From NCBI RefSeq assembly GCF_001686985.1, contig NZ_CP015318.1, positions 60,001 through 124,000 of the forward strand: 64,000 nt of DNA, in the 5' to 3' direction. Within the stretch, counting starts at the first letter, position 1; each line of letters begins with the position of its first letter. The translations under genes were made by a program, and so were the position numbers. The notes below the pieces were generated by a model. That model was not told where the DNA came from. It worked only from the letters and a program-made list of their open reading frames with translations, and ran no database searches. Of this stretch, positions 1 through 64,000 are shown one piece after another. The stretch comes from Mesorhizobium amorphae CCNWGS0123 (lineage in GTDB: Bacteria; Pseudomonadota; Alphaproteobacteria; Rhizobiales; Rhizobiaceae).

Positions 1-2
1 AC

Positions 3-1499
3 GACAATGCCGGCCAGCCGGCGACCGCCGCCGCCGCCGGTCAGATCTATGGCGCCAAGGTCGAAAGCGAGATGAGCCTGAAGACGATCGATTTCCCGAT
101 CGAGACGGCATCCTTCGACGAAAAGAGCGACCTCTCCGCCGACGAGGTGGAAAAGGTCGTGCGCGAGGCCGGCACGGACCTCAGCGACGGCGCCATTCAG
201 GTGGCCTCGCTGCATTATGTCGACCCGCAGCGGTTCGGCGACGCCTTCGCCGAATCGATGGCCGGGTCCTATGACGTCAAGATCGTGCCGGAGAATGTCT
301 CGGTGTCGCCGCGGGTCGTCGCTGACGATCAGACGCCGGCATTCGCCGAGGAAATCATCCCCTTCACCAAGGATCTCGACATCACAGAGGCCTTCGCTGA
401 TTCGGGCTATACCGGCCCGGACGCCACCGGCATGGCCGAGGCGGTCGGCAAGCTCTTGAACGCGCCGGCGCTGAAGGCCGGAACCGTGCTGCGCGTCGGG
501 CTCGAGATCCATGGCGATGCGGCCAAGGTGGTTCGCACCAGCGTTTACGACCGGACCCAGCACATCGTCACCATCGCGCTCGACGATCGCGGCCAGTATG
601 TGCCGGCGCAGGAGCCAGAGCCCAATCCCGAATTGCTGACGGCATTCGACGATTCGCCGCCGGTGGTGGTGCGCGGCAACCTGCCGAACGTCTATGACGG
701 CATCTACCGTGCGGCCTATTCCTACGGCATGTCGAAAAAGCTGACCCAGCAACTGGTGCGGCTGCTGGCTTCCGGCGTCGACTTCCAGTCACGGCTGAGC
801 CCCGCGGACCGTATCGACGTCCTGTTTTCGCAACCGGACGGCGACGACCAGGCTTCCGACGAATCCCAACTGCTCTACGTCTCGGCGACCTTCGGTGGGC
901 AGACGCGCAATTTCTATCGCTTCCAGATGCAGGATGGCAGCAGCGACTATTTCGACGAGGACGGCTCGAGCGCCCAGCAGTTCCTGTTGCGAAATCCGCT
1001 GCCGGCCGGGAAATTCCGCTCCGGCTTCGGCGCGCGCCGCCACCCGATCCTCGGCTATGTCCGTATGCATACCGGCGTCGACTGGGCAGCCCCGATCGGC
1101 ACGCCGATCATCGCCGCCGGCAACGGCGTCATCGAGAAGGCCGGCTGGGCCGGTGGCTACGGCAAGCAGATCATCATCCGCCATGCCAATGGCTACGAGA
1201 CGTCCTACAATCACCAGAGCGCCTTTGCCAAAGGCATGGAGCCGGGCGCCCATGTCCGCCAGGGCCAGACCATCGGCTTTCTCGGTCAGACCGGCCTCGC
1301 CACCGGCCCGCATCTTCATTACGAGCTGATCGTCAACGGCACCAAGGTCGACCCGATGCGTGTCCGCCTGCCGGTCGGCAAGGTGCTGAAAGGCGATGAC
1401 TTGGTTGCGTTCAAGCGTGAACGCGAGCGCATCGACGACCTGCTCAAGCAGGAAGACAACAATCCGCTGAAGGTCGCCAGCGCCAAGGTCGAAGGGTAG
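3..1499 (+). CDS. M23-family (LytM-type) metallopeptidase, 5'-truncated
   Basis: Likely a periplasmic peptidoglycan endopeptidase, or a LytM regulator of one. The frame is open from position 3, so the true start lies upstream of the window; the first in-frame ATG is at 72. Counting from that ATG, the C-terminal LytM domain spans about residues 315-430. It carries the metal ligands of the family: His333 and Asp337 in HTGVDW, and the HLH motif at 414-416 before YELIVNG. The several hundred residues before it are divergent, as in the large rhizobial M23 proteins with N-terminal regulatory regions. All catalytic residues I expect are present, so it should be active. It ends 30 bases from the convergent MFS gene. 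The family call is firm; the substrate is inferred. Confidence 0.9.
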   Translation, partial: DNAGQPATAAAAGQIYGAKVESEMSLKTIDFPIETASFDEKSDLSADEVEKVVREAGTDLSDGAIQVASLHYVDPQRFGDAFAESMAGSYDVKIVPENVSVSPRVVADDQTPAFAEEIIPFTKDLDITEAFADSGYTGPDATGMAEAVGKLLNAPALKAGTVLRVGLEIHGDAAKVVRTSVYDRTQHIVTIALDDRGQYVPAQEPEPNPELLTAFDDSPPVVVRGNLPNVYDGIYRAAYSYGMSKKLTQQLVRLLASGVDFQSRLSPADRIDVLFSQPDGDDQASDESQLLYVSATFGGQTRNFYRFQMQDGSSDYFDEDGSSAQQFLLRNPLPAGKFRSGFGARRHPILGYVRMHTGVDWAAPIGTPIIAAGNGVIEKAGWAGGYGKQIIIRHANGYETSYNHQSAFAKGMEPGAHVRQGQTIGFLGQTGLATGPHLHYELIVNGTKVDPMRVRLPVGKVLKGDDLVAFKRERERIDDLLKQEDNNPLKVASAKVEG

Positions 1500-1529
1500 A
1501 CCTGCGTTCCGAATCAGTTGCGCGCCGAA

Positions 1530-3092
1530 TCAGTCCGGCGAATCATCCGTGCCGCGCGACCATGGCAGTGCCCGTCCCGAAACAGTCATCCAGGCAATGA
1601 CCGCCGATAGCAGGCAAAGCAGCGCGGTGACCCAGGCGACGGCCGCGAAGGCCGCGTCGCTGGCGGCGAGCCTGGTTGCATCGAGTTCGGGCGGCAGCCC
1701 TGCCAATGCCGGTTCGCCGAAACCCGGAATGCCCGGCCTGACGCCGGTGTCCAACATCGTCGAGTAGACCCAGGCCGCGAGCGACCCCATCGCCGCCACC
1801 GCGATCAGGCCACCGATGCGCGAGACGGCGTTGTTGATTCCCGAGGCGGCACCGGTGTCCTTGTCCTCGACCGCCGTCATGATCGCGGTCGATAGCGGCG
1901 ACACGACCAGCGCCATGCCGAGCCCCATCAGCGCCATCAGCGGAAACACGCCGGTCCAGAAATTGTGGATCCCGGCATGGGCGAGCAGCGCAAGCCCGGC
2001 AAAGGCGAAGGCAACGACCACACTGCCGCCGGCGATCGGAAAGCGCGGCCCGATTCGGTCGGACCACTGGCCGACCGGCCCCGACAGCAGCGCGATCGAC
2101 GCCGACAGCGGCAGGAAGATGAAGCCGACCTCGGCCGTGCTCAGCCCCCAGCCGGCGATCAGCAGCATCGGCAGGTAGAACAGATTGGCCGACAGCGCGA
2201 AATAGAGGAAGAAGGTCGCGACATTGGCGCCGGCGAAGGCGCCGATGCGAAACAGTTTGAGATCGATCATTGGCTCGCGCTGCCGCAGTTCGAAGGCGAT
2301 GAAGACGACAAGCAGAACGGCGCCGGCGGCAATGCTTGGACCAGACATGTGGCCGCTGCCTTCGGCGCTCATCGAGGTCAGCCCGTAGGCCAGCGATCCG
2401 AAGGCCAGCGTTGCCAGTGCTGCACCGCCGAGATCGAGGCTTCGCTTTTCCGTCGGCTCATCGGCCGGAACCTTGGTCAGGAGAAGATAGATCGAGAGCA
2501 GTCCGAGCGGCAGGTTGATGGCAAAGATCGCCCGCCAGATCCAGTCGCCGAAGGTCGACAGCACCAGCCCGCCCAGCACCGGGCCAAGCGCCGTCGTCAG
2601 TGCCGAGGCCGCCGCCCAGATGCCGATCGCCTGGCCGCGCTCCTTTTTCGGATAGGCCTTGGCGATGATGGCGAGACTGCCCGGCACCATGATCGCGGCG
2701 CCGATGCCTTGCAGGGCGCGAAACGCAATCAGCACGCCGGCATTGGGCGCCACCGCGCAGGCGAGAGACGCGGCAATGAACAGGGCAATGCCGACGACGA
2801 AGGCGAGCCGGAGGCCGAATCGGTCGCCCGCAGCACCTCCGGCAAGAATCAGCGCCGAAAGCGTCAGCGCATAGGCGTTGGAAATCCATTGCGCCTCGGC
2901 GAGACTGGCACCAAGATCGACGCGTATCGCCGGGGTGGCGATGGCCAGGATCGAGCCGTCGATGAAGCCGAGCGCCGACGCCAGGATCGCCGCGATCAGC
3001 ACGAACCTGCGCCGCGTCTGCGGACAGAACGTGGCGTTCGCGCGCGGCGCGGTCGATACAGAATCAGCGGTCGCTTCATTCGTGCTTGGCAT
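1530..3092 (-). CDS. MFS transporter, DHA2 (EmrB/QacA-like) drug exporter
   Basis: Inner-membrane proton-driven efflux protein of about 520 residues, the length of the 14-helix DHA2 family. After a polar N-terminus of about 30 residues, the first helix carries the family's D1-type motif (GFIDGSILAIATPAI). Later segments include the cytoplasmic loop PKKERGQAIGIW and the antiporter-type glycine-rich helix around ALGPVLGGLV. I chose the ATG at 3092, which has an AGCAGG-type ribosome site; a TTG at 3128 would add 12 residues. No membrane-fusion partner or regulator is adjacent, so the substrate cannot be predicted. Confidence 0.85.
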   Translation of the reverse strand: MPSTNEATADSVSTAPRANATFCPQTRRRFVLIAAILASALGFIDGSILAIATPAIRVDLGASLAEAQWISNAYALTLSALILAGGAAGDRFGLRLAFVVGIALFIAASLACAVAPNAGVLIAFRALQGIGAAIMVPGSLAIIAKAYPKKERGQAIGIWAAASALTTALGPVLGGLVLSTFGDWIWRAIFAINLPLGLLSIYLLLTKVPADEPTEKRSLDLGGAALATLAFGSLAYGLTSMSAEGSGHMSGPSIAAGAVLLVVFIAFELRQREPMIDLKLFRIGAFAGANVATFFLYFALSANLFYLPMLLIAGWGLSTAEVGFIFLPLSASIALLSGPVGQWSDRIGPRFPIAGGSVVVAFAFAGLALLAHAGIHNFWTGVFPLMALMGLGMALVVSPLSTAIMTAVEDKDTGAASGINNAVSRIGGLIAVAAMGSLAAWVYSTMLDTGVRPGIPGFGEPALAGLPPELDATRLAASDAAFAAVAWVTALLCLLSAVIAWMTVSGRALPWSRGTDDSPD

Positions 3093-3191
3093 GGATGCCT
3101 GCTTAGCCGTCCGACGCACTGGCAACAACGAGCCACAGGATCGCTGTTCTTGAAACCAGATTGCACTGGCCGTATGGCGAGGCGGGCTTCG

Positions 3192-3584
3192 TCATCCATG
3201 GCCGTCGCGAACGCGTCGCTCCAGGGCGAGCGTGCGCTTGGTGATGTCGTCCAACTCGAAACCTTGCGAGACCATGAAGGCTCCGGATCCGGTGTCCGGA
3301 TCGACGGTAAGGCGGTGGGTTTCCTTCAGGTGATGGCGAAGCCAGGCTTTCTGTTCCGCTTGCAGCCTTGCGCGTCTTGCACCGCTTTCGCGATGCAGCA
3401 GCGTCTGATAGGCGGCATTCAACCTGGCATCCCACTTGTCGATTTCAACCTTCCCGCAGTCCAGCATTTCTTCCGAAACACCGTTTGTGCGATCGACGCA
3501 TGCCGCCATCTCGTCGTCCGACTGCGCATTTGCGGATTGGCCAAGCATCAAAAGCAGGCCGGCAAGAGCATATTTCGCGGTCAT
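3192..3584 (-). CDS. LprI-like (DUF1311) secreted protein
   Basis: Exported protein of 130 residues. The N-terminus is a signal peptide (MTAKYALAGLLLMLGQSANA, cleavage expected after ANA). The mature part has the DUF1311/lysozyme-inhibitor LprI pattern: an early cysteine (MAACVD), a second cysteine (MLDCGK), then D-RLNAAYQTLL and QKAWLRHH. Members of the family have been linked to lysozyme inhibition, but most are uncharacterised, so that role is only possible here. An AGGTGG ribosome site precedes the ATG. It appears monocistronic, following the MFS gene's start by about 100 bases on the same strand. Confidence 0.75.
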   Translation of the reverse strand: MTAKYALAGLLLMLGQSANAQSDDEMAACVDRTNGVSEEMLDCGKVEIDKWDARLNAAYQTLLHRESGARRARLQAEQKAWLRHHLKETHRLTVDPDTGSGAFMVSQGFELDDITKRTLALERRVRDGHG

Positions 3585-3718
3585 TGTGCCACCTGCTTTG
3601 CAATGTGACGCTTGATAGCGGATCGTGACAGTAAGCCCTGAACGTCGAAGTGGCGATCAGCAGCGGCACGGCGCATTCTGCTGGCGATTCGCCGTCCTAC
3701 ACCACCGCGCCACGCAGC

Positions 3719-5221
3719 TCACTGCTGCGCAACATCATCGGCTGAGGACCCGCCGACGAACTCGACGGTAACCCCCGGCGACACCAGCTTGGCCAGTTCA
3801 CGCGCGTCCCAGTTGGTCAGGCGCACACAGCCATGGCTCTCGGTCTTGCCTATCTTCGACGGATCGGGCGTGCCGTGGATGCCGTAGGTCGGCTTGTCCA
3901 GCGCGATCCACACCGAGCCGACCGGGCCGTTCGGGCCTGGCGGGATGGTCAGGATCTTGTCGTTCTGCCCCTGCTTGAAATTGATGCTCGGATTGTAGGT
4001 GTAGTTGGGGTCGAGCGCGACCCGCGATACCGTGTGGATGCCGGAGGGTGACGGCGTGTCCGAAGAACCGATCGTGGCCGGATAGGCCGCCACCAGCTTG
4101 CCTCCAGCGTCATAGGCAAACACTTCTTTCTTGCCCTTGTCGGCAACGATGCGGGCAACCGGGGTCGACACCAGCCTGCCGAAATTGGCAACCTTGATAA
4201 TGGTGCCGGGGCGGTTGAAGTTGGCCTCCGGATTGAGCGCCTTGAAATAATTCTCGTCCATGTGGAAGCGCTCCGCCAGCGCTTCGGTCACCGAAGTGTA
4301 GCCCATGCGGTCGAGCTGCGCCTTCTGGCTGTAGTCTTCCGGTATCGAGGCGACATAGGGACCGGCCGCGTCCTCGGCCGTGATCGTGTAGTTTGCGAAG
4401 GCATCGCCGCCGGATTGCGCGAGCGCTGCCTGGATGCCGACCGCATCGGTCGACTTGAGATTGCTGCCGGTGATCTCGTTGTAGGCGGCTACAGCCTTAT
4501 CGACATTGGAGCCGAATCGCCCGTCGATGACGCCGGGCGAGGCGCCGGCACGATCGAGCAGGACCTGCAAGGCCGCCACATCCTGACGTGTGCCGAGCGA
4601 AAGCGACGGATCGACGACTGTCTTGCCGTCAACCTTCGGCGGCAGCGCTGCCTCGTCGCCCGGTGCCGCCGGCTGGAGCGGATCTATCGAAGCCTCGTCG
4701 AGCGGCTGGCGCTTGATGCCGTCCGGTTGATCAGGCTGGGGCTCGTCCGGATAAGTGTTGCCGTAGGTCCCCTCGTCCCGGGGCGCGTCCGGAAAGACCT
4801 GATCCGAATTGTCGCCATAGGGATCGTTTTCGTCGACCGGCGGCGGGATGACCGTGCCTTCCTCTTCCAGCTGCTTGCGGCGAAAGCGGGCCATGTCCTC
4901 GGGATCGTCGAGATAGTAGCGGTCCTCGTCCTCGACCGGCGCGCGCCCGAGCTGCTGCATCCGCAACTGGCGGCGCAGCGCACGGCGGTCGAGCCTGGTC
5001 TGCGGCGGCTGGATGGCGATGACCTTGCCGGTATCGGCATCGACGATGACGCGGTTGCCCCTGGCGTCGTAATAGACGTCGAGATTGCCGTCCTGGGCGA
5101 GAAGGATCCCGCCGGAATTGGCGGCGCGGGTTCGTGCTCCTTCCTCACCCGGCGCGGCGAACACGCCGGAAGACACCAGTCCGGCGGCGAGTGCCGAAAG
5201 GCAGAAGATGGTGCGCAGCAT
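3719..5221 (-). CDS. L,D-transpeptidase (YkuD domain) with peptidoglycan-binding domain
   Basis: Periplasmic enzyme expected to form 3-3 peptidoglycan crosslinks or anchor proteins to the wall. I start it at the ATG at 5221 because it follows a GGAGAG ribosome site and opens a signal peptide (MLRTIFCLSALAAGLVSSGVFA); longer frames upstream lack this. Order of parts: signal peptide, an acidic proline-rich region with many Asp/Glu around residues 75-175, a PG_binding_1-like helical module around residues 190-240, a LysM-like stretch, then the YkuD domain. The catalytic signature HGTPDP followed by SHGCVRLTN is intact, with the nucleophilic cysteine. About 500 residues. Multi-domain YkuD proteins are common in Rhizobiales, where 3-3 crosslinks are abundant. 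Confidence 0.9.
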   Translation of the reverse strand: MLRTIFCLSALAAGLVSSGVFAAPGEEGARTRAANSGGILLAQDGNLDVYYDARGNRVIVDADTGKVIAIQPPQTRLDRRALRRQLRMQQLGRAPVEDEDRYYLDDPEDMARFRRKQLEEEGTVIPPPVDENDPYGDNSDQVFPDAPRDEGTYGNTYPDEPQPDQPDGIKRQPLDEASIDPLQPAAPGDEAALPPKVDGKTVVDPSLSLGTRQDVAALQVLLDRAGASPGVIDGRFGSNVDKAVAAYNEITGSNLKSTDAVGIQAALAQSGGDAFANYTITAEDAAGPYVASIPEDYSQKAQLDRMGYTSVTEALAERFHMDENYFKALNPEANFNRPGTIIKVANFGRLVSTPVARIVADKGKKEVFAYDAGGKLVAAYPATIGSSDTPSPSGIHTVSRVALDPNYTYNPSINFKQGQNDKILTIPPGPNGPVGSVWIALDKPTYGIHGTPDPSKIGKTESHGCVRLTNWDARELAKLVSPGVTVEFVGGSSADDVAQQ

Positions 5222-5363
5222 TGTAGCCAAACTCTCCGGTCCGTAATTGCCGCCGCCCGGCACAGTCCCTTTACGGCGAACCCCTTCGCCAGCAAACCAT
5301 TTACCAAGCTTAAGGTTCCAATATGAACCGGGCATGAAGATGGCGGATTTCCGGCGGCTAAAC

Positions 5364-5426
5364 CATGATCCCGAGCCGAAGGTCAGCGCAGCAAAAAGTG
5401 GAATCCGGTTTTCGGAAAAGATCATG
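5364..5426. repeat. Dispersed rhizobial palindromic repeat (CATGATC ends)
   Basis: A 63-base element with inverted ends: CATGATC at 5364-5370 and GATCATG at 5420-5426, and the inner motif GGTTTTCGGAAAAG. It resembles a short repeat found between genes in many Rhizobiales genomes; that identification is from memory. Its right end overlaps the last codon of the yjbR-like gene and contributes that gene's TGA stop. Confidence 0.6.
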
Positions 5427-5796
5427 GTCGAGGGGAAAGAGGCAGGCCAAGTTCCTTGCGTGCCTGTTTCGTCAGCTTGAGGACGACGAGGCGATGGCTC
5501 TCGCCGACATAGTCCTTCAGCGCGGCATCATCCATGCTCTGGCTTGTCTGACGCTGGATCCATTTCATGCCGCGCGAGGCGAGGTAGGGCGCCGGCCGAA
5601 GGCCCGGCTGCTCCTTCAGCACGTCATAGGCGATTTCAGAGCATTTGAAGGTGACGAAAAGCTGCCCGCCATCGTTCCAGCCGCCGATCGCAAAGACCTT
5701 GCCGCCGACCTTCCAGACATGGGCGCCGCCCCACTGGACGACATGGGTCGTCTGCGGCAGCGAGGCGCAGAAGCCGTTGTAGTCGTCCAGCGTCAT
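5422..5796 (-). CDS. MmcQ/YjbR-family protein
   Basis: Small cytoplasmic protein of 124 residues with the MmcQ/YjbR (CyaY-like fold) pattern: an N-terminal helix with CASLPQTTH, the strand segment WKVGGKVFAIGGW, the core FVTFKCSE, and PAPYLASRGMKWIQ towards the C-terminus. The family has a double-wing DNA-binding-like fold, but no clear cellular role is established. It lies just downstream of clpB on the same strand, separated by a terminator-like hairpin. The stop codon is formed inside the dispersed repeat at 5364-5426, so its last residues (SPRP) may differ from homologues. Confidence 0.8.
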   Translation of the reverse strand: MTLDDYNGFCASLPQTTHVVQWGGAHVWKVGGKVFAIGGWNDGGQLFVTFKCSEIAYDVLKEQPGLRPAPYLASRGMKWIQRQTSQSMDDAALKDYVGESHRLVVLKLTKQARKELGLPLSPRP

Positions 5797-5820
5797 CCGT
5801 GCCTCATTGTTTCAAACAGG

Positions 5821-5849
5821 AAAGAGCGGCCAAGCACGCTTCGCCGCTC
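5821..5849 (-). terminator. Probable terminator after clpB
   Basis: On the minus strand GAGCGGC pairs with GCCGCTC (12-base spacer that can itself form AAGC/GCTT), followed by TTTCCTGTTT. It sits 19 bases past the clpB stop. The U-run is interrupted, so strength is uncertain. Confidence 0.5.
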
Positions 5850-5867
5850 CGGGTAAGGCAAAACGGC

Positions 5868-8474
<2,607 letters not shown>

Positions 8475-8567
8475 ATCTGTCTCCTTCCATCACCGGCCCG
8501 CTTTGCGGCACCGGATCAGATTGCGGTGACGGAGCCGCTCCTTCGAGCCGGATCCTGTTCAGGCGAG

Positions 8568-8596
8568 ATATGGTGCAGGGGCAATGGGCACTCAAG
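8568..8596 (-). promoter_or_regulatory. RpoH (sigma-32)-type promoter for clpB
   Basis: On the minus strand CTTGAG (8596-8591), a 17-base spacer, and CCATAT (8573-8568) match the alphaproteobacterial heat-shock pattern (CTTGAA, about 17 bases, CCCCAT/CCATAT-like). It would give a leader of roughly 85 bases. Position before clpB, a standard heat-shock gene, supports the call. Confidence 0.55.
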
Positions 8597-8635
8597 ACGT
8601 CCAGATGACTGGGAACGCATATTATTCCACGGGCG

Positions 8636-8671
8636 TGTAAACAAAAACGGCGGAGATTTCTCTCCGCCGTT
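8636..8671 (-). terminator. Rho-independent terminator after the DUF4167 gene
   Basis: A perfect 11-bp stem (AACGGCGGAGA with TCTCCGCCGTT, four-base loop, 8646-8671). Read on the minus strand it is followed by TTTTTGTTT. It lies 36 bases beyond the DUF4167 stop and insulates clpB from it. Confidence 0.85.
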
Positions 8672-8706
8672 CAATGGCCTGAAAGCCCTGTTCGAGCTGG
8701 ATTCGA

Positions 8707-9711
8707 TCAGTTGTCGACGTCGACGATGACCGGGTCGTTGGTGTTACCTTCGGCCGGCGCGGCATTCACCTCATCGCCACCGGCATTGTCGCTGCCGCCA
8801 TCGGTCTGATTGTCCGCCTGGTCGGCAGTTGTGCGCGGACGGCGCGGGCGCCGCGGACGGCGTGCGCCACTGTCGGCGGCGGCTTCGTTGCGCTCCGCCT
8901 GAGCGGCAAGACCGGCCGGCGAAAAATTGTCGAACAACGGCGCGGTCTCGGCCGAAAAAGTCGGCTCTGCCGACGCGGTGAAAGTAGGTTCAGCCTGGGG
9001 CACGAAACCAGTTTCGGCCTGGGGCACGAAGCTCGTTTCGGCCTGGGACACGCCTTCCGCCTGCACCGGCGTCTCGCTGGACCGGTTCTGGTCGAAGCGC
9101 TGGCCGCCCTGTTCGCCGCGCGAATTATGGTCGCCGCGCTGGCCATTCTGGCCATAGCCGCCATTGGGGCGGCGGTCGCGGTGGCGCCCGCCATTGTCGC
9201 GACCGTTGTTGTCGCGGTTGTTGCGATTGTCGCGGCCGCTTTCCTGGTTGAAAGCCACTTCGGCCGGCGTGCCCTCGATCACTGGCTGTGGGCCGGCGCC
9301 GTGGCTTGCCGCCTGATTGTCGCTGACATTGCTGCCGCTGTTGCCGGCATTGTCGAACTCGTCGCGATCTTCGTCGCCGTCGTCGTCGAAGTCGTCGCGG
9401 TTCTGCTGGACGTTCTGGATCGGCATCTGTGCCTGGGCGGCGGCAATGATGCGATTGTAGTGTTCGGCGTGCTGGAGATAGTTCTCCGCCATCACCCGGT
9501 CGCCGGAGCTTTGCGCGTCACGGGCGAGTGTGGCGTATTTCTCGGCGATCTGCTGAGCCGATCCGCGGATCTTCACATCCGGGCCGTTGCTCTCGTAGTT
9601 GCGCGTCAGGGGATTGGGACCCTTGCGGTTGTTGTTGTTATTATTATTGCCACCGCCGCCGCCATTGTTGTTGCGACCGCGCATGCGCCTGTTCTGCTGT
9701 TGTGGCCTCAT
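8707..9711 (-). CDS. DUF4167-domain protein
   Basis: Uncharacterised, strongly polar protein of about 334 residues, typical of Rhizobiales and usually next to prmC/prfA. The N-terminus (MRPQQQNRRMRGRNNN) runs into Gly/Asn-rich low complexity, then the conserved DUF4167 core at about residues 28-85 (LTRNYESNGPDVKIRGSA, then QIAEKYATLARDA and AENYLQHAEHYNRI). The rest is disordered: Asp/Asn/Arg-rich, an eight-residue QAETxFVP repeat, then an Arg/Pro-rich tract (RRPRRPRRPRTT). The composition suggests RNA or nucleic-acid contact, but that is inference. I chose the ATG at 9711 (GAAGAGAG upstream) over one 13 codons earlier because homologues begin MRPQQ. Confidence 0.85.
   Translation of the reverse strand: MRPQQQNRRMRGRNNNGGGGGNNNNNNNRKGPNPLTRNYESNGPDVKIRGSAQQIAEKYATLARDAQSSGDRVMAENYLQHAEHYNRIIAAAQAQMPIQNVQQNRDDFDDDGDEDRDEFDNAGNSGSNVSDNQAASHGAGPQPVIEGTPAEVAFNQESGRDNRNNRDNNGRDNGGRHRDRRPNGGYGQNGQRGDHNSRGEQGGQRFDQNRSSETPVQAEGVSQAETSFVPQAETGFVPQAEPTFTASAEPTFSAETAPLFDNFSPAGLAAQAERNEAAADSGARRPRRPRRPRTTADQADNQTDGGSDNAGGDEVNAAPAEGNTNDPVIVDVDN
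8993..9052. repeat. 24-bp tandem repeat inside the DUF4167 gene
   Basis: Two near-identical 24-base units (8993-9016 and 9017-9040) plus half of a third (from 9041). Each encodes eight residues of the form QAETxFVP. In-frame repeats of this kind change copy number easily, so length should vary between strains. Confidence 0.75.
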
Positions 9712-10012
9712 TCGACTCTCTTCAGTGTGAAATTTTCGAAAACTCTTCACGAACGGAGGCGCTCATGCAGCCAGCCGTTTCGTTTCTTCACCGGCGTTCG
9801 CCCGCATCAATTGCGTTGGCGCCACGTGCCATCCTGTTCCGGTTACATCACTTGCCGGACGATTCCCGCACGAAGCTTGGGCGTCGTTTGCGCAAGAAGG
9901 CAGCTATTTCCAAGGAAAACCGAATCGCTAAGAGCACTGCCTGCTTCGTCTCATCCGGTTAAGGCGACCCTAGCCGCATTCCCCGGCATTGCCAAGCCCT
10001 TTTTGCACTGCA
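9712..10012. other. Intergenic region, no gene seen
   Basis: About 300 bases between the prmC stop and the DUF4167 start, both on the minus strand. I see no convincing coding frame, tRNA or strong terminator. It presumably holds the DUF4167 promoter, which I could not place confidently. Confidence 0.5.
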
Positions 10013-10891
10013 TCAGGGCTTTGTCCGTTCAAACACCAGAACCCTGTCGTTTCCACCAAGGTCACGAAACGCCCCGGCCAGACTGTAGCCGGCTGTCGCG
10101 AACATCGCCGTAACCGCATTGCGTTGCGTGTGACCGATCTCGACCGCAACCCTGCCTTGAACTTCCAGAAACCTTGCCGCCTCCGCGGCGATGATCCTGT
10201 AGGGGCCAAGACCGTCCGCGCCACCATCCAGGGCCAGATGCGGATCGAAATCGCGGACCTCGTCCTGCAGATTTCCAATGTCTTGGCTTGGTATATAGGG
10301 CGGGTTTGCGGCAATTACATGGTACCGGCCCGAAACTTTTGCGAACCAGTCGGACTGCAGCGTCTCGAACCGGCCGGCAAATCCCAACTTCTGGGCATTG
10401 CGCCTGGCGGTTGCCAGGGCCTCTTCCGAGAGGTCGACGCCGGTGGCGACCGCACCGGGAACGGCGCTGAGCAATGCCAGCGCGATGGCGCCGGTACCGG
10501 TGCCGAGATCGAGAATGCGGCATTCGCCCTGCCGAACCACCGTCGCCCTGACAAAGGGCAGAACCGCCTCGACCAGCGTTTCCGTGTCCGGCCGCGGCTC
10601 CAGCGTGTCCGGCGAAAGCTCGAAGCGCAGGCCGTAGAACTCGCGGTAACCGAGGATGCGATGCACCGGTTCGCCCGCGGCACGCCGGTTCAGAGCAGTA
10701 TCGATTGCGGCCATTGTATTCGCCTCGACGACTAGCTGGGATTCGGCGATGGCCTGGGTGCGGGTCGTGCCCGAAAAATGCTCGACGATCAGCCTGGCGT
10801 CCAGCGCCGGGTCGGCCATGCCGGCGGCGGCAAGACGGTCGCGCGCCGCCCGCAGCAGCGGCCCGAGCGTCCCGGGCAAACTGTCAGCCAT
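10013..10891 (-). CDS. prmC: Release factor glutamine methyltransferase PrmC
   Basis: Uses SAM to N5-methylate the glutamine of the GGQ motif in release factors, raising termination efficiency. The 292-residue length fits. An N-terminal helical recognition domain (about 1-100) precedes the Rossmann methyltransferase domain with motif [17 protein letters not shown] near residue 125 and the diagnostic NPPY (AANPPYIPS) near residue 200, which binds the target glutamine. It overlaps the 3' end of prfA by 8 bases, so it is translationally coupled to the gene for its own substrate. Confidence 0.97.
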
Positions 10892-11963
10892 CGACGCCCA
10901 TATCGGCGAGCAGCTTCGACTGGTGATCGGCGATCAGCGCGTCGATGACCTCGTCAAGCTCGCCCATCATCACCCGCTCGAGCTTGTAGAGCGTCAGGTT
11001 GATGCGATGGTCGGTGAGACGCCCTTGCGGGAAATTGTAGGTGCGGATGCGTTCCGACCTGTCACCAGAGCCGACTTGCGACTTGCGTGATTCGGAGCGT
11101 TCCTCGTCCGCCTTGCCGCGTTCGAGATCGTAAAGCCTGGCCCGCAGGATCTGCATGGCGCGCGCCCGGTTCTGGTGCTGCGACTTTTCCGCCTGCACCA
11201 CCATGATGCCGGTCGGCAGATGGGTGATGCGCACCGCCGAATCGGTGGTGTTGACGTGCTGGCCGCCGGAGCCCGAGGCGCGCATCGTGTCGATGCGGAT
11301 GTCTTCGGCGCGAATCTCGATATCGACCTCTTCGGCTTCCGGCAGCACGGCAACGGTTGCCGCCGAAGTGTGGATGCGCCCGCCGGCCTCGGTCGCCGGC
11401 ACGCGCTGCACGCGGTGTACGCCGGACTCGAATTTCAGATGCGCGAACACGCCCTTGCCCGACACGGTGGCGATGATTTCCTTGTAGCCGCCGACCTCGC
11501 CGTCGCTGGCCGAGGCCACTTCGAAACGCCAGCCGCGCGATGCCGCGTAGCGCTCGTACATGCGAAACAGGTCGCCGGCGAACAGCGCTGCCTCGTCGCC
11601 GCCGGTGCCGGCGCGGATTTCGAGGATGGCGTTCTTCTCGTCGGCGGCGTCCTTGGGCAAAAGCAGGATCTGGATGTCCTTCTGCAGCGCCTCGATGCGC
11701 TCCTTGACCTCGGGCAGGTCGGCCTCTGCCAATGCCCGCATCTCGGCGTCGGTGCCCTTGTCGGCGAGCATCGCCTCCAGGTCGGCCTGTTCGTGCTCGG
11801 CCGCGCGTAGCGCCCTGATCCTGGCCACCATCTCCTGGATGTCGGCATATTCGGACGCCATGCGGACATAGGCATCCGCCGCCGGCCCGGCCGACATCTG
11901 CGCTTCGAGCATGTCGAAACGCTTGACGACTTGATCCATACGGTCGCGGGGCAGGTTGATCAT
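10884..11963 (-). CDS. prfA: Peptide chain release factor 1
   Basis: Class I release factor that recognises UAA and UAG. 359 residues, the usual RF1 length. The catalytic GGQ motif is intact ([19 protein letters not shown]), and the RF1-type codon-recognition region around [14 protein letters not shown] contains the PAT tripeptide, which separates it from RF2. It lies 8 bases downstream of ptsP and overlaps prmC, in the common alphaproteobacterial order ptsP-prfA-prmC. The start ([17 protein letters not shown]) matches rhizobial homologues. Confidence 0.97.
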
Positions 11964-11971
11964 GGCGGATG

Positions 11972-14242
11972 CTATAGCGGGATAGAGCGGTCGTCGGCAA
12001 AGGCCTGCAGCAACGCCCGCATCGGCAGGCCGTGAGCGGGCGCCATGAGATTGTCGTCGAAGAAGGCCTGCAGCTCGTCCAGCGGCAGTTCGGTCAGCAT
12101 CGCCTTGACCGGGCCGATCGAGGCCGGCGACATCGAGATCGAGCGGTAGCCGAGGCCGATCAGCGCCATCGCGGATATGGGTTTGCCGGCCAGTTCGCCG
12201 CAGAGCGTCACCGGCGTGTGGTTGCGCGCACCGGCGTCGGCGATCTGCTTCAGCACCCGCAGGAACGGCGTCGACAGCGTGTCGAAGCGGTCGGACAATT
12301 GCGTGTTGCCGCGATCGACCGCCATGACGAACTGGAACAGATCGTTGGAGCCGACCGAGACGAAGTCGACCGCCTTCATCAGCTCGTCGAGCTGGAACAG
12401 CAGCGACGGCACTTCCAGCATGGCGCCGAGCTTGAGGCTGGTCGGCAGGTGATGGGCGAAGCGTGACAGATGCCGCACCTCGCGGTCGATGATCTCGCGC
12501 GCCTGCGAGATCTCGCCGAGTTCCGTCACCATCGGCAGCATCAGCTTCAGTTCGCGTCCGCCGGACGCCTTCAGCAGGGCGCGGATCTGCGTCCTGAGCA
12601 GGCCGGGACGGTCGAGCGTCAGCCGGATCGCCCGCCAGCCGAGCGCCGGGTTCTCTTCCTGGATCGCGCCCTTGAAGTAGGGCAGCACCTTGTCGCCACC
12701 GATATCGATGGTGCGGAAGGTCACCGGCTTGCCGCGCGCCGCGTCGAGCACGTCGCGATAGAGCCGCTCCTGCGCCTCGGCGCGCGGGAAGGTCGAGGCG
12801 ACCATGAACTGCAGTTCGGTGCGGAACAGGCCAATGCCGGCCGCGCCCGCCTCGGCGAGCTGCGGCAAGTCGACCGCCAAGCCGGCATTCATCAGCAAAT
12901 CGACCTGGACGCCGTCCTTGGTCATCGACGGCTTCTTGCGCAGTTCCCGGTAGACTTCCTGCCGGCGCGCCCGGAAGCGGACCTTTTCGGCATAGGCGGC
13001 TTCGAGGTCTGGCTGTGGCCGCAGGTGGATAATGCCTTCCTCGCCGTCGACGATGATGGCGTCGCCGTTTTCCGCCATGGAAACGGCGCCCTTCATCTGG
13101 CCGGCGACCGGGATGCCCATGGCGCGCGCCACGATGACGACATGGCTGGTCGCGGCACCATCTTCCAGCACCACGCCGCGCAGCTTGTCGCGGGGATAAT
13201 CGAGCAGTTCGGCAGCCCCCATCGAGCGGGCGACGATGATGGCGTCCTTCGGCAGCGAAGCCGCGACATCCTCCGGTCCGCGCCCCATCAGCTGTCGCAG
13301 CAGCCGGTTGGCGAGGTCGTCGAAATCGCTCATCCGCTCGCGCAGATAAGGGTCGGTCATGTGCAGCATGCGGGCGCGCATGTCGCTCTGCACCTTTTCG
13401 ACAGCCGCTTCCGCCGTCAGGCCATTGCGGATCGCCTCTTCCAGCCGGCGCACCCAGCCGCTGTCGTTGGCGAACATGCGATAGGCTTCGAGCACCTCGC
13501 GATGCTCGCCCTCGAAGGCGACCTCGCGGCGCTCCAGCATGTCGTCGATGGAGAGCCTGAGCGAGCCGAGCGAGGCCTGCAGCCGGCGCACTTCCTCCTC
13601 GCTATCCTCGTTGAACAGATTGGTGACGACGATGCGCGGCTCGTGCAGCACGACGTGGCCGAGCCCGACGCCTTCGTTGAAGGAAAGGCCGGTGAAGCTG
13701 ACCGGACGGCGCAGGTCGAGTTCGAGTCCCGGCCGGGTGAGCCGGGCGAGGTCGCCCGTGGCGATCATCTCGGCGATCACCATCGCCGTGGTTTCCAGCG
13801 CCTCGACCTCGTCGTCGCGGTAGTGACGCATGGTCTTGTTCTGCACCACGAGAACGCCGAGCGTGCGCCCTGCCCGCAGCACCGGCACGCCGAGGAAGGA
13901 ATTGTAGATCTCCTCCCCGGTCTCCGGCAGGTAGGCGAAGGCCGGATGTTCCTGCGCGTTGGAGAGGTTGAGCGGCCGCGCGCTGGCCGCGATGGTGCCG
14001 ACCAGGCCTTGCCCGAGCCTGAGCTGCGCCAGATGGACGGCGTTCGGGTTCAGACCCTCGGTGGCGTAGAGCTCGAGCACCGAATCGGCGCGCAGCACAT
14101 AGAGCGAGCAGACTTCGGCGACCATGTTGGAGGCGATGTCGCGCACGATCCGGTCGAGCCGCTCCTGCGGCTCCAGCGGCTCTTGCATGAGCTCGCGGAG
14201 CCGTTTCAGCAGAACGCGCGGGCCACTGGCCGTATCACGCAT
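11972..14242 (-). CDS. ptsP: Phosphoenolpyruvate-protein phosphotransferase PtsP (EI-Ntr)
   Basis: First enzyme of the nitrogen-related phosphotransferase system: takes phosphate from PEP and passes it to NPr, and so to EIIA-Ntr. Domains in order over 756 residues: N-terminal GAF domain (about 20-165) as expected for EI-Ntr rather than sugar EI, the EI N-terminal helical region (about 180-330), the swivelling phospho-His domain with active-site His367 in [17 protein letters not shown], and the PEP-binding TIM barrel with [11 protein letters not shown] and [14 protein letters not shown]. In Rhizobiales this chain tunes potassium, nitrogen and PHB metabolism. It follows lysC by 81 bases on the same strand. 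Confidence 0.96.
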
Positions 14243-14323
14243 CGCGGCTTCTTCTCCAATAGAGTCCTTGCCGGCGCAGTTTCAGCTGTGCCCGGCACTC
14301 ACGCAACAACTGATTCAGTCTTG

Positions 14324-15577
14324 CTATTGCTTATCCAGACCGTAGACGGAATGCAAAGTGCGAACCGCAAGTTCGGTATACGGACCGTCGATCAGTATCG
14401 AAATCTTGATCTCGGAGGTGGTGATGGCCCGAATATTGATCGCCTTGTCGGCCAGCGCCTTGAAGGCAGTGGCGGCGACGCCGGCATGGCTGCGCATGCC
14501 GATGCCGATGACCGAGACCTTCGACATGCCGGCTTCCGACTGCACGACGTCGTAGCCGATCGTCGCCTTCAGGCGCTCCAGCACGGCAAGCGCCTTGTCG
14601 ACGTCGCCGGACGGCACGGTGAAGGTCATATCGGTGAACTTGCCGTCCTCGGAAATGTTCTGGACGATCATGTCGACATTGATGTTGGCCTCGGCCAGCG
14701 GCCCGAAAATACCGGCGGCAACGCCGGGGCGGTCGCCGACGCGGCGCAGCGAAATCTGCGCCTCGTCCTTGGCGTAGGCAATTCCGGTGACGACCTGCTG
14801 TTCCACGATCTCTTCCTCGTCGCAAATAAGCGTTCCGGGCGGATTGAGCAAATCCCCCATTCCGGGCGCGTCGGGATCGTCGAAGGACGACCGCACGAAG
14901 GTACGCACCCTGTGCACCATGGCAAGCTCGACCGAGCGCACCTGCAGCACCTTGGCGCCGAGCGAGGCCATTTCGAGCATTTCCTCAAAGGAAATCTTGG
15001 CCAGCCGGCGCGCCTTCGGCTCGATGCGCGGATCGGTCGTGTAGACGCCATCGACATCGGTGTAGATGTCGCAGCGGTCGGCCTTCACCGCCGCCGCGAT
15101 GGCGACGGCGCTTGTGTCGGAGCCGCCACGGCCGAGCGTGGCGATGCGGTTGTCGGGCCCGATGCCCTGGAAACCGGCGACCACCGCCACCTGGCCCTCG
15201 CCGAAGCGCTTGACCAGGAACGCGCCGTCGATGTCCAAAATGCGCGCCGCGCCATGCGCATTGTCGGTCTTGATCGGGATCTGCCAGCCCTGCCAGGAGC
15301 GGGCATGCACGCCCATGTTCTGCAGCGTGATCGCCAACAGGCCGGCGGTCACCTGTTCGCCGGAAGCGACGACAGCGTCATATTCGCGCGCGTCATGCAT
15401 CGGCGAGGCTTCGCGCGTCCAGCCGACAAGCTCATTGGTCTTGCCGGCCATCGCCGAAACCACGACCGCGACCTCATGGCCGGCGTCGACCTCGCGTTTG
15501 ACGTGACGCGCCACATTGCGGATGCGGGCGATGTCGGCGACGGAGGTTCCGCCGAATTTCATCACGATGCGCGCCAT
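14324..15577 (-). CDS. lysC: Aspartate kinase
   Basis: Catalyses ATP-dependent phosphorylation of aspartate, the first step towards lysine, threonine and methionine. 417 residues. The kinase domain begins with the signature KFGGTSV, then [25 protein letters not shown]; the C-terminal third holds two ACT regulatory domains (about 270-415), consistent with feedback control by lysine and/or threonine. The gene starts 279 bases from the divergent ubiG and is followed by ptsP, an arrangement common in Rhizobiales. Confidence 0.97.
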
Positions 15578-15856
15578 GGAAGCGAAATGCCTTTGACTGA
15601 AGCCGGCCTGTGGCCGAATGCGGAAAGAAGCGCCCGGCTTATGCCGGCCGCTGAATGCGCGGCCTCCTTAGCCAAAACAGCAAAGCTTCGCAAGCGACGG
15701 GGGAAAGAACGGCCTGGCCGCAATGGCAGTCCTCCTGACAGCTTTTTCATCGGCCTGCCCTGCGGTAAGACAAACAGGAACCTCGAACCGCGAAAATGCC
15801 GCCTTGACTTTCTCTGCCCGGCACCCGACTTCCTAGCGTCCGAGGAGACCCGCCCT

Positions 15857-16606
15857 ATGCCAGAGCCCCGACGATCGACGATCGATGCCGGAGAAGTGGA
15901 ACGCTTCTCGGCACTTGCCGCCGAATGGTGGAACCCGAACGGCAAGTTCCGTCCGCTGCATAAATTCAACCCGGTGCGGCTTTCCTACATCCGCGACCAG
16001 GTGGCGGCGCGCTTCGGCCGCGACCCGCGTGCGGCGAGGCCCTTCGAAGGCCTGCGCTTCCTCGACATAGGCTGCGGCGGCGGACTTCTGTGCGAGCCGA
16101 TGGCGCGGCTCGGCGCCGAAGTGGTCGGCGCCGATGCTTCCGCCACCAACATCGAAGTTGCGAAATTGCACGCGGCCGAGGTCGGCGTCAGCGTCGACTA
16201 CCGCGCCACGACCGCCGAGGACCTGGCCGACGCCGGCGAGACATTCGACGTCATCCTCAACATGGAAGTGGTGGAGCATGTCGCCGATATCGACCTGTTC
16301 GTGGCCAAATGCGGCCAGATGGTCAAGCCGGGCGGCATCATGTTCGTGGCCACCATCAACCGCACGCTGAAGGCGCTCGGCCTTGCCATCATCGGCGCCG
16401 AATACGTGCTGCGCTGGCTGCCGCGCGGCACCCACCAGTTCGGCAAGCTGGTTCGCCCGGAAGAGCTGGAAAAGGCACTTGGCACCGCCGGCATGAGCGT
16501 CATCGACCGCACCGGCGTCGTCTACCATCCACTCGCCGACCGCTGGCAGCGATCGAAGGACATGGACGTCAACTACATGGTGCTGGCGGAAAAGGGCTCG
16601 GTCTGA
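15857..16606 (+). CDS. ubiG: Ubiquinone biosynthesis O-methyltransferase UbiG
   Basis: SAM-dependent enzyme that performs both O-methylations in ubiquinone synthesis. 249 residues. N-terminal signature [19 protein letters not shown] is typical of UbiG; motif [20 protein letters not shown] lies near residue 65; then NMEVVEHV and the C-terminal [14 protein letters not shown] start it at the ATG at 15857 because homologues begin just before this point; the frame is open far upstream only because it runs antisense through lysC and ptsP. It ends 6 bases from the convergent EamA gene. The 279-base spacer before it, shared with divergent lysC, shows no other feature. Confidence 0.96.
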
Positions 16607-16612
16607 ACCGGC

Positions 16613-17527
16613 TCACGCCGGCTGACTTTGCGCCTTCGGGCTGGTCTGGCTCTGCGCCTTGGTGGTGATGAAGACGCCGGCGGTGATGATGACCGCACCG
16701 GCCCAGGTCAGCAGCTGGTAGTGTTCGCCGAGGAAGATCGTTCCGGCAAACAGGCCGACCGCCGCCGCCACATAGCCGATCTGGCTGAGATAGACCGGGC
16801 CGCCGACCGCCTGCAGTCGGAAGAAGAAGACAAACATCGCCGAGGCCGACGCCATTTGGCCGGCGGCCACCAGCGACACGCCGCCAAGCGGGGCGAAGGC
16901 CTTGACGCCGAACAGGGCGAGAATCCCGGCAAGCAGCAGCGTGGCCGAGGCCAGATGGCTGCCGACAGCGAGCTCGATCGGACCGGTGCCTTCGGGCCAG
17001 TCGACGGTGCGGTAGATGTTGCCGGCGGCAAGGCTGACCGGGATGAGCAGCCCGACCGCCACCCAGAAGAACTCGGCCGGCTGGCCAGCCTCGCCGCGCG
17101 TCACGGCGACCATCACCGCGCCGACGAAGCCGACGGCAATGCCGGCGACACCAAGCATGTTGGGTCGCCTGACACCGAGCAGGATCGAGAACACCAGCGT
17201 CATAACAGGTGACAGCGTGAACATGATGCCGGTGTAGCCGGCGCCGAGATGCGGAATGGCCGAAAACATCAACAGATTGGGGAAGGCATAGGACACCGCC
17301 GCGGTGATGAAGAAATAGCGCAGCCTGTGCGCCGTCAGCTTCACCCCCTGCCCGCGCAGCAGCAAGGCGAGGAGGAGCACGCCGCCGGCGCCGAGCGAAA
17401 TGACGAAGGCCCAGACCATGGCCGGCACGCCGGCCGCCGTGGCGAGCTTGCCGAACGGCAGCGTCAGACCGAGCAGGCCGCCGGTGACGACCAGCAGGCC
17501 GAGCGCCGAATCCCAGAGAAGTTTCAT
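16613..17527 (-). CDS. EamA-family (DMT) transporter
   Basis: Inner-membrane protein of 304 residues with two EamA repeats and about ten predicted helices (for example LLWDSALGLLVVTGGLLGL and the last hydrophobic segment LLTWAGAVIITAGVFI). These usually export metabolites or amino acids; the substrate is unknown. It is divergent from a MarR regulator across a 100-base spacer holding an inverted repeat, so it is probably the regulator's target. The C-terminus has a short repeated KAQSQ (KAQSQTSPKAQSQ). Confidence 0.85.
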   Translation of the reverse strand: MKLLWDSALGLLVVTGGLLGLTLPFGKLATAAGVPAMVWAFVISLGAGGVLLLALLLRGQGVKLTAHRLRYFFITAAVSYAFPNLLMFSAIPHLGAGYTGIMFTLSPVMTLVFSILLGVRRPNMLGVAGIAVGFVGAVMVAVTRGEAGQPAEFFWVAVGLLIPVSLAAGNIYRTVDWPEGTGPIELAVGSHLASATLLLAGILALFGVKAFAPLGGVSLVAAGQMASASAMFVFFFRLQAVGGPVYLSQIGYVAAAVGLFAGTIFLGEHYQLLTWAGAVIITAGVFITTKAQSQTSPKAQSQPA

Positions 17528-17567
17528 TGGATTGTCCCGTCATTCATCGCGATGCTTGGCCCGCATC

Positions 17568-17612
17568 ATATCTTGAGATAAGATAATACAAAGATTCTTA
17601 ACGTCAAGATAT
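17568..17612. promoter_or_regulatory. Candidate MarR operator
   Basis: ATATCTTGA (17568-17576) and TCAAGATAT (17604-17612) are perfect inverted 9-mers, and TATCT-TG-AGATA overlaps the left arm. The region is AT-rich against a GC-rich background and sits between the divergent EamA and MarR genes. ATCTTGA/TCAAGAT half-sites are typical of MarR-family regulators. Confidence 0.5.
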
Positions 17613-17627
17613 CTAATGGTGAGATAG

Positions 17628-18113
17628 ATGGACCGCGCCGCAAGGGCGATCGAGCAATGGAAGCGGGAACGGCCGGATCTGGACGTCTCGCCGATGGCCG
17701 TGATCGGACGTTTGAACGAAGCCTCTTCGCTGATCGCGCGCGAGCGCCTCGCCCCGCTGTTTGCCCGCTTCGGATTGCAATCCGGCGAATTCGACGTGCT
17801 GGCGACGCTGCGCCGGTCCGGCCAGCCTTACGCGCTGACGCCGACCGAGCTCTACGAAGCGACCATGGTCACGTCTGGTGCAATGACCAACCGGCTCGAT
17901 CGGCTGGAAAAGGCCGGTTTGATCCTGCGCGCGCCGCATCCCAGCGACCGGCGCGGGATTGTGGTGCAACTGACCGGCAAAGGCCTGGCGTTGATCGACG
18001 AGGCCCTGACCGCCCACGTCGACAACGAGCACGAAATCCTCGCCGGCCTGTCTGGACCGGAGCGGGAGACGCTCGCCCACCTGCTCGGCAAATTGATCGG
18101 CAGCTTGAGCTAG
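17628..18113 (+). CDS. MarR-family transcriptional regulator
   Basis: DNA-binding regulator of 161 residues. The central winged helix-turn-helix (about residues 55-120) reads FDVLATLRRSG, then LTPTELYEATMVTSGAMTNRL and the wing GLILRAPHPSDRRGIVVQLT, with the conserved DRR of the family. Terminal helices should form the dimer interface. It is divergent from the EamA transporter, the usual layout for an autorepressor controlling an efflux gene and releasing on ligand binding. The ligand is unknown. Confidence 0.9.
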   Translation: MDRAARAIEQWKRERPDLDVSPMAVIGRLNEASSLIARERLAPLFARFGLQSGEFDVLATLRRSGQPYALTPTELYEATMVTSGAMTNRLDRLEKAGLILRAPHPSDRRGIVVQLTGKGLALIDEALTAHVDNEHEILAGLSGPERETLAHLLGKLIGSLS

Positions 18114-18117
18114 ACGC

Positions 18118-18543
18118 TCAGTTGCGATCGTCGGGAAAACTCGGAATCGGCATGAACTCGACGCCGTCCTCGGCCAGGCTCCTGGCTTCGTCGACCGTCG
18201 CCTCGCCATAGATGCCGCGCGGATCGGTTTCGCCGAAATGGATCTTGCGCGCTTCCTCGGCGAACTTGTCGCCGACATAGTCGGCGTTCTCGCGCACCTT
18301 CTCGGCCATCGCCTTCAGCTGCGCCAGCGCCTGCTTCTGCGCCTCGCCCATGGCCAGCGCGATCTTTTCCTGCTTGCGCCCTGTCGACACCGCCGGCGCC
18401 ATCAGCGCCTTCTCGACCTTGTGTGAGCCGCAGCTCGGGCAATCGACGAAGCCACGCTTCTTTTGGCGGTCGAAATCGTCGTTGCTGCGGAACCACGCCT
18501 CGAATTCGTGTTCGTGCTCGCAGATCAGGGAGAATCGGATCAA
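18118..18543 (-). CDS. DUF1178-family protein
   Basis: Uncharacterised proteobacterial protein of 141 residues. The N-terminus (MIRFSLICEHEHEFEAWF) and the cysteine pair FVDCPSCGSHKVEKALMAP form a small zinc-ribbon-like module (first Cys at residue 8, CPSC at about 35-38); the rest is a charged helical region and an acidic tail (ARKIHFGETDPRGIYGEAT). The family has no established function. It overlaps the end of the amidase gene by 4 bases, so it belongs to the grxC-amidase-DUF1178 operon. Confidence 0.85.
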   Translation of the reverse strand: MIRFSLICEHEHEFEAWFRSNDDFDRQKKRGFVDCPSCGSHKVEKALMAPAVSTGRKQEKIALAMGEAQKQALAQLKAMAEKVRENADYVGDKFAEEARKIHFGETDPRGIYGEATVDEARSLAEDGVEFMPIPSFPDDRN

Positions 18544-19406
18544 GAAGCCGCACCCCTGAGACGCGGCGCCTCGCCCGAGCCGGCATTGACGGCAAAATCC
18601 CGAGCGTTCTTCAGATTGGGGATCTTCCTGCGCGCCGCAAGCGACTGCGCCGGATCGATCTCGGCGACGATCACCGCCGGCTCGTCATGCGCGGCTTCCG
18701 CGATGATGCGGCCCCACGGGTCGACGATCAGCGAATGGCCATAGGTCTCGCGACCGTCCTCGTGCAATCCGCCCTGCGCCGCGGCGACGACATAGGCGCC
18801 GTTCTCGATGGCGCGGGCCCTGAGCAGCACATGCCAGTGCGCCTCGCCGGTCTGGCGCGTGAAGGCGGCGGGAACGCTCAACAGGTCGGCGCCGGCCAGC
18901 GCCTCGGCGCGGAACAGTTGCGGAAAGCGCAAATCATAGCAGACGGCAAAGCCAAGCTTCGCGCCGTCGATCTCGGTGACGACCGCCTCGGTACCGGGCT
19001 CGTAGGCGGCGGATTCGCGCCAGCTCTCGCCATTGTCGAGGTCGACGTCGAACATGTGGATCTTGTCGTAGGTGGCAAGCGTGGCGCCATCCGGTCCGAG
19101 CAGCAGCGCCCGGTTGGCGAGCTTGCCGTCGGCACGCAGGATGGCGGTCGAACCGATATGCAGGAAGATGCCGAGTTCGCTCGCCAGCCTGCGCGCGGTC
19201 GAGACGACGACATCCTTGTCCTCGGAGGTGAAGGAAGCAGCGCGTGCGTCCTTGTCGCGGATCAGCGCACCAGTCATTTCCGGGGTCTGGATGTAGGTCG
19301 CACCCTGGCCTGCCGCCTCGCGCACCAGCCGCACCAGATCGATCGCGTTGCGCTCCAGGCTCTCGCCTGAACGCATCTGGATTGCCGCTGCCTTGAAAAC
19401 ACCCAT
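18540..19406 (-). CDS. Carbon-nitrogen hydrolase (Nit1/Nit2-like omega-amidase family)
   Basis: Nitrilase-superfamily amidase of about 288 residues. The Glu-Lys-Cys triad is visible: Glu in IQTPEMTG, Lys in YDKIHMFDVD, Cys in GFAVCYDLRFPQLF. The sequence resembles Nit2/Nit1-type enzymes that hydrolyse deaminated glutathione or alpha-ketoglutaramate. Lying directly after glutaredoxin grxC, a deaminated-glutathione repair role is attractive, but this is inference. I chose the ATG at 19406 because AAGGA is 8 bases upstream; the ATG at 19412 would be almost on top of that site. Confidence 0.88.
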   Translation of the reverse strand: MGVFKAAAIQMRSGESLERNAIDLVRLVREAAGQGATYIQTPEMTGALIRDKDARAASFTSEDKDVVVSTARRLASELGIFLHIGSTAILRADGKLANRALLLGPDGATLATYDKIHMFDVDLDNGESWRESAAYEPGTEAVVTEIDGAKLGFAVCYDLRFPQLFRAEALAGADLLSVPAAFTRQTGEAHWHVLLRARAIENGAYVVAAAQGGLHEDGRETYGHSLIVDPWGRIIAEAAHDEPAVIVAEIDPAQSLAARRKIPNLKNARDFAVNAGSGEAPRLRGAAS

Positions 19407-19416
19407 GGTCATGTCC

Positions 19417-19686
19417 TTATGTGGTCGAGCCGTTGGCAAGCAGCCTGTCCAGACGGCCCTCGGCCTCCAGCTCGTGGAGGTCGTCGGACCCACCGACATG
19501 CGTATCGCCGATGAAAATCTGCGGAAAGGTCGATCGGCCACGCGCCCGGGAAATCATTTCCTGGCGCAGTTCCGGCGAGAAGGAGGCGTCGTGCTCCTTG
19601 TAGGCGACGCCCTTGCGCTCGAGCAGCCGCTTGGCCGCCGTGCAATAGCCGCACATCATGCGCGTATAGATCGTCACATCGACCAT
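19417..19686 (-). CDS. grxC: Glutaredoxin 3
   Basis: Cytoplasmic thiol-disulfide oxidoreductase of 89 residues using glutathione. The active site is CGYC (MCGYCTAAKRLL), a variant of the usual CPYC, and the TFPQIFIGDTHVGGSDDL region supplies the cis-proline and glutathione-binding residues. It is first in a minus-strand operon with the nitrilase-family amidase (10 bases on) and DUF1178. Confidence 0.95.
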   Translation of the reverse strand: MVDVTIYTRMMCGYCTAAKRLLERKGVAYKEHDASFSPELRQEMISRARGRSTFPQIFIGDTHVGGSDDLHELEAEGRLDRLLANGSTT

Positions 19687-19771
19687 CGGTCAGAAATCCT
19701 GCCTATGCATGTCACCCGGAAGCGCGCAGCGCTTCTGGGACAATGGCATTCACAAAAACAACAATTCCAAT

Positions 19772-20560
19772 CTATATAGTCGCGGACTCGTCGGCCCGAA
19801 AGTCCCCCGGCAGCACCCGCGCAAAGGTCAGCACGTCGACCGCTCCGGCGCCGCCCCGCTTCAGCGCCTTGGCCACAGCGCGAACCGTGGCGCCGGTGGT
19901 GTAGACATCGTCGATCAGCAGCACCCGGCGACCGGCGATCTCGATTTGCACCTCGGTGGGCACGCGGAAGGCCGCTCGAACATTCTCCTCGCGCTCCTGC
20001 CGCTCCAGCCCGACCTGCTGGCGGGTCAGCTTCACGCGCCGGATCGCGGAGGGTGAGAACGGCAGGCCGCTGAGATCCGCGACGGCCCTTGCCAGTTCCG
20101 CCGACTGGTTGAATTGCCGCCGGAAGAAGCGCCGCCAGTGCAACGGCACCGGCACGACCACGTCGGCCTCGGCGATCAGCTCGGCGCCGGCGCGCAGCAT
20201 CCAGCGCGCCATCCACGGCGCCAGGTCGGTGCGGTCCTGGTATTTCAGCCCCTGCACCATCTGGCGGGCGACACCCGAATAGACGACCGCCGCCCGAGCA
20301 CGCTCGAAAGGCGGCGGATCGGCGATCGCCTCGGCGGAAAGGAACCCTTCGCCCATGTCATGGGTGAACGGCGTGCCCATGACGGCGCACCACGGTCGTT
20401 CCAGCAGCCTGAGCTTGGGCCAGCAGGCGCCGCACAGCACGCCGGGTTGCGAGACATGGCGGCGGCAGCCGGCGCAGACCGGTGGAAACAGGATGCGCGC
20501 CGGCAAGGCCAGGGCCTTTAGCGCAGCGCTCCTGATCGCAACGGTCTTGATCTTCGGCAT
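19772..20560 (-). CDS. ComF-family phosphoribosyltransferase-like protein
   Basis: Homologue of competence protein ComF / GntX, 262 residues. The N-terminus has a four-cysteine zinc site (CAGC and CGAC around residues 25-45); the C-terminal half is a type I PRTase fold with the PRPP-binding loop VLLIDDVYTTGAT. In competent bacteria ComF takes part in DNA uptake; in non-competent rhizobia its role is unclear. I chose the ATG at 20560 (MPKIKTVAI) rather than one 38 codons earlier because the upstream part is unlike the family. It is divergent from a methyltransferase gene, 75 bases apart. Confidence 0.85.
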   Translation of the reverse strand: MPKIKTVAIRSAALKALALPARILFPPVCAGCRRHVSQPGVLCGACWPKLRLLERPWCAVMGTPFTHDMGEGFLSAEAIADPPPFERARAAVVYSGVARQMVQGLKYQDRTDLAPWMARWMLRAGAELIAEADVVVPVPLHWRRFFRRQFNQSAELARAVADLSGLPFSPSAIRRVKLTRQQVGLERQEREENVRAAFRVPTEVQIEIAGRRVLLIDDVYTTGATVRAVAKALKRGGAGAVDVLTFARVLPGDFRADESATI

Positions 20561-20635
20561 CGGATCGGCCACGTGGTTGGTTCTCCGCCACCATAGAACC
20601 ACTCTTTCGGAGAGCGGAAAACAGGAACCCGTCCG

Positions 20636-21529
20636 TTGCTGCCCCTGATCGATACGCCTTTGTGGCTGGCGCACAAGCGTCGCGCCTTGGCCCGCCCCGT
20701 CGGCGGCGCCGATTTTCTGATGCGGCGCGCGGCTGAGGACCTTGCCGACCGGCTCGGCGCCGTCGAGCGCAAATTCGCCAGGGCGGCGACGCTGTTTTGC
20801 CAGACGCCGGCGGCAGCGGACGTGCTCGCCGAAAGCGGCAAGGTGACGGAAATCGTGCGGGTAGAAGCCGACCCGGCCTTCCTGGAAGCCGACCCGGCCT
20901 TCCTGGCAGGCCGGCAGGGATTGGTGGCGCCGCTGGAAGCCGTGCCGTTCGAACCGGAGAGCCTCGACCTCGTCGTGTCTCTCCTGTCGCTGCAGGCGAT
21001 GAACGACATTCCCGGCATGCTGGTGCAGATCCGCCGCGCGCTCCGGCCCGACGGTCTCTTTCTCGGCGCCTTTGCCGGTGCCGGCACGCTTTCGGAGTTG
21101 CGCGAGAGCCTGCTTGCCGCCGAGACCGAACTATATGGCGGCGCCAGCCCGCGCGTCATTCCGTTCACCGATGTCCGCGATGCCGGCGCGCTCCTGCAAC
21201 GCGCCGGCCTCGCGCTGCCGGTCGCCGATGTCGAGACGGTGACGGTACGCTACGACACCCTGTTCGACCTCGTCGCCGATCTCAGGGCCATGGGCGAGAC
21301 CAGCGCGCTCGTCGATCGCAGCAGGCGGCCCGGCACGCGAAAGCTCTTTGCCCGTGCCGCCGAAATCTACGCGGAACGGTTCTCCGACGCCGACGGTCGC
21401 GTCAGGGCGAGTTTTTCGATTGTCTGGATGTCGGGCTGGGCGCCCGATGCCTCACAGCAGAAGCCGTTGAAGCGCGGCTCGGCCACGGTCTCACTGAAGA
21501 CGATACTGGAAAATCCCGACCGGCGTTGA
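20636..21529 (+). CDS. Methyltransferase-domain protein, BioC/NDUFAF5-like
   Basis: Class I methyltransferase-like protein of 297 residues resembling alphaproteobacterial relatives of BioC and of the complex I assembly factor NDUFAF5. After a basic N-terminus with FLMRRAAEDLADRL, the region where motif I should lie (TLFCQTPAAADVLAE) lacks a normal GxGxG loop. The later parts are recognisable: FEPESLDLVVSLLSLQAMND and the motif III region ALRPDGLFLGAFAGAGTL. It carries a perfect in-frame 21-bp duplication (EADPAFL twice). The start is a TTG with AGGA about 9 bases upstream; an internal ATG (MRRAAEDL) is possible but would remove the conserved N-terminus. It may be a non-catalytic or divergent enzyme. 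Confidence 0.75.
   Translation: MLPLIDTPLWLAHKRRALARPVGGADFLMRRAAEDLADRLGAVERKFARAATLFCQTPAAADVLAESGKVTEIVRVEADPAFLEADPAFLAGRQGLVAPLEAVPFEPESLDLVVSLLSLQAMNDIPGMLVQIRRALRPDGLFLGAFAGAGTLSELRESLLAAETELYGGASPRVIPFTDVRDAGALLQRAGLALPVADVETVTVRYDTLFDLVADLRAMGETSALVDRSRRPGTRKLFARAAEIYAERFSDADGRVRASFSIVWMSGWAPDASQQKPLKRGSATVSLKTILENPDRR
20864..20905. repeat. Perfect 21-bp tandem duplication inside the methyltransferase gene
   Basis: Bases 20864-20884 are repeated exactly at 20885-20905, in frame, giving EADPAFLEADPAFL. Perfect identity suggests a recent event. Confidence 0.9.
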
Positions 21530-21545
21530 TCGCCGGACGACGCAA

Positions 21546-21734
21546 TCAGTGCTGGGCGAAGGCGTTCGCAAGCTGGCTGTTGGTGTCGCTGAACAGCCAC
21601 TTGAGTGCGTTGGCTGCCTGGCCGACGCCGCCGACGATGGCGAGCGACAGCACAGCGACGATCAGGCCATACTCGATGGCCGTGGCGCCTGTCTCATCTT
21701 TCAAAAATCGTTGCAGCAGCGTTGTCATGGTCAT
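21546..21734 (-). CDS. Flp/Fap-type IVb pilin
   Basis: Small pilin of 62 residues. After a short basic leader (MTMTTLLQRFLKDETGATA) comes the Flp signature GATAIEYGLIVAVLSLAIV, with the Glu five residues past the prepilin peptidase cleavage glycine, and then a hydrophobic helix. Flp pilins are processed by CpaA and assembled by the Tad machinery for surface attachment. No tad/cpa genes are nearby, so this is an isolated pilin gene. The ATG at 21734 follows GAGGG by four bases; the ATG at 21728 is an alternative. Confidence 0.88.
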   Translation of the reverse strand: MTMTTLLQRFLKDETGATAIEYGLIVAVLSLAIVGGVGQAANALKWLFSDTNSQLANAFAQH

Positions 21735-21765
21735 CGATCCCTCTTGCCAGGACCTTAGCGCCGAC

Positions 21766-21785
21766 CCGTTAAGAAAGGTTAACGG
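21766..21785. promoter_or_regulatory. Inverted repeat upstream of the pilin gene, CtrA-like
   Basis: CCGTTAA and TTAACGG flank six bases in the upstream region of the Flp pilin. CtrA sites read TTAA-N7-TTAA; here the spacing is six, so it is not canonical. Another TTAAC follows at 21793. Confidence 0.25.
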
Positions 21786-21839
21786 CAAAGGCTTAACAGG
21801 CGGTGAAACAGGCCGGTTCCGTGGAAAGCATTAACCAAG

Positions 21840-22148
21840 TCAGCAGTCGCCGCTGCGCGTGCCGTCGTTGCGGATGATGCAGACCGAACTCGGCATTGGC
21901 TGCAGCACGCTGCGGCGCAGCGTATAGGTGTCGCGATGGCCGATCGAACCCGTGCTCATTGCGTCGAGGCCGCCGAAACTGTCCCGGGCCGATTGCGACC
22001 GGCTGTCGAGAAACGGTGTCGCGATCAGGGCCAGCGCCACCGCGGCCGAGCCGAACAAAAGCGTGATGCGCAATATGCCCATGCCGGCATCGGCGGCGCG
22101 GAAGCCGCGGTCGGGCCGGATCGAGTCCCAGTCTTTCTCGAGGCTCAT
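21840..22148 (-). CDS. Hypothetical single-pass membrane protein
   Basis: Not recognised. 102 residues: a polar cytoplasmic N-terminus (MSLEKDWDSIRPDRGFRAAD), one transmembrane helix (ILRITLLFGSAAVALALIA), then a polar exported part with two cysteines, one in SVCIIRND and one as the final residue. I chose the ATG at 22148 because GGGAG is 7 bases upstream; two ATGs further up lack such a site. It lies just upstream of the Flp pilin on the same strand, with 105 bases between, so it may be linked to the cell surface, but there is no direct evidence. Confidence 0.6.
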   Translation of the reverse strand: MSLEKDWDSIRPDRGFRAADAGMGILRITLLFGSAAVALALIATPFLDSRSQSARDSFGGLDAMSTGSIGHRDTYTLRRSVLQPMPSSVCIIRNDGTRSGDC

Positions 22149-22244
22149 GCTGTCGCTCCCAAGCATGTTGGCCGAAGTCCGGCCCTGCCACAATTTTTCA
22201 CACCGGGATAAATCTTCTATTAACGCTGACTAAAACGATGGCGA

Positions 22245-22667
22245 TCACAACAGGTCGATAAGGAACTGGATCAGCGGCGCATCGGCGGGTGGCATTGGAT
22301 AGTCGCGCATCTGGCGCGGCCGCACCCATTTCAGCGTCTGGCCCTCCTTCGGCTGCGCGATACCGCGAAAGCGGCGGCAGATGAACAGCGGCATCAAGAG
22401 GTGAAAATCATCATAGGAATGGCTGGCGAAGGTGAGCGGCGCCAGGCACGGGATCTCGGTCTCGATGCCGATCTCTTCATGCAGTTCGCGGATCAGGCAC
22501 TCCTCCGGCGTCTCGCCGGGTTCGACCTTGCCGCCTGGGAATTCCCACAGGCCGGCAAGTTGCTTGCCTTCGGGGCGCTTCGCCAGAAGCACGCGCCCGT
22601 CGGTATCGACCAGGGCGCAGGCCGCGACGAGAAGCAGACGCCTGCCAGCTGGTTTGACGTCGTTCAT
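22245..22667 (-). CDS. mutT: MutT-like 8-oxo-dGTP diphosphatase (Nudix)
   Basis: Nudix hydrolase of 140 residues, expected to remove mutagenic 8-oxo-dGTP from the nucleotide pool. The Nudix box is complete (GKVEPGETPEECLIRELHEE then IG), preceded by WEFPG, as in MutT. The start at 22667 overlaps the GNAT stop as ATGA, making it the third gene of the argJ-GNAT-mutT operon, an order seen in many Rhizobiales. Confidence 0.93.
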   Translation of the reverse strand: MNDVKPAGRRLLLVAACALVDTDGRVLLAKRPEGKQLAGLWEFPGGKVEPGETPEECLIRELHEEIGIETEIPCLAPLTFASHSYDDFHLLMPLFICRRFRGIAQPKEGQTLKWVRPRQMRDYPMPPADAPLIQFLIDLL

Positions 22668-23437
22668 GCGCCGGCCGGCCGGCGATAGTGATAGCGGTAG
22701 ACTTCCTCGAAGCCCAGCGAACGGTAGAGCGCCAGCGCCGGCGCATTGCCGGCCTCGACCTGCAGCCAGGCCTCCCGCGCGCCGCGCAGCCGCGCCCATT
22801 TCAGCGCCGACAGGATAAGGTTGCGGCCGTGGCCCTTGTTGCGCGCCGCCTTGTCCGTGGCGACCTCGAACAGACCGGCGAGATCGCCGTCATGGACGCA
22901 GATCAGCGTCGCCAGCGGCTCGTTTCCCTCTTCGAGCGCGAACAGACCGGCCTCGGGCTGGATGGCGCCGATGATCTCCGACAGGCCGGGCCGCAGCGAC
23001 ACGTCTGAACCGCTCACCTTGAGCGACGCGCCGATGAAGCGGCTGATGTCCTTCAACGGGATCTGATCCATGGCGGGCGCGAGTTGCGCGTCCGCCAGCG
23101 GCAGGCGCATCACCAGCGATTCGTCGAAACTGCTCCAGCCTTCGCTGTCGAGGTGCCTGGACAGGTCCGGACCCGACAGCGGCGATATGCGGAAGGTCAG
23201 CGGCCTGCCATAGGCGTCGAAACGCCGGCTGGCGCGGCCGATGCGATCGGCGATGTGCTGGATATCGCCGGGGTCAAGCGGATTGACCGAGTTCAGCCGC
23301 TTGGCCGGATGGCCGGCCGTCAGCCGCACCACCCAGGTGCCGTCATAATGGACGGCCGCCGCCGGCCAGGCGCGAAACCCGGCCGCCTCGTAGCGACGCA
23401 CGATGGCGAGCACGCTTGCCGGATGTCTGGAAACCAA
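22664..23437 (-). CDS. GNAT-family N-acetyltransferase
   Basis: Acetyl-CoA-dependent acyltransferase of about 257 residues. The C-terminal GNAT domain has the CoA-binding motif A region EVATDKAARNKGHGRNLIL (RxxGxG-like NKGHG) and the C-terminal AGNAPALALYRSLGFEEVYRYHY. The N-terminal half is a diverged second GNAT-like module. The substrate is unknown. The start is uncertain: a TTG at 23437, just after the argJ stop with CGGAG about 10 bases upstream, fits best; an ATG at 23500 would overlap argJ by 58 bases. It is coupled to mutT by an ATGA overlap. Confidence 0.82.
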   Translation of the reverse strand: MVSRHPASVLAIVRRYEAAGFRAWPAAAVHYDGTWVVRLTAGHPAKRLNSVNPLDPGDIQHIADRIGRASRRFDAYGRPLTFRISPLSGPDLSRHLDSEGWSSFDESLVMRLPLADAQLAPAMDQIPLKDISRFIGASLKVSGSDVSLRPGLSEIIGAIQPEAGLFALEEGNEPLATLICVHDGDLAGLFEVATDKAARNKGHGRNLILSALKWARLRGAREAWLQVEAGNAPALALYRSLGFEEVYRYHYRRPAGA

Positions 23438-23442
23438 GGCCG

Positions 23443-24684
23443 TCAGCTCCGATAGTCGCCATTGATGGCGACATATTCCTTGGTGAGGTCGCAGGTCCAC
23501 ACCGTCGCCTTGCCCCGGCCGATGCCGATATCGGCACGGATGCGGATGTCGTCGCGCTTCATGTAGGCCGACGTCGCCTCCTCGGAATAGGCAGGATCGC
23601 GCTCGCCTTCATGCGCCAGCCTGTTGTCGCCGAACCAGATCGACAGACGGTCGCGGTCGGCCGGCTCGCCGGCCTTGCCGACGGCCATGACGACACGGCC
23701 CCAATTGGCGTCCTCGCCGGCAACTGCCGTCTTGACCAGCGGCGAATTGGCGATCGAAAGCGCGATGCGCTTGGCCGAGCGCGCCGATTTCGCGCCGGTG
23801 ACTGTGACTTCGACCTGCTTGCGGGCGCCTTCGCCGTCGCGCACCACCTGCAGCGCCAGCGATTTCAGCACCTTGCCCAGCGCACGGCGGAAAGCGCCGA
23901 GGCGGGCATCCTTGGGATCGCTGATCGCGGGCGCGCCACGCCTGGCGGCAGCACCTGTGGCGAAGAAGAGTAGCGTGTCGCTGGTCGAGGTGTCGCTGTC
24001 GACGGTGACCGCGTTGAAGGTCTTGGCCGTGCCGCGCGACAACAGATCCTGCAAGACGGGCGCCGCGATCGGCGCGTCGGTGGCGATGAAGGAGAGCATC
24101 GTCGCCATGTCGGGCGCGATCATGCCGGCGCCCTTGGAAATGCCGTTGATGGTGACATCGGCGTCGCCGAGCTTCACGGTCGCCGTCGCCACTTTCGGAT
24201 AGGTATCCGTGGTCATGATGGCCTTGGCCGCCTCGGTCCACAGGTCCGGCTTGCCGTCCTTGACCAGCCCGGCGAGCAGATGGCTGAATTTGGTCGTATC
24301 GAGCGGCTCGCCAATGACGCCGGTGGAGGCGAGGAACACTTCGCCTGGCGTGCATCCGGCCGCCTTGGCCGCCGCCTCGCCGGTCAATGCGGTAGAGGCA
24401 CGGCCCTTCTGGCCGGTGAAGGCATTAGCATTGCCGGAGTTGACGACCAGTACGCGCGCCTTGCCGGCGCCAAGGTTCTGCCGGCAGAAATCGACCGGCG
24501 CCGACGGGCATTTCGACTTGGTGAACACGCCGGCGACGGTGGTGCCGGCGTCGAACACCATGGCCAGCAAGTCGGTGCGGTTCTTGTATTTTATCCCGGC
24601 CTCGGCAGTGGAGATGCGCACGCCCTCGATCGCAGGCATTTTGGGATATTTCTTCGGCGCGAGCGGCGAAATCGTTGCGGACAT
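23443..24684 (-). CDS. argJ: Glutamate N-acetyltransferase / amino-acid acetyltransferase ArgJ
   Basis: Transfers the acetyl group from N-acetylornithine to glutamate in the arginine pathway; a bifunctional form can also use acetyl-CoA. 413 residues. It is made as a precursor that cuts itself before a conserved threonine, seen here as [13 protein letters not shown], after [10 protein letters not shown]-like residues ([10 protein letters not shown]). N-terminal [15 protein letters not shown] and the C-terminal end [15 protein letters not shown] are typical. I start it at the ATG at 24684 (CGAGG upstream); the reading frame extends further but without family similarity. It is first in the operon with the GNAT and mutT genes. 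Confidence 0.96.
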
Positions 24685-24925
24685 GGGAACCTCGGGCGGC
24701 AAAAAATCGCAAGGGAAGGCCGGTTTGCCCGATACGCGGCGCCGGTGCAAGGGCGTTTTCGTCGCTGTTGTGGCCCGCGCGGACCTACGTGCCGAAGGAC
24801 AAATCGGCGCCGCGCCTGACCGGCAAGGCGCACGTTGCGCTCGGGCTTGTCATGCGCGACGGCCAATAGCGCATCGCTTCGGAAACATCGGAAGCCATGA
24901 AATAGGGGCGCCCCGAGACTTTCTG

Positions 24926-24942
24926 CGGTCCCGCGGGGACCG
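24926..24942. promoter_or_regulatory. Palindrome in argJ/tetR spacer, candidate TetR operator
   Basis: CGGTCCC-GCG-GGGACCG is a perfect 7-bp inverted repeat with a 3-base centre, about 100 bases upstream of the TetR-family gene in its 354-base divergent spacer with argJ. Nothing else recognisable was seen in that spacer. Confidence 0.35.
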
Positions 24943-25038
24943 TCGCGTTATCCCTTGTCCAGTCGAGAAACGGCCCGTTTCGTTTCGCCGCCGGTCTTGT
25001 ATGATCCCCCTTGCGAAATTGCCGGCAAGGAAAAGCAG

Positions 25039-25635
25039 ATGAGTGAGCAAGCGCATCCGGGGCGCAGATCGATTGGCGCCAGGCGCAATCCCGACAGCGC
25101 CGATGCCATTCTCGATGCCGCCGAGGCGGTGCTGACGGAGGCCGGCTATTCCGGCTTCTCGATCGAGGCGGTGGCGCGGCGGGCGCGGGCCGGAAAGCCG
25201 ACGATCTACCGCTGGTGGCCGAGCAAGGCCGCGTTGCTCCTCGAGGTCTACCAGCGGGGCAAGCGCGTCGCCGTTCCCGATACCGGCAATCTCGAGGAGG
25301 ACCTCGTCGGCTTCCTGAACAACCTGTTCCGGCACTGGCGCGAGACGTCGTCAGGCAATGTGTTCAGATCGCTGGTCGCCGAGGCGCAGTCGGATGAAAC
25401 CGCGGCCGTAGCCCTTGCCTCGTATGCCGGTGGACGCCGATCCCACACCGGCCAGATCATCGAGCGCGCGAAGGCAAGGGGCGAGGTTGCGGCCGGTATA
25501 GATTCGGCGCTGGTCGCCGACCTTGTTGCCTCCTATGCCTGGAAGCATCTGCTGACCAACCGGCTCGACGAAGACGAAGCGACAATACGCAAGGCGGTCC
25601 GTTATTTGACGCAAGGCATAGCGGGCGCCCGTTAG
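25039..25635 (+). CDS. TetR/AcrR-family transcriptional regulator
   Basis: Repressor-type regulator of 198 residues. The N-terminal helix-turn-helix is clear (AILDAAEAVLTEAGYSGFSI then RARAGKPTIYRWWPSKAALL, about residues 22-70). The C-terminal ligand-binding region (TetR_C_11-like, with GNVFRSLVAEAQSDE) is of the type that senses small hydrophobic ligands. The ATG at 25039 has AAGGA 7 bases upstream. No obvious target gene is adjacent; autoregulation is likely. Confidence 0.9.
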   Translation: MSEQAHPGRRSIGARRNPDSADAILDAAEAVLTEAGYSGFSIEAVARRARAGKPTIYRWWPSKAALLLEVYQRGKRVAVPDTGNLEEDLVGFLNNLFRHWRETSSGNVFRSLVAEAQSDETAAVALASYAGGRRSHTGQIIERAKARGEVAAGIDSALVADLVASYAWKHLLTNRLDEDEATIRKAVRYLTQGIAGAR

Positions 25636-25664
25636 CCTAGAACCGCGGCCGAGCCGGCCGATTG

Positions 25665-25701
25665 AAAAAGGGCGCGGCAACCGGGTTGCCGCGCCCTTTT
25701 T
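25665..25701. terminator. Bidirectional terminator between tetR and the parvulin gene
   Basis: A perfect 17-bp inverted repeat (five A, then GGGCGCGGCAAC; three-base loop; GTTGCCGCGCCC, then five T) between two convergent genes. It works on either strand. Confidence 0.9.
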
Positions 25702-25716
25702 GAAGTTCTGTCGGCC

Positions 25717-26634
25717 TTACTTGGCGCTTTCCATCGTGTCGACGGCCTTCTTCAGGTTCGCGTCGGGAATCTCGACCTTGGCGGCGCCGCGCAGCGACTT
25801 GACCAGCGCAAAGTACTTGTCGCGGATGACGGCCTGCTTGGCCTGGTCCTTGACCTCTTCGAAGGCCGGCGGCTGCTTGGTGCGCTTGTCCTCGAGCTTG
25901 ATGACGTGCCAGCCGAACTGCGACTGCACCGGCTCCTTGGTGTATTTGCCGACTTCGAGCGCGAATGCCGCCTTGTCGAATTCCGGCACCATCTGGCCAG
26001 GTCCGAACCAGCCGAGATCGCCGCCATTGGACTTGCCGCTCGGATCGCTGGTGTGCTCGTTGGCGAGCTTCTGGAAGTCGGCGCCGCCATCGAGTTGCTT
26101 GATGATCGCCACGGCCTCTTCCTTCGTCTTCACGAGGATGTGACGGGCGTGCACCTCATTGACCGGCGGCGTGTTGGCGATTTCCTGGTCGTAGCGGGCG
26201 CGCACCTCGGCGTCCGTGACCTTGTCGACGACGCCCTTCTCGACCATTTCGCCATGCAGGGCGCGCTGCTGCAGGAACGCCATGCGGCGCTGGAAATCGG
26301 GATCCTTGTCGAGGCCGGTGGTGACCGCCTGGGCAGCCATGATGCGGATCTCTATGGCTGCCGAAAGGGCAGCCGCACGGCGCTGTTCGGGCGGAAGCTG
26401 CGCAAACTGCTGCGACAGCTCGCCTTCGGCAAGCCCAAGGTCTGCCTCGGTCAGCGTCTGGCCGTTGACGGTGGCGACCACCGCGTTGGGGTCGACGGGT
26501 GCTGCCGCCGGGGCCGGCGCTGCCGGCTGGGCGGGGGCGGCTTCCTGCGCCATCAGGGGCGGCAGCGACAGAGCCGACAGGCCGAAAGCCAGGCCAAGGC
26601 TGGCGAGCGACGCACGGCGGAACGATAGGGACAT
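25717..26634 (-). CDS. Parvulin-type peptidylprolyl isomerase, periplasmic
   Basis: PpiC/PrsA/SurA-like folding factor of 305 residues. A signal peptide (RRASLASLGLAFGLSALSL, cut near LMAQ) is followed by an Ala/Pro linker, an N-terminal SurA-like helical region (about 55-160), and a rotamase domain (about 165-255) with VHARHILVKTKEEA, SNGGDLGWFGPGQMVPEF and QSQFGWHVIKLEDKR. It should act on proteins exported by Sec; fittingly, it is divergent from secA, 263 bases away. Confidence 0.92.
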   Translation of the reverse strand: MSLSFRRASLASLGLAFGLSALSLPPLMAQEAAPAQPAAPAPAAAPVDPNAVVATVNGQTLTEADLGLAEGELSQQFAQLPPEQRRAAALSAAIEIRIMAAQAVTTGLDKDPDFQRRMAFLQQRALHGEMVEKGVVDKVTDAEVRARYDQEIANTPPVNEVHARHILVKTKEEAVAIIKQLDGGADFQKLANEHTSDPSGKSNGGDLGWFGPGQMVPEFDKAAFALEVGKYTKEPVQSQFGWHVIKLEDKRTKQPPAFEEVKDQAKQAVIRDKYFALVKSLRGAAKVEIPDANLKKAVDTMESAK

Positions 26635-26741
26635 TAAGTTAACTCCGATGGGGATTGCCGATGGGGTTGCTTGAGCAAAATGGCTTGCAGATCAGCCAGA
26701 TTGTGGCGGAATTTGGCGCGGCCCCGAGGGCGAGCGCGGCG

Positions 26742-26769
26742 TTGACATCAGTTGAGCCCCCTCTTATCT
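26742..26769 (+). promoter_or_regulatory. Candidate sigma-70 promoter for secA
   Basis: TTGACA (26742-26747), a 16-base spacer and TTATCT (26764-26769), about 130 bases before the secA ATG. The -35 box is consensus; the -10 box is fair. Confidence 0.45.
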
Positions 26770-26897
26770 GTCCAACGACTTTGCGTCCAGAACCGTTTTC
26801 CGGGCGCTTTTTGCGTTTGTCCGCGTTTCACGCGGAATTGATGGGGCCGGCCGGCGCTCGTCGCAACGATTAAGAATGCTATCGAAAGGGCCATTGG

Positions 26898-29630
26898 ATG
26901 GTCAGTCTCGGCGGTCTCGCCCGTAAGGTTTTCGGCTCCTCCAACGATCGCCGCGTCAAGGCGACCCGGCCGCGCGTCGAGGCGATCAGCGCCATGGAAA
27001 ACGAGATGCGGGCGCTCTCCGATGCCGACCTCAGGGGCCGCACGGAAAAATTCCGCCAGGACATCGCCAACGGCGCTTCGCTCGATGATCTTTTGATACC
27101 GGCCTTCGCTACGGTACGCGAAGCGGCACGCCGCGTACTCGGCATGCGCCCGTTCGACGTGCAGCTGATCGGCGGCATGGTGCTTCACAATGGCGGCATC
27201 GCCGAGATGCGCACCGGCGAAGGCAAGACCCTGGTCGCAACGCTGCCCGTCTATCTCAACGCGCTCGCCGGCAACGGCGTCCACGTCGTCACGGTCAACG
27301 ACTATCTCGCCACCCGCGACTCCGAGTGGATGGGCCGGGTCTACAAATTCCTCGGCCTGACGGTCGGCGTCATCGTCCATGGCCTCTCCGACGAAGAGCG
27401 CCGCGTCGCCTACGCCGCCGACGTCACCTACGCCACCAACAACGAGCTCGGCTTCGACTATCTGCGCGACAACATGAAGTACGAGCGCGCCCAGATGGTG
27501 CAGCGCGGCCATAGCTACGCGATCGTCGACGAGGTCGATTCGATCCTGGTCGACGAGGCGCGCACGCCGCTGATCATTTCCGGTCCGCTCGAGGACCGTT
27601 CGGAAATGTACAACACCATCGATGCCTACATGCTGCAGCTTGGCCCGGCCGACTACGAGATCGACGAGAAGCAGAAGACCTCGATCTTCACCGAGGACGG
27701 CACCGAGAAGCTGGAGAACCTGCTGCGCGCGGCCGGCCTGTTGAAGGGCGAATCGCTCTACGACGTCGAGAACGTCGCCATCGTCCACCACGTCAACAAT
27801 GCGCTGAAGGCACACCGGCTGTTCCAGAGGGACAAGGACTACATCGTGCGCAACGGCGAGATCGTCATCATCGACGAGTTCACCGGCCGCATGATGCCGG
27901 GTCGCCGCTATTCGGAAGGCCTGCACCAGGCGCTCGAAGCTAAGGAACACGTGGCGATCCAGCCGGAGAACCAGACGCTGGCCTCCGTCACCTTCCAGAA
28001 CTATTTCCGCCTCTACAAGAAGCTCGCCGGCATGACCGGTACGGCGCTGACCGAGGCCGAGGAATTCGGCAACATCTACAATCTCGAAGTGACCGAGATC
28101 CCGACCAATTTGCCGGTCATCCGCAGGGACGAGGACGACGAGGTCTATCGGACCGTCGAGGAAAAATACAAGGCAATCGTCAAGGAGATTCGCGAGGCGA
28201 GTGCCAAGGGCCAGCCGACGCTGGTCGGCACCACCTCGATCGAAAAATCCGAGCAACTGGCCGAACGCCTGCGCAAGGAAGGCTTCAAGGACTTCGAGGT
28301 GCTGAACGCCCGCCACCACGAGCGCGAGGCGGCCATCGTCGCCCAGGCTGGCAAGCCGGGCGTCATCACCATCGCCACCAACATGGCCGGCCGCGGCACC
28401 GACATCCAGCTCGGCGGCAATGCCGAGATGCGCATTGCCGAGGAACTCGGCGACATGCCTGAAGGTCCGGAGCGCGAGGCGAAGGAAAAGGAAATCCGCG
28501 ACGACATCGCCAGGCTGAAGGAAAAGGCGCTTGCCGCCGGCGGCCTCTACGTTCTGGCCACCGAGCGCCATGAATCGCGCCGCATCGACAACCAGCTCAG
28601 AGGCCGCTCCGGCCGCCAGGGCGACCCCGGCCGCTCGAAGTTCTTCCTGTCGCTGCAGGACGATCTGATGCGCATCTTCGGTTCCGAGCGCATGGACGGC
28701 ATGCTGCAGAAGCTCGGCCTCAAGGAAGACGAGGCGATCATCCATCCGTGGATCAACAAGGCGCTGGAAAAGGCGCAGAAGAAGGTCGAGGCTCGCAACT
28801 TCGACATCCGCAAGAACCTGCTGAAATATGACGACGTCTCGAACGACCAGCGCAAGGTGGTGTTCGAGCAGCGCATCGAACTGATGGACGGCGAAGGCCT
28901 GTCCGAGACCATCGCCGAGATGCGCGAAGGCGTCATCGAAGAGATCGTCGCCAAGAACATTCCCGAGAACGCCTATGCCGAGCAATGGAACGTCGCCGGC
29001 CTCAAGGCCGAGGTGGCCGAATTCCTCAACCTCGACCTGCCGGTCGAGGACTGGGTGAAGGAAGAAGGCATCGCCGAGGACGACATCCGCGAGCGCGTCA
29101 CCCAAGCCGCCGACGCCGCCGCCAAGGAGCGCGCCGAGCGTTTCGGCCCCGACGTGATGGCCTATGTCGAGCGTTCGGTGGTGCTGCAGACGCTCGACCA
29201 TCTGTGGCGCGAGCACATCGTCAATCTCGACCATCTGCGCTCGGTCGTCGGCTTCCGCGGCTACGCCCAGCGCGACCCGCTGCAGGAGTATAAGGGCGAG
29301 GCATTCGAGCTATTCCAGGCGATGCTGGGCAATCTGCGCCAGGCCGTTACCGCGCAGCTGATGCGCGTCGAGCTGGTGCGCCAGGCGGCGGAAGCGCCGC
29401 CGCCGGAAGCACCCGACATGTTCGGCAGCCATATCGACGGCACCACCGGCGAGGACGATTTCCAGGGCGGCGAGACCGCACTTCTGGTGCGCCAGGAGAG
29501 CCACGCCATCGTCGCTCCCGAGAACCGCGACCCGAACAACCCCGCGAGCTGGGGCAAGGTCGGCCGCAACGAAGCCTGCCCCTGCGGCTCCGGCAAGAAA
29601 TACAAGCACTGCCACGGCGCGTTCGCCTGA
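26898..29630 (+). CDS. secA: Preprotein translocase ATPase SecA
   Basis: Motor of the Sec export pathway: binds preproteins and pushes them through SecYEG using ATP. 910 residues. First nucleotide-binding fold with Walker [11 protein letters not shown] near residue 110 and the [14 protein letters not shown] helicase motif; preprotein crosslinking domain; second fold with [14 protein letters not shown] and [13 protein letters not shown]; helical scaffold; and the C-terminal zinc/SecB-binding tail [18 protein letters not shown], with the Cys-Cys-Cys-His set intact. Downstream is a repeat-rich spacer. Confidence 0.98.
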
Positions 29631-29657
29631 GGGGCTCTTCCTTCTCCCCGTTCACGG

Positions 29658-29741
29658 GGGTGAGGCGCGGTCCGCGCGGCGGACGAAAAGCCAATTGCTT
29701 GGCTTTTCGAACAACGAACGCCCGGAGCGATAGCGAAGGGC
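29658..29741 (+). repeat. 84-bp repeat, left copy (inverted partner at 30161-30244)
   Basis: Runs from GGGTGAGGCGCGG to GCGAAGGGC and matches the reverse complement of 30161-30244 over nearly its full length. It contains a perfect internal hairpin (CGAAAAGCCAA, TTGC, TTGGCTTTTCG). It is preceded by a CTTCTCCCCG palindromic motif and followed by CGGATGAGGGGCAGC (29755-29769), both also found at 39221-39274. Confidence 0.75.
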
Positions 29742-29838
29742 TTGCCCGCAGGGCCGGATGAGGGGCAGCGCCGGCCCTGTGGCCTTGTGACGGCAACTAT
29801 GCTATAGTTTTGAGTATGGTGCTGATTTGCGCCGACGA

Positions 29839-29867
29839 CCCGCCGCCGAGGCGGGTTTTTTGTTTTT
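29839..29867 (+). terminator. Orphan Rho-independent terminator, possible small RNA 3' end
   Basis: CCCGCC (29839-29844), loop GCCGA, GGCGGG (29850-29855), then TTTTTTGTTTTT. It is a strong plus-strand terminator 210 bases past the secA stop and after the left repeat copy. An AT-rich stretch (CTATGCTATAGTTTTGAG, 29797-29814) lies just upstream and could be a promoter, which would make a transcript of roughly 50 bases. Alternatively it simply ends secA read-through. Confidence 0.6.
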
Positions 29868-30160
29868 CATCCTGGCTGGTTCACTGCTTTTTGCTGAACG
29901 AGCCTTGGCCAGGGGTGTCAGCCTATCCGTTTCTACGCCGCCTTCAGCATTAAAAGCTGGCCCATGTCCCCTCCACGCCGCGGCATTAGAGCCGGCCATT
30001 CTCAGTTGTCAAAGGTTGATCTTAAGGCGCGGTGACGCCATGCGATACGGACCGCCTCCCGGCCGGGGCCCGTTGCCTTCGGCAACTCCCCGGCGTTCGC
30101 TCGCCTTTCGTCATGCCACCGGCATGACGAATGCGCGTACCGCGCACCGGCGGCCGGCCG

Positions 30161-30244
30161 GCCCTCCGCTATGGCTCCGGGCGTTCGTCGCTCGAAAAGC
30201 CAAATCGTTGGCTTTTCGTCCGCTGCGCGGACCGCTCCTCACCC
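30161..30244 (-). repeat. 84-bp repeat, right copy (inverted)
   Basis: Reverse complement of the copy at 29658-29741 with scattered mismatches, again with a hairpin (CGAAAAGCCAA, four bases, TTGGCTTTTCG). The 420 bases between the copies hold the orphan terminator and short palindromes such as GTCATGCC-ACC-GGCATGAC near 30113-30131 and GTTGCC-TTC-GGCAAC near 30070. No gene was found between 29631 and 30304. Confidence 0.75.
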
Positions 30245-30304
30245 AACCGTTTCTTAAGGTGTTTCGGATAGACGAAACCCAGAAAAAGAGGCGGAAAACG
30301 GAGT

Positions 30305-31714
30305 GTGATCGGGGTGCGCTTTTCCGCGGCCACGACAGCCGAGCGGTTTTTGCCGCAGCGTTTGGCGCTGCGCATGGTGCCGCTGCTTGACCGGATCGAC
30401 GCCGTGCTGTTCACCGCCGACGAACGCGGCGAGGCCGGGCGCATGTCGGTCATCGCCTTTTCCATCCGGATCATCAGTGCCGTCATCGCCTTCGTCAGCC
30501 AGGTGCTGATGGCGCGCTGGATTGGTTCGTTCGAATACGGCATCTTCGTCCTCGTCTGGGTGACGATGGTCATCGTCGGCAACCTCGCCTGCCTCGGCTT
30601 CCACACCTCGGTCATCCGCTTCATTCCCGAATACCGGGAGCGCGGCATGCTGCCCGAATTGCGCGGCATCGTCGTGGCGAGCCGCCTGTTCGTGCTGATC
30701 GCCTCGACGCTCATCGCGGGGCTGGGCGCCCTCGGCGTCTGGCTGGGCTCGGCCTGGCTGGAGAACTACTATGTCGTGCCCTTCATCCTCGGCCTCTTCT
30801 GCCTGCCGATGATCGCGATGGGCGACTTGCTGCAAGGACTGTCGCGCGCCAACTCATGGGCACTGTTTGCGCTCTCGCCGACCTATCTGGTGCGGCCGGT
30901 GCTGATCCTGGCGTTCATGGCGCTGATGCTGGCGTTGGGCTACGCACCCGACGCCAGGACCGCCATCTTCGCCTCGATCGCCGCGACTTATGTCACCACG
31001 CTCGGCCAGCTGATCGGCGTCACCTCGCGCATGGAACGGATTATCCCGACCGGGCCGATGAAGGTGTATTTTGGGCAGTGGTTCGTCGTCTCGCTGCCGA
31101 TCTTCCTGGTCGAGAGCTTCTTCTTCCTGCTCACCAATGCCGATGTGCTGATGGTCGGCGCCTATCTCGACCCCAATGACGTCGCCGTCTATTTCGCGAC
31201 CGTCAAGACACTGGCGCTGGTGCATTTCGTCTATTTCGCCGTCAAGGCCGGCGTTGCCCAGCGCTACGCCCAGTTCACCCATGGCGAGCCGGAAAGGCTT
31301 GCCGCCTTCGCCCGCGAGACGGTGTCGTGGACGTTCTGGCCCTCGCTGGTGATGGCGCTCCTGGTGCTGGCGCTGGGACAGCCGATGCTGGTGCTGTTCG
31401 GCCCCGAATTCACTGCGGGCTATCCGCTGCTGTTCCTGCTGGTGTTCGGCGTCGTGGCGCGGGCCGCGGTCGGCCCCTGCGAGAGCCTTTTGACCATGAG
31501 CGGCAACCAGAACATCTGCGCCGCCGTCTATGCCATGACGTTGGCCTTCAACATCGGCCTCAATGTGCTGCTGATCCCGCATTTCGGCCTGTGGGGCGCG
31601 GCGATCGCCACCAGTTTCGCCATGATCTTCGAGGCCGGCGCGCTGTCCTTCACCGTCTGGCGCAAGCTCGGTATCGTCATGGCCATCTTCGTGCCCGCCA
31701 GGAGAGACGCCTGA
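30305..31714 (+). CDS. MOP-superfamily flippase (polysaccharide/lipid-linked oligosaccharide type)
   Basis: Integral membrane protein of 469 residues with about 12-14 helices, of the oligosaccharide flippase type that moves lipid-linked sugars across the inner membrane. Typical features: N-terminal ISAVIAFVSQVLMARWIGSF then EYGIFVLVW, and the second-half segment LTNADVLMVGAYLDPNDVAV. The start is probably the GTG at 30305; an ATG at 30374 would remove a basic N-terminus. It overlaps the FemAB-like gene by one base (TGATG), so the two are made together. No glycosyltransferases are nearby, which is unusual for a flippase and leaves the substrate open. Confidence 0.85.
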   Translation: MIGVRFSAATTAERFLPQRLALRMVPLLDRIDAVLFTADERGEAGRMSVIAFSIRIISAVIAFVSQVLMARWIGSFEYGIFVLVWVTMVIVGNLACLGFHTSVIRFIPEYRERGMLPELRGIVVASRLFVLIASTLIAGLGALGVWLGSAWLENYYVVPFILGLFCLPMIAMGDLLQGLSRANSWALFALSPTYLVRPVLILAFMALMLALGYAPDARTAIFASIAATYVTTLGQLIGVTSRMERIIPTGPMKVYFGQWFVVSLPIFLVESFFFLLTNADVLMVGAYLDPNDVAVYFATVKTLALVHFVYFAVKAGVAQRYAQFTHGEPERLAAFARETVSWTFWPSLVMALLVLALGQPMLVLFGPEFTAGYPLLFLLVFGVVARAAVGPCESLLTMSGNQNICAAVYAMTLAFNIGLNVLLIPHFGLWGAAIATSFAMIFEAGALSFTVWRKLGIVMAIFVPARRDA

Positions 31715-32994
31715 TGGCCGCCGTCCCGTTGCTCGAGGAAACCAGCGGTGGCCCCGCCGGCGCCATGGTGTCCGGCCTTGCCGGCCTGGCGCGCGAGGCC
31801 GATCCCGCCCATATCGAGATACTCGCCAACAACCGACCCGAGCGCAAGCTCGCCATCTACCCGGCCTCTGCCGGCTTCGACCTGGTCGAGGAACTGGACT
31901 ATCTGTGCACCCGCACGATCGAACCCAACGTCTTCTTCAACCCGCGCTTCCTCGCCCCGGCGATGCCAAGGCTTGAAGACCGTGAAGTGCGCCTCGCCGT
32001 GATCCGCGACGGCGACGAATACCGCAACCGGCTGCGCCTCCTGGTGCCGTTCTCGGTCGAGCGGCCGGCGATCCCGCTTGGCGTCCCCGTGATGCGCACC
32101 TGGTCGAGCCCGTTCGGTCCGATCGGCACGCCGCTGGTCGACCGCGACGACCCGGTCGGCGTCATCGAGGATTTCTTCTCGATGCTGTCGCGGCCGCATC
32201 TCAAGCTGCCGAAGGTCTTTGTGCTGCCCGACATCCGGCTCGACGGCCCGGTGGCCAGCCTGCTTGCCTCGGTTGCCGAGACGCGCAGCCTGACCATGGT
32301 CACCACGGGCAGACTGGAACGCCCGATGCTCGAAAGCGAGGCGGAAGGCGAGGCGTATCTCAAGGCATCGCTGCGCGCGCATCACCATCGCGAATTCCGC
32401 CGCCTGAAGCGGCGCCTTGCCGACCTTGGCAAGCTCGAGCACGTCGTGGCGCGCGGACCCGACGAGATCCGCCATGCCATCGAAAGCTTCCTGACGCTGG
32501 AGGCGGCCGGCTGGAAGGGCCGCGAGCGCACGGCCATGGCGATCGACCGCTTCCGCGCCGCCTTCGCCCGCGAGGCCGTGCACCGGCTGGCCGAGCAGGA
32601 TCTCTGCCGTATCCACTCGCTGACGCTCGACGGCCGCACCATCGCCTGCCTGATCGTCTTCGTCGAGGCCGGCGTCGCCTATACCTGGAAGACCGCCTAT
32701 GACGAGACGCTATCGGCCTATTCGCCGGGCACGCTCTTGATGATCGAGGTCACCAGGCAACATCTCGACGACCCCAACATCGTGATGACCGATTCCTGCG
32801 CCGTGCCCGATCATCCGGTGATGAGCCGGCTGTGGAGCGAGCGCAAGCCGATGGGCACGCTGGTGATCGGGCTCTCGCCGGACGCCGACCGTCAGGTGCG
32901 CCAGGCGGCGTCGCAGCTGCATCTCTACCGCGAAACCCGCAACATGGCGCGCCTGCTGCGCAACCGCATGAAGAGCTTGTTGGGGCGGCGCTAG
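31714..32994 (+). CDS. FemAB/CelD-like GNAT acyltransferase
   Basis: 426-residue protein with the two-lobed Acetyltransf_6 (BioF2/FemAB-like) fold. Recognisable parts: YLCTRTIEPNVFFNPRFLAP near residue 65-85, the AHHHREFRRLKRRLADLG basic helix, FLTLEAAGWKGRERTAM, and the C-terminal GVAYTWKTAYDETLSAYSPG. Relatives are linked to cellulose and exopolysaccharide modification and to acylation of envelope components. The ATG at 31714 overlaps the flippase stop and has AGGAG upstream, so it probably modifies the substrate that the flippase carries, or a sugar-linked product. That link is inference from coupling. Confidence 0.8.
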   Translation: MAAVPLLEETSGGPAGAMVSGLAGLAREADPAHIEILANNRPERKLAIYPASAGFDLVEELDYLCTRTIEPNVFFNPRFLAPAMPRLEDREVRLAVIRDGDEYRNRLRLLVPFSVERPAIPLGVPVMRTWSSPFGPIGTPLVDRDDPVGVIEDFFSMLSRPHLKLPKVFVLPDIRLDGPVASLLASVAETRSLTMVTTGRLERPMLESEAEGEAYLKASLRAHHHREFRRLKRRLADLGKLEHVVARGPDEIRHAIESFLTLEAAGWKGRERTAMAIDRFRAAFAREAVHRLAEQDLCRIHSLTLDGRTIACLIVFVEAGVAYTWKTAYDETLSAYSPGTLLMIEVTRQHLDDPNIVMTDSCAVPDHPVMSRLWSERKPMGTLVIGLSPDADRQVRQAASQLHLYRETRNMARLLRNRMKSLLGRR

Positions 32995-33089
32995 AGCGAC
33001 CCTAGGAAAGGTGCGTAGCGGTTTTCCGACTTTGTCGATTGCCCTTTTCCGACCAACGAGCCTTTTGGCTTAGGTCATAAGGGTTGCTG

Positions 33090-33106
33090 TTCCCACGCAG
33101 TGGGAA
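33090..33106. promoter_or_regulatory. Perfect palindrome in front of the secreted-protein gene
   Basis: TTCCCAC-GCA-GTGGGAA sits 113 bases before the ATG at 33219 and about 95 bases after the FemAB-like stop. No U-run follows, so an operator is more likely than a terminator. A degenerate repeat (AGGAAAGGTGCGTAGCGG) precedes it near 33004-33021. Confidence 0.3.
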
Positions 33107-33218
33107 GGTTTAGCATCGATACAGTCCAAAGGGGACGAGGCGGTAGAGTTGGCCGCGCGGTTAGCATCATTTGCGCCTCGGTCTTGCACGGCCAGAATCA
33201 AAAATCTGGGAGGAGTGC

Positions 33219-33827
33219 ATGACGAAGATAGCTTGTCTTGGGCGTCGCGGGATCCTCATTTCGATAGGTCTCATCGGCGCATTCCTGGGTGCGGCCGCAG
33301 CTCAGGCCGCCGAACCCAACAAGGCCGAACTCGATGCCCTGAAGCAATCGCTGGCCAAGTATGAAGACTACAAGGCCGCCATTCGTGACCTCTATTTGTC
33401 GACGGTCGGATGCGTCTCCTACAGCGGAGAAAAGATACCCGGAACGATGGACTACCCGAAGGGCGCGATGGGCATTCATTTCGTCAACGTTCCCAGCATC
33501 GGCCCGACTGTCGATCCGATGCGTCCCAATGTCTTGATCTACGAACCGGTCGGTAACGAGTTGCGCCTGGTCGGCGTCGAGTGGCTCGTGCCCCTGACGC
33601 CCGACACCAAGGCGCCGCCGGAACTCTTCGGACAGAAATTCATGGGCCCGATGGAGGGGCACTATCCGCTCATTCCAAAGGAGTTCCACCACTACGACCT
33701 CCACGCCTGGCTGTTCAAGGACAACCCGGACGGAATGTTCAGCCCGACGAACCCGGAGGTGAAATGCGACGGCTACGCATTCCCGATGCCGGAGCAGCCG
33801 ACCAAGATGGTGCCGGGGCCGATGTGA
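33219..33827 (+). CDS. Uncharacterised secreted protein
   Basis: Exported protein of 202 residues with a clear signal peptide (MTKIACLGRRGILISIGLIG, cut near AQAAEP). The mature part starts with a short helix (ELDALKQSLAKYEDYKAAIR) followed by VGCVSYSGE, GAMGIHFVN, LRLVGVEWLVPL, FHHYDLHAWLFKDNPDGMF and a second cysteine in VKCDGYAF. I recall similar secreted proteins in actinobacteria and proteobacteria with the pattern MGxHFVN...LVGVEY...LHxWxxxxNPxGxF, all without function. Two cysteines could form one disulfide. The ATG at 33219 has GGGAGGAG upstream. Confidence 0.75.
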   Translation: MTKIACLGRRGILISIGLIGAFLGAAAAQAAEPNKAELDALKQSLAKYEDYKAAIRDLYLSTVGCVSYSGEKIPGTMDYPKGAMGIHFVNVPSIGPTVDPMRPNVLIYEPVGNELRLVGVEWLVPLTPDTKAPPELFGQKFMGPMEGHYPLIPKEFHHYDLHAWLFKDNPDGMFSPTNPEVKCDGYAFPMPEQPTKMVPGPM

Positions 33828-33855
33828 TGTAATGGCTCCTGAACGGAGCTGACGG

Positions 33856-33890
33856 CAGAGGCGGGGCTAGGCCCCGCTTCTGTGACTTTA
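33856..33890 (+). terminator. Probable terminator after the secreted-protein gene
   Basis: CAGAGGCGGGGC pairs with GCCCCGCTTCTG around a TAG loop (33856-33882, one G-T pair), followed by TGACTTTA. The stem is strong; the U-run is weak. Confidence 0.5.
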
Positions 33891-33957
33891 TAGCGAAGCT
33901 GGCTTTCAGAGAATCCAAGGAAGAGCCCGACTCAATCCCAGGTTCTTGCGTGAAAAA

Positions 33958-34042
33958 TGGTGCCCCTAGCCGGGATCGAACCAGCACTCCTTGCGGAACT
34001 CGATTTTGAGTCGAGCGCGTCTACCAATTCCGCCATAGGGGC
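33958..34042 (-). tRNA. tRNA-Leu(CAA)
   Basis: On the minus strand a 7-bp acceptor stem begins GCCCCTA and ends TAGGGGC with A and an encoded CCA. A long class II variable arm (TTCCGCAAGGAGTG region) marks it as leucine/serine type. The anticodon stem CTCGA/TCGAG closes the loop CTCAAAA, giving anticodon CAA. The T loop GGTTCGATCCC is canonical. It is the only tRNA seen in the window. Confidence 0.95.
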
Positions 34043-34274
34043 TCAGGCCGGGCGGCCTGGATGGGCGCGGACTATACGGTTGGAGGCCTGTTCGTCAACT
34101 GGCCAATTCTCGACTGCCGCACGCTGGCGCAGATCCGGAGCCAGGTCCAGCTTTGCTGCGCCGACCTCCGGTTCGCAAAAATCCGTGAGATCTTCCAAAG
34201 GCGTGCCGCTGACGGACACCAGCATGTCGAGGCGATGCAGTCCCAAAAGCGCGTCGCGTTGAAACGGATTCAGT

Positions 34275-34350
34275 CGACGCGCTTTGGTCCTTTGTTTTTA
34301 TGCATGTCGTTGCCGCAAAACCGCCGCGCCCTTTTTGGGTGACATGCAAT
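34275..34350 (+). repeat. Dispersed TGCATGTC palindromic repeat, copy 1
   Basis: TGCATGTC (34301-34308) and GACATGCA (34341-34348) form a perfect 8-bp inverted pair, preceded by a TTTGTTTTTA tract. A second copy lies at 37712-37789 in the same orientation. The 542-base spacer 34043-34584 between the tRNA and pstS holds this repeat and the Pho-box candidate; I see no gene in it. Confidence 0.7.
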
Positions 34351-34431
34351 AGCGGCCCGGACAATTCTCCTGGCTGGCGGTCAGTTCGCCCTGTTTGGAA
34401 AGGAGCCCGAAATATCAGGCCGCGCGGGCTG

Positions 34432-34449
34432 CTGTCATCCAATCGTTAA
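34432..34449 (+). promoter_or_regulatory. Candidate Pho box upstream of pstS
   Basis: CTGTCAT (perfect PhoB half-site), four bases, then TCGTTAA, about 136 bases before the pstS ATG. The consensus is CTGTCAT-N4-CTGTCAT; the second half matches poorly. Confidence 0.35.
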
Positions 34450-34584
34450 GAAAAGTTAATAAGAAACAGGAGTGATCTCGTCTTCTTTGGCCGGCGCTTT
34501 TTTATCGCCCCGGTCGCATGAATTGCTGACTCTTCCCCCGATATTCGCAGTTGTCTCTTTCGGAAATACAAGCGGGATACAAAG

Positions 34585-35688
34585 ATGCTTTCAGGACGTT
34601 GCACAAGTATTGCGTCACTTCGCCGTGCATGGTCGATGGTCACCGCGGGCGTCGTCGCTCTTGGTGTTTCCTTGGCCATCACAGCCGGTTCCGCTGCCCA
34701 GGCTGAGCCCATTCGCGGCGCGGGATCGACGCTGGCCGCACCGATCATCGCCAAATGGGCGAAGGCCTACAAGAATGCGCGCGCCGATGGCGGCGATTTC
34801 TTCACGCTCGACTGGACCGTCGACTATGAGCCGGTCGGCTCACTTGCAGGCCTTATGCGGCTCAATCAACCTGAACTGGATTTCGCCGCCACCGATGTTC
34901 CGGTGCCGCCGGCCGATCTCGCCAGGAACGGCCAGAAACAATTCCCGATCGTCATGGGCGGCATCGCGGTGGTCACCAATCTGGAGGGCTTGCCGGAAGT
35001 TGGCTTACGCCTTTCCGGTCCGGTCCTCGCCGACATCTATCTTGGAGTGATCAAGACGTGGTCCGATCCCGCCATCCAGGCGCTCAATCCCGGCCTTGCC
35101 CTTCCTGACCTAGCCATCAGCGTCTTCCACCGGCAGGACGGTTCGGGCTCGACCCATGTCTTCACCAAGTTCCTGTCATCCGGCAGCGAGGCATGGAAGA
35201 CCAGGTTCGGCGCCGACACGCTGATTGCATGGCCGCTTGGAACCGGCGCCGAAGGCACTCAGGCTCTCATTCGCGCCGTGGCCGCGACCAAGGGCGCCAT
35301 CGCCTATGCCGAATACGGCCAGGCACTTCGCGCCGGCCTGCCCGTCGCGGCGGTCGCCAACGGATCCGGCAATTTCGTCAGACCAGGTCCCGAGGGCGTG
35401 CAAGCGGCGGCCGCATCCGTCGCCTGGGGTGAAACGAGCGATTTCTTCGCATCCCTGACCGATCGTGAGGGAAAGGCCGCCTATCCGATCAGTACGGCGG
35501 TGTTCGCGGTGGTCCAGGTTTCGGGGCGTTCGGAACACCGCTACCGCCGCGTCCACGACCTTTTCAGGCTGGCTTTCGCCGAGCCCGGCGCCAGCGACGC
35601 CGCAGCGCTCGGCTACGTGCCGTTGCCGAAGGCGCTCGTCGACCAGGTCGAGCGGTACTGGGCCGGGCAGCCGCCTCTCGCAAACTGA
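34585..35688 (+). CDS. Phosphate-binding protein PstS family
   Basis: Periplasmic substrate-binding protein of 367 residues. A long signal peptide (second part MVTAGVVALGVSLAITAGSA, cleaved near AQAEP) precedes the phosphate-binding fold with IRGAGSTLAAPIIAKWAKAY (PstS N-terminal GAGST loop), LDFAATDVPVPPADL, DGSGSTHVFTKFLS (phosphate-contacting SGST loop), and the TKGAIAYAEYGQA hinge. No pstC, pstA, pstB or phoU follows; the next gene is a Na/Pi cotransporter. It may serve a transporter encoded elsewhere or hand phosphate to that neighbour. Confidence 0.88.
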   Translation: MLSGRCTSIASLRRAWSMVTAGVVALGVSLAITAGSAAQAEPIRGAGSTLAAPIIAKWAKAYKNARADGGDFFTLDWTVDYEPVGSLAGLMRLNQPELDFAATDVPVPPADLARNGQKQFPIVMGGIAVVTNLEGLPEVGLRLSGPVLADIYLGVIKTWSDPAIQALNPGLALPDLAISVFHRQDGSGSTHVFTKFLSSGSEAWKTRFGADTLIAWPLGTGAEGTQALIRAVAATKGAIAYAEYGQALRAGLPVAAVANGSGNFVRPGPEGVQAAAASVAWGETSDFFASLTDREGKAAYPISTAVFAVVQVSGRSEHRYRRVHDLFRLAFAEPGASDAAALGYVPLPKALVDQVERYWAGQPPLAN

Positions 35689-35786
35689 GGATGAACGAAG
35701 TGCCTGGCGGTTCGACGTCAGGTCATTCGGGCAGCAACTGAACTTCGTGCCGCGTCGCAGTGGCGACTTGTTGGGGATAGCGTGAA

Positions 35787-37517
35787 ATGGACATAGATAT
35801 CTTCAAGGACATCCTCGTGCCGGTGATCGGCGGGCTGGGCATCTTCATGCTCGGTCTGGATTTCATGGCCAACGGCATCCAGGCGCTCTCGGTCAACCGG
35901 ATGCGCGACTTCCTTGCCAAGGCAGCCGGAACGCCCATCAAAGGCGTGCTGGCGGGAACGCTGATCACGGGCGTCATCCAGTCGTCGACCGCGATGAGCG
36001 TCATGGTCGTCGGCCTGGTCAATGCCGGTGTCATCGCATTGCGGCCGGCGATCAGCGTCATCATGGGCGCCAATATCGGCACCACGCTCGGCAACGGGCT
36101 GATTGCGCTGCCGCTTGGCCCGCTCGGATTGATTCTCGCGGGCATATCGGCGCTGGTCTATTGCTTCGCCAACAGCGAGAAGATCAAGAACATCGCGCTC
36201 GCCTGCATGGGCTTCGCGCTGATCTTCTACGGCCTGAACCTGATGACCGGCGGCCTGCGCCCGCTTCGCAACCTGCCCGAAGTCATGTCGCTGCTGCAGA
36301 CCCTCAAGGCCGATTCCTACCTCAACCTGCTGAAATGCGTGTTCATCGCCGCGGGAGTGACCGCGATGATCCACTCGTCCTCGGCAACGATCGGCATCGT
36401 GATGGGCCTGGGTGCTGCCGGCATTCTCGACTGGACCACGGCTGTCGCCTTCTCGCTCGGCGCCGATCTCGGCACCACGGTCACATCGTGGATGGCTTCG
36501 CTCAATCTTTCGAAGAACGCCAAGCGGACCGCTTACGCGCACATATCGTTCAACATCATCGGCGTCTGCATCACCATCCCGCTGTTCTTCGTCTCCATCC
36601 ATGTGCTGGGTTGGGCCATGCAGTTCTTCGGCGGCGATCCGGCCGTTCCGGTGATCGTCGACGGCAAGGAAACCTTCCCCCTGGTGCCGGTGGCGGTCGG
36701 CCTCTACTCGACCTTCTTCAACGTCTTCAACACGCTGTTGCTGTTCCCGTTCATCGGTGTGTTCGAGCGGGTGCTGTCGCGTGTCGGCCACACGGATGCC
36801 GAGGACGCGGAGGATTTCTCGACGCCGAAATTCCTCGACCGCAAGCTGGCCAGCGATTTCGCCAGGGCCATTCCCGCCGTCCAGCAGGAGACGGCCCGTC
36901 ACCTCGAGGCCGGCGCGATGTTCCTCGATATCGCGCGCGGCTCCAAGAAAGCGCCGGCCGATCCGGGCGAGCACTATCTCGCAACCGATATCCTCAGCCG
37001 CGACATCCGCTCCTACACCGCTTCGCTGATGAAGGAAGACTTGCCCTATGAACAGCTCGACCTGATCGCCAGCCTGATCGAGGAAGCGGACTTCACGGCC
37101 GCCTTGACGGAATCGATGCATCAGGTGGCTCGACGCGTCAAACGCGAGACGTTCAGCAATCCGGCGCAGGCCATTGTCGAGACCGCATTGAACAAGCTCG
37201 ATGCCTCGCTGCGTGAGATCCTGCCCACCTATGGCATCTCCGGGCCGCAAATGCCGGCAGGCCATGTCAGCTTCCCGGAGGTCGAGGAACTGCGTGCGCG
37301 GACCCTGGCTCTTGGGCCGAATGCGGGTGCTGCCGAACGCGGCACGATCCTGGCCCTTCTCGGTTCGATCGAGCGGGCGGAGATCCTGATCCGCCGCATC
37401 GATGCCGAGCGCAAGTCGGTCAATCGCGCCGGCGTGGTTGCCCGCGCATCGGCACGCAGGCAGGACAAGCAGCGTCCGCTGGGCGATACCGGCCTCAGCC
37501 CTGTTCCGGCTGAGTAA
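35787..37517 (+). CDS. Na+/phosphate cotransporter family protein (NptA/YjbB-like) with PhoU-like tail
   Basis: Membrane protein of 576 residues. The N-terminal 340 residues hold two Na/Pi-cotransporter repeats, each with the QSS signature: ITGVIQSSTAMSVMVVGL near residue 63 and a degenerate second one, MIHSSSATIGIVMGL (His for Gln). The motif GANIGTTLGNGL/GADLGTTVTSW appears in each half. The C-terminal 200 residues are cytoplasmic, helical and PhoU-like. Relatives export or import phosphate depending on species. It starts 98 bases after pstS and is probably cotranscribed. Confidence 0.88.
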   Translation: MDIDIFKDILVPVIGGLGIFMLGLDFMANGIQALSVNRMRDFLAKAAGTPIKGVLAGTLITGVIQSSTAMSVMVVGLVNAGVIALRPAISVIMGANIGTTLGNGLIALPLGPLGLILAGISALVYCFANSEKIKNIALACMGFALIFYGLNLMTGGLRPLRNLPEVMSLLQTLKADSYLNLLKCVFIAAGVTAMIHSSSATIGIVMGLGAAGILDWTTAVAFSLGADLGTTVTSWMASLNLSKNAKRTAYAHISFNIIGVCITIPLFFVSIHVLGWAMQFFGGDPAVPVIVDGKETFPLVPVAVGLYSTFFNVFNTLLLFPFIGVFERVLSRVGHTDAEDAEDFSTPKFLDRKLASDFARAIPAVQQETARHLEAGAMFLDIARGSKKAPADPGEHYLATDILSRDIRSYTASLMKEDLPYEQLDLIASLIEEADFTAALTESMHQVARRVKRETFSNPAQAIVETALNKLDASLREILPTYGISGPQMPAGHVSFPEVEELRARTLALGPNAGAAERGTILALLGSIERAEILIRRIDAERKSVNRAGVVARASARRQDKQRPLGDTGLSPVPAE

Positions 37518-37711
37518 AGGGCTGCGTCCGGACCACACTCCACCGAAACAATGCAACGCGGCATCGCCATCCGGCGGTGCCGCTTCCTCGTTATCGGGCG
37601 GCCCGCGACCAAACCTCACCTTTCCGTTTCGTGAAGCTTCAGCCATTGTGCAGCGCGGAAAATCTTTCTAGACAGACGGCGCGTTGAAGCGCCTCGCGTC
37701 CAGGAGATGGA

Positions 37712-37789
37712 TGCGGCGTGCTTCTGGTCTTTGTTTTCATGCATGTCGTTTCCCCAAAACCGCTGCGCACTTTTGGGCGACGTGCATTA
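37712..37789 (+). repeat. Dispersed TGCATGTC palindromic repeat, copy 2
   Basis: Matches 34275-34350 along about 75 bases, including the TTTGTTTTCA tract and TGCATGTCG (37740-37748) paired with CGACGTGCA (37778-37786). It ends about 10 bases before the ATG of the YqaA-family gene, so it abuts that gene's ribosome site. The spacer 37518-37798 contains nothing else I recognise. Confidence 0.7.
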
Positions 37790-37798
37790 GGAGAGCCG

Positions 37799-38386
37799 AT
37801 GCTTCGCGGACTTTACGACTGGACCTTGTCGCTGGCGGCGCGGAAATCCGCCGAATGGTGGCTGGCCTTCATCGCCTTCGTCGAAAGCTCGGTGTTCCTG
37901 GTACCGGCCGACGTGCTCTATCTGCCGATGGCCTTGTCGCGGCCCGACCGCGCCTACCGCTATGCGCTGATTGCCACCGCCGCTTCGGTTCTGGGCGGCA
38001 TCGCCGGCTGGTTCATCGGCCACTATGCCTATGAAGCGGTGGCCAAGCCCATTCTCGAATTCTACGGCAAATACGACGAGTTCGAGGCGCTGCGCACCTC
38101 GTCCGGTATCGGCTTCATCATCCTGATGCTGGTCACCTCTGGCGCCGCCCATCTGCCGCCGATCAAGGTGGTGACGATCCTCTCCGGCGTCATCGGCGTC
38201 AACCTGCTGTTGTTCATCGCGCTGGCGATCGTCGCGCGCGGCGCCCGCTTCCTGCTGCTGGCCTGGCTGTTGCGCCGCTATGGCGAAACGATCCGCGAGT
38301 TCATCGAAAAGCGTCTCGGCCTGATCGCCAGCGCCGCCGCCGCTGCCCTGATTTTGCTCTATATCGCGGTCAGATACGCCCACTAG
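37799..38386 (+). CDS. YqaA-family (SNARE-associated/DedA-like) membrane protein
   Basis: Inner-membrane protein of 195 residues. The sequence SAEWWLAFIAFVESSVFLVPADVLYLPMAL near residues 17-47 contains the Glu and Pro residues characteristic of DedA/YqaA proteins, and later AASVLGGIAGWFIGHYAYEA matches the GxxxGxxxGY-type motif. Four or five helices. DedA relatives act in lipid scrambling and envelope homeostasis. The ATG at 37799 follows TTAGGAGAG; the frame is open upstream only because it runs into the dispersed repeat. Confidence 0.88.
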   Translation: MLRGLYDWTLSLAARKSAEWWLAFIAFVESSVFLVPADVLYLPMALSRPDRAYRYALIATAASVLGGIAGWFIGHYAYEAVAKPILEFYGKYDEFEALRTSSGIGFIILMLVTSGAAHLPPIKVVTILSGVIGVNLLLFIALAIVARGARFLLLAWLLRRYGETIREFIEKRLGLIASAAAAALILLYIAVRYAH

Positions 38387-38387
38387 A

Positions 38388-38484
38388 GCAATTCCAGGAA
38401 AGCGTGAAACGGTTTTCCGTCCGGAATTGCGTCAAAACAAACAGATAGAGCGGTTCGGCGTTGCCGTGAAACGATGAACCGCTC
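38388..38484. repeat. Composite dispersed repeat, two nested palindromes
   Basis: GCAATTCC (38388-38395) pairs with GGAATTGC (38423-38430) around AAACGGTTTTCC, and GAGCGGTTC (38448-38456) pairs with GAACCGCTC (38476-38484). It starts within two bases of the YqaA-family stop codon and ends 30 bases before dsbB. Its GAAACGGTTTTCCG core recurs in degenerate form near 33004-33032. Confidence 0.6.
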
Positions 38485-38513
38485 CAAGCGACGAAGCAGA
38501 CGGACCACCATCG

Positions 38514-39032
38514 ATGACAGCGACCATGAATGCCGATACCGGACGCCAGCGCACGCGGGCCGCACTTTTCCTTGCCGTTGTCATGGCTGCCACCGTCGGC
38601 TCGGCGCTCGCCTTCCAGTACATAGGCGGCTACATCCCCTGTCATCTCTGCCTGGAGCAGCGCACGCCCTATTACATCGGCGCACCGCTGATGCTGCTGG
38701 CGGCGCTTGCCTCGGTGCTGGGCGCGCCCGCCTGGGCAACGCGCGGGCTGCTCGCCATCGGCGGCCTGCTGATGCTCTACGGCCTCTATCTCGGCGTCTA
38801 TCATTCCGGCGTCGAATGGGCATGGTGGCAAGGCCCGGCCGATTGTACCGCCGGTGCCGGCCCGGTCGACACCGGCGGCAAGGGCGTGCTCGACGCGCTC
38901 GACAAATTCGTGCCGCCGTCCTGCGACAAGGCGGCGCTGCGCATCCTCGGCCTGTCGCTGGCCGGCTGGAACGCCATCGCCAGCTTCATCCTGGCCGCTG
39001 TCGCCTTCCGCAGCGCCTTCGCGCGGGATTGA
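38514..39032 (+). CDS. dsbB: Disulfide bond formation protein B
   Basis: Inner-membrane quinone reductase that reoxidises DsbA. 172 residues and four helices. First periplasmic loop has the CxxC pair Cys43 and Cys46 (PCHLCLEQRTPYY); the second loop has the other pair, in ADCTAG and PPSCDK. The membrane quinone-site arginine is present in the EQR segment. There is no dsbA nearby. The start is the ATG at 38514; a second ATG four codons later is possible. Confidence 0.93.
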   Translation: MTATMNADTGRQRTRAALFLAVVMAATVGSALAFQYIGGYIPCHLCLEQRTPYYIGAPLMLLAALASVLGAPAWATRGLLAIGGLLMLYGLYLGVYHSGVEWAWWQGPADCTAGAGPVDTGGKGVLDALDKFVPPSCDKAALRILGLSLAGWNAIASFILAAVAFRSAFARD

Positions 39033-39124
39033 TCCAGCAAGCGCCGACGCGAGACTGAACTCGCACTGCCGGTCTGTGGCTGGACTTGAAGGGTCTGCGC
39101 CGCCCCTCATTGCCCTGACGGGCA

Positions 39125-39152
39125 TTTCTCCCCGTATAGTGACGGGGAGAAA
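39125..39152. repeat. Palindromic element TTTCTCCCCGT, copy A
   Basis: TTTCTCCCCGT, six bases, ACGGGGAGAAA: a perfect 11-bp stem 93 bases after dsbB. It could also slow or end dsbB transcription, but there is no U-run. Confidence 0.6.
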
Positions 39153-39220
39153 GACACCTTCATCCATGCTTTCGCTAATTTTCAACGCTGCAGAATGGGC
39201 GGCGAGGTTGCGGCCAATTC

Positions 39221-39274
39221 CCTTCTCCCCGTACTATACGGGGAGAAGGTGGCGGCACCCGGATGAGGGGCAGC
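39221..39274. repeat. Palindromic element CCTTCTCCCCGTA, copy B
   Basis: CCTTCTCCCCGTA, CTA, TACGGGGAGAAGG: a perfect 13-bp stem (39221-39249), followed by a GGTGGCGGCACC segment and CGGATGAGGGGCAGC (39260-39274). The last 15 bases are identical to 29755-29769 after secA. Such elements are frequent in Mesorhizobium intergenic DNA (recalled, not checked). No gene was found between 39033 and 39318. Confidence 0.7.
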
Positions 39275-39318
39275 ACCTGACGCCGGCGATGCCTTGGCAA
39301 CGCCGATCGCGCCGATCC

Positions 39319-39876
39319 CTACGGCTCCAACTCGACATCCCAGTACAGATAATCCATCCAGCTTTCATGCAGATGGTTGGGCGGGAACAGGCGGCCGTTG
39401 TTGTGCAGGTCGTGCACCGTCGGCTGGAAGGGTTTCTGCAGCGGCCACATCTTGGCGTGCGCCGGCATCATGCCGCCCTTCCTGAGATTGCAGGGCGAGC
39501 AGGCGGCGACGACATTCTCCCACGTCGTCGCCCCGCCGCGATGGCGCGGGATGACATGATCGAAGGTCAGGTCCTCCGGCGTGCCGCAATATTGGCACTG
39601 GAAACGATCGCGCAGGAAGACGTTGAAGCGGGTGAAGGCCGGATGCCTTGATGGCTTCACATAGGCCTTCAGGCTGACGACGCTGGGCAGCTTCATCGAG
39701 AAGGTCGGCGACGACACGGCGTGCTCGTACTCGGCGACGATGTTCACCCTGTCGAGGAACACCGCCTTGATAGCGTCTTGCCATGACCAGAGCGACAGCG
39801 GGTAATAGCTGAGCGGACGGTAGTCCGCATTCAGCACCAGCGCTGGAAGCCCATCCGGAGATACGGCAATCGTCAC
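39319..39876 (-). CDS. HNH endonuclease domain protein
   Basis: 185-residue protein with a C-terminal HNH nuclease motif. The zinc-type half CQYCGTPEDLTFDHVIPRHR starts near residue 93, and GGATTWENVVAACSPCNLRKG supplies the N and the second CxxC. The N-terminus (ALVLNADYRPLSYYPLSLWSW) is typical of the widely conserved stand-alone HNH proteins of alphaproteobacteria, whose biological role is unknown. It is not next to phage or restriction genes. Confidence 0.88.
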   Translation of the reverse strand: MTIAVSPDGLPALVLNADYRPLSYYPLSLWSWQDAIKAVFLDRVNIVAEYEHAVSSPTFSMKLPSVVSLKAYVKPSRHPAFTRFNVFLRDRFQCQYCGTPEDLTFDHVIPRHRGGATTWENVVAACSPCNLRKGGMMPAHAKMWPLQKPFQPTVHDLHNNGRLFPPNHLHESWMDYLYWDVELEP

Positions 39877-39971
39877 GCGTTGACCTCCTTGTCTCGCGAA
39901 CCGATCGGCCGGGATACTGTAAGCCCGACATGACAGGGATGTGAAGCGGATTGTCGCTCGCCAGAAGCGTC

Positions 39972-39998
39972 AAAAACGCCTGATTTTCAGGCTTTTTT
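39972..39998. terminator. Terminator after the glycosylase gene (bidirectional shape)
   Basis: GCCTGA, AAA, TCAGGC followed by GTTTTTG on the minus strand, 7 bases beyond the glycosylase stop. The plus strand also ends in six T. Confidence 0.75.
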
Positions 39999-40004
39999 GT
40001 GGAT

Positions 40005-40646
40005 TCACGCGGGGGGTGCAGCGTCCCTGCCCTTCAATTCGCGGTAATAGGCCCAGAAAAGCCGCGACGCGACACCTCGCCACGGGCTCCATGATTCGGC
40101 GAGCCGGATAAGCGTTTTCTCCGGCGGACGCGGGTCGATGCCGAGCGCGTGGCCGACGGCGCTCTGCAGCGCAACGTCCCGCGCCGGGAAGATGTCGGGG
40201 TGGCCGGCGGCGAACAAAAGATAGACTTCCGCCGTCCACGGGCCGATGCCCGGCACCGCCGTCATCGCCGCGATCGCCTTGGGGGCGTCGAGCAAACAGA
40301 GATGGTTGAGGTCAAGCCCATCGGCCACGGCTGTTGCCACGGCAATCAGGCCGCGCTGCTTCGGCCGCGACAGCCCGGCCTCGCGAAAGACGTCTTCGCC
40401 GGCGGCAAGGATCGCCTGCGGCGTCAACGGATCGAGCAGCGTCGTCAGCCGCCCGAAGATCGCATCGGCGCTCGCGCGGGACACTTGCTGCGAGACGACG
40501 ATCGAGGCAAGGCTCCTGAACCCCGGCTCCGAAAGCCTGAGCGGCACATCGCCGGCCATGCCGCGCACCTTTTCAAGCCGCGGGTCGATGCGGCAGAGCG
40601 CGTCGAGCCCTTGCGCGATGTCGTCGAGATTGGCGATGCGTTGCAT
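40005..40646 (-). CDS. AlkA-type DNA-3-methyladenine glycosylase
   Basis: Base-excision repair enzyme of 213 residues of the HhH-GPD superfamily that removes alkylated purines. The signature is complete: SIVVSQQVSRASADAIFGRL, the helix-hairpin-helix region AMTAVPGIGPWTAEVYLLF, and the catalytic Asp in HPDIFPARDVALQSAV. It lacks the N-terminal AraC/Ada parts of some relatives. The ATG at 40646 has GGAAGGGA upstream. It is divergent from gluQ, 74 bases apart. Confidence 0.92.
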   Translation of the reverse strand: MQRIANLDDIAQGLDALCRIDPRLEKVRGMAGDVPLRLSEPGFRSLASIVVSQQVSRASADAIFGRLTTLLDPLTPQAILAAGEDVFREAGLSRPKQRGLIAVATAVADGLDLNHLCLLDAPKAIAAMTAVPGIGPWTAEVYLLFAAGHPDIFPARDVALQSAVGHALGIDPRPPEKTLIRLAESWSPWRGVASRLFWAYYRELKGRDAAPPA

Positions 40647-40720
40647 GTTCCCTTCCGCCTGGGCCGGGCGCAAGGTAGCAATCGGCGAAAGCGCCTGACA
40701 ACCGACAAGCCGCTTGAGAG

Positions 40721-41599
40721 ATGACGCTGCTGACATTCCGCTTTGCGCCGAGCCCGAACGGGCAATTGCATCTCGGCCACGCCTATTCGGCGCTGCTCAA
40801 CCAGAGACTGGCGGCCGCGGCCGGCGGGCGCCTGCTGCTGCGCATCGAGGACATCGACATCACGCGCTGCACGCCGGAATTCGAAGCCGGCGTCCTTCAC
40901 GACCTGAAATGGCTCGGGATCGGCTGGGAGGAGCCGGTGCGCCGCCAGTCCGAGCATTTTGCGCAATACCGGACGGTGCTCGACCGGCTGATTGCCGAAG
41001 AGCTTGTCTATCCGGCCTTCATGAGCAGAAGTGAGATCCGCGCCTTCATCGCCGGGAGCGAAAAGCGCGGCCGCGACTGGCCGCGCGACCCGGATGGCGT
41101 GCCGCTTTATCCCCCGGTGGACAAGGCGGTGCCGGTGAGGGAACGCCAGCGGCGGATCGCCGAGAACGTACCCTTTGCCTGGCGGCTGGATATGGACACG
41201 GCGATGGCGCGCGCCTCGGGTGATCTGTCATGGACCGAATTCACCGACGAGACGCTTTCCGGCACCAGACAGGTGGAAGCCCGGCCGCAGGACTGGGGTG
41301 ACGTGATCTTGGCGCGCCGCGACATCCCGACCAGCTATCACCTGGCCGTCGTCGTCGACGACGCCCTGCAAGGCATCAGCCATGTCGTGCGCGGCCAGGA
41401 TCTGTTTTCGGCGACCGGCGTGCAACGCCTGCTTCAGGACATGCTTGGCCTGCCGCAGCCGGGATACTTCCATCATCGCCTGATCCCAGGCCCGGACGGG
41501 CGCAAGCTGTCGAAGAGTTTTGGCGATACCGGCCTTGCCGCGCTCAGGCAGGCGGGCGTCTCGCCGGACGACGTCAGGCGGCTCGTCGGCATCACCTGA
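40721..41599 (+). CDS. gluQ: Glutamyl-Q tRNA(Asp) synthetase
   Basis: Truncated GluRS paralogue of 292 residues that attaches glutamate to the queuosine base of tRNA-Asp. The HIGH-like motif is FAPSPNGQLHLGHAYSAL, the KMSKS-like motif GRKLSKSFG, and the anticodon-binding domain is absent, as expected. The zinc site of the Escherichia coli enzyme (a CxC before the insert) is replaced by PAFMSRSEIR here, with no cysteine, so metal binding seems lost. The RNA target and reaction are inferred from the family. Confidence 0.93.
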   Translation: MTLLTFRFAPSPNGQLHLGHAYSALLNQRLAAAAGGRLLLRIEDIDITRCTPEFEAGVLHDLKWLGIGWEEPVRRQSEHFAQYRTVLDRLIAEELVYPAFMSRSEIRAFIAGSEKRGRDWPRDPDGVPLYPPVDKAVPVRERQRRIAENVPFAWRLDMDTAMARASGDLSWTEFTDETLSGTRQVEARPQDWGDVILARRDIPTSYHLAVVVDDALQGISHVVRGQDLFSATGVQRLLQDMLGLPQPGYFHHRLIPGPDGRKLSKSFGDTGLAALRQAGVSPDDVRRLVGIT

Positions 41600-41611
41600 A
41601 CAGCAGAAACG

Positions 41612-41899
41612 CTACCAGCGGGCCAGCCCGGCTTTGATGAACGCCATCGTGCTGATGAAGGCGAAGGCGCCGCCCAGGCCCCAGGCGATCGCGAGTTTGA
41701 GATCCCGCAGGCTGATGCCATGCTCGTTGGCGACCATCACCGCGACGAAAAAGCCGAGCGTGAACAGCAGCGTGTTGCCGGTCGAACCGAAGCCGTCGTC
41801 GCGCATGATCGCGTCGAGCGCTGTGCCGAAGAAGAAGCCGAAAACGGCCACTGTCGCGACCGTCATCAGCAGCCAGCTGGTGTCGAGATTCAAAAGCAT
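41612..41899 (-). CDS. Hypothetical small membrane protein
   Basis: Not recognised by function. About 95 residues with three hydrophobic helices (LLMTVATVAVFGFFFGTALD, NTLLFTLGFFVAVMV and AIAWGLGGAFAFISTMAFI). The ATG at 41899 (MLLNLDTSW) gives a protein without an odd polar leader; other in-frame ATGs at 41926 and 42007 would lengthen it and lack good ribosome sites. It is convergent with gluQ, 12 bases apart, and divergent from the following EamA gene. Confidence 0.55.
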   Translation of the reverse strand: MLLNLDTSWLLMTVATVAVFGFFFGTALDAIMRDDGFGSTGNTLLFTLGFFVAVMVANEHGISLRDLKLAIAWGLGGAFAFISTMAFIKAGLARW

Positions 41900-42101
41900 G
41901 AATACCCATGGCGACCGAGCCGCCATGCCCCTGGGATCAATCGATTGAAACGATTGTCCTGACGCCGTTTGTTGAATTCGAATGAGCTTATGGATCAATC
42001 GTTTCATTTTGCTTGCCGGATTAAACGGCATTAGAGCAATCGCCGTAGTCAGTTCTTCATCGAATACGTCTCCACCCGGTTCACGGACGGCTCCCGGAAA
42101 A

Positions 42102-43004
42102 ATGCACAGCATCAAGCGGTTCATCCCCGCCTCCTTCGTCGTCCTGTGGGCAACCGGCTTCATCGGTGCGCGTTATGCCATGCCCTGGGCCGAGCCGTTC
42201 ACCTTCCTGGCCGTGCGCTTCGTTCTGGCCGCCATCCTGCTGGGCGGCTTGACAGTGATGCTCGGCTCCAAAGGAGCCACCCGGGCGGAAGCGCTGCATG
42301 CGATGGGCGCCGGCGTGCTGATGCACGGCGTCTATCTCGGCGCCGTGTTCTGGGCGATCCACAGAGGCATGCCGGCCGGCTTCTCTGCCCTGATCGTCGG
42401 TCTGCAGCCGCTGGTCACGGCAGTGCTTGCCGGCCGGTTTCTCGGCGAGGCGATCCTGCCGCGCCATTGGACGGGTCTCGCCGTCGGCCTTGCCGGCGTG
42501 GTCATCGTGCTGTGGCCGAAGCTCGGAGCGGTCGGCGGCGGCGTAACGGCAGCGACGCTGACCGCCTCGCTCATCTCGGTGCTTGGCATGAGCGCCGGCA
42601 CGATCTGGCAGAAGCGCTTCGCCTCTGGTGGCGACCTGGTGGCGGCGACGATGTGGCAATATGTCGGCGGCGCCGCGCTGATGGCGCTCGCCTCGTTCGC
42701 CTTCGAGACGCGCACCGTCACCATCAATGGCGAGCTGATCTTCGCCATGGCTTGGCTGGTGCTGGTGCTGTCGATCGGCGCCATCTTCCTTCTGATGGTG
42801 ATGATCCGCGACGGCGAGATGTCGAAGGTCGCTTCGCTGTTCTACCTCGTTCCCGCCGTCACCGCGGTCATCGCCTGGGCGCTGTTCGGCGAACAGCTCA
42901 ACCTGGTCCAGATAATCGGCATGGCCATTGCGACACTGGGCGTCGGCCTTGCCACCGCCCAGCCAACCAGGAATCAGCCAACGCGGGCGCGCGCCTCGAG
43001 GTAG
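42102..43004 (+). CDS. EamA-family (DMT) transporter
   Basis: 300-residue inner-membrane protein with two EamA repeats and ten helices, related to RhaT/YedA-like exporters. The first helix (FIPASFVVLWATGFIGARYA) carries the family's Trp-Ala-Thr-Gly-Phe pattern; the second repeat ends with YLVPAVTAVIAWALFGEQ. I chose the ATG at 42102 with CGGAAAA upstream. It overlaps the BrkB-like gene tail-to-tail by 31 bases, which is unusual but within open coding on both strands. Confidence 0.85.
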   Translation: MHSIKRFIPASFVVLWATGFIGARYAMPWAEPFTFLAVRFVLAAILLGGLTVMLGSKGATRAEALHAMGAGVLMHGVYLGAVFWAIHRGMPAGFSALIVGLQPLVTAVLAGRFLGEAILPRHWTGLAVGLAGVVIVLWPKLGAVGGGVTAATLTASLISVLGMSAGTIWQKRFASGGDLVAATMWQYVGGAALMALASFAFETRTVTINGELIFAMAWLVLVLSIGAIFLLMVMIRDGEMSKVASLFYLVPAVTAVIAWALFGEQLNLVQIIGMAIATLGVGLATAQPTRNQPTRARASR

Positions 43005-43825
43005 CGGCTGATCGCGGCATTGAGCTCGCCGCCGAGGATGAAGATCGCCGAGAGCATGTAGAGGAAGACGACTGCGATCATGATCGAGGCGAGGCCGGCA
43101 TAGGTCGTCACATAGGACGAGAAATGATCGAGATAGGTGGCAAAGATAGTCGAGCCGGCAAGCCATGCCGCCAGCGTGAAGATGATGCCGGGCACGATCG
43201 AAAGGAAACGGCGCTTGCCCGCCGGCAGCCAGAAATGCACCGCGAACAGCCCGCCAACAATTACGGTCGAGGCGATGACGTAGCGCCATAGGGTGATCGT
43301 GCCCATATAGGGCTTGATCCCTTCGATATGCGCTTCGGCCAGCCGCGCCAGCAGCGGCGCGAACACCAGGAGCACGCTGATCACCAGGAAGCACGCCGTG
43401 GCGATCAGCACGAAAATGACGCTCTGCACCCGGCGGTAGATGATGCCGCGCGTCTCCGACACACGATAGGCGCGGTTGAGCGAGGTGCGCAGCGCCTCTA
43501 TGCCGTTCGAGGCAAAATAGGCGGCAAGCAGCACACCGTAGGTCAAAAGGTCTGTGCGGCGGACGGTGAGCACGTTCTGCACCTCGCGCGCGATCGGCTT
43601 GGCGATCTGCTCGGGCCAGGTATCGAAGACGAGGTGCACGGCGGTGTCGGAGAAAGCCTGCGCGCCGAGGAAGCTCGCCAGCGTCGTGGCAAAGATCAGG
43701 AACGGGAACAGCGCCATCAGCGAGGTGATCGCCAGATGGCTGGCCATCGCCCAGCCGTCGTCGGTGTTGAAATGACCGATCGCGTCATAGAGCACGCGGC
43801 GCAGGACGACGATTTTCCGCAACAA
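42974..43825 (-). CDS. YihY/BrkB-family inner-membrane protein
   Basis: 283-residue membrane protein with about six helices. It matches the YihY/virulence-factor BrkB family: DDGWAMASHLAITSLMALFPF near the N-terminus, FASNGIEALRTSLNRAYRV in the middle, and the C-terminal IFILGGELNAAISRY. The physiological role is unknown. The start is a TTG at 43825 with AAGGGAA about 10 bases upstream; the frame is open much further but upstream residues are not family-like. Confidence 0.85.
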   Translation of the reverse strand: MLRKIVVLRRVLYDAIGHFNTDDGWAMASHLAITSLMALFPFLIFATTLASFLGAQAFSDTAVHLVFDTWPEQIAKPIAREVQNVLTVRRTDLLTYGVLLAAYFASNGIEALRTSLNRAYRVSETRGIIYRRVQSVIFVLIATACFLVISVLLVFAPLLARLAEAHIEGIKPYMGTITLWRYVIASTVIVGGLFAVHFWLPAGKRRFLSIVPGIIFTLAAWLAGSTIFATYLDHFSSYVTTYAGLASIMIAVVFLYMLSAIFILGGELNAAISRYLEARARVG

Positions 43826-43882
43826 GTCCCGCGTTCCCTTCGATTGTCTCGACGCCGCGAATATGGGAAGGGAATGCGGCAA

Positions 43883-44749
43883 ATGGCAACCCTTGCTCAA
43901 ACCACGATGCCCGCCGCGAACGAATTGCGCACCATCATCGTCACCGGTACCTCTTCCGGAATAGGCGCCTATTGCGCCCGGGCGCTCAAGGCGGAAGGCT
44001 GGCGGGTGTTCGCCACGGCGCGCAAGCCCGCCGACATCGCCGCGCTCGAGGCCGACGGCATCGAGACCTTCTATCTCGACTATCGCGAACCCGGCTCCAT
44101 CGAGGCGCTGGTCGCCTCGGTGCTGGACCGCACCGGCGGGCGGCTCGACGCGCTGTTCAACAACGGCGCCTATGCCCAGCCGGGCGCCGTCGAGGATCTG
44201 CCGGTGGCGGCGTTGAGAGAACAGTTCGAGGCCAATCTCTTCGGCTGGCACGATTTGACGCGCCGCATCGTGCCGGTGATGCGCGGCCAGGGCCATGGCC
44301 GCATCGTGCACTGCTCCTCGATCCTCGGGCTGACGCCGGTGCGCTTTCGCGGCGCCTATGCCGCCTCCAAACATGCGCTGGAAGGCCTGATGCTGTGCCT
44401 GCACCAGGAACTCGCGGGCAGCGGCATCCATGTCTCGCTGATCGAGCCTGGACCGGTGACGTCGAAGATCGCCAGCAACGGGCTGTATTGGTTCCTGAAG
44501 AACATCGATCACGAGAACTCGGTTCACCGCGCCGACTATCAGGCGCAGTTGGCGCGGCTGCAGGCCGGCGGCAGCGTCTCCAGGCTGAAGCCCGGGCCGG
44601 AAGTGGTCCATAAGGCCTTGCGCCATGCGCTTCTGTCGCGGCGCCCGCGCCCGCACTATGTGGTAACAGTGCCGGCCAGGATCGGCGCGACGCTCAAACG
44701 TATCCTGCCCGCATCGATGCTCTACCGCCTGCTTGCCAGGCGCGCCTGA
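43883..44749 (+). CDS. SDR-family oxidoreductase
   Basis: Classical short-chain dehydrogenase/reductase of 288 residues. NAD(P)-binding motif is IIVTGTSSGIGAYCARAL, followed by FNNGAYAQPGAVED and the catalytic Ser-Tyr-Lys set in HCSSILGLTPVRFRGAYAASK. The C-terminal region ends with a basic segment (TLKRILPASMLYRLLARRA). The ATG at 43883 has AAGGG 9 bases upstream; an ATG at 43874 lies too close to that site. The substrate is unknown. The downstream HIG1 gene begins 23 bases after its stop. Confidence 0.88.
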   Translation: MATLAQTTMPAANELRTIIVTGTSSGIGAYCARALKAEGWRVFATARKPADIAALEADGIETFYLDYREPGSIEALVASVLDRTGGRLDALFNNGAYAQPGAVEDLPVAALREQFEANLFGWHDLTRRIVPVMRGQGHGRIVHCSSILGLTPVRFRGAYAASKHALEGLMLCLHQELAGSGIHVSLIEPGPVTSKIASNGLYWFLKNIDHENSVHRADYQAQLARLQAGGSVSRLKPGPEVVHKALRHALLSRRPRPHYVVTVPARIGATLKRILPASMLYRLLARRA

Positions 44750-44771
44750 ACGAAAACGAACTGGAACAGAC

Positions 44772-44963
44772 ATGGCAACTGTCTTCAACGTCCTCGCCGT
44801 CCTCGTCATGGTCGCCGTCGTGATCGTGCTGGTCCGCGGCCTCATCAACATGATGCGCGGCGGCGACGGCATGACCTCGAACAAGCTGATGCAGGCGCGC
44901 GTGCTGTTGCAGTTCGTGGCCTTGGTGCTGATCCTGCTGGCGGTGTATTTCACCCGCAAGTGA
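44772..44963 (+). CDS. HIG1-domain twin-transmembrane protein
   Basis: 63-residue inner-membrane protein with two helices (FNVLAVLVMVAVVIVLVRGL and LLQFVALVLILLAVYF) joined by a short polar loop. The second helix begins with NKLMQARVLLQ, the conserved part of HIG1 proteins, which in mitochondria assist cytochrome oxidase and supercomplex assembly. A similar role here is inference. It may be cotranscribed with the SDR gene before it and the cobalamin adenosyltransferase 20 bases after. Confidence 0.7.
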   Translation: MATVFNVLAVLVMVAVVIVLVRGLINMMRGGDGMTSNKLMQARVLLQFVALVLILLAVYFTRK

Positions 44964-44982
44964 GCTTTCCGGGAGGCAGAGC

Positions 44983-45564
44983 GTGGTCAAGCTCAACAAG
45001 ATCTACACCCGCACCGGCGACGACGGCACCACCGGCCTTGGCACGGGCGAGCGGCGGCTGAAGTCCGACCTGCGCGTCGACGCCTACGGCACGGTCGACG
45101 AAGCCAATGCCTGCATCGGCATGGCCCGCATCCACACCGCTGCCGGCCATCCGGCGATCGACGCGATGCTGTCCCGCATCCAGAATGACCTTTTCGATCT
45201 CGGCGCTGACCTCTGCGTGCCGGACAATGGCAAGCCGCTTGGCTACGAGCCGCTGCGTATCACCGCCTCGCAGACCGACCGCGTCGAAAAGGATATCGAC
45301 CTGCTCAACAAGGATCTGCAGCCGCTCAAATCCTTCGTGCTGAACGGCGGCACCCCGGCAGCGGCGGCCCTTCATCTCGCCCGTACCGTGGCGCGGCGGG
45401 CCGAGCGTATCATGGTGGCACTGGCACAGGATCCGCGCGAACACGTCAACCGCGAGGCGATCAAATACATCAATCGCGTTTCGGACTTTCTGTTCGTCGC
45501 CGCACGCGCGGTCAATGACAATGGAAACGCCGACGTGTTATGGGTGCCCGGCAAGAACCGCTGA
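44983..45564 (+). CDS. Cob(I)yrinic acid a,c-diamide adenosyltransferase, PduO type
   Basis: Makes adenosylcobalamin from cob(I)alamin and ATP. 193 residues. The PduO signature is clear at the start: KIYTRTGDDGTTGLGTGERR, followed by VDAYGTVDEANACIG and, late, AERIMVALAQ and YINRVSDFLFVAAR. The start codon is GTG with GGGAGG upstream. It is followed by a rhomboid protease gene after 34 bases. Confidence 0.93.
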   Translation: MVKLNKIYTRTGDDGTTGLGTGERRLKSDLRVDAYGTVDEANACIGMARIHTAAGHPAIDAMLSRIQNDLFDLGADLCVPDNGKPLGYEPLRITASQTDRVEKDIDLLNKDLQPLKSFVLNGGTPAAAALHLARTVARRAERIMVALAQDPREHVNREAIKYINRVSDFLFVAARAVNDNGNADVLWVPGKNR

Positions 45565-45598
45565 AATCGGCCGAAGCGGAAGGGGCAAGTCAAACCTC

Positions 45599-46402
45599 AT
45601 GTTCATCCCGCTCTACGACACCAACAGGCTGCGCCACATCCGGCTGCAATATGTGACGATCGGCCTGATCGCGGTCAACGCGCTGGTCTTTCTCATCACC
45701 TCGATCGGCGGCGAAAACTTCAAGAACGCTGCGGTGCTCAGCCTCGGCTTTATCCCCTCCGTCGTCCACGACAGGGTCGAGCTGTCGCCCGAATTCGTCG
45801 TCATTCCGGAGAGCCTGAGCTACCTCACCTATGCCTTCCTGCATGCCGACATCTTCCATCTCGGCGGCAACATGCTGTTCCTGTGGGTGTTCGGCGACAA
45901 TGTCGAGGACGCGCTCGGCCATATCCGCTACCTTATCTTCTACCTGCTTTGCGCCGCTGCCGGCGCCTTCTTCCAGGGCCTGGTAGCCTGGGATTCGCAA
46001 GTGCCGCTGATCGGTGCGTCCGGCGCCATCGCCGGCGTGGTCGCCGCCTATCTGATCCTCTATCCCCGGGTGAAAGTGTGGGTTCTCGCCTTCGCCCGCA
46101 TCCCGCTGCGCATCCCGGCCTTTATCCCGCTCATCCTGTGGATCGTCTTCCAGATCGTCATGTTCGCCGCTGGTGGCGAAGACCAGGTTTCCTGGGCCTG
46201 CCATATTGGCGGCATCATCGCCGGCGCCGTGCTGGTGCTAGTCCTGCGCAGGCGCGGTGTGCCGCTGCTTGCCGGCGCGGATGGCGAGCCAACGGTTGAA
46301 GCCAATCAGGCGCCTGTCTCTGCCGAGCCGGTCGTCAGCGCTCCGCCTGCGGCCCAGCCGGCGCCGCAATGGGGCCGTGGTGGCGCTTCCAGCCCGGACT
46401 GA
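45599..46402 (+). CDS. Rhomboid-family intramembrane serine protease
   Basis: 267-residue membrane protease with six or more helices. The catalytic serine is Ser141 in LIGASGAIAGVVAAY and the histidine is His202 in SWACHIGGIIAGAVLV; the HLGGNMLFLWVFGDNVED loop is typical. The N-terminus is short and basic. The C-terminal 40 residues are Ala/Pro-rich and presumably cytoplasmic. I chose the ATG at 45599 because the extension before it shows no family similarity. The substrate is unknown. Confidence 0.92.
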   Translation: MFIPLYDTNRLRHIRLQYVTIGLIAVNALVFLITSIGGENFKNAAVLSLGFIPSVVHDRVELSPEFVVIPESLSYLTYAFLHADIFHLGGNMLFLWVFGDNVEDALGHIRYLIFYLLCAAAGAFFQGLVAWDSQVPLIGASGAIAGVVAAYLILYPRVKVWVLAFARIPLRIPAFIPLILWIVFQIVMFAAGGEDQVSWACHIGGIIAGAVLVLVLRRRGVPLLAGADGEPTVEANQAPVSAEPVVSAPPAAQPAPQWGRGGASSPD

Positions 46403-46522
46403 ACCGATTTGACTGCGCAACGGATATTGACGCGCCGGGTTGTCGCAACTACGGAAGCGCCACCATTAGGCGTTTGAAGAGCAGAATTCCGTCCGGAATG
46501 TCGGCTTTCGACAACTCAGAAA

Positions 46523-46547
46523 GGGCGCGCGCTGCTATAGCGCGCCC
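46523..46547 (+). promoter_or_regulatory. Hairpin upstream of etfB
   Basis: GGGCGCGC (46523-46530) pairs with GCGCGCCC (46540-46547), ending 26 bases before the etfB ATG. The loop contains CTATA, so it could also overlap a promoter. Function is unclear. Confidence 0.3.
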
Positions 46548-46573
46548 AATTATCTCAGGAGAGGTGGCAGGAA

Positions 46574-47323
46574 ATGAAGATCCTTGTGCCCGTGAAGCGG
46601 GTTGTGGATGCGAACGTCAAGGTGCGCGTCAAGGCCGACGGTTCGGCGGTTGAGCTTGCCAACGTCAAGATGGCAATGAACCCGTTCGACGAGATCGCGG
46701 TCGAAGAGGCGATCCGGCTGAAGGAAGCCGGCAAGGTCGAAGAGATCATCGTCGTCTCGATCGGACCGCAGCAGGCACAGGAAACCTTGCGCACCGCGCT
46801 CGCCATGGGCGCCGACCGCGCCATCCTGGTCAAGACCGACGAACAGACCGAGCCGCTCGGCGTCGCCAAGGTGCTGAAGGGCGTGGTCGAAGCCGAACAG
46901 CCCGGCCTGGTGATCCTCGGCAAGCAGGCAATCGACGACGATTCCAACCAGACCGGCCAGATGCTGGCCGCATTGCTCGGCTGGGCGCAGGGCACTTTTG
47001 CTTCCAAGGTTGTTGTCGAGGGCGACAAGGCCAAGGTGACGCGCGAAGTCGACGGCGGCCTGCAGACGGTGGAACTGAAGATGCCGGCGATCGTGACGGC
47101 CGACCTTCGCCTCAACCAGCCGCGCTACGCTTCGCTGCCCAACATCATGAAGGCCAAGAAGAAGCCGCTCGACGAGAAGAGCCCGGCCGACTACGGCGCC
47201 GACGTCAAGCCGCGGCTCAAGGTGCTCAAGACCGAGGAGCCGGGTGGCCGCAAGGCCGGCGTCAAGGTCAAGAGCGTCGCCGAGCTGGTCGACAAGCTCA
47301 AGAACGAAGCCGGCGTGCTGTAA
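46574..47323 (+). CDS. etfB: Electron transfer flavoprotein beta subunit
   Basis: Soluble subunit binding AMP and, with EtfA, carrying electrons from acyl-CoA and other dehydrogenases to ETF-ubiquinone oxidoreductase. 249 residues. Signature: [38 protein letters not shown], and [20 protein letters not shown]. The AGGAGAGG site is 9 bases before the ATG. It is followed after 23 bases by etfA. Confidence 0.97.
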
Positions 47324-47346
47324 GCGATCGGGAAAGGAACAAGAAC

Positions 47347-48276
47347 ATGGCAATTCTCCTCATCGCCGAACACGACAACGCAACCCTTTCCGACCAGACC
47401 GCCAAGGCGCTGTCGGCAGCCCTGCAGATCGGTTCGGACGTGCATGTGCTGGTGGCCGGCAAGGGCGCCAAGGGTGCGGCCGACGCCGCTGCCAAGCTCA
47501 AGGGCGTGACCAAGGTGCTGCTGGCCGAAGCCGACGAACTGGCCGAGCGCCTCGCCGAACCGATGGCGGCGCTCGTCGTGTCGCTGGCGGGCGCCTACGA
47601 CACCATAATCGCGCCGGCGACCTCGTCGGGCAAGAATGTCGCGCCGCGCGTGGCAGCCCTGCTCGATGTCGCGCAGGTGTCCGAGATCATCGAAGTGGTC
47701 TCGCCCGACACCTTCAAGCGGCCGATCTATGCCGGCAACGCCATCCAGACCGTGCAGTCGACCGACGCCAAGAAGGTGATCACGGTGCGCACCGCCTCCT
47801 TCCAGGCAGCGCCCGAAGGCGGCTCGGCCGCTGTCGAGACCGCGAAGGCGGCCGCCAATCCCGGCCTGTCCTCCTTTGTCGAAAACAAGCTGTCGGAGAC
47901 CGACCGTCCGGAGCTGACCTCGGCCAAGATCATCATCTCGGGCGGCCGTGCGCTGGGTTCTTCGGAAAAGTTCCAGGAAGTCATCCTGCCGGTCGCCGAC
48001 AAGCTCGGCGCGGCGGTCGGCGCTTCGCGCGCGGCAGTCGACGCCGGCTATGCACCAAACGACTGGCAGGTCGGCCAGACCGGCAAGGTGGTGGCCCCTG
48101 ACCTCTACATTGCGGTGGGCATCTCCGGCGCCATCCAGCACCTCGCCGGCATGAAGGATTCCAAGGTCATCGTCGCCATCAACAAGGACGAAGAGGCGCC
48201 GATATTCCAGGTTGCCGACTACGGCCTCGTCGGCGATCTGTTCGTCATTCTGCCGGAACTGCAAAAGGCGCTTTGA
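47347..48276 (+). CDS. etfA: Electron transfer flavoprotein alpha subunit
   Basis: FAD-binding partner of EtfB, 309 residues. The C-terminal FAD domain has [15 protein letters not shown] and the ETF alpha signature region [21 protein letters not shown] then [15 protein letters not shown] terminator lies past its stop, so etfBA is a compact operon; a beta-oxidation-type dehydrogenase gene follows separately. Confidence 0.97.
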
Positions 48277-48305
48277 CGCTATCTGCCTAAGCGTATTAAA
48301 TTGTG

Positions 48306-48343
48306 AAGGGTGGGGTAGACGAAGCTGCCCCGCCCTTTTAGTT
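48306..48343 (+). terminator. Terminator after etfA
   Basis: AAGGGTGGGGTAG pairs with CTGCCCCGCCCTT around ACGAAG, followed by TTTAGTTT. The stem of 13 pairs (two wobbles) lies 29 bases past the etfA stop. Confidence 0.8.
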
Positions 48344-48396
48344 TGCACCGCACAAAAAGCAGGCCGCAAAGGCCTTTCTTCGACGGGATCGGTGTA

Positions 48397-49275
<879 letters not shown>

Positions 49276-49321
49276 TCCGAAGACTTCGGCTCTGCGAACT
49301 CGCAAAGTCGGCAAGGCCTCT

Positions 49322-51331
49322 TCAGGATGCCGCGGCTAGCCGCTTGGACGGCGCCGTGTCGGCGCCTTTGAGGTCCTCATCCGGCGCCGCTGAAACGCAG
49401 CCCCGTCCGGCGGCCTTGGCCGCGTAACAGGCGGCATCGGCCCGTGCGATGATCTCATCCACTTCGCCACAGCCGGCGCGGATCGGAGCCAGGCCGATGC
49501 TGGCGCCGATCGAATGCGCCCGCCCGTCCCAGGTGAAATTCAGGCCGCGGATCGCATCGATGATGGATCGTGCCGCAATCATGCCGCTGGCGGCCGAGCC
49601 GGACATCAGGATGACGGCGAACTCGTCGCCTCCGAGGCGGGCGACGATGTCTTCAGGTCCAAGCACGCCACGGATCGCCTCGGCGACCCGCTTCAACAGG
49701 GCATCGCCGGCGGCATGGCCGCCGGTGTCGTTGACCAGCTTGAAGTGGTCGAGGTCGACAAACATGAACTGATGCTCCCCGATCGACCCTGTCGTATCGC
49801 CGACCGATCCCGTCGTGTCGGCCGCGTCGGCCTTGCCGCTCCGATCGACCAGTTCCTCCATCGTGCGGATGAAGCTCGAACGGTTGGCGAGACCGGTGAG
49901 CGCGTCATGGGCGGCGGCATAGGCGAGTTGGCGCTGCAGGGCGCGCGCATCGGTAAAATCCTGGAAGACGATGACCAGTCCGCAGAATTCAGCTCGCTCG
50001 TTCATGATAGGCGACACGACCTGACGGATGCTGCAGCGCGTGTCGTCGCGGCGGATCAGCACGGCGCGACTGTTCTGCTCGGCGGGACCTGTGCCGCCGG
50101 TCGAAGCCCGTGCCACGCCGATCCTCTGCCCGGTCTCTTCGTCTACCGCCCAGTAGACATGACCGAGCGTCTTGCCGAGCGCCTCGCCGCTGGTGACGCC
50201 GGTCAGCTTTTCGGCCACCGGATTCATGAAGGTGACGCGGTTTGCGGCATCCGTGCAGATCACGGCATCGCCGATCGACTGCAGGGTGACGCGCAGCCGT
50301 TCCTTCTCGTCGGCCAGCATCGCCGCCGAGACGATGAGGCGCGCTTCGGCCTCCTTGCGCTGAGTGATGTCGGTCAGGCTGCCGATGGCCCTGATCAGCC
50401 GCCCGACGGCGTCGCGCTCGATGGCCTTGCCGCGGTCGAGAATCCAGACCCAGTGCCCGTCCTTGTGGCGCATTCTGAACTCGGCTTCGAAAAACGGCGT
50501 CTCGCCGGCGAGGTGGGCGCGGTCGGCCTCGGCGACGAGCTCGCGGTCGTCGGGATGGATCATCGTCAGCCAGCGGTCGGGGTCGCCGTCCAGTTCGCCA
50601 TCGGCATAGCCGAGCATCTTCACCCAGGTACCGGAGTAGGTCGTGCCGCCCTTGCGCATGTCGAGATCCCAGACGCCCTGACCAGCGCTGGCCAGCGCAA
50701 AGTTCCAGCGCGTTTCAGCTTCCGCGATGCGGGCCTCGGACTGCTTGCGGGCGTCGATGTCCTCGATCTGTGAAACCAGGTAGAGCGGACGGCCGTTGTC
50801 TTCGTCGCGGATGACCGAGCCGGCAAGCTGCGCCCAGACCGGCGTCCCGTCCTTCCGCAGGTAACGCTTCTCGAAGTGGAAAGCGTCGATCTTGCCTGCC
50901 TTCAGGTCGATCATCGTGTCCCTGCCGATCTGCAGGTCGTCGGGATGCGTGATCTGGAAGAAGGTCAGCGCCTCGATCTCCTCCCGGCTATAGCCAAGCA
51001 TGGTGGCGAAAGCCGGATTGGTCTGCAGGATGCGGCCGTCGAGGCCGACGATGGCGACGCCGATCGCCGAATCCTCCATGGCGCGGCGGAAACGCTGTTC
51101 GCTCTCGCCGATCTGGCGGCGGTCCTCGACGATCTGGCGAACGAACAGGGCGGTGAGGAAAAGCGACGCCGCGATCATGGCGACCGCTATCTGCAGGCAG
51201 AGTTTCAGGGCCTCGGCGCCGAGCTCCAGGCGCGACAGCAGGATCGACGCAAGGACGGCGACAAGGCCGACCACCATCAAAACCAGCGCAGCATGTCTGT
51301 CGGCCCGCAGGCCTTTCCAAGTCCACGTCAC
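49322..51331 (-). CDS. Membrane-bound PAS-PAS-PAS-GGDEF diguanylate cyclase
   Basis: Sensor that makes c-di-GMP, 669 residues. Two N-terminal helices (about 12-35 and 42-65) are followed by three PAS domains: about 78-200 (SAIGVAIVGLDGRILQTN), 205-330 (TYSGTWVKMLGYADGE, a PAC-type WVWILDRG), and 345-465 (GDAVICTDAANRVTF). The GGDEF domain is active-looking, with HDALTGLANR and RLGGDEFAVI near residue 568; no EAL domain. Just before it is a small insert with DTTGSVGDTTGSIG, a duplicated heptapeptide. The signal sensed is unknown. Confidence 0.92.
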   Translation of the reverse strand: MTWTWKGLRADRHAALVLMVVGLVAVLASILLSRLELGAEALKLCLQIAVAMIAASLFLTALFVRQIVEDRRQIGESEQRFRRAMEDSAIGVAIVGLDGRILQTNPAFATMLGYSREEIEALTFFQITHPDDLQIGRDTMIDLKAGKIDAFHFEKRYLRKDGTPVWAQLAGSVIRDEDNGRPLYLVSQIEDIDARKQSEARIAEAETRWNFALASAGQGVWDLDMRKGGTTYSGTWVKMLGYADGELDGDPDRWLTMIHPDDRELVAEADRAHLAGETPFFEAEFRMRHKDGHWVWILDRGKAIERDAVGRLIRAIGSLTDITQRKEAEARLIVSAAMLADEKERLRVTLQSIGDAVICTDAANRVTFMNPVAEKLTGVTSGEALGKTLGHVYWAVDEETGQRIGVARASTGGTGPAEQNSRAVLIRRDDTRCSIRQVVSPIMNERAEFCGLVIVFQDFTDARALQRQLAYAAAHDALTGLANRSSFIRTMEELVDRSGKADAADTTGSVGDTTGSIGEHQFMFVDLDHFKLVNDTGGHAAGDALLKRVAEAIRGVLGPEDIVARLGGDEFAVILMSGSAASGMIAARSIIDAIRGLNFTWDGRAHSIGASIGLAPIRAGCGEVDEIIARADAACYAAKAAGRGCVSAAPDEDLKGADTAPSKRLAAAS

Positions 51332-51473
51332 AATGCGGATCCACCCCGTTGCGCAATTGCACGTTGCTGCAACCCTGGCGGATCGATTTTAAGGAAAGGT
51401 TGCGCTGGCGGTCCGGGCGACGATGCTAACCGGCAAACAATTGCCGGCATGATTAAGGATCGGTGTGCGTTCC

Positions 51474-52112
51474 CTACCAGCGCACGAAAAGCCGCCCGCC
51501 CAAGGCTCCCAACGCTGTAAGGATGATGATCGCGACCGTGTACCAGGTGGCGACGAAGAGCGGTGAATCGTCGACGCAGTGCGCGGCATAGAAGGTCGCC
51601 GCCAGCCCGCCGGCGAGCAGGCCCGCAACCGCGCCGGCAAGCACCGGCCGCGTCGGCGCGCCGTAGCGCAGCATCCACAGGAAAATCGCCAGCGGGCCAA
51701 TGCCGATCAGCGGGATGAAGCCCATGCAGATCATCATGTTGGAGCCGACCAGCCGCGTGCCCCATTGCGCCTCAGGCACCGCGAAGAGCTCCAGAACCAC
51801 AGCCACGAGGACGAGCAGCGGCGCCGCGGCCATCCAGGTCGCCGCCTTTCCCGTCGATGCGCCGGGCGTCGACAAAGCGTGGATCAGCGCGAAGGCGGTG
51901 CCGGCAAGCACGATGGTGAAGACGAACTTCGACAGGAAGCGCATCGTGTGCATGGCGATCATGATGTCGGAACGTGGACCGATCGTGAACCAGAAAACCA
52001 CCGCGGCGATCACCGCCGCAACCGCGGTGGCCATCCACCAGGCCGAACGCAGCGGCATCGCCTTGTTGCGGGCGTCGGCGTCCAATGCCTTGATGAGATC
52101 CTCGGTCCTCAT
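51474..52112 (-). CDS. NrsF-type anti-sigma factor (DUF1109)
   Basis: Membrane anti-sigma factor of 212 residues with about six helices and a short cytoplasmic N-terminus (MRTEDLIKALDADARNKAMP) expected to hold the sigma factor. The DUF1109 pattern is seen in MRFLSKFVFTIVLAGTAFA and the conserved-cysteine loop FYAAHCVDDSPLFVATWY. Another cysteine occurs in MMICMGF. In Caulobacter crescentus NrsF keeps the ECF factor SigF bound until metal stress, which requires such cysteines. It starts one base after the sigma gene's stop. Confidence 0.85.
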   Translation of the reverse strand: MRTEDLIKALDADARNKAMPLRSAWWMATAVAAVIAAVVFWFTIGPRSDIMIAMHTMRFLSKFVFTIVLAGTAFALIHALSTPGASTGKAATWMAAAPLLVLVAVVLELFAVPEAQWGTRLVGSNMMICMGFIPLIGIGPLAIFLWMLRYGAPTRPVLAGAVAGLLAGGLAATFYAAHCVDDSPLFVATWYTVAIIILTALGALGGRLFVRW

Positions 52113-52113
52113 G

Positions 52114-52650
52114 TCATTCCCGCCCGAAACGCCTGGCAATGGCGGCAAGGCCGCGATGCAGCGACACCCGCACCGCCGTCTCGGTAATGCCGAATTTCGC
52201 CGCCGTCTCGCCGATCGAACGGCCCTCGACCGACACCGCCGAGACCACCGAGCGCTGCGCCGGCGGCAGGCTGTCCAGCACCCGGTTGATGTCGCGCTCG
52301 CTGACGGTCTCGGTCTCAGGCTCGGCGAAGGTTTCGGCGATTTCGTCGATCTCGATCTCGACACGCCGCCCGCGCCGCCGGAAGGCATCGATCAGCTTGA
52401 AGCGCGCTATGGCAAAGACCCATGGCAGCACCGGCGCATCGTCGCGCCAGGTATGCCGTTTGACATGAATGGCCAGCAAGGTTTCCTGCACGACATCCTC
52501 GGGGTCGACCCCGCCCTGTACGATCTTGCGCCGGGCAAAGCCGCGAACGAGAACAGCCGTCCGGTGCAGAAAGTCGGCGTAGGCCCTTTCATCTCCGGCG
52601 ATTGCGGCCTTGAGCAGCCGGGAAAGCTCGGCCTCATCCTTGCCGGTCAC
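52114..52650 (-). CDS. ECF sigma factor, SigF-like
   Basis: 178-residue RNA polymerase sigma factor with only regions 2 and 4. Region 2 includes DPEDVVQETLLAIHVKRH and LPWVFAIARFKLIDAFRRR (about 48-90); region 4 has LPPAQRSVVSAVSVEGRSIG, ETAAKFGITETAVRVSLHRG (about 130-170). Pairing with a DUF1109 anti-sigma factor places it with Caulobacter SigF, which responds to chromate, cadmium and oxidative stress. The start is GTG with GGGGGAG 9 bases upstream. A promoter of the type it should recognise lies in front (52671-52696), consistent with autoregulation. Confidence 0.92.
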   Translation of the reverse strand: MTGKDEAELSRLLKAAIAGDERAYADFLHRTAVLVRGFARRKIVQGGVDPEDVVQETLLAIHVKRHTWRDDAPVLPWVFAIARFKLIDAFRRRGRRVEIEIDEIAETFAEPETETVSERDINRVLDSLPPAQRSVVSAVSVEGRSIGETAAKFGITETAVRVSLHRGLAAIARRFGRE

Positions 52651-52670
52651 AAGAGTTCACTCCCCCGATG

Positions 52671-52696
52671 TTCGCGTCTCGGCGCTGTTTTGTTAC
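52671..52696 (-). promoter_or_regulatory. SigF-type ECF promoter, autoregulatory
   Basis: On the minus strand GTAACA (52696-52691), exactly 16 bases, then CGAA (52674-52671). The Caulobacter SigF consensus is GTAACC-N16-CGAA, so 9 of 10 positions match. It ends 21 bases before the ECF start codon. Confidence 0.65.
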
Positions 52697-52784
52697 GTGG
52701 CGGGCGAAATAATGTCCAAGCCAAACTGCCGCAGAATCACGAAAGTTTGCGCCCCGGCTGCCGATAGAACCAGTTCACCAATGT

Positions 52785-52799
52785 TGACTCGGACAATCA
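52785..52799 (+). promoter_or_regulatory. Candidate RirA iron-responsive operator
   Basis: TGA, nine bases, TCA (52785-52799), with TT before it, 58 bases upstream of fbpA. RirA, the rhizobial iron regulator, recognises TGA-N9-TCA. The motif is short and can occur by chance, but the gene context fits. Confidence 0.4.
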
Positions 52800-52856
52800 G
52801 GTATTGGTAGGTGCAGCCGTGCCAAGACCAACCAACAAGATCGAGGACGACGCCCC

Positions 52857-53864
52857 ATGAGATACGCCCTTTCCGCCCTCGCCGGCGCCACCGCGCTGGC
52901 GATCAGCCTGATCGCCGCCCCGGCCATGGCCGAGGATGCCGGCATCGTCGTCTACAACGCCCAGCATGAGAGCCTGACCAAGGAATGGGCCGAGGGCTTC
53001 ACCAAGGAGACCGGCATCAAGGTGACGCTGCGCAATGGCGGCGACAGCGATTTCTCCAACCAGATCGTCGCCGAAGGCGCTGCCTCGCCGGCCGACGTGT
53101 TCCTGACCGAAAACTCGCCGGCCATGGCCCTGGTCGAGGCCGCCGGCCTGTTCGCGCCGGTCGATGCCGACACGCTGGCGCAGGTTCCGCAGGAATACCA
53201 GCCGACCACCGGCAAATGGGTCGGCGTTGCCGCGCGCAGCACCGTCTTTGCCTACGACAAGACCAAGCTGAAGGAAGACCGGTTGCCCAAGTCGCTGCTT
53301 GAGCTCGCCGATCCGAGCTGGAAGGGCCGCTGGGCCGCCTCCCCCTCCGGCGCAGATTTCCAGGCCATTGTCAGCGCTTTGCTGCAGCTGAAGGGCGAGG
53401 CCGCGACGGCCGACTGGCTGAAGGCGATGAAGGCGAACTTCACCGCCTACAAGGGCAACAACACCGTGATGAAGGCGGTCAATGCCGGCGAGATCGAAGG
53501 CGGCGTCATCTACCATTATTATTATTTCGGCGATCAGGCCAAGACCGGCGAGAACAGCAAGAACGTCGCCATGCACTATTTCAAGAACCAGGATCCGGGC
53601 GCTTTCGTCTCGATCTCTGGCGGCGGCGTGCTGGCCTCGAGCAAGCACCAGAAGGAAGCTCAGGCCTTCCTGAAGTGGGTGACCGGCAAGGGTGGCCAGG
53701 AGGTGCTGAAGAACGGCACGTCCTTCGAATATGCGGTCGGCAAAGGCGCCGATTCCAATGCGAAGCTGGTGCCGCTCGCCGATCTGCAGGCACCGAAGGT
53801 CGATCCGGCGACGCTGAACTCGAAGAAGGTCACTGACCTGATGACGGGAGCCGGCTTGCTTTAG
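52857..53864 (+). CDS. fbpA: Iron(III) ABC transporter substrate-binding protein
   Basis: Periplasmic Fe3+-binding protein of 335 residues. Signal peptide MRYALSALAGATALAISLIA, cut near AMAED. The iron-type signature is a tyrosine cluster, YHYYYFGDQ from residue 219, as in FbpA/FutA proteins, plus IVVYNAQHESLTKEWAEGF at the start of the mature part and FLTENSPAMALVEAAGLF. A terminator-like hairpin follows, then fbpB and fbpC. It is divergent from the ECF/NrsF pair with a shared 206-base regulatory spacer. Confidence 0.9.
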   Translation: MRYALSALAGATALAISLIAAPAMAEDAGIVVYNAQHESLTKEWAEGFTKETGIKVTLRNGGDSDFSNQIVAEGAASPADVFLTENSPAMALVEAAGLFAPVDADTLAQVPQEYQPTTGKWVGVAARSTVFAYDKTKLKEDRLPKSLLELADPSWKGRWAASPSGADFQAIVSALLQLKGEAATADWLKAMKANFTAYKGNNTVMKAVNAGEIEGGVIYHYYYFGDQAKTGENSKNVAMHYFKNQDPGAFVSISGGGVLASSKHQKEAQAFLKWVTGKGGQEVLKNGTSFEYAVGKGADSNAKLVPLADLQAPKVDPATLNSKKVTDLMTGAGLL

Positions 53865-53894
53865 TTCGCGTTCGTCCTAAAAGGGCAACCGACT

Positions 53895-53936
53895 GCGCTC
53901 CCGCGGGATACGCTCTCCGCGGGAGCGCTCTGTTTT
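53895..53936 (+). terminator. Hairpin between fbpA and fbpB, partial terminator
   Basis: GCGCTCCCGCGG (53895-53906) pairs perfectly with CCGCGGGAGCGC (53917-53928), followed by TCTGTTTT. Such structures after binding-protein genes let some transcripts continue into the permease genes, so fbpA is made in excess. Confidence 0.65.
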
Positions 53937-54039
53937 CAAGGTGGCATTCGTCGATGACGACAAGCTGCGTTTCCGGCCGCGTTCCGCGTGCCTTCGATGA
54001 CCGCCGCCAGCAGGCGGAAGCAGCGCGGCGTCCGGCCTG

Positions 54040-55626
54040 ATGCAGTCTGCGGTTGATCTTTCGCGTCCGGGCCTGCCGGCCGGCTTCAAGACCGGACACG
54101 GAACGCGCCGTCGGCCCCTCTCCTGGATCCTGATCGCGGCTGCCCTTGTCTCGCTGCTTGCATTGCTGCCGCTTGCCTTCATCGTCTGGGTGGCGGTGCA
54201 GACCGGCTGGGAAACCGCATCGGCGCTGGTCTTCCGTCCACGCGTCGGCCAACTCCTGGTCAACACCGTCCTTCTGGTGGCGGTGGCGGTTCCGATTTCG
54301 ATCGTGCTGTCGGTGACGCTGGCCTGGCTGACCGAACGCAGCGACCTGCCCGGGGCTCGCCTATGGGCCTGGCTGTCGGTTGCCCCGCTCGCCATCCCTG
54401 CCTTCGTCCACTCCTATGCCTGGATCAGCCTGGTGCCGGGACTGCACGGCCTGTGGGCCGGGGTGCTGGTTTCGGTCCTCGCCTATTTCCCGTTCCTCTA
54501 TCTGCCGATCGCGGCAGCGCTGCGTCGTCTCGACCCCGCGCTTGAGGATGCCGCGGCCGCCCTCGGCCTCGGTCCGTGGCGGGTCTTTGCCCGCGTCGTG
54601 CTGCCGCAGCTGAGGCTCGCCATTTGCGGCGGTTCGCTGCTGGTCGGCCTGCATCTGCTTGCCGAATACGGCCTCTATGTCTTCATCCGCTTCGACACCT
54701 TCACCACGGCGATTGTCGACCAGTTCCAGTCGACCTTCAACGGACCGGCCGCCAACATGCTGGCCGCGGTGCTGGTCACGTGCTGCTTCGTGCTGCTCGC
54801 GCTGGAAGTGCTGGTGCGCGGCGAGGAGCGCTATGCCCGCGTCGGCTCCGGTGCGGCGCGCCAGCAGCAGCGCACGCGGCTCGGCCGCGCCACGCTTGCC
54901 TGCCTGGCGCTGCCCGCAATCACCGCGCTGCTTTCGCTCGGCGTGCCTTTCATCACCATCGGCCGCTGGCTGATCGCCGGCGGCACCGATGTCTGGCGCC
55001 TCGACGAGATCGGCCTTGCACTCGGCCAGACCCTGTTCCTGGCGGTCGGCGGCGCGCTGCTCGCTACGATCGCCGCCATGCCGATGGCATGGATTTCGAT
55101 CCGCGCGCCGGGTCCGCTGCAGCGGCTTCTCGAAGGCTGCAACTACATCGTCGGCTCCCTGCCCGGCGTCGTCATCGCGCTGGCGCTGGTCACCATCACC
55201 GTGCGCATCGCCATGCCGCTCTACCAGACCCTGTTCACCATTCTTTTCGCCTATGCGCTGATGTTCCTGCCGCGCGCTTTGATCAGCCTCAGGGCATCGA
55301 TCGCGCAGGCGCCGGTCGAACTCGAACGCGCGGCATCGAGCCTCGGACGGCCGCCGCTCAAGGCGCTGTGGGCAACGACGATCCGCCTGTCGGCACCGGG
55401 GGCTGCGGCGGGCATGGCACTGGTGGCGCTCGGCATCACCAACGAGCTGACCGCCACCCAGATGCTGGCACCCAACGGCACCCGCACGCTGGCGATGGCG
55501 TTCTGGTCCTATAGCGGCGAGATCGACTATGCCTCGGCCGCACCTTACGCCTTCATCATGGTGGCGATGTCGCTGCCTTTGACCTGGCTGCTTTACGTCC
55601 AGTCGAAAAGGATGGCTGGACGATGA
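54040..55626 (+). CDS. fbpB: Iron(III) ABC transporter permease (fused two-domain)
   Basis: Inner-membrane permease of 528 residues made of two BPD_transp_1 halves with about 12 helices, as in FbpB/SfuB. Each half has an EAA-type loop: [20 protein letters not shown] near residue 165 and [20 protein letters not shown] near residue 425. The last four bases overlap the start of fbpC (ATGA), so synthesis is coupled. A bit of basic N-terminal tail ([19 protein letters not shown]) precedes the first helix. Confidence 0.92.
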
Positions 55627-56705
55627 GCTTTCTCGAACTCAGCGGCGTGCAAAAACATTACGGCCCGGTGGCCGCACTTGCCGGCGTCGACCTCAGTGTC
55701 ATGAGCGGCAGCCGCACGGCGATCGTCGGACCGTCCGGCTGCGGCAAGACGACCTTGCTCAGGCTCATCGCTGGTTTCGAGGCGCCCGACCAGGGCCGCA
55801 TCGTGCTCGATGGCGAGGTGCTGGCCAATGGCGGCGCCGCCGTTCCGGCGTATCGCCGCGGCATCGGCGTGGTGGCGCAGGACGGCGCCCTGTTCCCGCA
55901 TCTGACCATCGCCGACAATATCGGCTTCGGCATGGCGCGCGGCGCCGACAAGCGCACCGAGCACATCGTCGAACTCGCCTATATCGTCGGGCTGGACAAG
56001 GCGATCCTCAAACGCCGCCCGCACGAGCTCTCCGGTGGCCAGCAGCAGCGCGTCGCGCTGGCCCGAGCCATGGCGATGAAGCCCCGGCTGATGCTGCTCG
56101 ACGAGCCGTTCTCGGCCCTCGACACCGGCCTGCGCGCCTCGATGCGCAAGGCAGTGGCCGAGCTTCTGGAAGCCGCGGGGATCACCACGATCCTGGTCAC
56201 CCACGATCAGGCCGAGGCGCTGTCCTTCGCCAGCCAGGTCGCGGTCATGCGCGACGGCCTGTTCTCGCAGGTCGGCACGCCGCGCGAGCTCTATTTCCAA
56301 CCAAAGGACAGGATGATCGCCGAGTTCCTTGGCGACGCCATCATCCTGCCGGCGAGGATAGCGGATGGCTTCGCCACGTCGCCGCTCGGCCGCATCGCCG
56401 TCGACACCACCGAGCGGCGCGATGTCGCCCGCATCATGCTGCGGCCGGAACAGGTGCTGCTGAAAAGGACGTCGCGAGAAGGCATGTCGGGCACGCCGGA
56501 CATGCTGTTCGGCGAGGTGACGGAATCCGAATTCGCCGGTTCCATGTGCACCATCGCCGTGCGGCTCCTGAACAGTCCCGATCCTCCGGACGCTGCCGCA
56601 ATCGGCAACACGCCGCTCATCCTGCGCAAACCCGGCATGGACGCTCCGGCCCTTGGCGAGATCGTCCGACTGACGGTTTCAGGCAAGGCGCATGTGTTTG
56701 CATGA
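55623..56705 (+). CDS. fbpC: Iron(III) ABC transporter ATP-binding protein
   Basis: ATPase of 360 residues that powers Fe3+ uptake with FbpAB. Walker A is [18 protein letters not shown], the signature [20 protein letters not shown], Walker [13 protein letters not shown], and the H-loop [10 protein letters not shown]. The C-terminal 120 residues form the TOBE-like regulatory region usual in FbpC. It overlaps fbpB by four bases and ends 43 bases from the convergent metallophosphoesterase gene. Confidence 0.94.
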
Positions 56706-56748
56706 CTGGTCCTGCGCCGGCTTGGGGTCGGCGCCGCGACCGACGACG

Positions 56749-57552
56749 CTATTCGACGAGCTTGCCCGTCTCGGTCGAATAGGTGGGCCACCGCTCCAGG
56801 AAATCGCAATTGTGCACGACCACCCGTCGGGCGGCAGCGTCAATGAGGACGATCGCGTAGGTGGGCGGCGCCTGCTCGACCACCTCCTCCCCCACCAGAT
56901 CGAGCACGAAGCGGGCATGCAGCCCGCGTTGCGCGGTAAACGGGATACCGGCGACGGTGCCGGCAATGTCGCGATGGACATGCCCGAAGAAGACGTGGCC
57001 GACATTACCGTGGCGCTTGAGCAGTTCCAGGAAGCGCGTGGGCTGTTCGAGCCCGAGCGGATCGAGCAGCGGCAGGCCGAGCTCGACCGGCGGATGGTGC
57101 AGGAAGATGTAGGCCTGCCGTCCCGCCGCTTCGCTGAGCCTGGCATCCAGCCAGGCTAGCCGCTCGTTGGACAACTCGCCGGTGACGCGGCCTTCGGCCA
57201 GGCTGTCGAGAAACAGCAGCGACGCCTCAGGTGTCTCGAAGACCGACTGCACGAAGCCATTGTCGTCGACCGGGTTTTCGGGAAATGCCGCGGCGAGATT
57301 GGCGCGCCTGTCGTGATTTCCCGGCAGCAGCCGATAAGGCAGGGAAAGCCTGCCCAGGGCCGATTTCAGATCGAAATAGCTCTCGGCTGCACCGGTTTCG
57401 GTCAGGTCGCCGGAGAAGACGCAAAGCGCGGCATCGCCGTGACGAGCGTTGATATGCGCGATGCAGCGATCGAGCCGCTCATGCAAATCCGCGCCGTAGC
57501 GGATTTCACCCCGCCGGCCGAGATGCACGTCGGTGACCTGGATGATTTTCAT
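56749..57552 (-). CDS. Metallophosphoesterase, CpdA/GpdQ-like
   Basis: Cytoplasmic two-metal phosphodiesterase of 267 residues. All metal motifs are present: VTDVHLGRRG (DxH), VFSGDLTETGA (GD), LLPGNHDRR (GNHD), YIFLHHPP and the final FFGHVHRD (GHxH). The fold covers cAMP phosphodiesterases (CpdA) and glycerophosphodiesterases (GpdQ). Because the ugp uptake operon is directly upstream on the same strand (82 bases), a glycerophosphodiester-cleaving role that feeds or follows Ugp is the better guess. The two options cannot be separated by sequence alone. Confidence 0.85.
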   Translation of the reverse strand: MKIIQVTDVHLGRRGEIRYGADLHERLDRCIAHINARHGDAALCVFSGDLTETGAAESYFDLKSALGRLSLPYRLLPGNHDRRANLAAAFPENPVDDNGFVQSVFETPEASLLFLDSLAEGRVTGELSNERLAWLDARLSEAAGRQAYIFLHHPPVELGLPLLDPLGLEQPTRFLELLKRHGNVGHVFFGHVHRDIAGTVAGIPFTAQRGLHARFVLDLVGEEVVEQAPPTYAIVLIDAAARRVVVHNCDFLERWPTYSTETGKLVE

Positions 57553-57634
57553 TGCGCGGCCCTTCTTCGATCCGACGGGGGAATTTCTGAACGCCCGGAG
57601 GGGGCAGGAATGAGCTAGCGGACGGCCGCGAAAA

Positions 57635-58735
57635 TCAGAGCGCTGGAACCGGCACCGATGCCTTGAAGACGTCGAGGCGGCTTCCCGTCTCGGACGAGAA
57701 GAAATGCAGATCGGCCTCGGAAAACTGCAGGCCGACCGCGCTGCCGGGCGCCGGATGGACAGCCTCCGACGTCATCACGGAAAACGCCGCGCCGTCGAGG
57801 TCGACATAGACGACGCGGCCCGCGCCCAGTTCCTCGACCAGATCAACGCTGGCATTGAGCGCGCCCGTGGTGCCGGGAGCGACCAGGCGCACGGCTTCCG
57901 GCCGGATACCCACCGCGACCTTGCTTCCAACCGGCAGGCTGGCACGCGAAACGGCCAGGCGCCGGCTGCCGCCGAGCAGCGACAGGCCGTCGAGCGTGAC
58001 CTCGCCTTCGAGCATGTTCATCGCCGGCGCGCCGACGAAGGTGGCGACGAAACGGCTGGCCGGCCGGCTGTAGATTTCGCTGGGCGTGCCGACCTGTTCG
58101 ACGCGGCCGCCATTCATCACCACCAGCCGGTCGGCAAGCGTCATCGCCTCGACCTGGTCGTGCGTGACGAACACCGAGGTTGCGCTCAGCCGGCGGTGCA
58201 GCTTGCGGATTTCCGAGCGCATCTGCACGCGCAGCTTGGCGTCGAGGTTGGAAAGCGGTTCATCGAAGAGAAAAACCTTGGGCTCGCGGATCATGGCGCG
58301 ACCCATGGCGACGCGCTGGCGCTGGCCGCCCGACAGCGCCATCGGCTTGCGGTCGAGCAGCTGTTCGAGCTCCAGGATGCGGGCGACTGCCTGGATGCGC
58401 TGGGTGCGCTCGGCGGTGGGAACGCCGGCGACCTTCAGCGAGTAGCCGATATTCTGCGCCACGCTCATATGCGGATAGAGCGCATAGTTCTGGAACACCA
58501 TGGCGCAACCGCGCTCGCGCGGCTCGAGCTTGTTGACGATCGCGCCGTCGATGGCGATCGTGCCGCCGGAGATATCCTCGAGCCCGGCGATCATCCGGAG
58601 CAGCGTGGACTTGCCGCAGCCGGATGGGCCGAGGATGACGACGAATTCGCCCGACGTGATGTCGAGGTTGACCCCATGCACGACCTGCATTTTGGCGTAG
58701 CTTTTGTAGACGTCGCGAATGGTGATGGAGGCCAT
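57635..58735 (-). CDS. ugpC: Glycerol-3-phosphate ABC transporter ATP-binding protein
   Basis: 366-residue ABC ATPase of the UgpC/MalK type: Walker [19 protein letters not shown], signature [17 protein letters not shown], Walker [18 protein letters not shown]-loop [10 protein letters not shown], and a C-terminal MalK-like regulatory domain (TOBE). I chose the ATG at 58735 with AGGAGA 8 bases upstream. It lies 11 bases after ugpE and is the fourth gene of ugpBAEC. Confidence 0.93.
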
Positions 58736-58746
58736 CTTTTCGTCTC

Positions 58747-59661
58747 CTACTTTTCGGTGGCGATCAGGCCGCGCACGAACCAGCGCTGCATGACCACGAC
58801 GACCACCAGCGGCGGCAGCATGACGATGAGCGTGCCGGCCATGGCGATGTTCCATTCGGGTATGCCGCCGACATTCGGGATGAGCTGCTTGAGTTCGGTC
58901 ACCGCCGTGGCATGCGACTGATCGGTGGTGATGAGCAGCGGCCACAGATACTGGTTCCAGGCCCACAGAAACATGATGGTTCCCAGCGCCGCCATGTTGT
59001 TGCGCGACAGCGGCAGCAGGATGTCGATGAAGAAGCGCACAGCACCTGCGCCGTCCATGCGCGCGGCCTCGGTCAGCTCATCCGGTACCGTCAGGAAGAA
59101 CTGCCGGTAGAGGAAGGTCCCGGTGGCGGTGGCGATCAGCGGCAGGATCAGCCCGGTGTAGGAGTTGAGAAGGCCAAGGCTGAGCGAAACCTGGACGCCC
59201 GAGATTTTCTCGATGAGCCAGCTCAGCCCGGTCAGGTCGAGGATGGTCTGGTAGGGGGACAGCACATTGGCGACGACCGCGTAGGTCGGCACGATGCGCA
59301 CTTCGAGCGGCAGCATCAGCGTGATGAAGACCAGCCAGAAGATCAGCATGCGTCCGGGATAGCGGAAGTAGACGATCGAGAAGGCGGTAAGCGCCGAGAT
59401 GATGACTTTGCCCGCCGCCACGCCGGCCGCCATGATGAAGCTGTTGAACAGCTTGGGGCCGAGGTCGGCCGTCGTCCACGCGGTCTTGATGTTGATCCAG
59501 AAATCGCTGCCCGGCAGCAGCGACATCGGCACATCGTTGACGTCCTTCAGATTATGCGATGCGGCGATCACCACGATCACGAACGGTGCGACGCAAAACA
59601 CGAAGCCCAGGAACAGGATCACATGCGTCAGGAAATTGAGGATCGGGGTGCGCTCGACCAT
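58747..59661 (-). CDS. ugpE: Glycerol-3-phosphate ABC transporter permease UgpE
   Basis: 304-residue inner-membrane permease with six helices of the MalG/UgpE type. The EAA loop is [20 protein letters not shown] near residue 195, and the N-terminal helix [20 protein letters not shown] is followed by a long periplasmic loop. It follows ugpA by 7 bases. Confidence 0.9.
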
Positions 59662-59668
59662 GGCCGCC

Positions 59669-60553
59669 TCAGCGATAATGCACGCGCCGCTCGATGAAGC
59701 GGAACTGGAAGATGGTCAGCACGATGATGAGCAGCATCAGGATGATGCTCTGTGCAGCGGCGCCCGAATAGTCGAGGCCTTTGAAGCCGTCGGAATAGAT
59801 CTTGTAGACCATCAGGTTGGTCGCGTTGGCCGGCCCGCCCGATGTCATGATGTCGACGATGCCGAAGGAATCCTGAAAGCTCTCGGTGATGTTGATGACC
59901 AGCAGGAAGAAGATGGTCGGCGTGATCAGCGGAAACTGGATATCCCAGAACCGCCTGATGACACCCGAGCCGTCCATCGCCGCCGCCTCGATCAGCGAAC
60001 GCGGGATTGCCTGCAGGGCTGCGAGGAAGAAGATGAAATTGTAGCCGACATATTTCCATGAAAAGGCGACGATGATGGAAGCCATGGCATCGGTGCCGTC
60101 GAGGCCAGGATCCCAGAAGCCGGGCCAGACCTGGTTGACGACCGCCATGAAGCCGGCTTCCGGCGCCAGGATGAAGCGGAAAGCCATCGCCAGTGCCGGC
60201 GCGGCGATACCATAGGGCCAGATCAGCACCACGCGATAGAGCCGTGAGCCGGCAAGCTGACGATCCGTCAGGGTGGCGAGCACCAAAGCGATGAGCATGG
60301 CAAGACCGGTGCTGATCGCGGCAAAGGTCAGACTGGCCGTGATCGACTTCCAGTAGTCGGCGTTGGACAGGATCGAACGGAAATTGTCGAGCCCGACCCA
60401 GATGTTGCCGCCGCCCCAGGGCTGCTGCAGCGTCAGCGACCAATAGACCGCTTGGCCGGCCGGCCAGTAGAAGAAGGTGAAGATCAGGATCAGCTGCGGC
60501 ACCGCGAACAGGATGCCGATCGACCATCTGCTGAAAGTGACGCGTTTTTCCAT
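59669..60553 (-). CDS. ugpA: Glycerol-3-phosphate ABC transporter permease UgpA
   Basis: 294-residue inner-membrane permease of the MalF/UgpA type with six helices (WSIGILFAVPQLILIFTFFY at the start). The EAA loop is AIPRSLIEAAAMDGSGVIRR near residue 190, and the late SGGPANATNLMVYKIY is typical of UgpA. It follows ugpB after 106 bases holding a hairpin, which lets the binding protein be made in excess. Confidence 0.9.
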   Translation of the reverse strand: MEKRVTFSRWSIGILFAVPQLILIFTFFYWPAGQAVYWSLTLQQPWGGGNIWVGLDNFRSILSNADYWKSITASLTFAAISTGLAMLIALVLATLTDRQLAGSRLYRVVLIWPYGIAAPALAMAFRFILAPEAGFMAVVNQVWPGFWDPGLDGTDAMASIIVAFSWKYVGYNFIFFLAALQAIPRSLIEAAAMDGSGVIRRFWDIQFPLITPTIFFLLVINITESFQDSFGIVDIMTSGGPANATNLMVYKIYSDGFKGLDYSGAAAQSIILMLLIIVLTIFQFRFIERRVHYR

Positions 60554-60614
60554 CGATCCGCCGACGCCGTTGAACCGCCAGCCCGCTTTCCCGAGATGAA
60601 ACTAGATGTGAAAT

Positions 60615-60643
60615 GGCCGCCCGTCGATTCCCGGCGGGCGGCC
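60615..60643 (-). promoter_or_regulatory. Stem-loop between ugpB and ugpA
   Basis: GGCCGCCCG pairs with CGGGCGGCC across 11 bases, with no U-run. It sits 16-45 bases after the ugpB stop in the operon's sense and probably protects the ugpB message or reduces read-through. Confidence 0.5.
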
Positions 60644-60659
60644 GCGGCAACACCTGAAA

Positions 60660-62012
60660 TCAGGGCAGTGTCTTGTTCGGATAGGTCTGCTGGAAGCGGT
60701 CGAGGATCGCATCGCCGTTCTTGACCAGCGTGTCGATGCCTTCCTGGACGCTGACCTTGTTGGCGAAGATCGCCTGCATCTGCGTGCCGAATTCGGCTCG
60801 GATCTGGGTGAAATTGCCGAGACGGATGCCACGGGTGATTTCGGTCGGTTCCGAAGCGGTCAGGCTGGCGATCGCCACCTCACGGCCCTTGTAGGGCGCC
60901 TTGTCGTAGAAGCCCTGCGTTTTCAAGTAATCGAAGCCCGACTTCGTCACCGGAATATAGCCGGTGTTGGTCGACCAGAACAAAGCGGTCTTGGGGTCGT
61001 GGATGAAGTTGAGGAAGGCCGCCGCGCCCTTGTACTCGGCATCCGACTTGCCGGAGAGGACCCAGAGCGAAGCGCCGCCGACCAGCGAATTCTTGCGCTC
61101 TGTGCCGGCATAGACCGGCAACTCGGCGACGTCCCAGTTCATGCCTTCCTTCTGCGTCTTGCCGACCGTGCCGTGGTCGCCGACCGAGGTCATGATGACC
61201 TCGCAGGTGCCGGAGGCGAAGGCCTGGACCATGTCCTGGCCGAGATCCTTGGACTTGATCTTGATCAGGCCCGCATCATACCACTTCTTCAGGTCGGTGA
61301 CGTACTGCACGAACTTGGTCTTGTTCATCTCGAGGCGGGCGTCGAGACCGTCATAGCCATTGTTCTTGGTGGCGATCGGCTGGTTGTGCAGCGCCGAGAA
61401 TTGCTCCATCAGCTGCCAGCTTTCGTTGGCCGAGATGTTGATCGCCATCGGGCATTCATAGCCGGCGTCCTTCAGGGCCTTGAGGTCGGCGCCGACGTCT
61501 TCCCAGGTCTTCGGTGCCTCGGTCTTGCCGATCTTGGCGAAGGCGTCCTTGTTCCAGTACATCAGCGGGGTCGACGAATTGAACGGGAAGGACAGCATCT
61601 CGCCCTTCGACGTCGCGTAGTAGCGGGCGATGCCGGGGAAATAGTCGCTGTAGTCGATCTTGTAGCCGTTTTCTTCCATCAGCTTGTCGGCCGGCTTGTA
61701 GGCACCCGACAGCATCATCGTGGCGGTGCCGACGTCGTAGACCTGGACGACGGTCGGCTGCTTGCCGGCGCGGAAGGCGGCGATGGTGTTCTGCAGCGTG
61801 GCGTCGTAATTGCCCTGGCTGGTGCAGACGACTTCATAGTCGGATTGCGATGCGTTGAAGTTCTTGCACAGCGTATCGACGACGCGCGCGAGGTCGCCCG
61901 AAAGGCCGAACCAGAAATCGAATTTAACGGGTTCCGCGGCAGCCGGCTGTGCCAGCGCGATGCCGAGAGCGCCGGCGGCAAGGGCAGCTAAGCCCTGCTT
62001 GATGATGGACAT
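60660..62012 (-). CDS. ugpB: Glycerol-3-phosphate-binding protein UgpB
   Basis: Periplasmic substrate-binding protein of about 450 residues closely resembling Escherichia coli UgpB along its length. Shared features: KGNYDATL-like (QGNYDATLQNTIAAFRAG), VQVYDVGTATMMLSGA, FPFNSSTPLMYWNKDAF, VGGASLWVLSGK and TRGIRLGNFTQIR. Signal peptide MSIIKQGLAALAAGALGIAL, cut near PAAAEP. I chose the ATG at 62012, which has AGAGGGA 9 bases upstream; the ATG at 62021 would sit on that site. It heads the operon ugpBAEC-phosphoesterase. Confidence 0.93.
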   Translation of the reverse strand: MSIIKQGLAALAAGALGIALAQPAAAEPVKFDFWFGLSGDLARVVDTLCKNFNASQSDYEVVCTSQGNYDATLQNTIAAFRAGKQPTVVQVYDVGTATMMLSGAYKPADKLMEENGYKIDYSDYFPGIARYYATSKGEMLSFPFNSSTPLMYWNKDAFAKIGKTEAPKTWEDVGADLKALKDAGYECPMAINISANESWQLMEQFSALHNQPIATKNNGYDGLDARLEMNKTKFVQYVTDLKKWYDAGLIKIKSKDLGQDMVQAFASGTCEVIMTSVGDHGTVGKTQKEGMNWDVAELPVYAGTERKNSLVGGASLWVLSGKSDAEYKGAAAFLNFIHDPKTALFWSTNTGYIPVTKSGFDYLKTQGFYDKAPYKGREVAIASLTASEPTEITRGIRLGNFTQIRAEFGTQMQAIFANKVSVQEGIDTLVKNGDAILDRFQQTYPNKTLP

Positions 62013-62077
62013 GGATTTCATTCCCTCTTGAGTGGCTGATGACATCAGGCTTTGCGCAAGTCCTTTGCCGCTCTCAT

Positions 62078-62095
62078 AGAGAAGGTATGTGACAG
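62078..62095 (-). promoter_or_regulatory. Weak candidate Pho box before ugpB
   Basis: On the minus strand CTGTCAC, four bases, CTTCTCT, about 66 bases before the ugpB ATG. The first half matches 6 of 7, the second is poor. Ugp operons are Pho-regulated in many bacteria, so the place is right. A palindrome CTGATGACATCAG (62036-62048) lies nearer the start. The 463-base spacer 62013-62475 shows no gene. Confidence 0.3.
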
Positions 62096-62475
62096 TTCTG
62101 TTGTGCCTTTTCAGGCCTGTGGACAGCCAAACTCTCCTCCCTCGACGGCACGCCGGCATGAAACCGCCACACCAGCGCTCCAGCTAGCTAGGGCGCCGCG
62201 GAGCGGCGTAAAGGCCAGGAGAACAAGAGTGGTTATCCGGCTAAATTGTATGGATGAAATGCCGGTCTCCAGGCTGTCGACCTGCCTACCCAGCCGCGCT
62301 AAGGCCGGCGATCCCGCACCGGTCGGCGGCATCGGCTCAGGCAAGACTGAGATTGCCATCCGATACAACCCGGAACAGCACGCTGCGGTTGTATGCGCAA
62401 TAACTGATTCTTCAACCGTCGAGCCCTAATCAATACCATTGCCTAGATTGTCGCGGGAAGATCAGGTGAAGCGAG

Positions 62476-64000
62476 ATGTTGACCGTCTATAATTGTATCG
62501 TGCACGAACACGATCTGAGACTGGTTGCACTGGCGGCGCTTATTTGTGGCATCTCTTCCTTTTCCGCGATCAATCTGCTTCGCCATGTCGACCGGTCGAC
62601 CAACAAAAACCGCTACGCCTGGCTGATGATTGCAGCCACCTCGACCGGTTTCGGCATCTGGGCGACCCACTTCATCGCCATGATTGCATTCTCGCCCGGA
62701 ATTCCGAACGCATACAATGCGGAACTTTCCGTGCTTTCGCTTGCCGCCGCCGTCATCCTGACCGCCGTCGGCATGTGGATCGCCACCTTGCGAGGCGGCA
62801 TCGATCACTATCTTGTCGGCGGCGCCGTGCTCGGCGGCGGCATCGCCACCATGCACTATACCGGCATGGCGGCGTTCGAGGTCCAGGGCCGGATCGTCTG
62901 GGATCAGCTCCTCGTCGCCGTCTCGCTGGTGGCCGGCATCACGCTTGCCGCGCTCTCGCTTCTCGTCGTGCTGCGCCGGCCTTCGACATCAGGGACAATC
63001 GTCGCCGCCGTGCTTCTGACGCTGGCCATCTGCACCTTGCATTTCATCGCCATGGCCGCGGTGTCGATCTATCCGGACAGCTCCATAGAAATATCGAAAT
63101 ACACTGTCGAACCGATGTCACAGGCCTTCGCCGCCGCCGCGGTCAGCCTGGTGATCCTCGTGCTTTCGGCCGCGGCACTCTGGATCGATCTGCGCTTCCG
63201 CCGTCACAAGGTCGAGGCCGAACGCATGCATGGCCTGGCCAACGCCGCCGTGGAGGGTCTCATCGTCTGCGACGGCACCCGCATCGTCAGCGCCAATGAC
63301 AGCATCGCGGCGCTGACAGGCATCGCGGCCGGCACGCTGAACACGATGCTGCTCGGCGATCTGTTCGGCGAGCGTGCCGCGTCGAGCATGGTCGAAGGAC
63401 AGGCGCAGGAAGCCGAACTGCGAAGCCACGACGGCGCCCGCATACCCGTGGAGCTGATCGCCAGAAGCATCGACTATTGCGGCAAGCCGCACAATGTGGT
63501 CGCCGTTCGCGACATCCGCGAACGCAAGAAGGCCGAGCAGGAGATCGTCCGCCTCGCTCATTTCGACCCGCTGACCGGGCTTGCCAACCGCCGCAGCTTC
63601 ACGAGCCGCCTCGAAGCCGAAATTGCCGCGGCGGACCGAGGCGGCAAGGGCGGCAATCTGGCGCTGCTGCTGCTCGACCTCGACCGGTTCAAGGAAGTGA
63701 ACGATCTCTTCGGCCATGCCGCCGGCGACACCATGCTGCAAAAGGTTGCGCAATGCGCCTCCGCCGTGCTTCGCCACGGCCAGATGCTGGCGCGCCTCGG
63801 CGGCGACGAGTTCGCCATCATCGCGCCGAACCTTCCCGATCCCCAGGCGGCGGGCCGTATCGCCGAGGCAGTGCTTGCCGCCATGCGCGAGGAGAACAAG
63901 CTGTCGCCCGGCGGTGGCCTGGTCTCGGCCAGCATCGGCATCGCCCTCTACCCGCTCGACGCGGACGAACAGGCAGCCCTCGTCAGCCATGCCGACACCG
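62476..64000 (+). CDS. MHYT-PAS-GGDEF signalling protein, 3'-truncated
   Basis: C-di-GMP signalling protein running off the end of the window; 508 codons are visible. The N-terminal MHYT membrane sensor (about residues 10-235) shows its repeated motif as THFIAMIAF, MHYTGMAAF and LHFIAMAAV, whose His/Met residues are thought to bind copper and sense oxygen, CO or NO. A PAS-like region (about 255-360) precedes a GGDEF domain with DPLTGLANRRSF and RLGGDEFAII (442-446). An EAL domain usually follows in this architecture, but it lies beyond position 64000. The ATG at 62476 has AGGTG 7 bases upstream. Confidence 0.92.
   Translation, partial: MLTVYNCIVHEHDLRLVALAALICGISSFSAINLLRHVDRSTNKNRYAWLMIAATSTGFGIWATHFIAMIAFSPGIPNAYNAELSVLSLAAAVILTAVGMWIATLRGGIDHYLVGGAVLGGGIATMHYTGMAAFEVQGRIVWDQLLVAVSLVAGITLAALSLLVVLRRPSTSGTIVAAVLLTLAICTLHFIAMAAVSIYPDSSIEISKYTVEPMSQAFAAAAVSLVILVLSAAALWIDLRFRRHKVEAERMHGLANAAVEGLIVCDGTRIVSANDSIAALTGIAAGTLNTMLLGDLFGERAASSMVEGQAQEAELRSHDGARIPVELIARSIDYCGKPHNVVAVRDIRERKKAEQEIVRLAHFDPLTGLANRRSFTSRLEAEIAAADRGGKGGNLALLLLDLDRFKEVNDLFGHAAGDTMLQKVAQCASAVLRHGQMLARLGGDEFAIIAPNLPDPQAAGRIAEAVLAAMREENKLSPGGGLVSASIGIALYPLDADEQAALVSHADT

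Follow-up and report, generated by a model that had tools for sequence, protein, structure and literature searches.

The question raised by this locus is what a sigma/anti-sigma gene pair of Mesorhizobium amorphae CCNWGS0123 controls. In the window, that is, the whole stretch of 64 kb analysed here, the first-pass annotation had described an ECF sigma gene with a promoter similar to that of Caulobacter SigF, and had read the pair as an autoregulated metal-stress switch.

The gene pair and its promoter

The following features, all on the minus strand, define the locus.

51474..52112, minus strand: gene for a membrane anti-sigma factor of the DUF1109/NrsF family (PF06532), 212 aa
51576..51578, minus strand: codon of Cys179 of the anti-sigma factor, the residue number of the stress-responsive C179 of OsrA and of C179 of AbcS
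51726..51728, minus strand: codon of Cys129 of the anti-sigma factor, the residue number of C129 in OsrA and in AbcS
52114..52650, minus strand: ECF sigma gene of ECF16 type, 178 aa, GTG start, with Pfam sigma regions 2 and 4 and a match above cut-off to NCBIfam NF009165
52660..52666, minus strand: GGGGGAG, read from the sequence as a likely ribosome-binding site, 9 nt upstream of the GTG
52671..52674, minus strand: -10 element CGAA, 16 bases past the -35 hexamer
52691..52696, minus strand: -35 element GTAACA, preceded by a C and thus fitting the ECF16 form [T/C]GTAAC; exact in 41 of 41 relatives

The pair is an ECF16 sigma/anti-sigma system, a relative of SigF-NrsF, RpoE7-EcfR7, EcfF-OsrA and BcrS-AbcS. 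The sigma protein has only regions 2 and 4 in Pfam, as in ECF16 systems. The anti-sigma factor matches PF06532 with an E value of 6.4e-54 (183 bits, cut-off 26.8), and its hydropathy profile gives eight hydrophobic windows merging into six membrane segments, as expected of the ECF16 type. Against the equivalog of Caulobacter NrsF (NCBIfam NF042994) it scores 114.2 bits, under the cut-off of 300 bits. No solved structure resembling it by sequence was found among matches with E up to 0.1, and its AlphaFold model has a pLDDT of 55; the conclusions are independent of this model. Both Cys129 and Cys179 are present in all 41 relatives, which were collected by a protein search and of which 39 are titled Mesorhizobium. 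The anti-sigma gene does begin one base after the sigma gene, as had been claimed, and this single-base gap between the sigma stop codon and the NrsF ATG (52113) is identical in the window and in all the relatives. It is the only NrsF-type gene of the whole genome.

Two neighbours recur beside the pair. Divergent from the sigma gene lies a gene for an ABC transporter substrate-binding protein (52857-53864), of unsure type as its NCBIfam scores are below the cut-offs; all 41 relatives have a homologue close to the pair, at a distance of about 3 kb in some of them. On the same strand as the pair, about 140 bp 3′ of the anti-sigma gene, lies a gene for a PAS-GGDEF protein (49322-51331), with homologues in the loci of 37 of the 41 relatives.

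The promoter itself was found exactly as described before, with GTAACA, 16 bases and CGAA on the minus strand in front of the ECF gene. From 52696 to 52671 this strand reads GTAACA AAACAGCGCCGAGACG CGAA, and the motif ends 20 nt before the sigma GTG (52650). Read from the sequence only, it has the [T/C]GTAAC-N17-CGAA arrangement of ECF16 promoters. As a 6-bp spacing is given for ecfF of Bradyrhizobium japonicum (PMC3420878), transcription would be expected to start near 52664-52665. The likeness to Caulobacter also holds, at 9 of the 10 positions of GTAACC-N16-CGAA, which is the search sequence used by the SigF authors (PMC3511200). The one deviating base, an A, is not unusual in rhizobia since the ECF16 promoters of Sinorhizobium meliloti are likewise GTAACA-N15-CGAA (rpoE7) and GTAACA-N16-CGAA (SMb20530) (PMC6180224), which its sequence (L229) also shows. 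The promoter type is therefore already known.

All 41 relatives have an exact GTAACA-N16-CGAA 18-20 nt upstream of this same start codon. The species are close, and the flanks (89%) and the spacer (92%) are nearly as well conserved, so conservation at this promoter is weakly informative. Nevertheless, with an ECF16-type sigma factor, a DUF1109/NrsF anti-sigma factor and a conserved promoter of the same class, autoregulation is the natural reading, and we consider the pair likely to be autoregulated. This part of the earlier reading thus stands, as deduced from the promoter class; its metal-stress part found no support, as the DUF692 cluster has no exact copy of the motif (see below). Autoregulation was reported from experiments for Bradyrhizobium EcfF (PMC3420878) and Brucella BcrS (PMC8315932), while Caulobacter sigF was called "not strongly auto-regulated" by its authors (PMC3511200).

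Copies of the motif before methionine sulfoxide reductase genes

The motif by itself is weak evidence. GTAAC[AC]-N16-CGAA has one exact copy in the window, the one facing the sigma gene, and dinucleotide shuffles of the window contain 0.08 copies on average, with 8 of 100 shuffles having one. In the whole genome of 7.34 Mb there are 10 such sites against 34 for a reversed-pattern control, and the wider form GTAACR-N15/16-CGAA gives 16 sites against 84, which is no enrichment. Most genome-wide copies are therefore chance occurrences, and motif counts were rejected as proof since they are lower than those of the controls; it is position and conservation that make the copy at the sigma gene credible. 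Four of the 16 sites have a place in the argument. The other 12, checked by open reading frames, mostly fall within longer frames, and none precedes a gene linkable to the system.

The three sites used besides that at the sigma gene, on the same contig about 0.35-0.86 Mb from the sigma pair, and the genes behind them are as follows.

C1:457823, GTAACAAATGCCTATCTTGGTGCGAA: site before the cytosolic msrB, ending 142 nt before the start codon
L056:3492-3896: this MsrB gene, 134 aa, without obvious signal
C1:974378, GTAACAAAGGGCCCGCTGCCGGCGAA: site before the Tat-msrB, ending ~180-181 nt before the ATG
L057:4085-4588: this MsrB gene, with a twin-arginine signal read by eye from the sequence
C1:896833, GTAACGAAGCGCCGCGCGCCGGCGAA: site ending 38 nt before the DUF1223 gene
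L058:3398-4102: the DUF1223 gene, first in a row of three
L058:4177-4521: gene for a Met-rich MXKDX protein, second in the row, with 15 Met in 114 aa and a signal peptide read by eye
L058:4678-5418: MsrA gene (PF01625), third in the row, with an N-terminal hydrophobic signal or anchor

The first-pass annotation had tied its reading to further copies in front of plausible targets and had named methionine sulfoxide reductase among them. Such copies exist, as both msrB genes and the DUF1223-MXKDX-msrA row are headed by the motif. The genome has two SelR (MsrB) genes, both downstream of an exact copy, for which the rough chance is 2e-7 (two 400-bp stretches chosen post hoc, 16 sites in 7.34 Mb). 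Two PMSR (MsrA) genes are present, one being the third gene of the motif-headed row; the upstream region of the second (L065) has no match at up to one mismatch. The MXKDX protein scores 41 bits against TIGR02953, exactly at the cut-off; neither MsrP nor MsrQ was found at its locus, its neighbour being MsrA. The distances of 142 to ~180 nt between promoter and msrB start codon are long, which counts against these two sites. Moreover, the -35 element before the Tat-msrB shares bases with a fasciclin stop codon, so that its conservation may be partly coding.

Each of these loci shows further features. Between promoter and cytosolic msrB lies a palindromic repeat of ~95 bp in this genome (L056 ~3367-3460) and in M. 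ciceri WSM1271 (L165), absent in the M. amorphae genome L174, which lengthens the leader and leaves the promoter untouched. Just 5′ of the DUF1223 promoter there is an inverted repeat, roughly ATCAC-N6-GTGA (L058:3314-3328), conserved in the orthologs and possibly bound by another regulator. A second ECF sigma gene with an RskA-type anti-sigma gene (L057:1847-3102) immediately precedes the genes for fasciclin and Tat-MsrB; the locus may be a meeting point of two sigma systems.

The stronger evidence is from the genus. We scanned 19 other whole genomes, all titled Mesorhizobium and drawn from the 41 relatives, a set that leaves out M. huakuii (L028). Within ~700 nt upstream of the SelR domain, with spacers of 15 and 16, the exact motif precedes 38 of the 39 msrB genes, the sole exception being the third msrB of M. 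norvegicum. The distances from motif to SelR domain are steady, mostly near 126 and 365 nt; for the cytosolic msrB the motif stands 125-222 nt before the MsrB domain in 20 genomes. Close DUF1223 orthologs (76-95% identity) are present in 17 of the 19 genomes, and all 17 have the exact motif in the scanned stretch of up to 400 nt upstream. The DUF1223 paralogs, of which 13 of 19 were fetched, have no exact motif (0/13), and one of the 13 has it at one mismatch. Four of the sites keep both elements around a spacer shortened by one base (N15). All 17 DUF1223 orthologs have an MsrA frame downstream, and all but one also have a Met-rich frame there (16 of 17).

Mean spacer identity is 75% at the DUF1223 site and 81% at the Tat-msrB site, in other words variable, as calculated from rows preselected for an exact N16 match and without the four N15 cases. 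The 100% identity of the elements in these rows is circular since the rows were chosen for it. A few extra sites were seen in other Mesorhizobium genomes, two before a possible exported hydrolase (L222, L223) and one without clear gene (L226); as they have no counterpart among the 16 sites of this genome, they were left out of the argument.

The DUF1223 protein carries a CSSC motif in all 18 Mesorhizobium orthologs, that of this genome included, and its paralogs have CSSC or CNSC too. It resembles the solved structure of Atu2684 (2axo), which we take to be thioredoxin-like. Our guess is that DUF1223 could serve as an electron donor.

Metal stress, other sigma factors and chance

If the pair were a metal-stress switch like Caulobacter SigF, answering chromate and cadmium and driving DUF692/DoxX (bufferin) genes, the motif should stand before such genes, which the first-pass annotation had proposed to check. 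The genome has one DUF692 (bufferin-type) cluster (L064), and there the expectation failed. The cluster has no exact motif, and none at up to one mismatch before its first gene with spacers of 15 and 16. GTCACC-N16-CGAA, with one mismatch, does end 27 nt upstream of the last gene, which is DoxX-like; two one-mismatch strings occur in the 7-kb stretch against a shuffle mean of 2.35, which is chance level. A bufferin regulon was therefore rejected for this genome.

Bufferins, described as copper-chelating peptides (PMC12452194), speak for metals in a different way. In a family survey with one genome per genus, 19 of 61 genomes have NrsF, this one included. Outside this genome the survey gave 19 NrsF loci above cut-off in 18 genomes, and in 10 of them a bufferin-like precursor signature, searched as the pattern CYGxxxxGQNDC in flanks of ~1.5 kb, lies divergent from the sigma gene; in three (L066-L068) an MXKDX-like protein has this position, as in Brucella. 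A tree of 31 NrsF proteins (the present one, 8 of the 41 relatives, 19 family loci and 3 plasmid loci) unites Mesorhizobium in one group, which stands with the bufferin-linked proteins and apart from the three linked to MXKDX proteins (100/99 branch); its root is arbitrary, several inner forks are open and some branches are long. Against this, the signature is absent from the whole window and from the loci of 41 of 41 relatives, which extended ~6 kb to either side of the anti-sigma gene (less in four of them). S. meliloti RpoE7, which does own the cluster, and its target fusions were found unresponsive to chromate, Cd and H2O2 (PMC6180224). Methionine sulfoxide reductase targets would be compatible with metals as an indirect oxidative signal; even so, we regard a metal switch as quite unlikely. 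R. gallicum (L230) showed the exact motif on the bufferin side only, with none seen before the sigma gene.

It could also be that another sigma factor mainly uses the motif at the sigma gene, the pair then not being truly autoregulated and the msr sites belonging to that other factor. The Caulobacter sigF promoter is partly SigF-independent (PMC3511200), basal bcrS expression persists without bcrS in Brucella (PMC8315932), and the second ECF/RskA pair just upstream of fasciclin and Tat-msrB would be a candidate. Yet the element is of the published ECF16 type in a genome with a single NrsF-type gene, and it also precedes the cytosolic msrB, hundreds of kb from the second pair, which makes this account rather improbable, if slightly less so than the metal one. 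That the likeness is due to chance and was conserved merely through the kinship of the strains could be argued from the well-conserved flanks and spacer of the sigma promoter in these close species and from genome-wide counts below those of the control. The variable spacers at the DUF1223 and Tat-msrB sites oppose it, as do the scan of msrB and DUF1223 genes, which did not select for the motif, and the persistence of the exact motif 5′ of the sigma gene in 13 of the 19 other-genus loci; it is present with one mismatch in 4 more and was not found upstream of the sigma gene in the last 2. We consider this explanation highly improbable.

The link to msrB does not extend to the family. Among hand-picked genomes of the family set, 19 with NrsF (this one included) and 19 without, the exact motif lies upstream of SelR in 3 of the former (4 of 33 genes, two of them those of this genome) and in none of the latter (0 of 36 genes). 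Allowing one mismatch raises the numbers to 6 and 3 genomes, and one of four decoy motifs gave one exact match before SelR. As only 3/19 against 0/19 genomes have it, msrB control is not a family trait, and in view of this weak co-occurrence and the decoy match we restrict the claim to the genus. The exact motif does precede msrB in two other genera (G015, SelR locus L110; G020, SelR locus L101), so that the link to msr genes may have had more than one origin.

Proposed mechanism and relation to known systems

Taken together, we hold it to be probable that Mesorhizobium has an ECF16 system, released by stress, which drives its own operon, both msrB genes and the DUF1223-MXKDX-msrA row. Because the same DNA signal precedes repair enzymes for oxidised methionine, the switch probably looks more like a response to oxidation damage than to metal stress. 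In the unstressed cell the membrane anti-sigma factor would hold the sigma factor. An envelope oxidant would be perceived via Cys129/Cys179 and the sigma factor would be freed. It would then read GTAAC(A/G)-N15/16-CGAA before its own operon, thereby raising it, and before the cytosolic and the Tat-exported msrB, and would drive the putatively exported row of DUF1223, Met-rich MXKDX protein and MsrA. For OsrA, C129 was reported to be needed for holding the sigma factor and C179 for answering H2O2 (PMC3420878), and C129 and C179 are named for AbcS (PMC8315932). EcfF (PMC3420878) and BcrS (PMC8315932) both control methionine sulfoxide reductase genes besides their own operons. The Met-rich protein could be a renewable, sacrificial oxidant sink, as was proposed for BcrX and MrpX (PMC8315932).

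MsrA acts on the S form and MsrB on the R form of methionine sulfoxide, and the set could therefore restore any oxidised methionine. The products would reduce both stereoisomers in the envelope and the R form in the cytosol.

For relatives, publications already describe the sigma family, the promoter, the two cysteines and the connection to methionine sulfoxide reductases. EcfF-OsrA of B. japonicum (ECF16) shares the DUF1109 anti-sigma factor with Cys129/Cys179 at the same residue numbers, a GTAAC(g/a) promoter before its own operon and methionine sulfoxide reductase targets; its motif differs by N14-15 and CG(t/a), a DsbD-like/thioredoxin pair belongs to its regulon, and the main text of the paper mentions neither MXKDX nor DUF1223 (PMC3420878). 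BcrS-AbcS of Brucella melitensis (ECF16) is a pair described as autoregulated, with TGTAAC...GCGAA promoters, and its bcrXQP operon has a Met-rich MXKDX protein adjoining methionine sulfoxide reductase genes; the Brucella partner is of the MsrPQ type and the operon adjoins the sigma gene (PMC8315932), whereas in Mesorhizobium the partner is MsrA, MsrB is encoded elsewhere and the target sites are far from the pair. The MrpX/BcrX-MsrPQ methionine-sink systems thus share the MXKDX protein and differ in the adjoining MsrP/MsrQ, for which MsrA stands here. RpoE7-EcfR7 of S. meliloti (ECF16) shares the GTAACA promoter, and its anti-sigma factor is 50% identical; RpoE7 drives the divergent DUF692-type cluster SMb20530-20527 (PMC6180224), while no bufferin signature lies beside the Mesorhizobium pair. 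SigF-NrsF of Caulobacter crescentus (ECF16) shares gene pair, promoter and two cysteines and differs in its chromium/cadmium response and DUF692/DoxX targets (PMC3511200).

In the open-licence literature, as judged from titles, abstract starts and some passages, no publication on this system in Mesorhizobium was found, and none on MXKDX with MsrA or on DUF1223 with methionine sulfoxide. What is new is the target set in Mesorhizobium, the pairing of the MXKDX protein with MsrA and the evidence of differing targets under a kept promoter code.

A more far-reaching proposition, which we advance tentatively as a possibility that we would not yet call probable, is that a switch of the bufferin-linked (metal) lineage changed its targets in Mesorhizobium, with sigma factor, promoter code and sensor left as they were, and arrived by convergence at the methionine sink of Brucella and Azospira with different enzymes, the MXKDX protein taking up the oxidation that would otherwise hit envelope proteins and being recycled by exported MsrA and Tat-MsrB and the CxxC protein DUF1223 being the periplasmic electron donor. 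If true, the retargeted switch would be a quinone-independent counterpart of MrpX-MsrPQ.

These results show how far regulons can be trusted when they are transferred by homology. In S. meliloti this sigma family and promoter go with a DUF692-type cluster, in many other genera with bufferin-like neighbours and in Mesorhizobium with conserved sites at methionine-sulfoxide repair genes. For this genus of nitrogen-fixing symbionts of soil and root nodules the results outline a small candidate regulon of four promoters, with a possible function for DUF1223. They also allow the systems to be compared as to what their common NrsF cysteines perceive: should one sensor serve such different targets, then oxidation itself is the probable signal.
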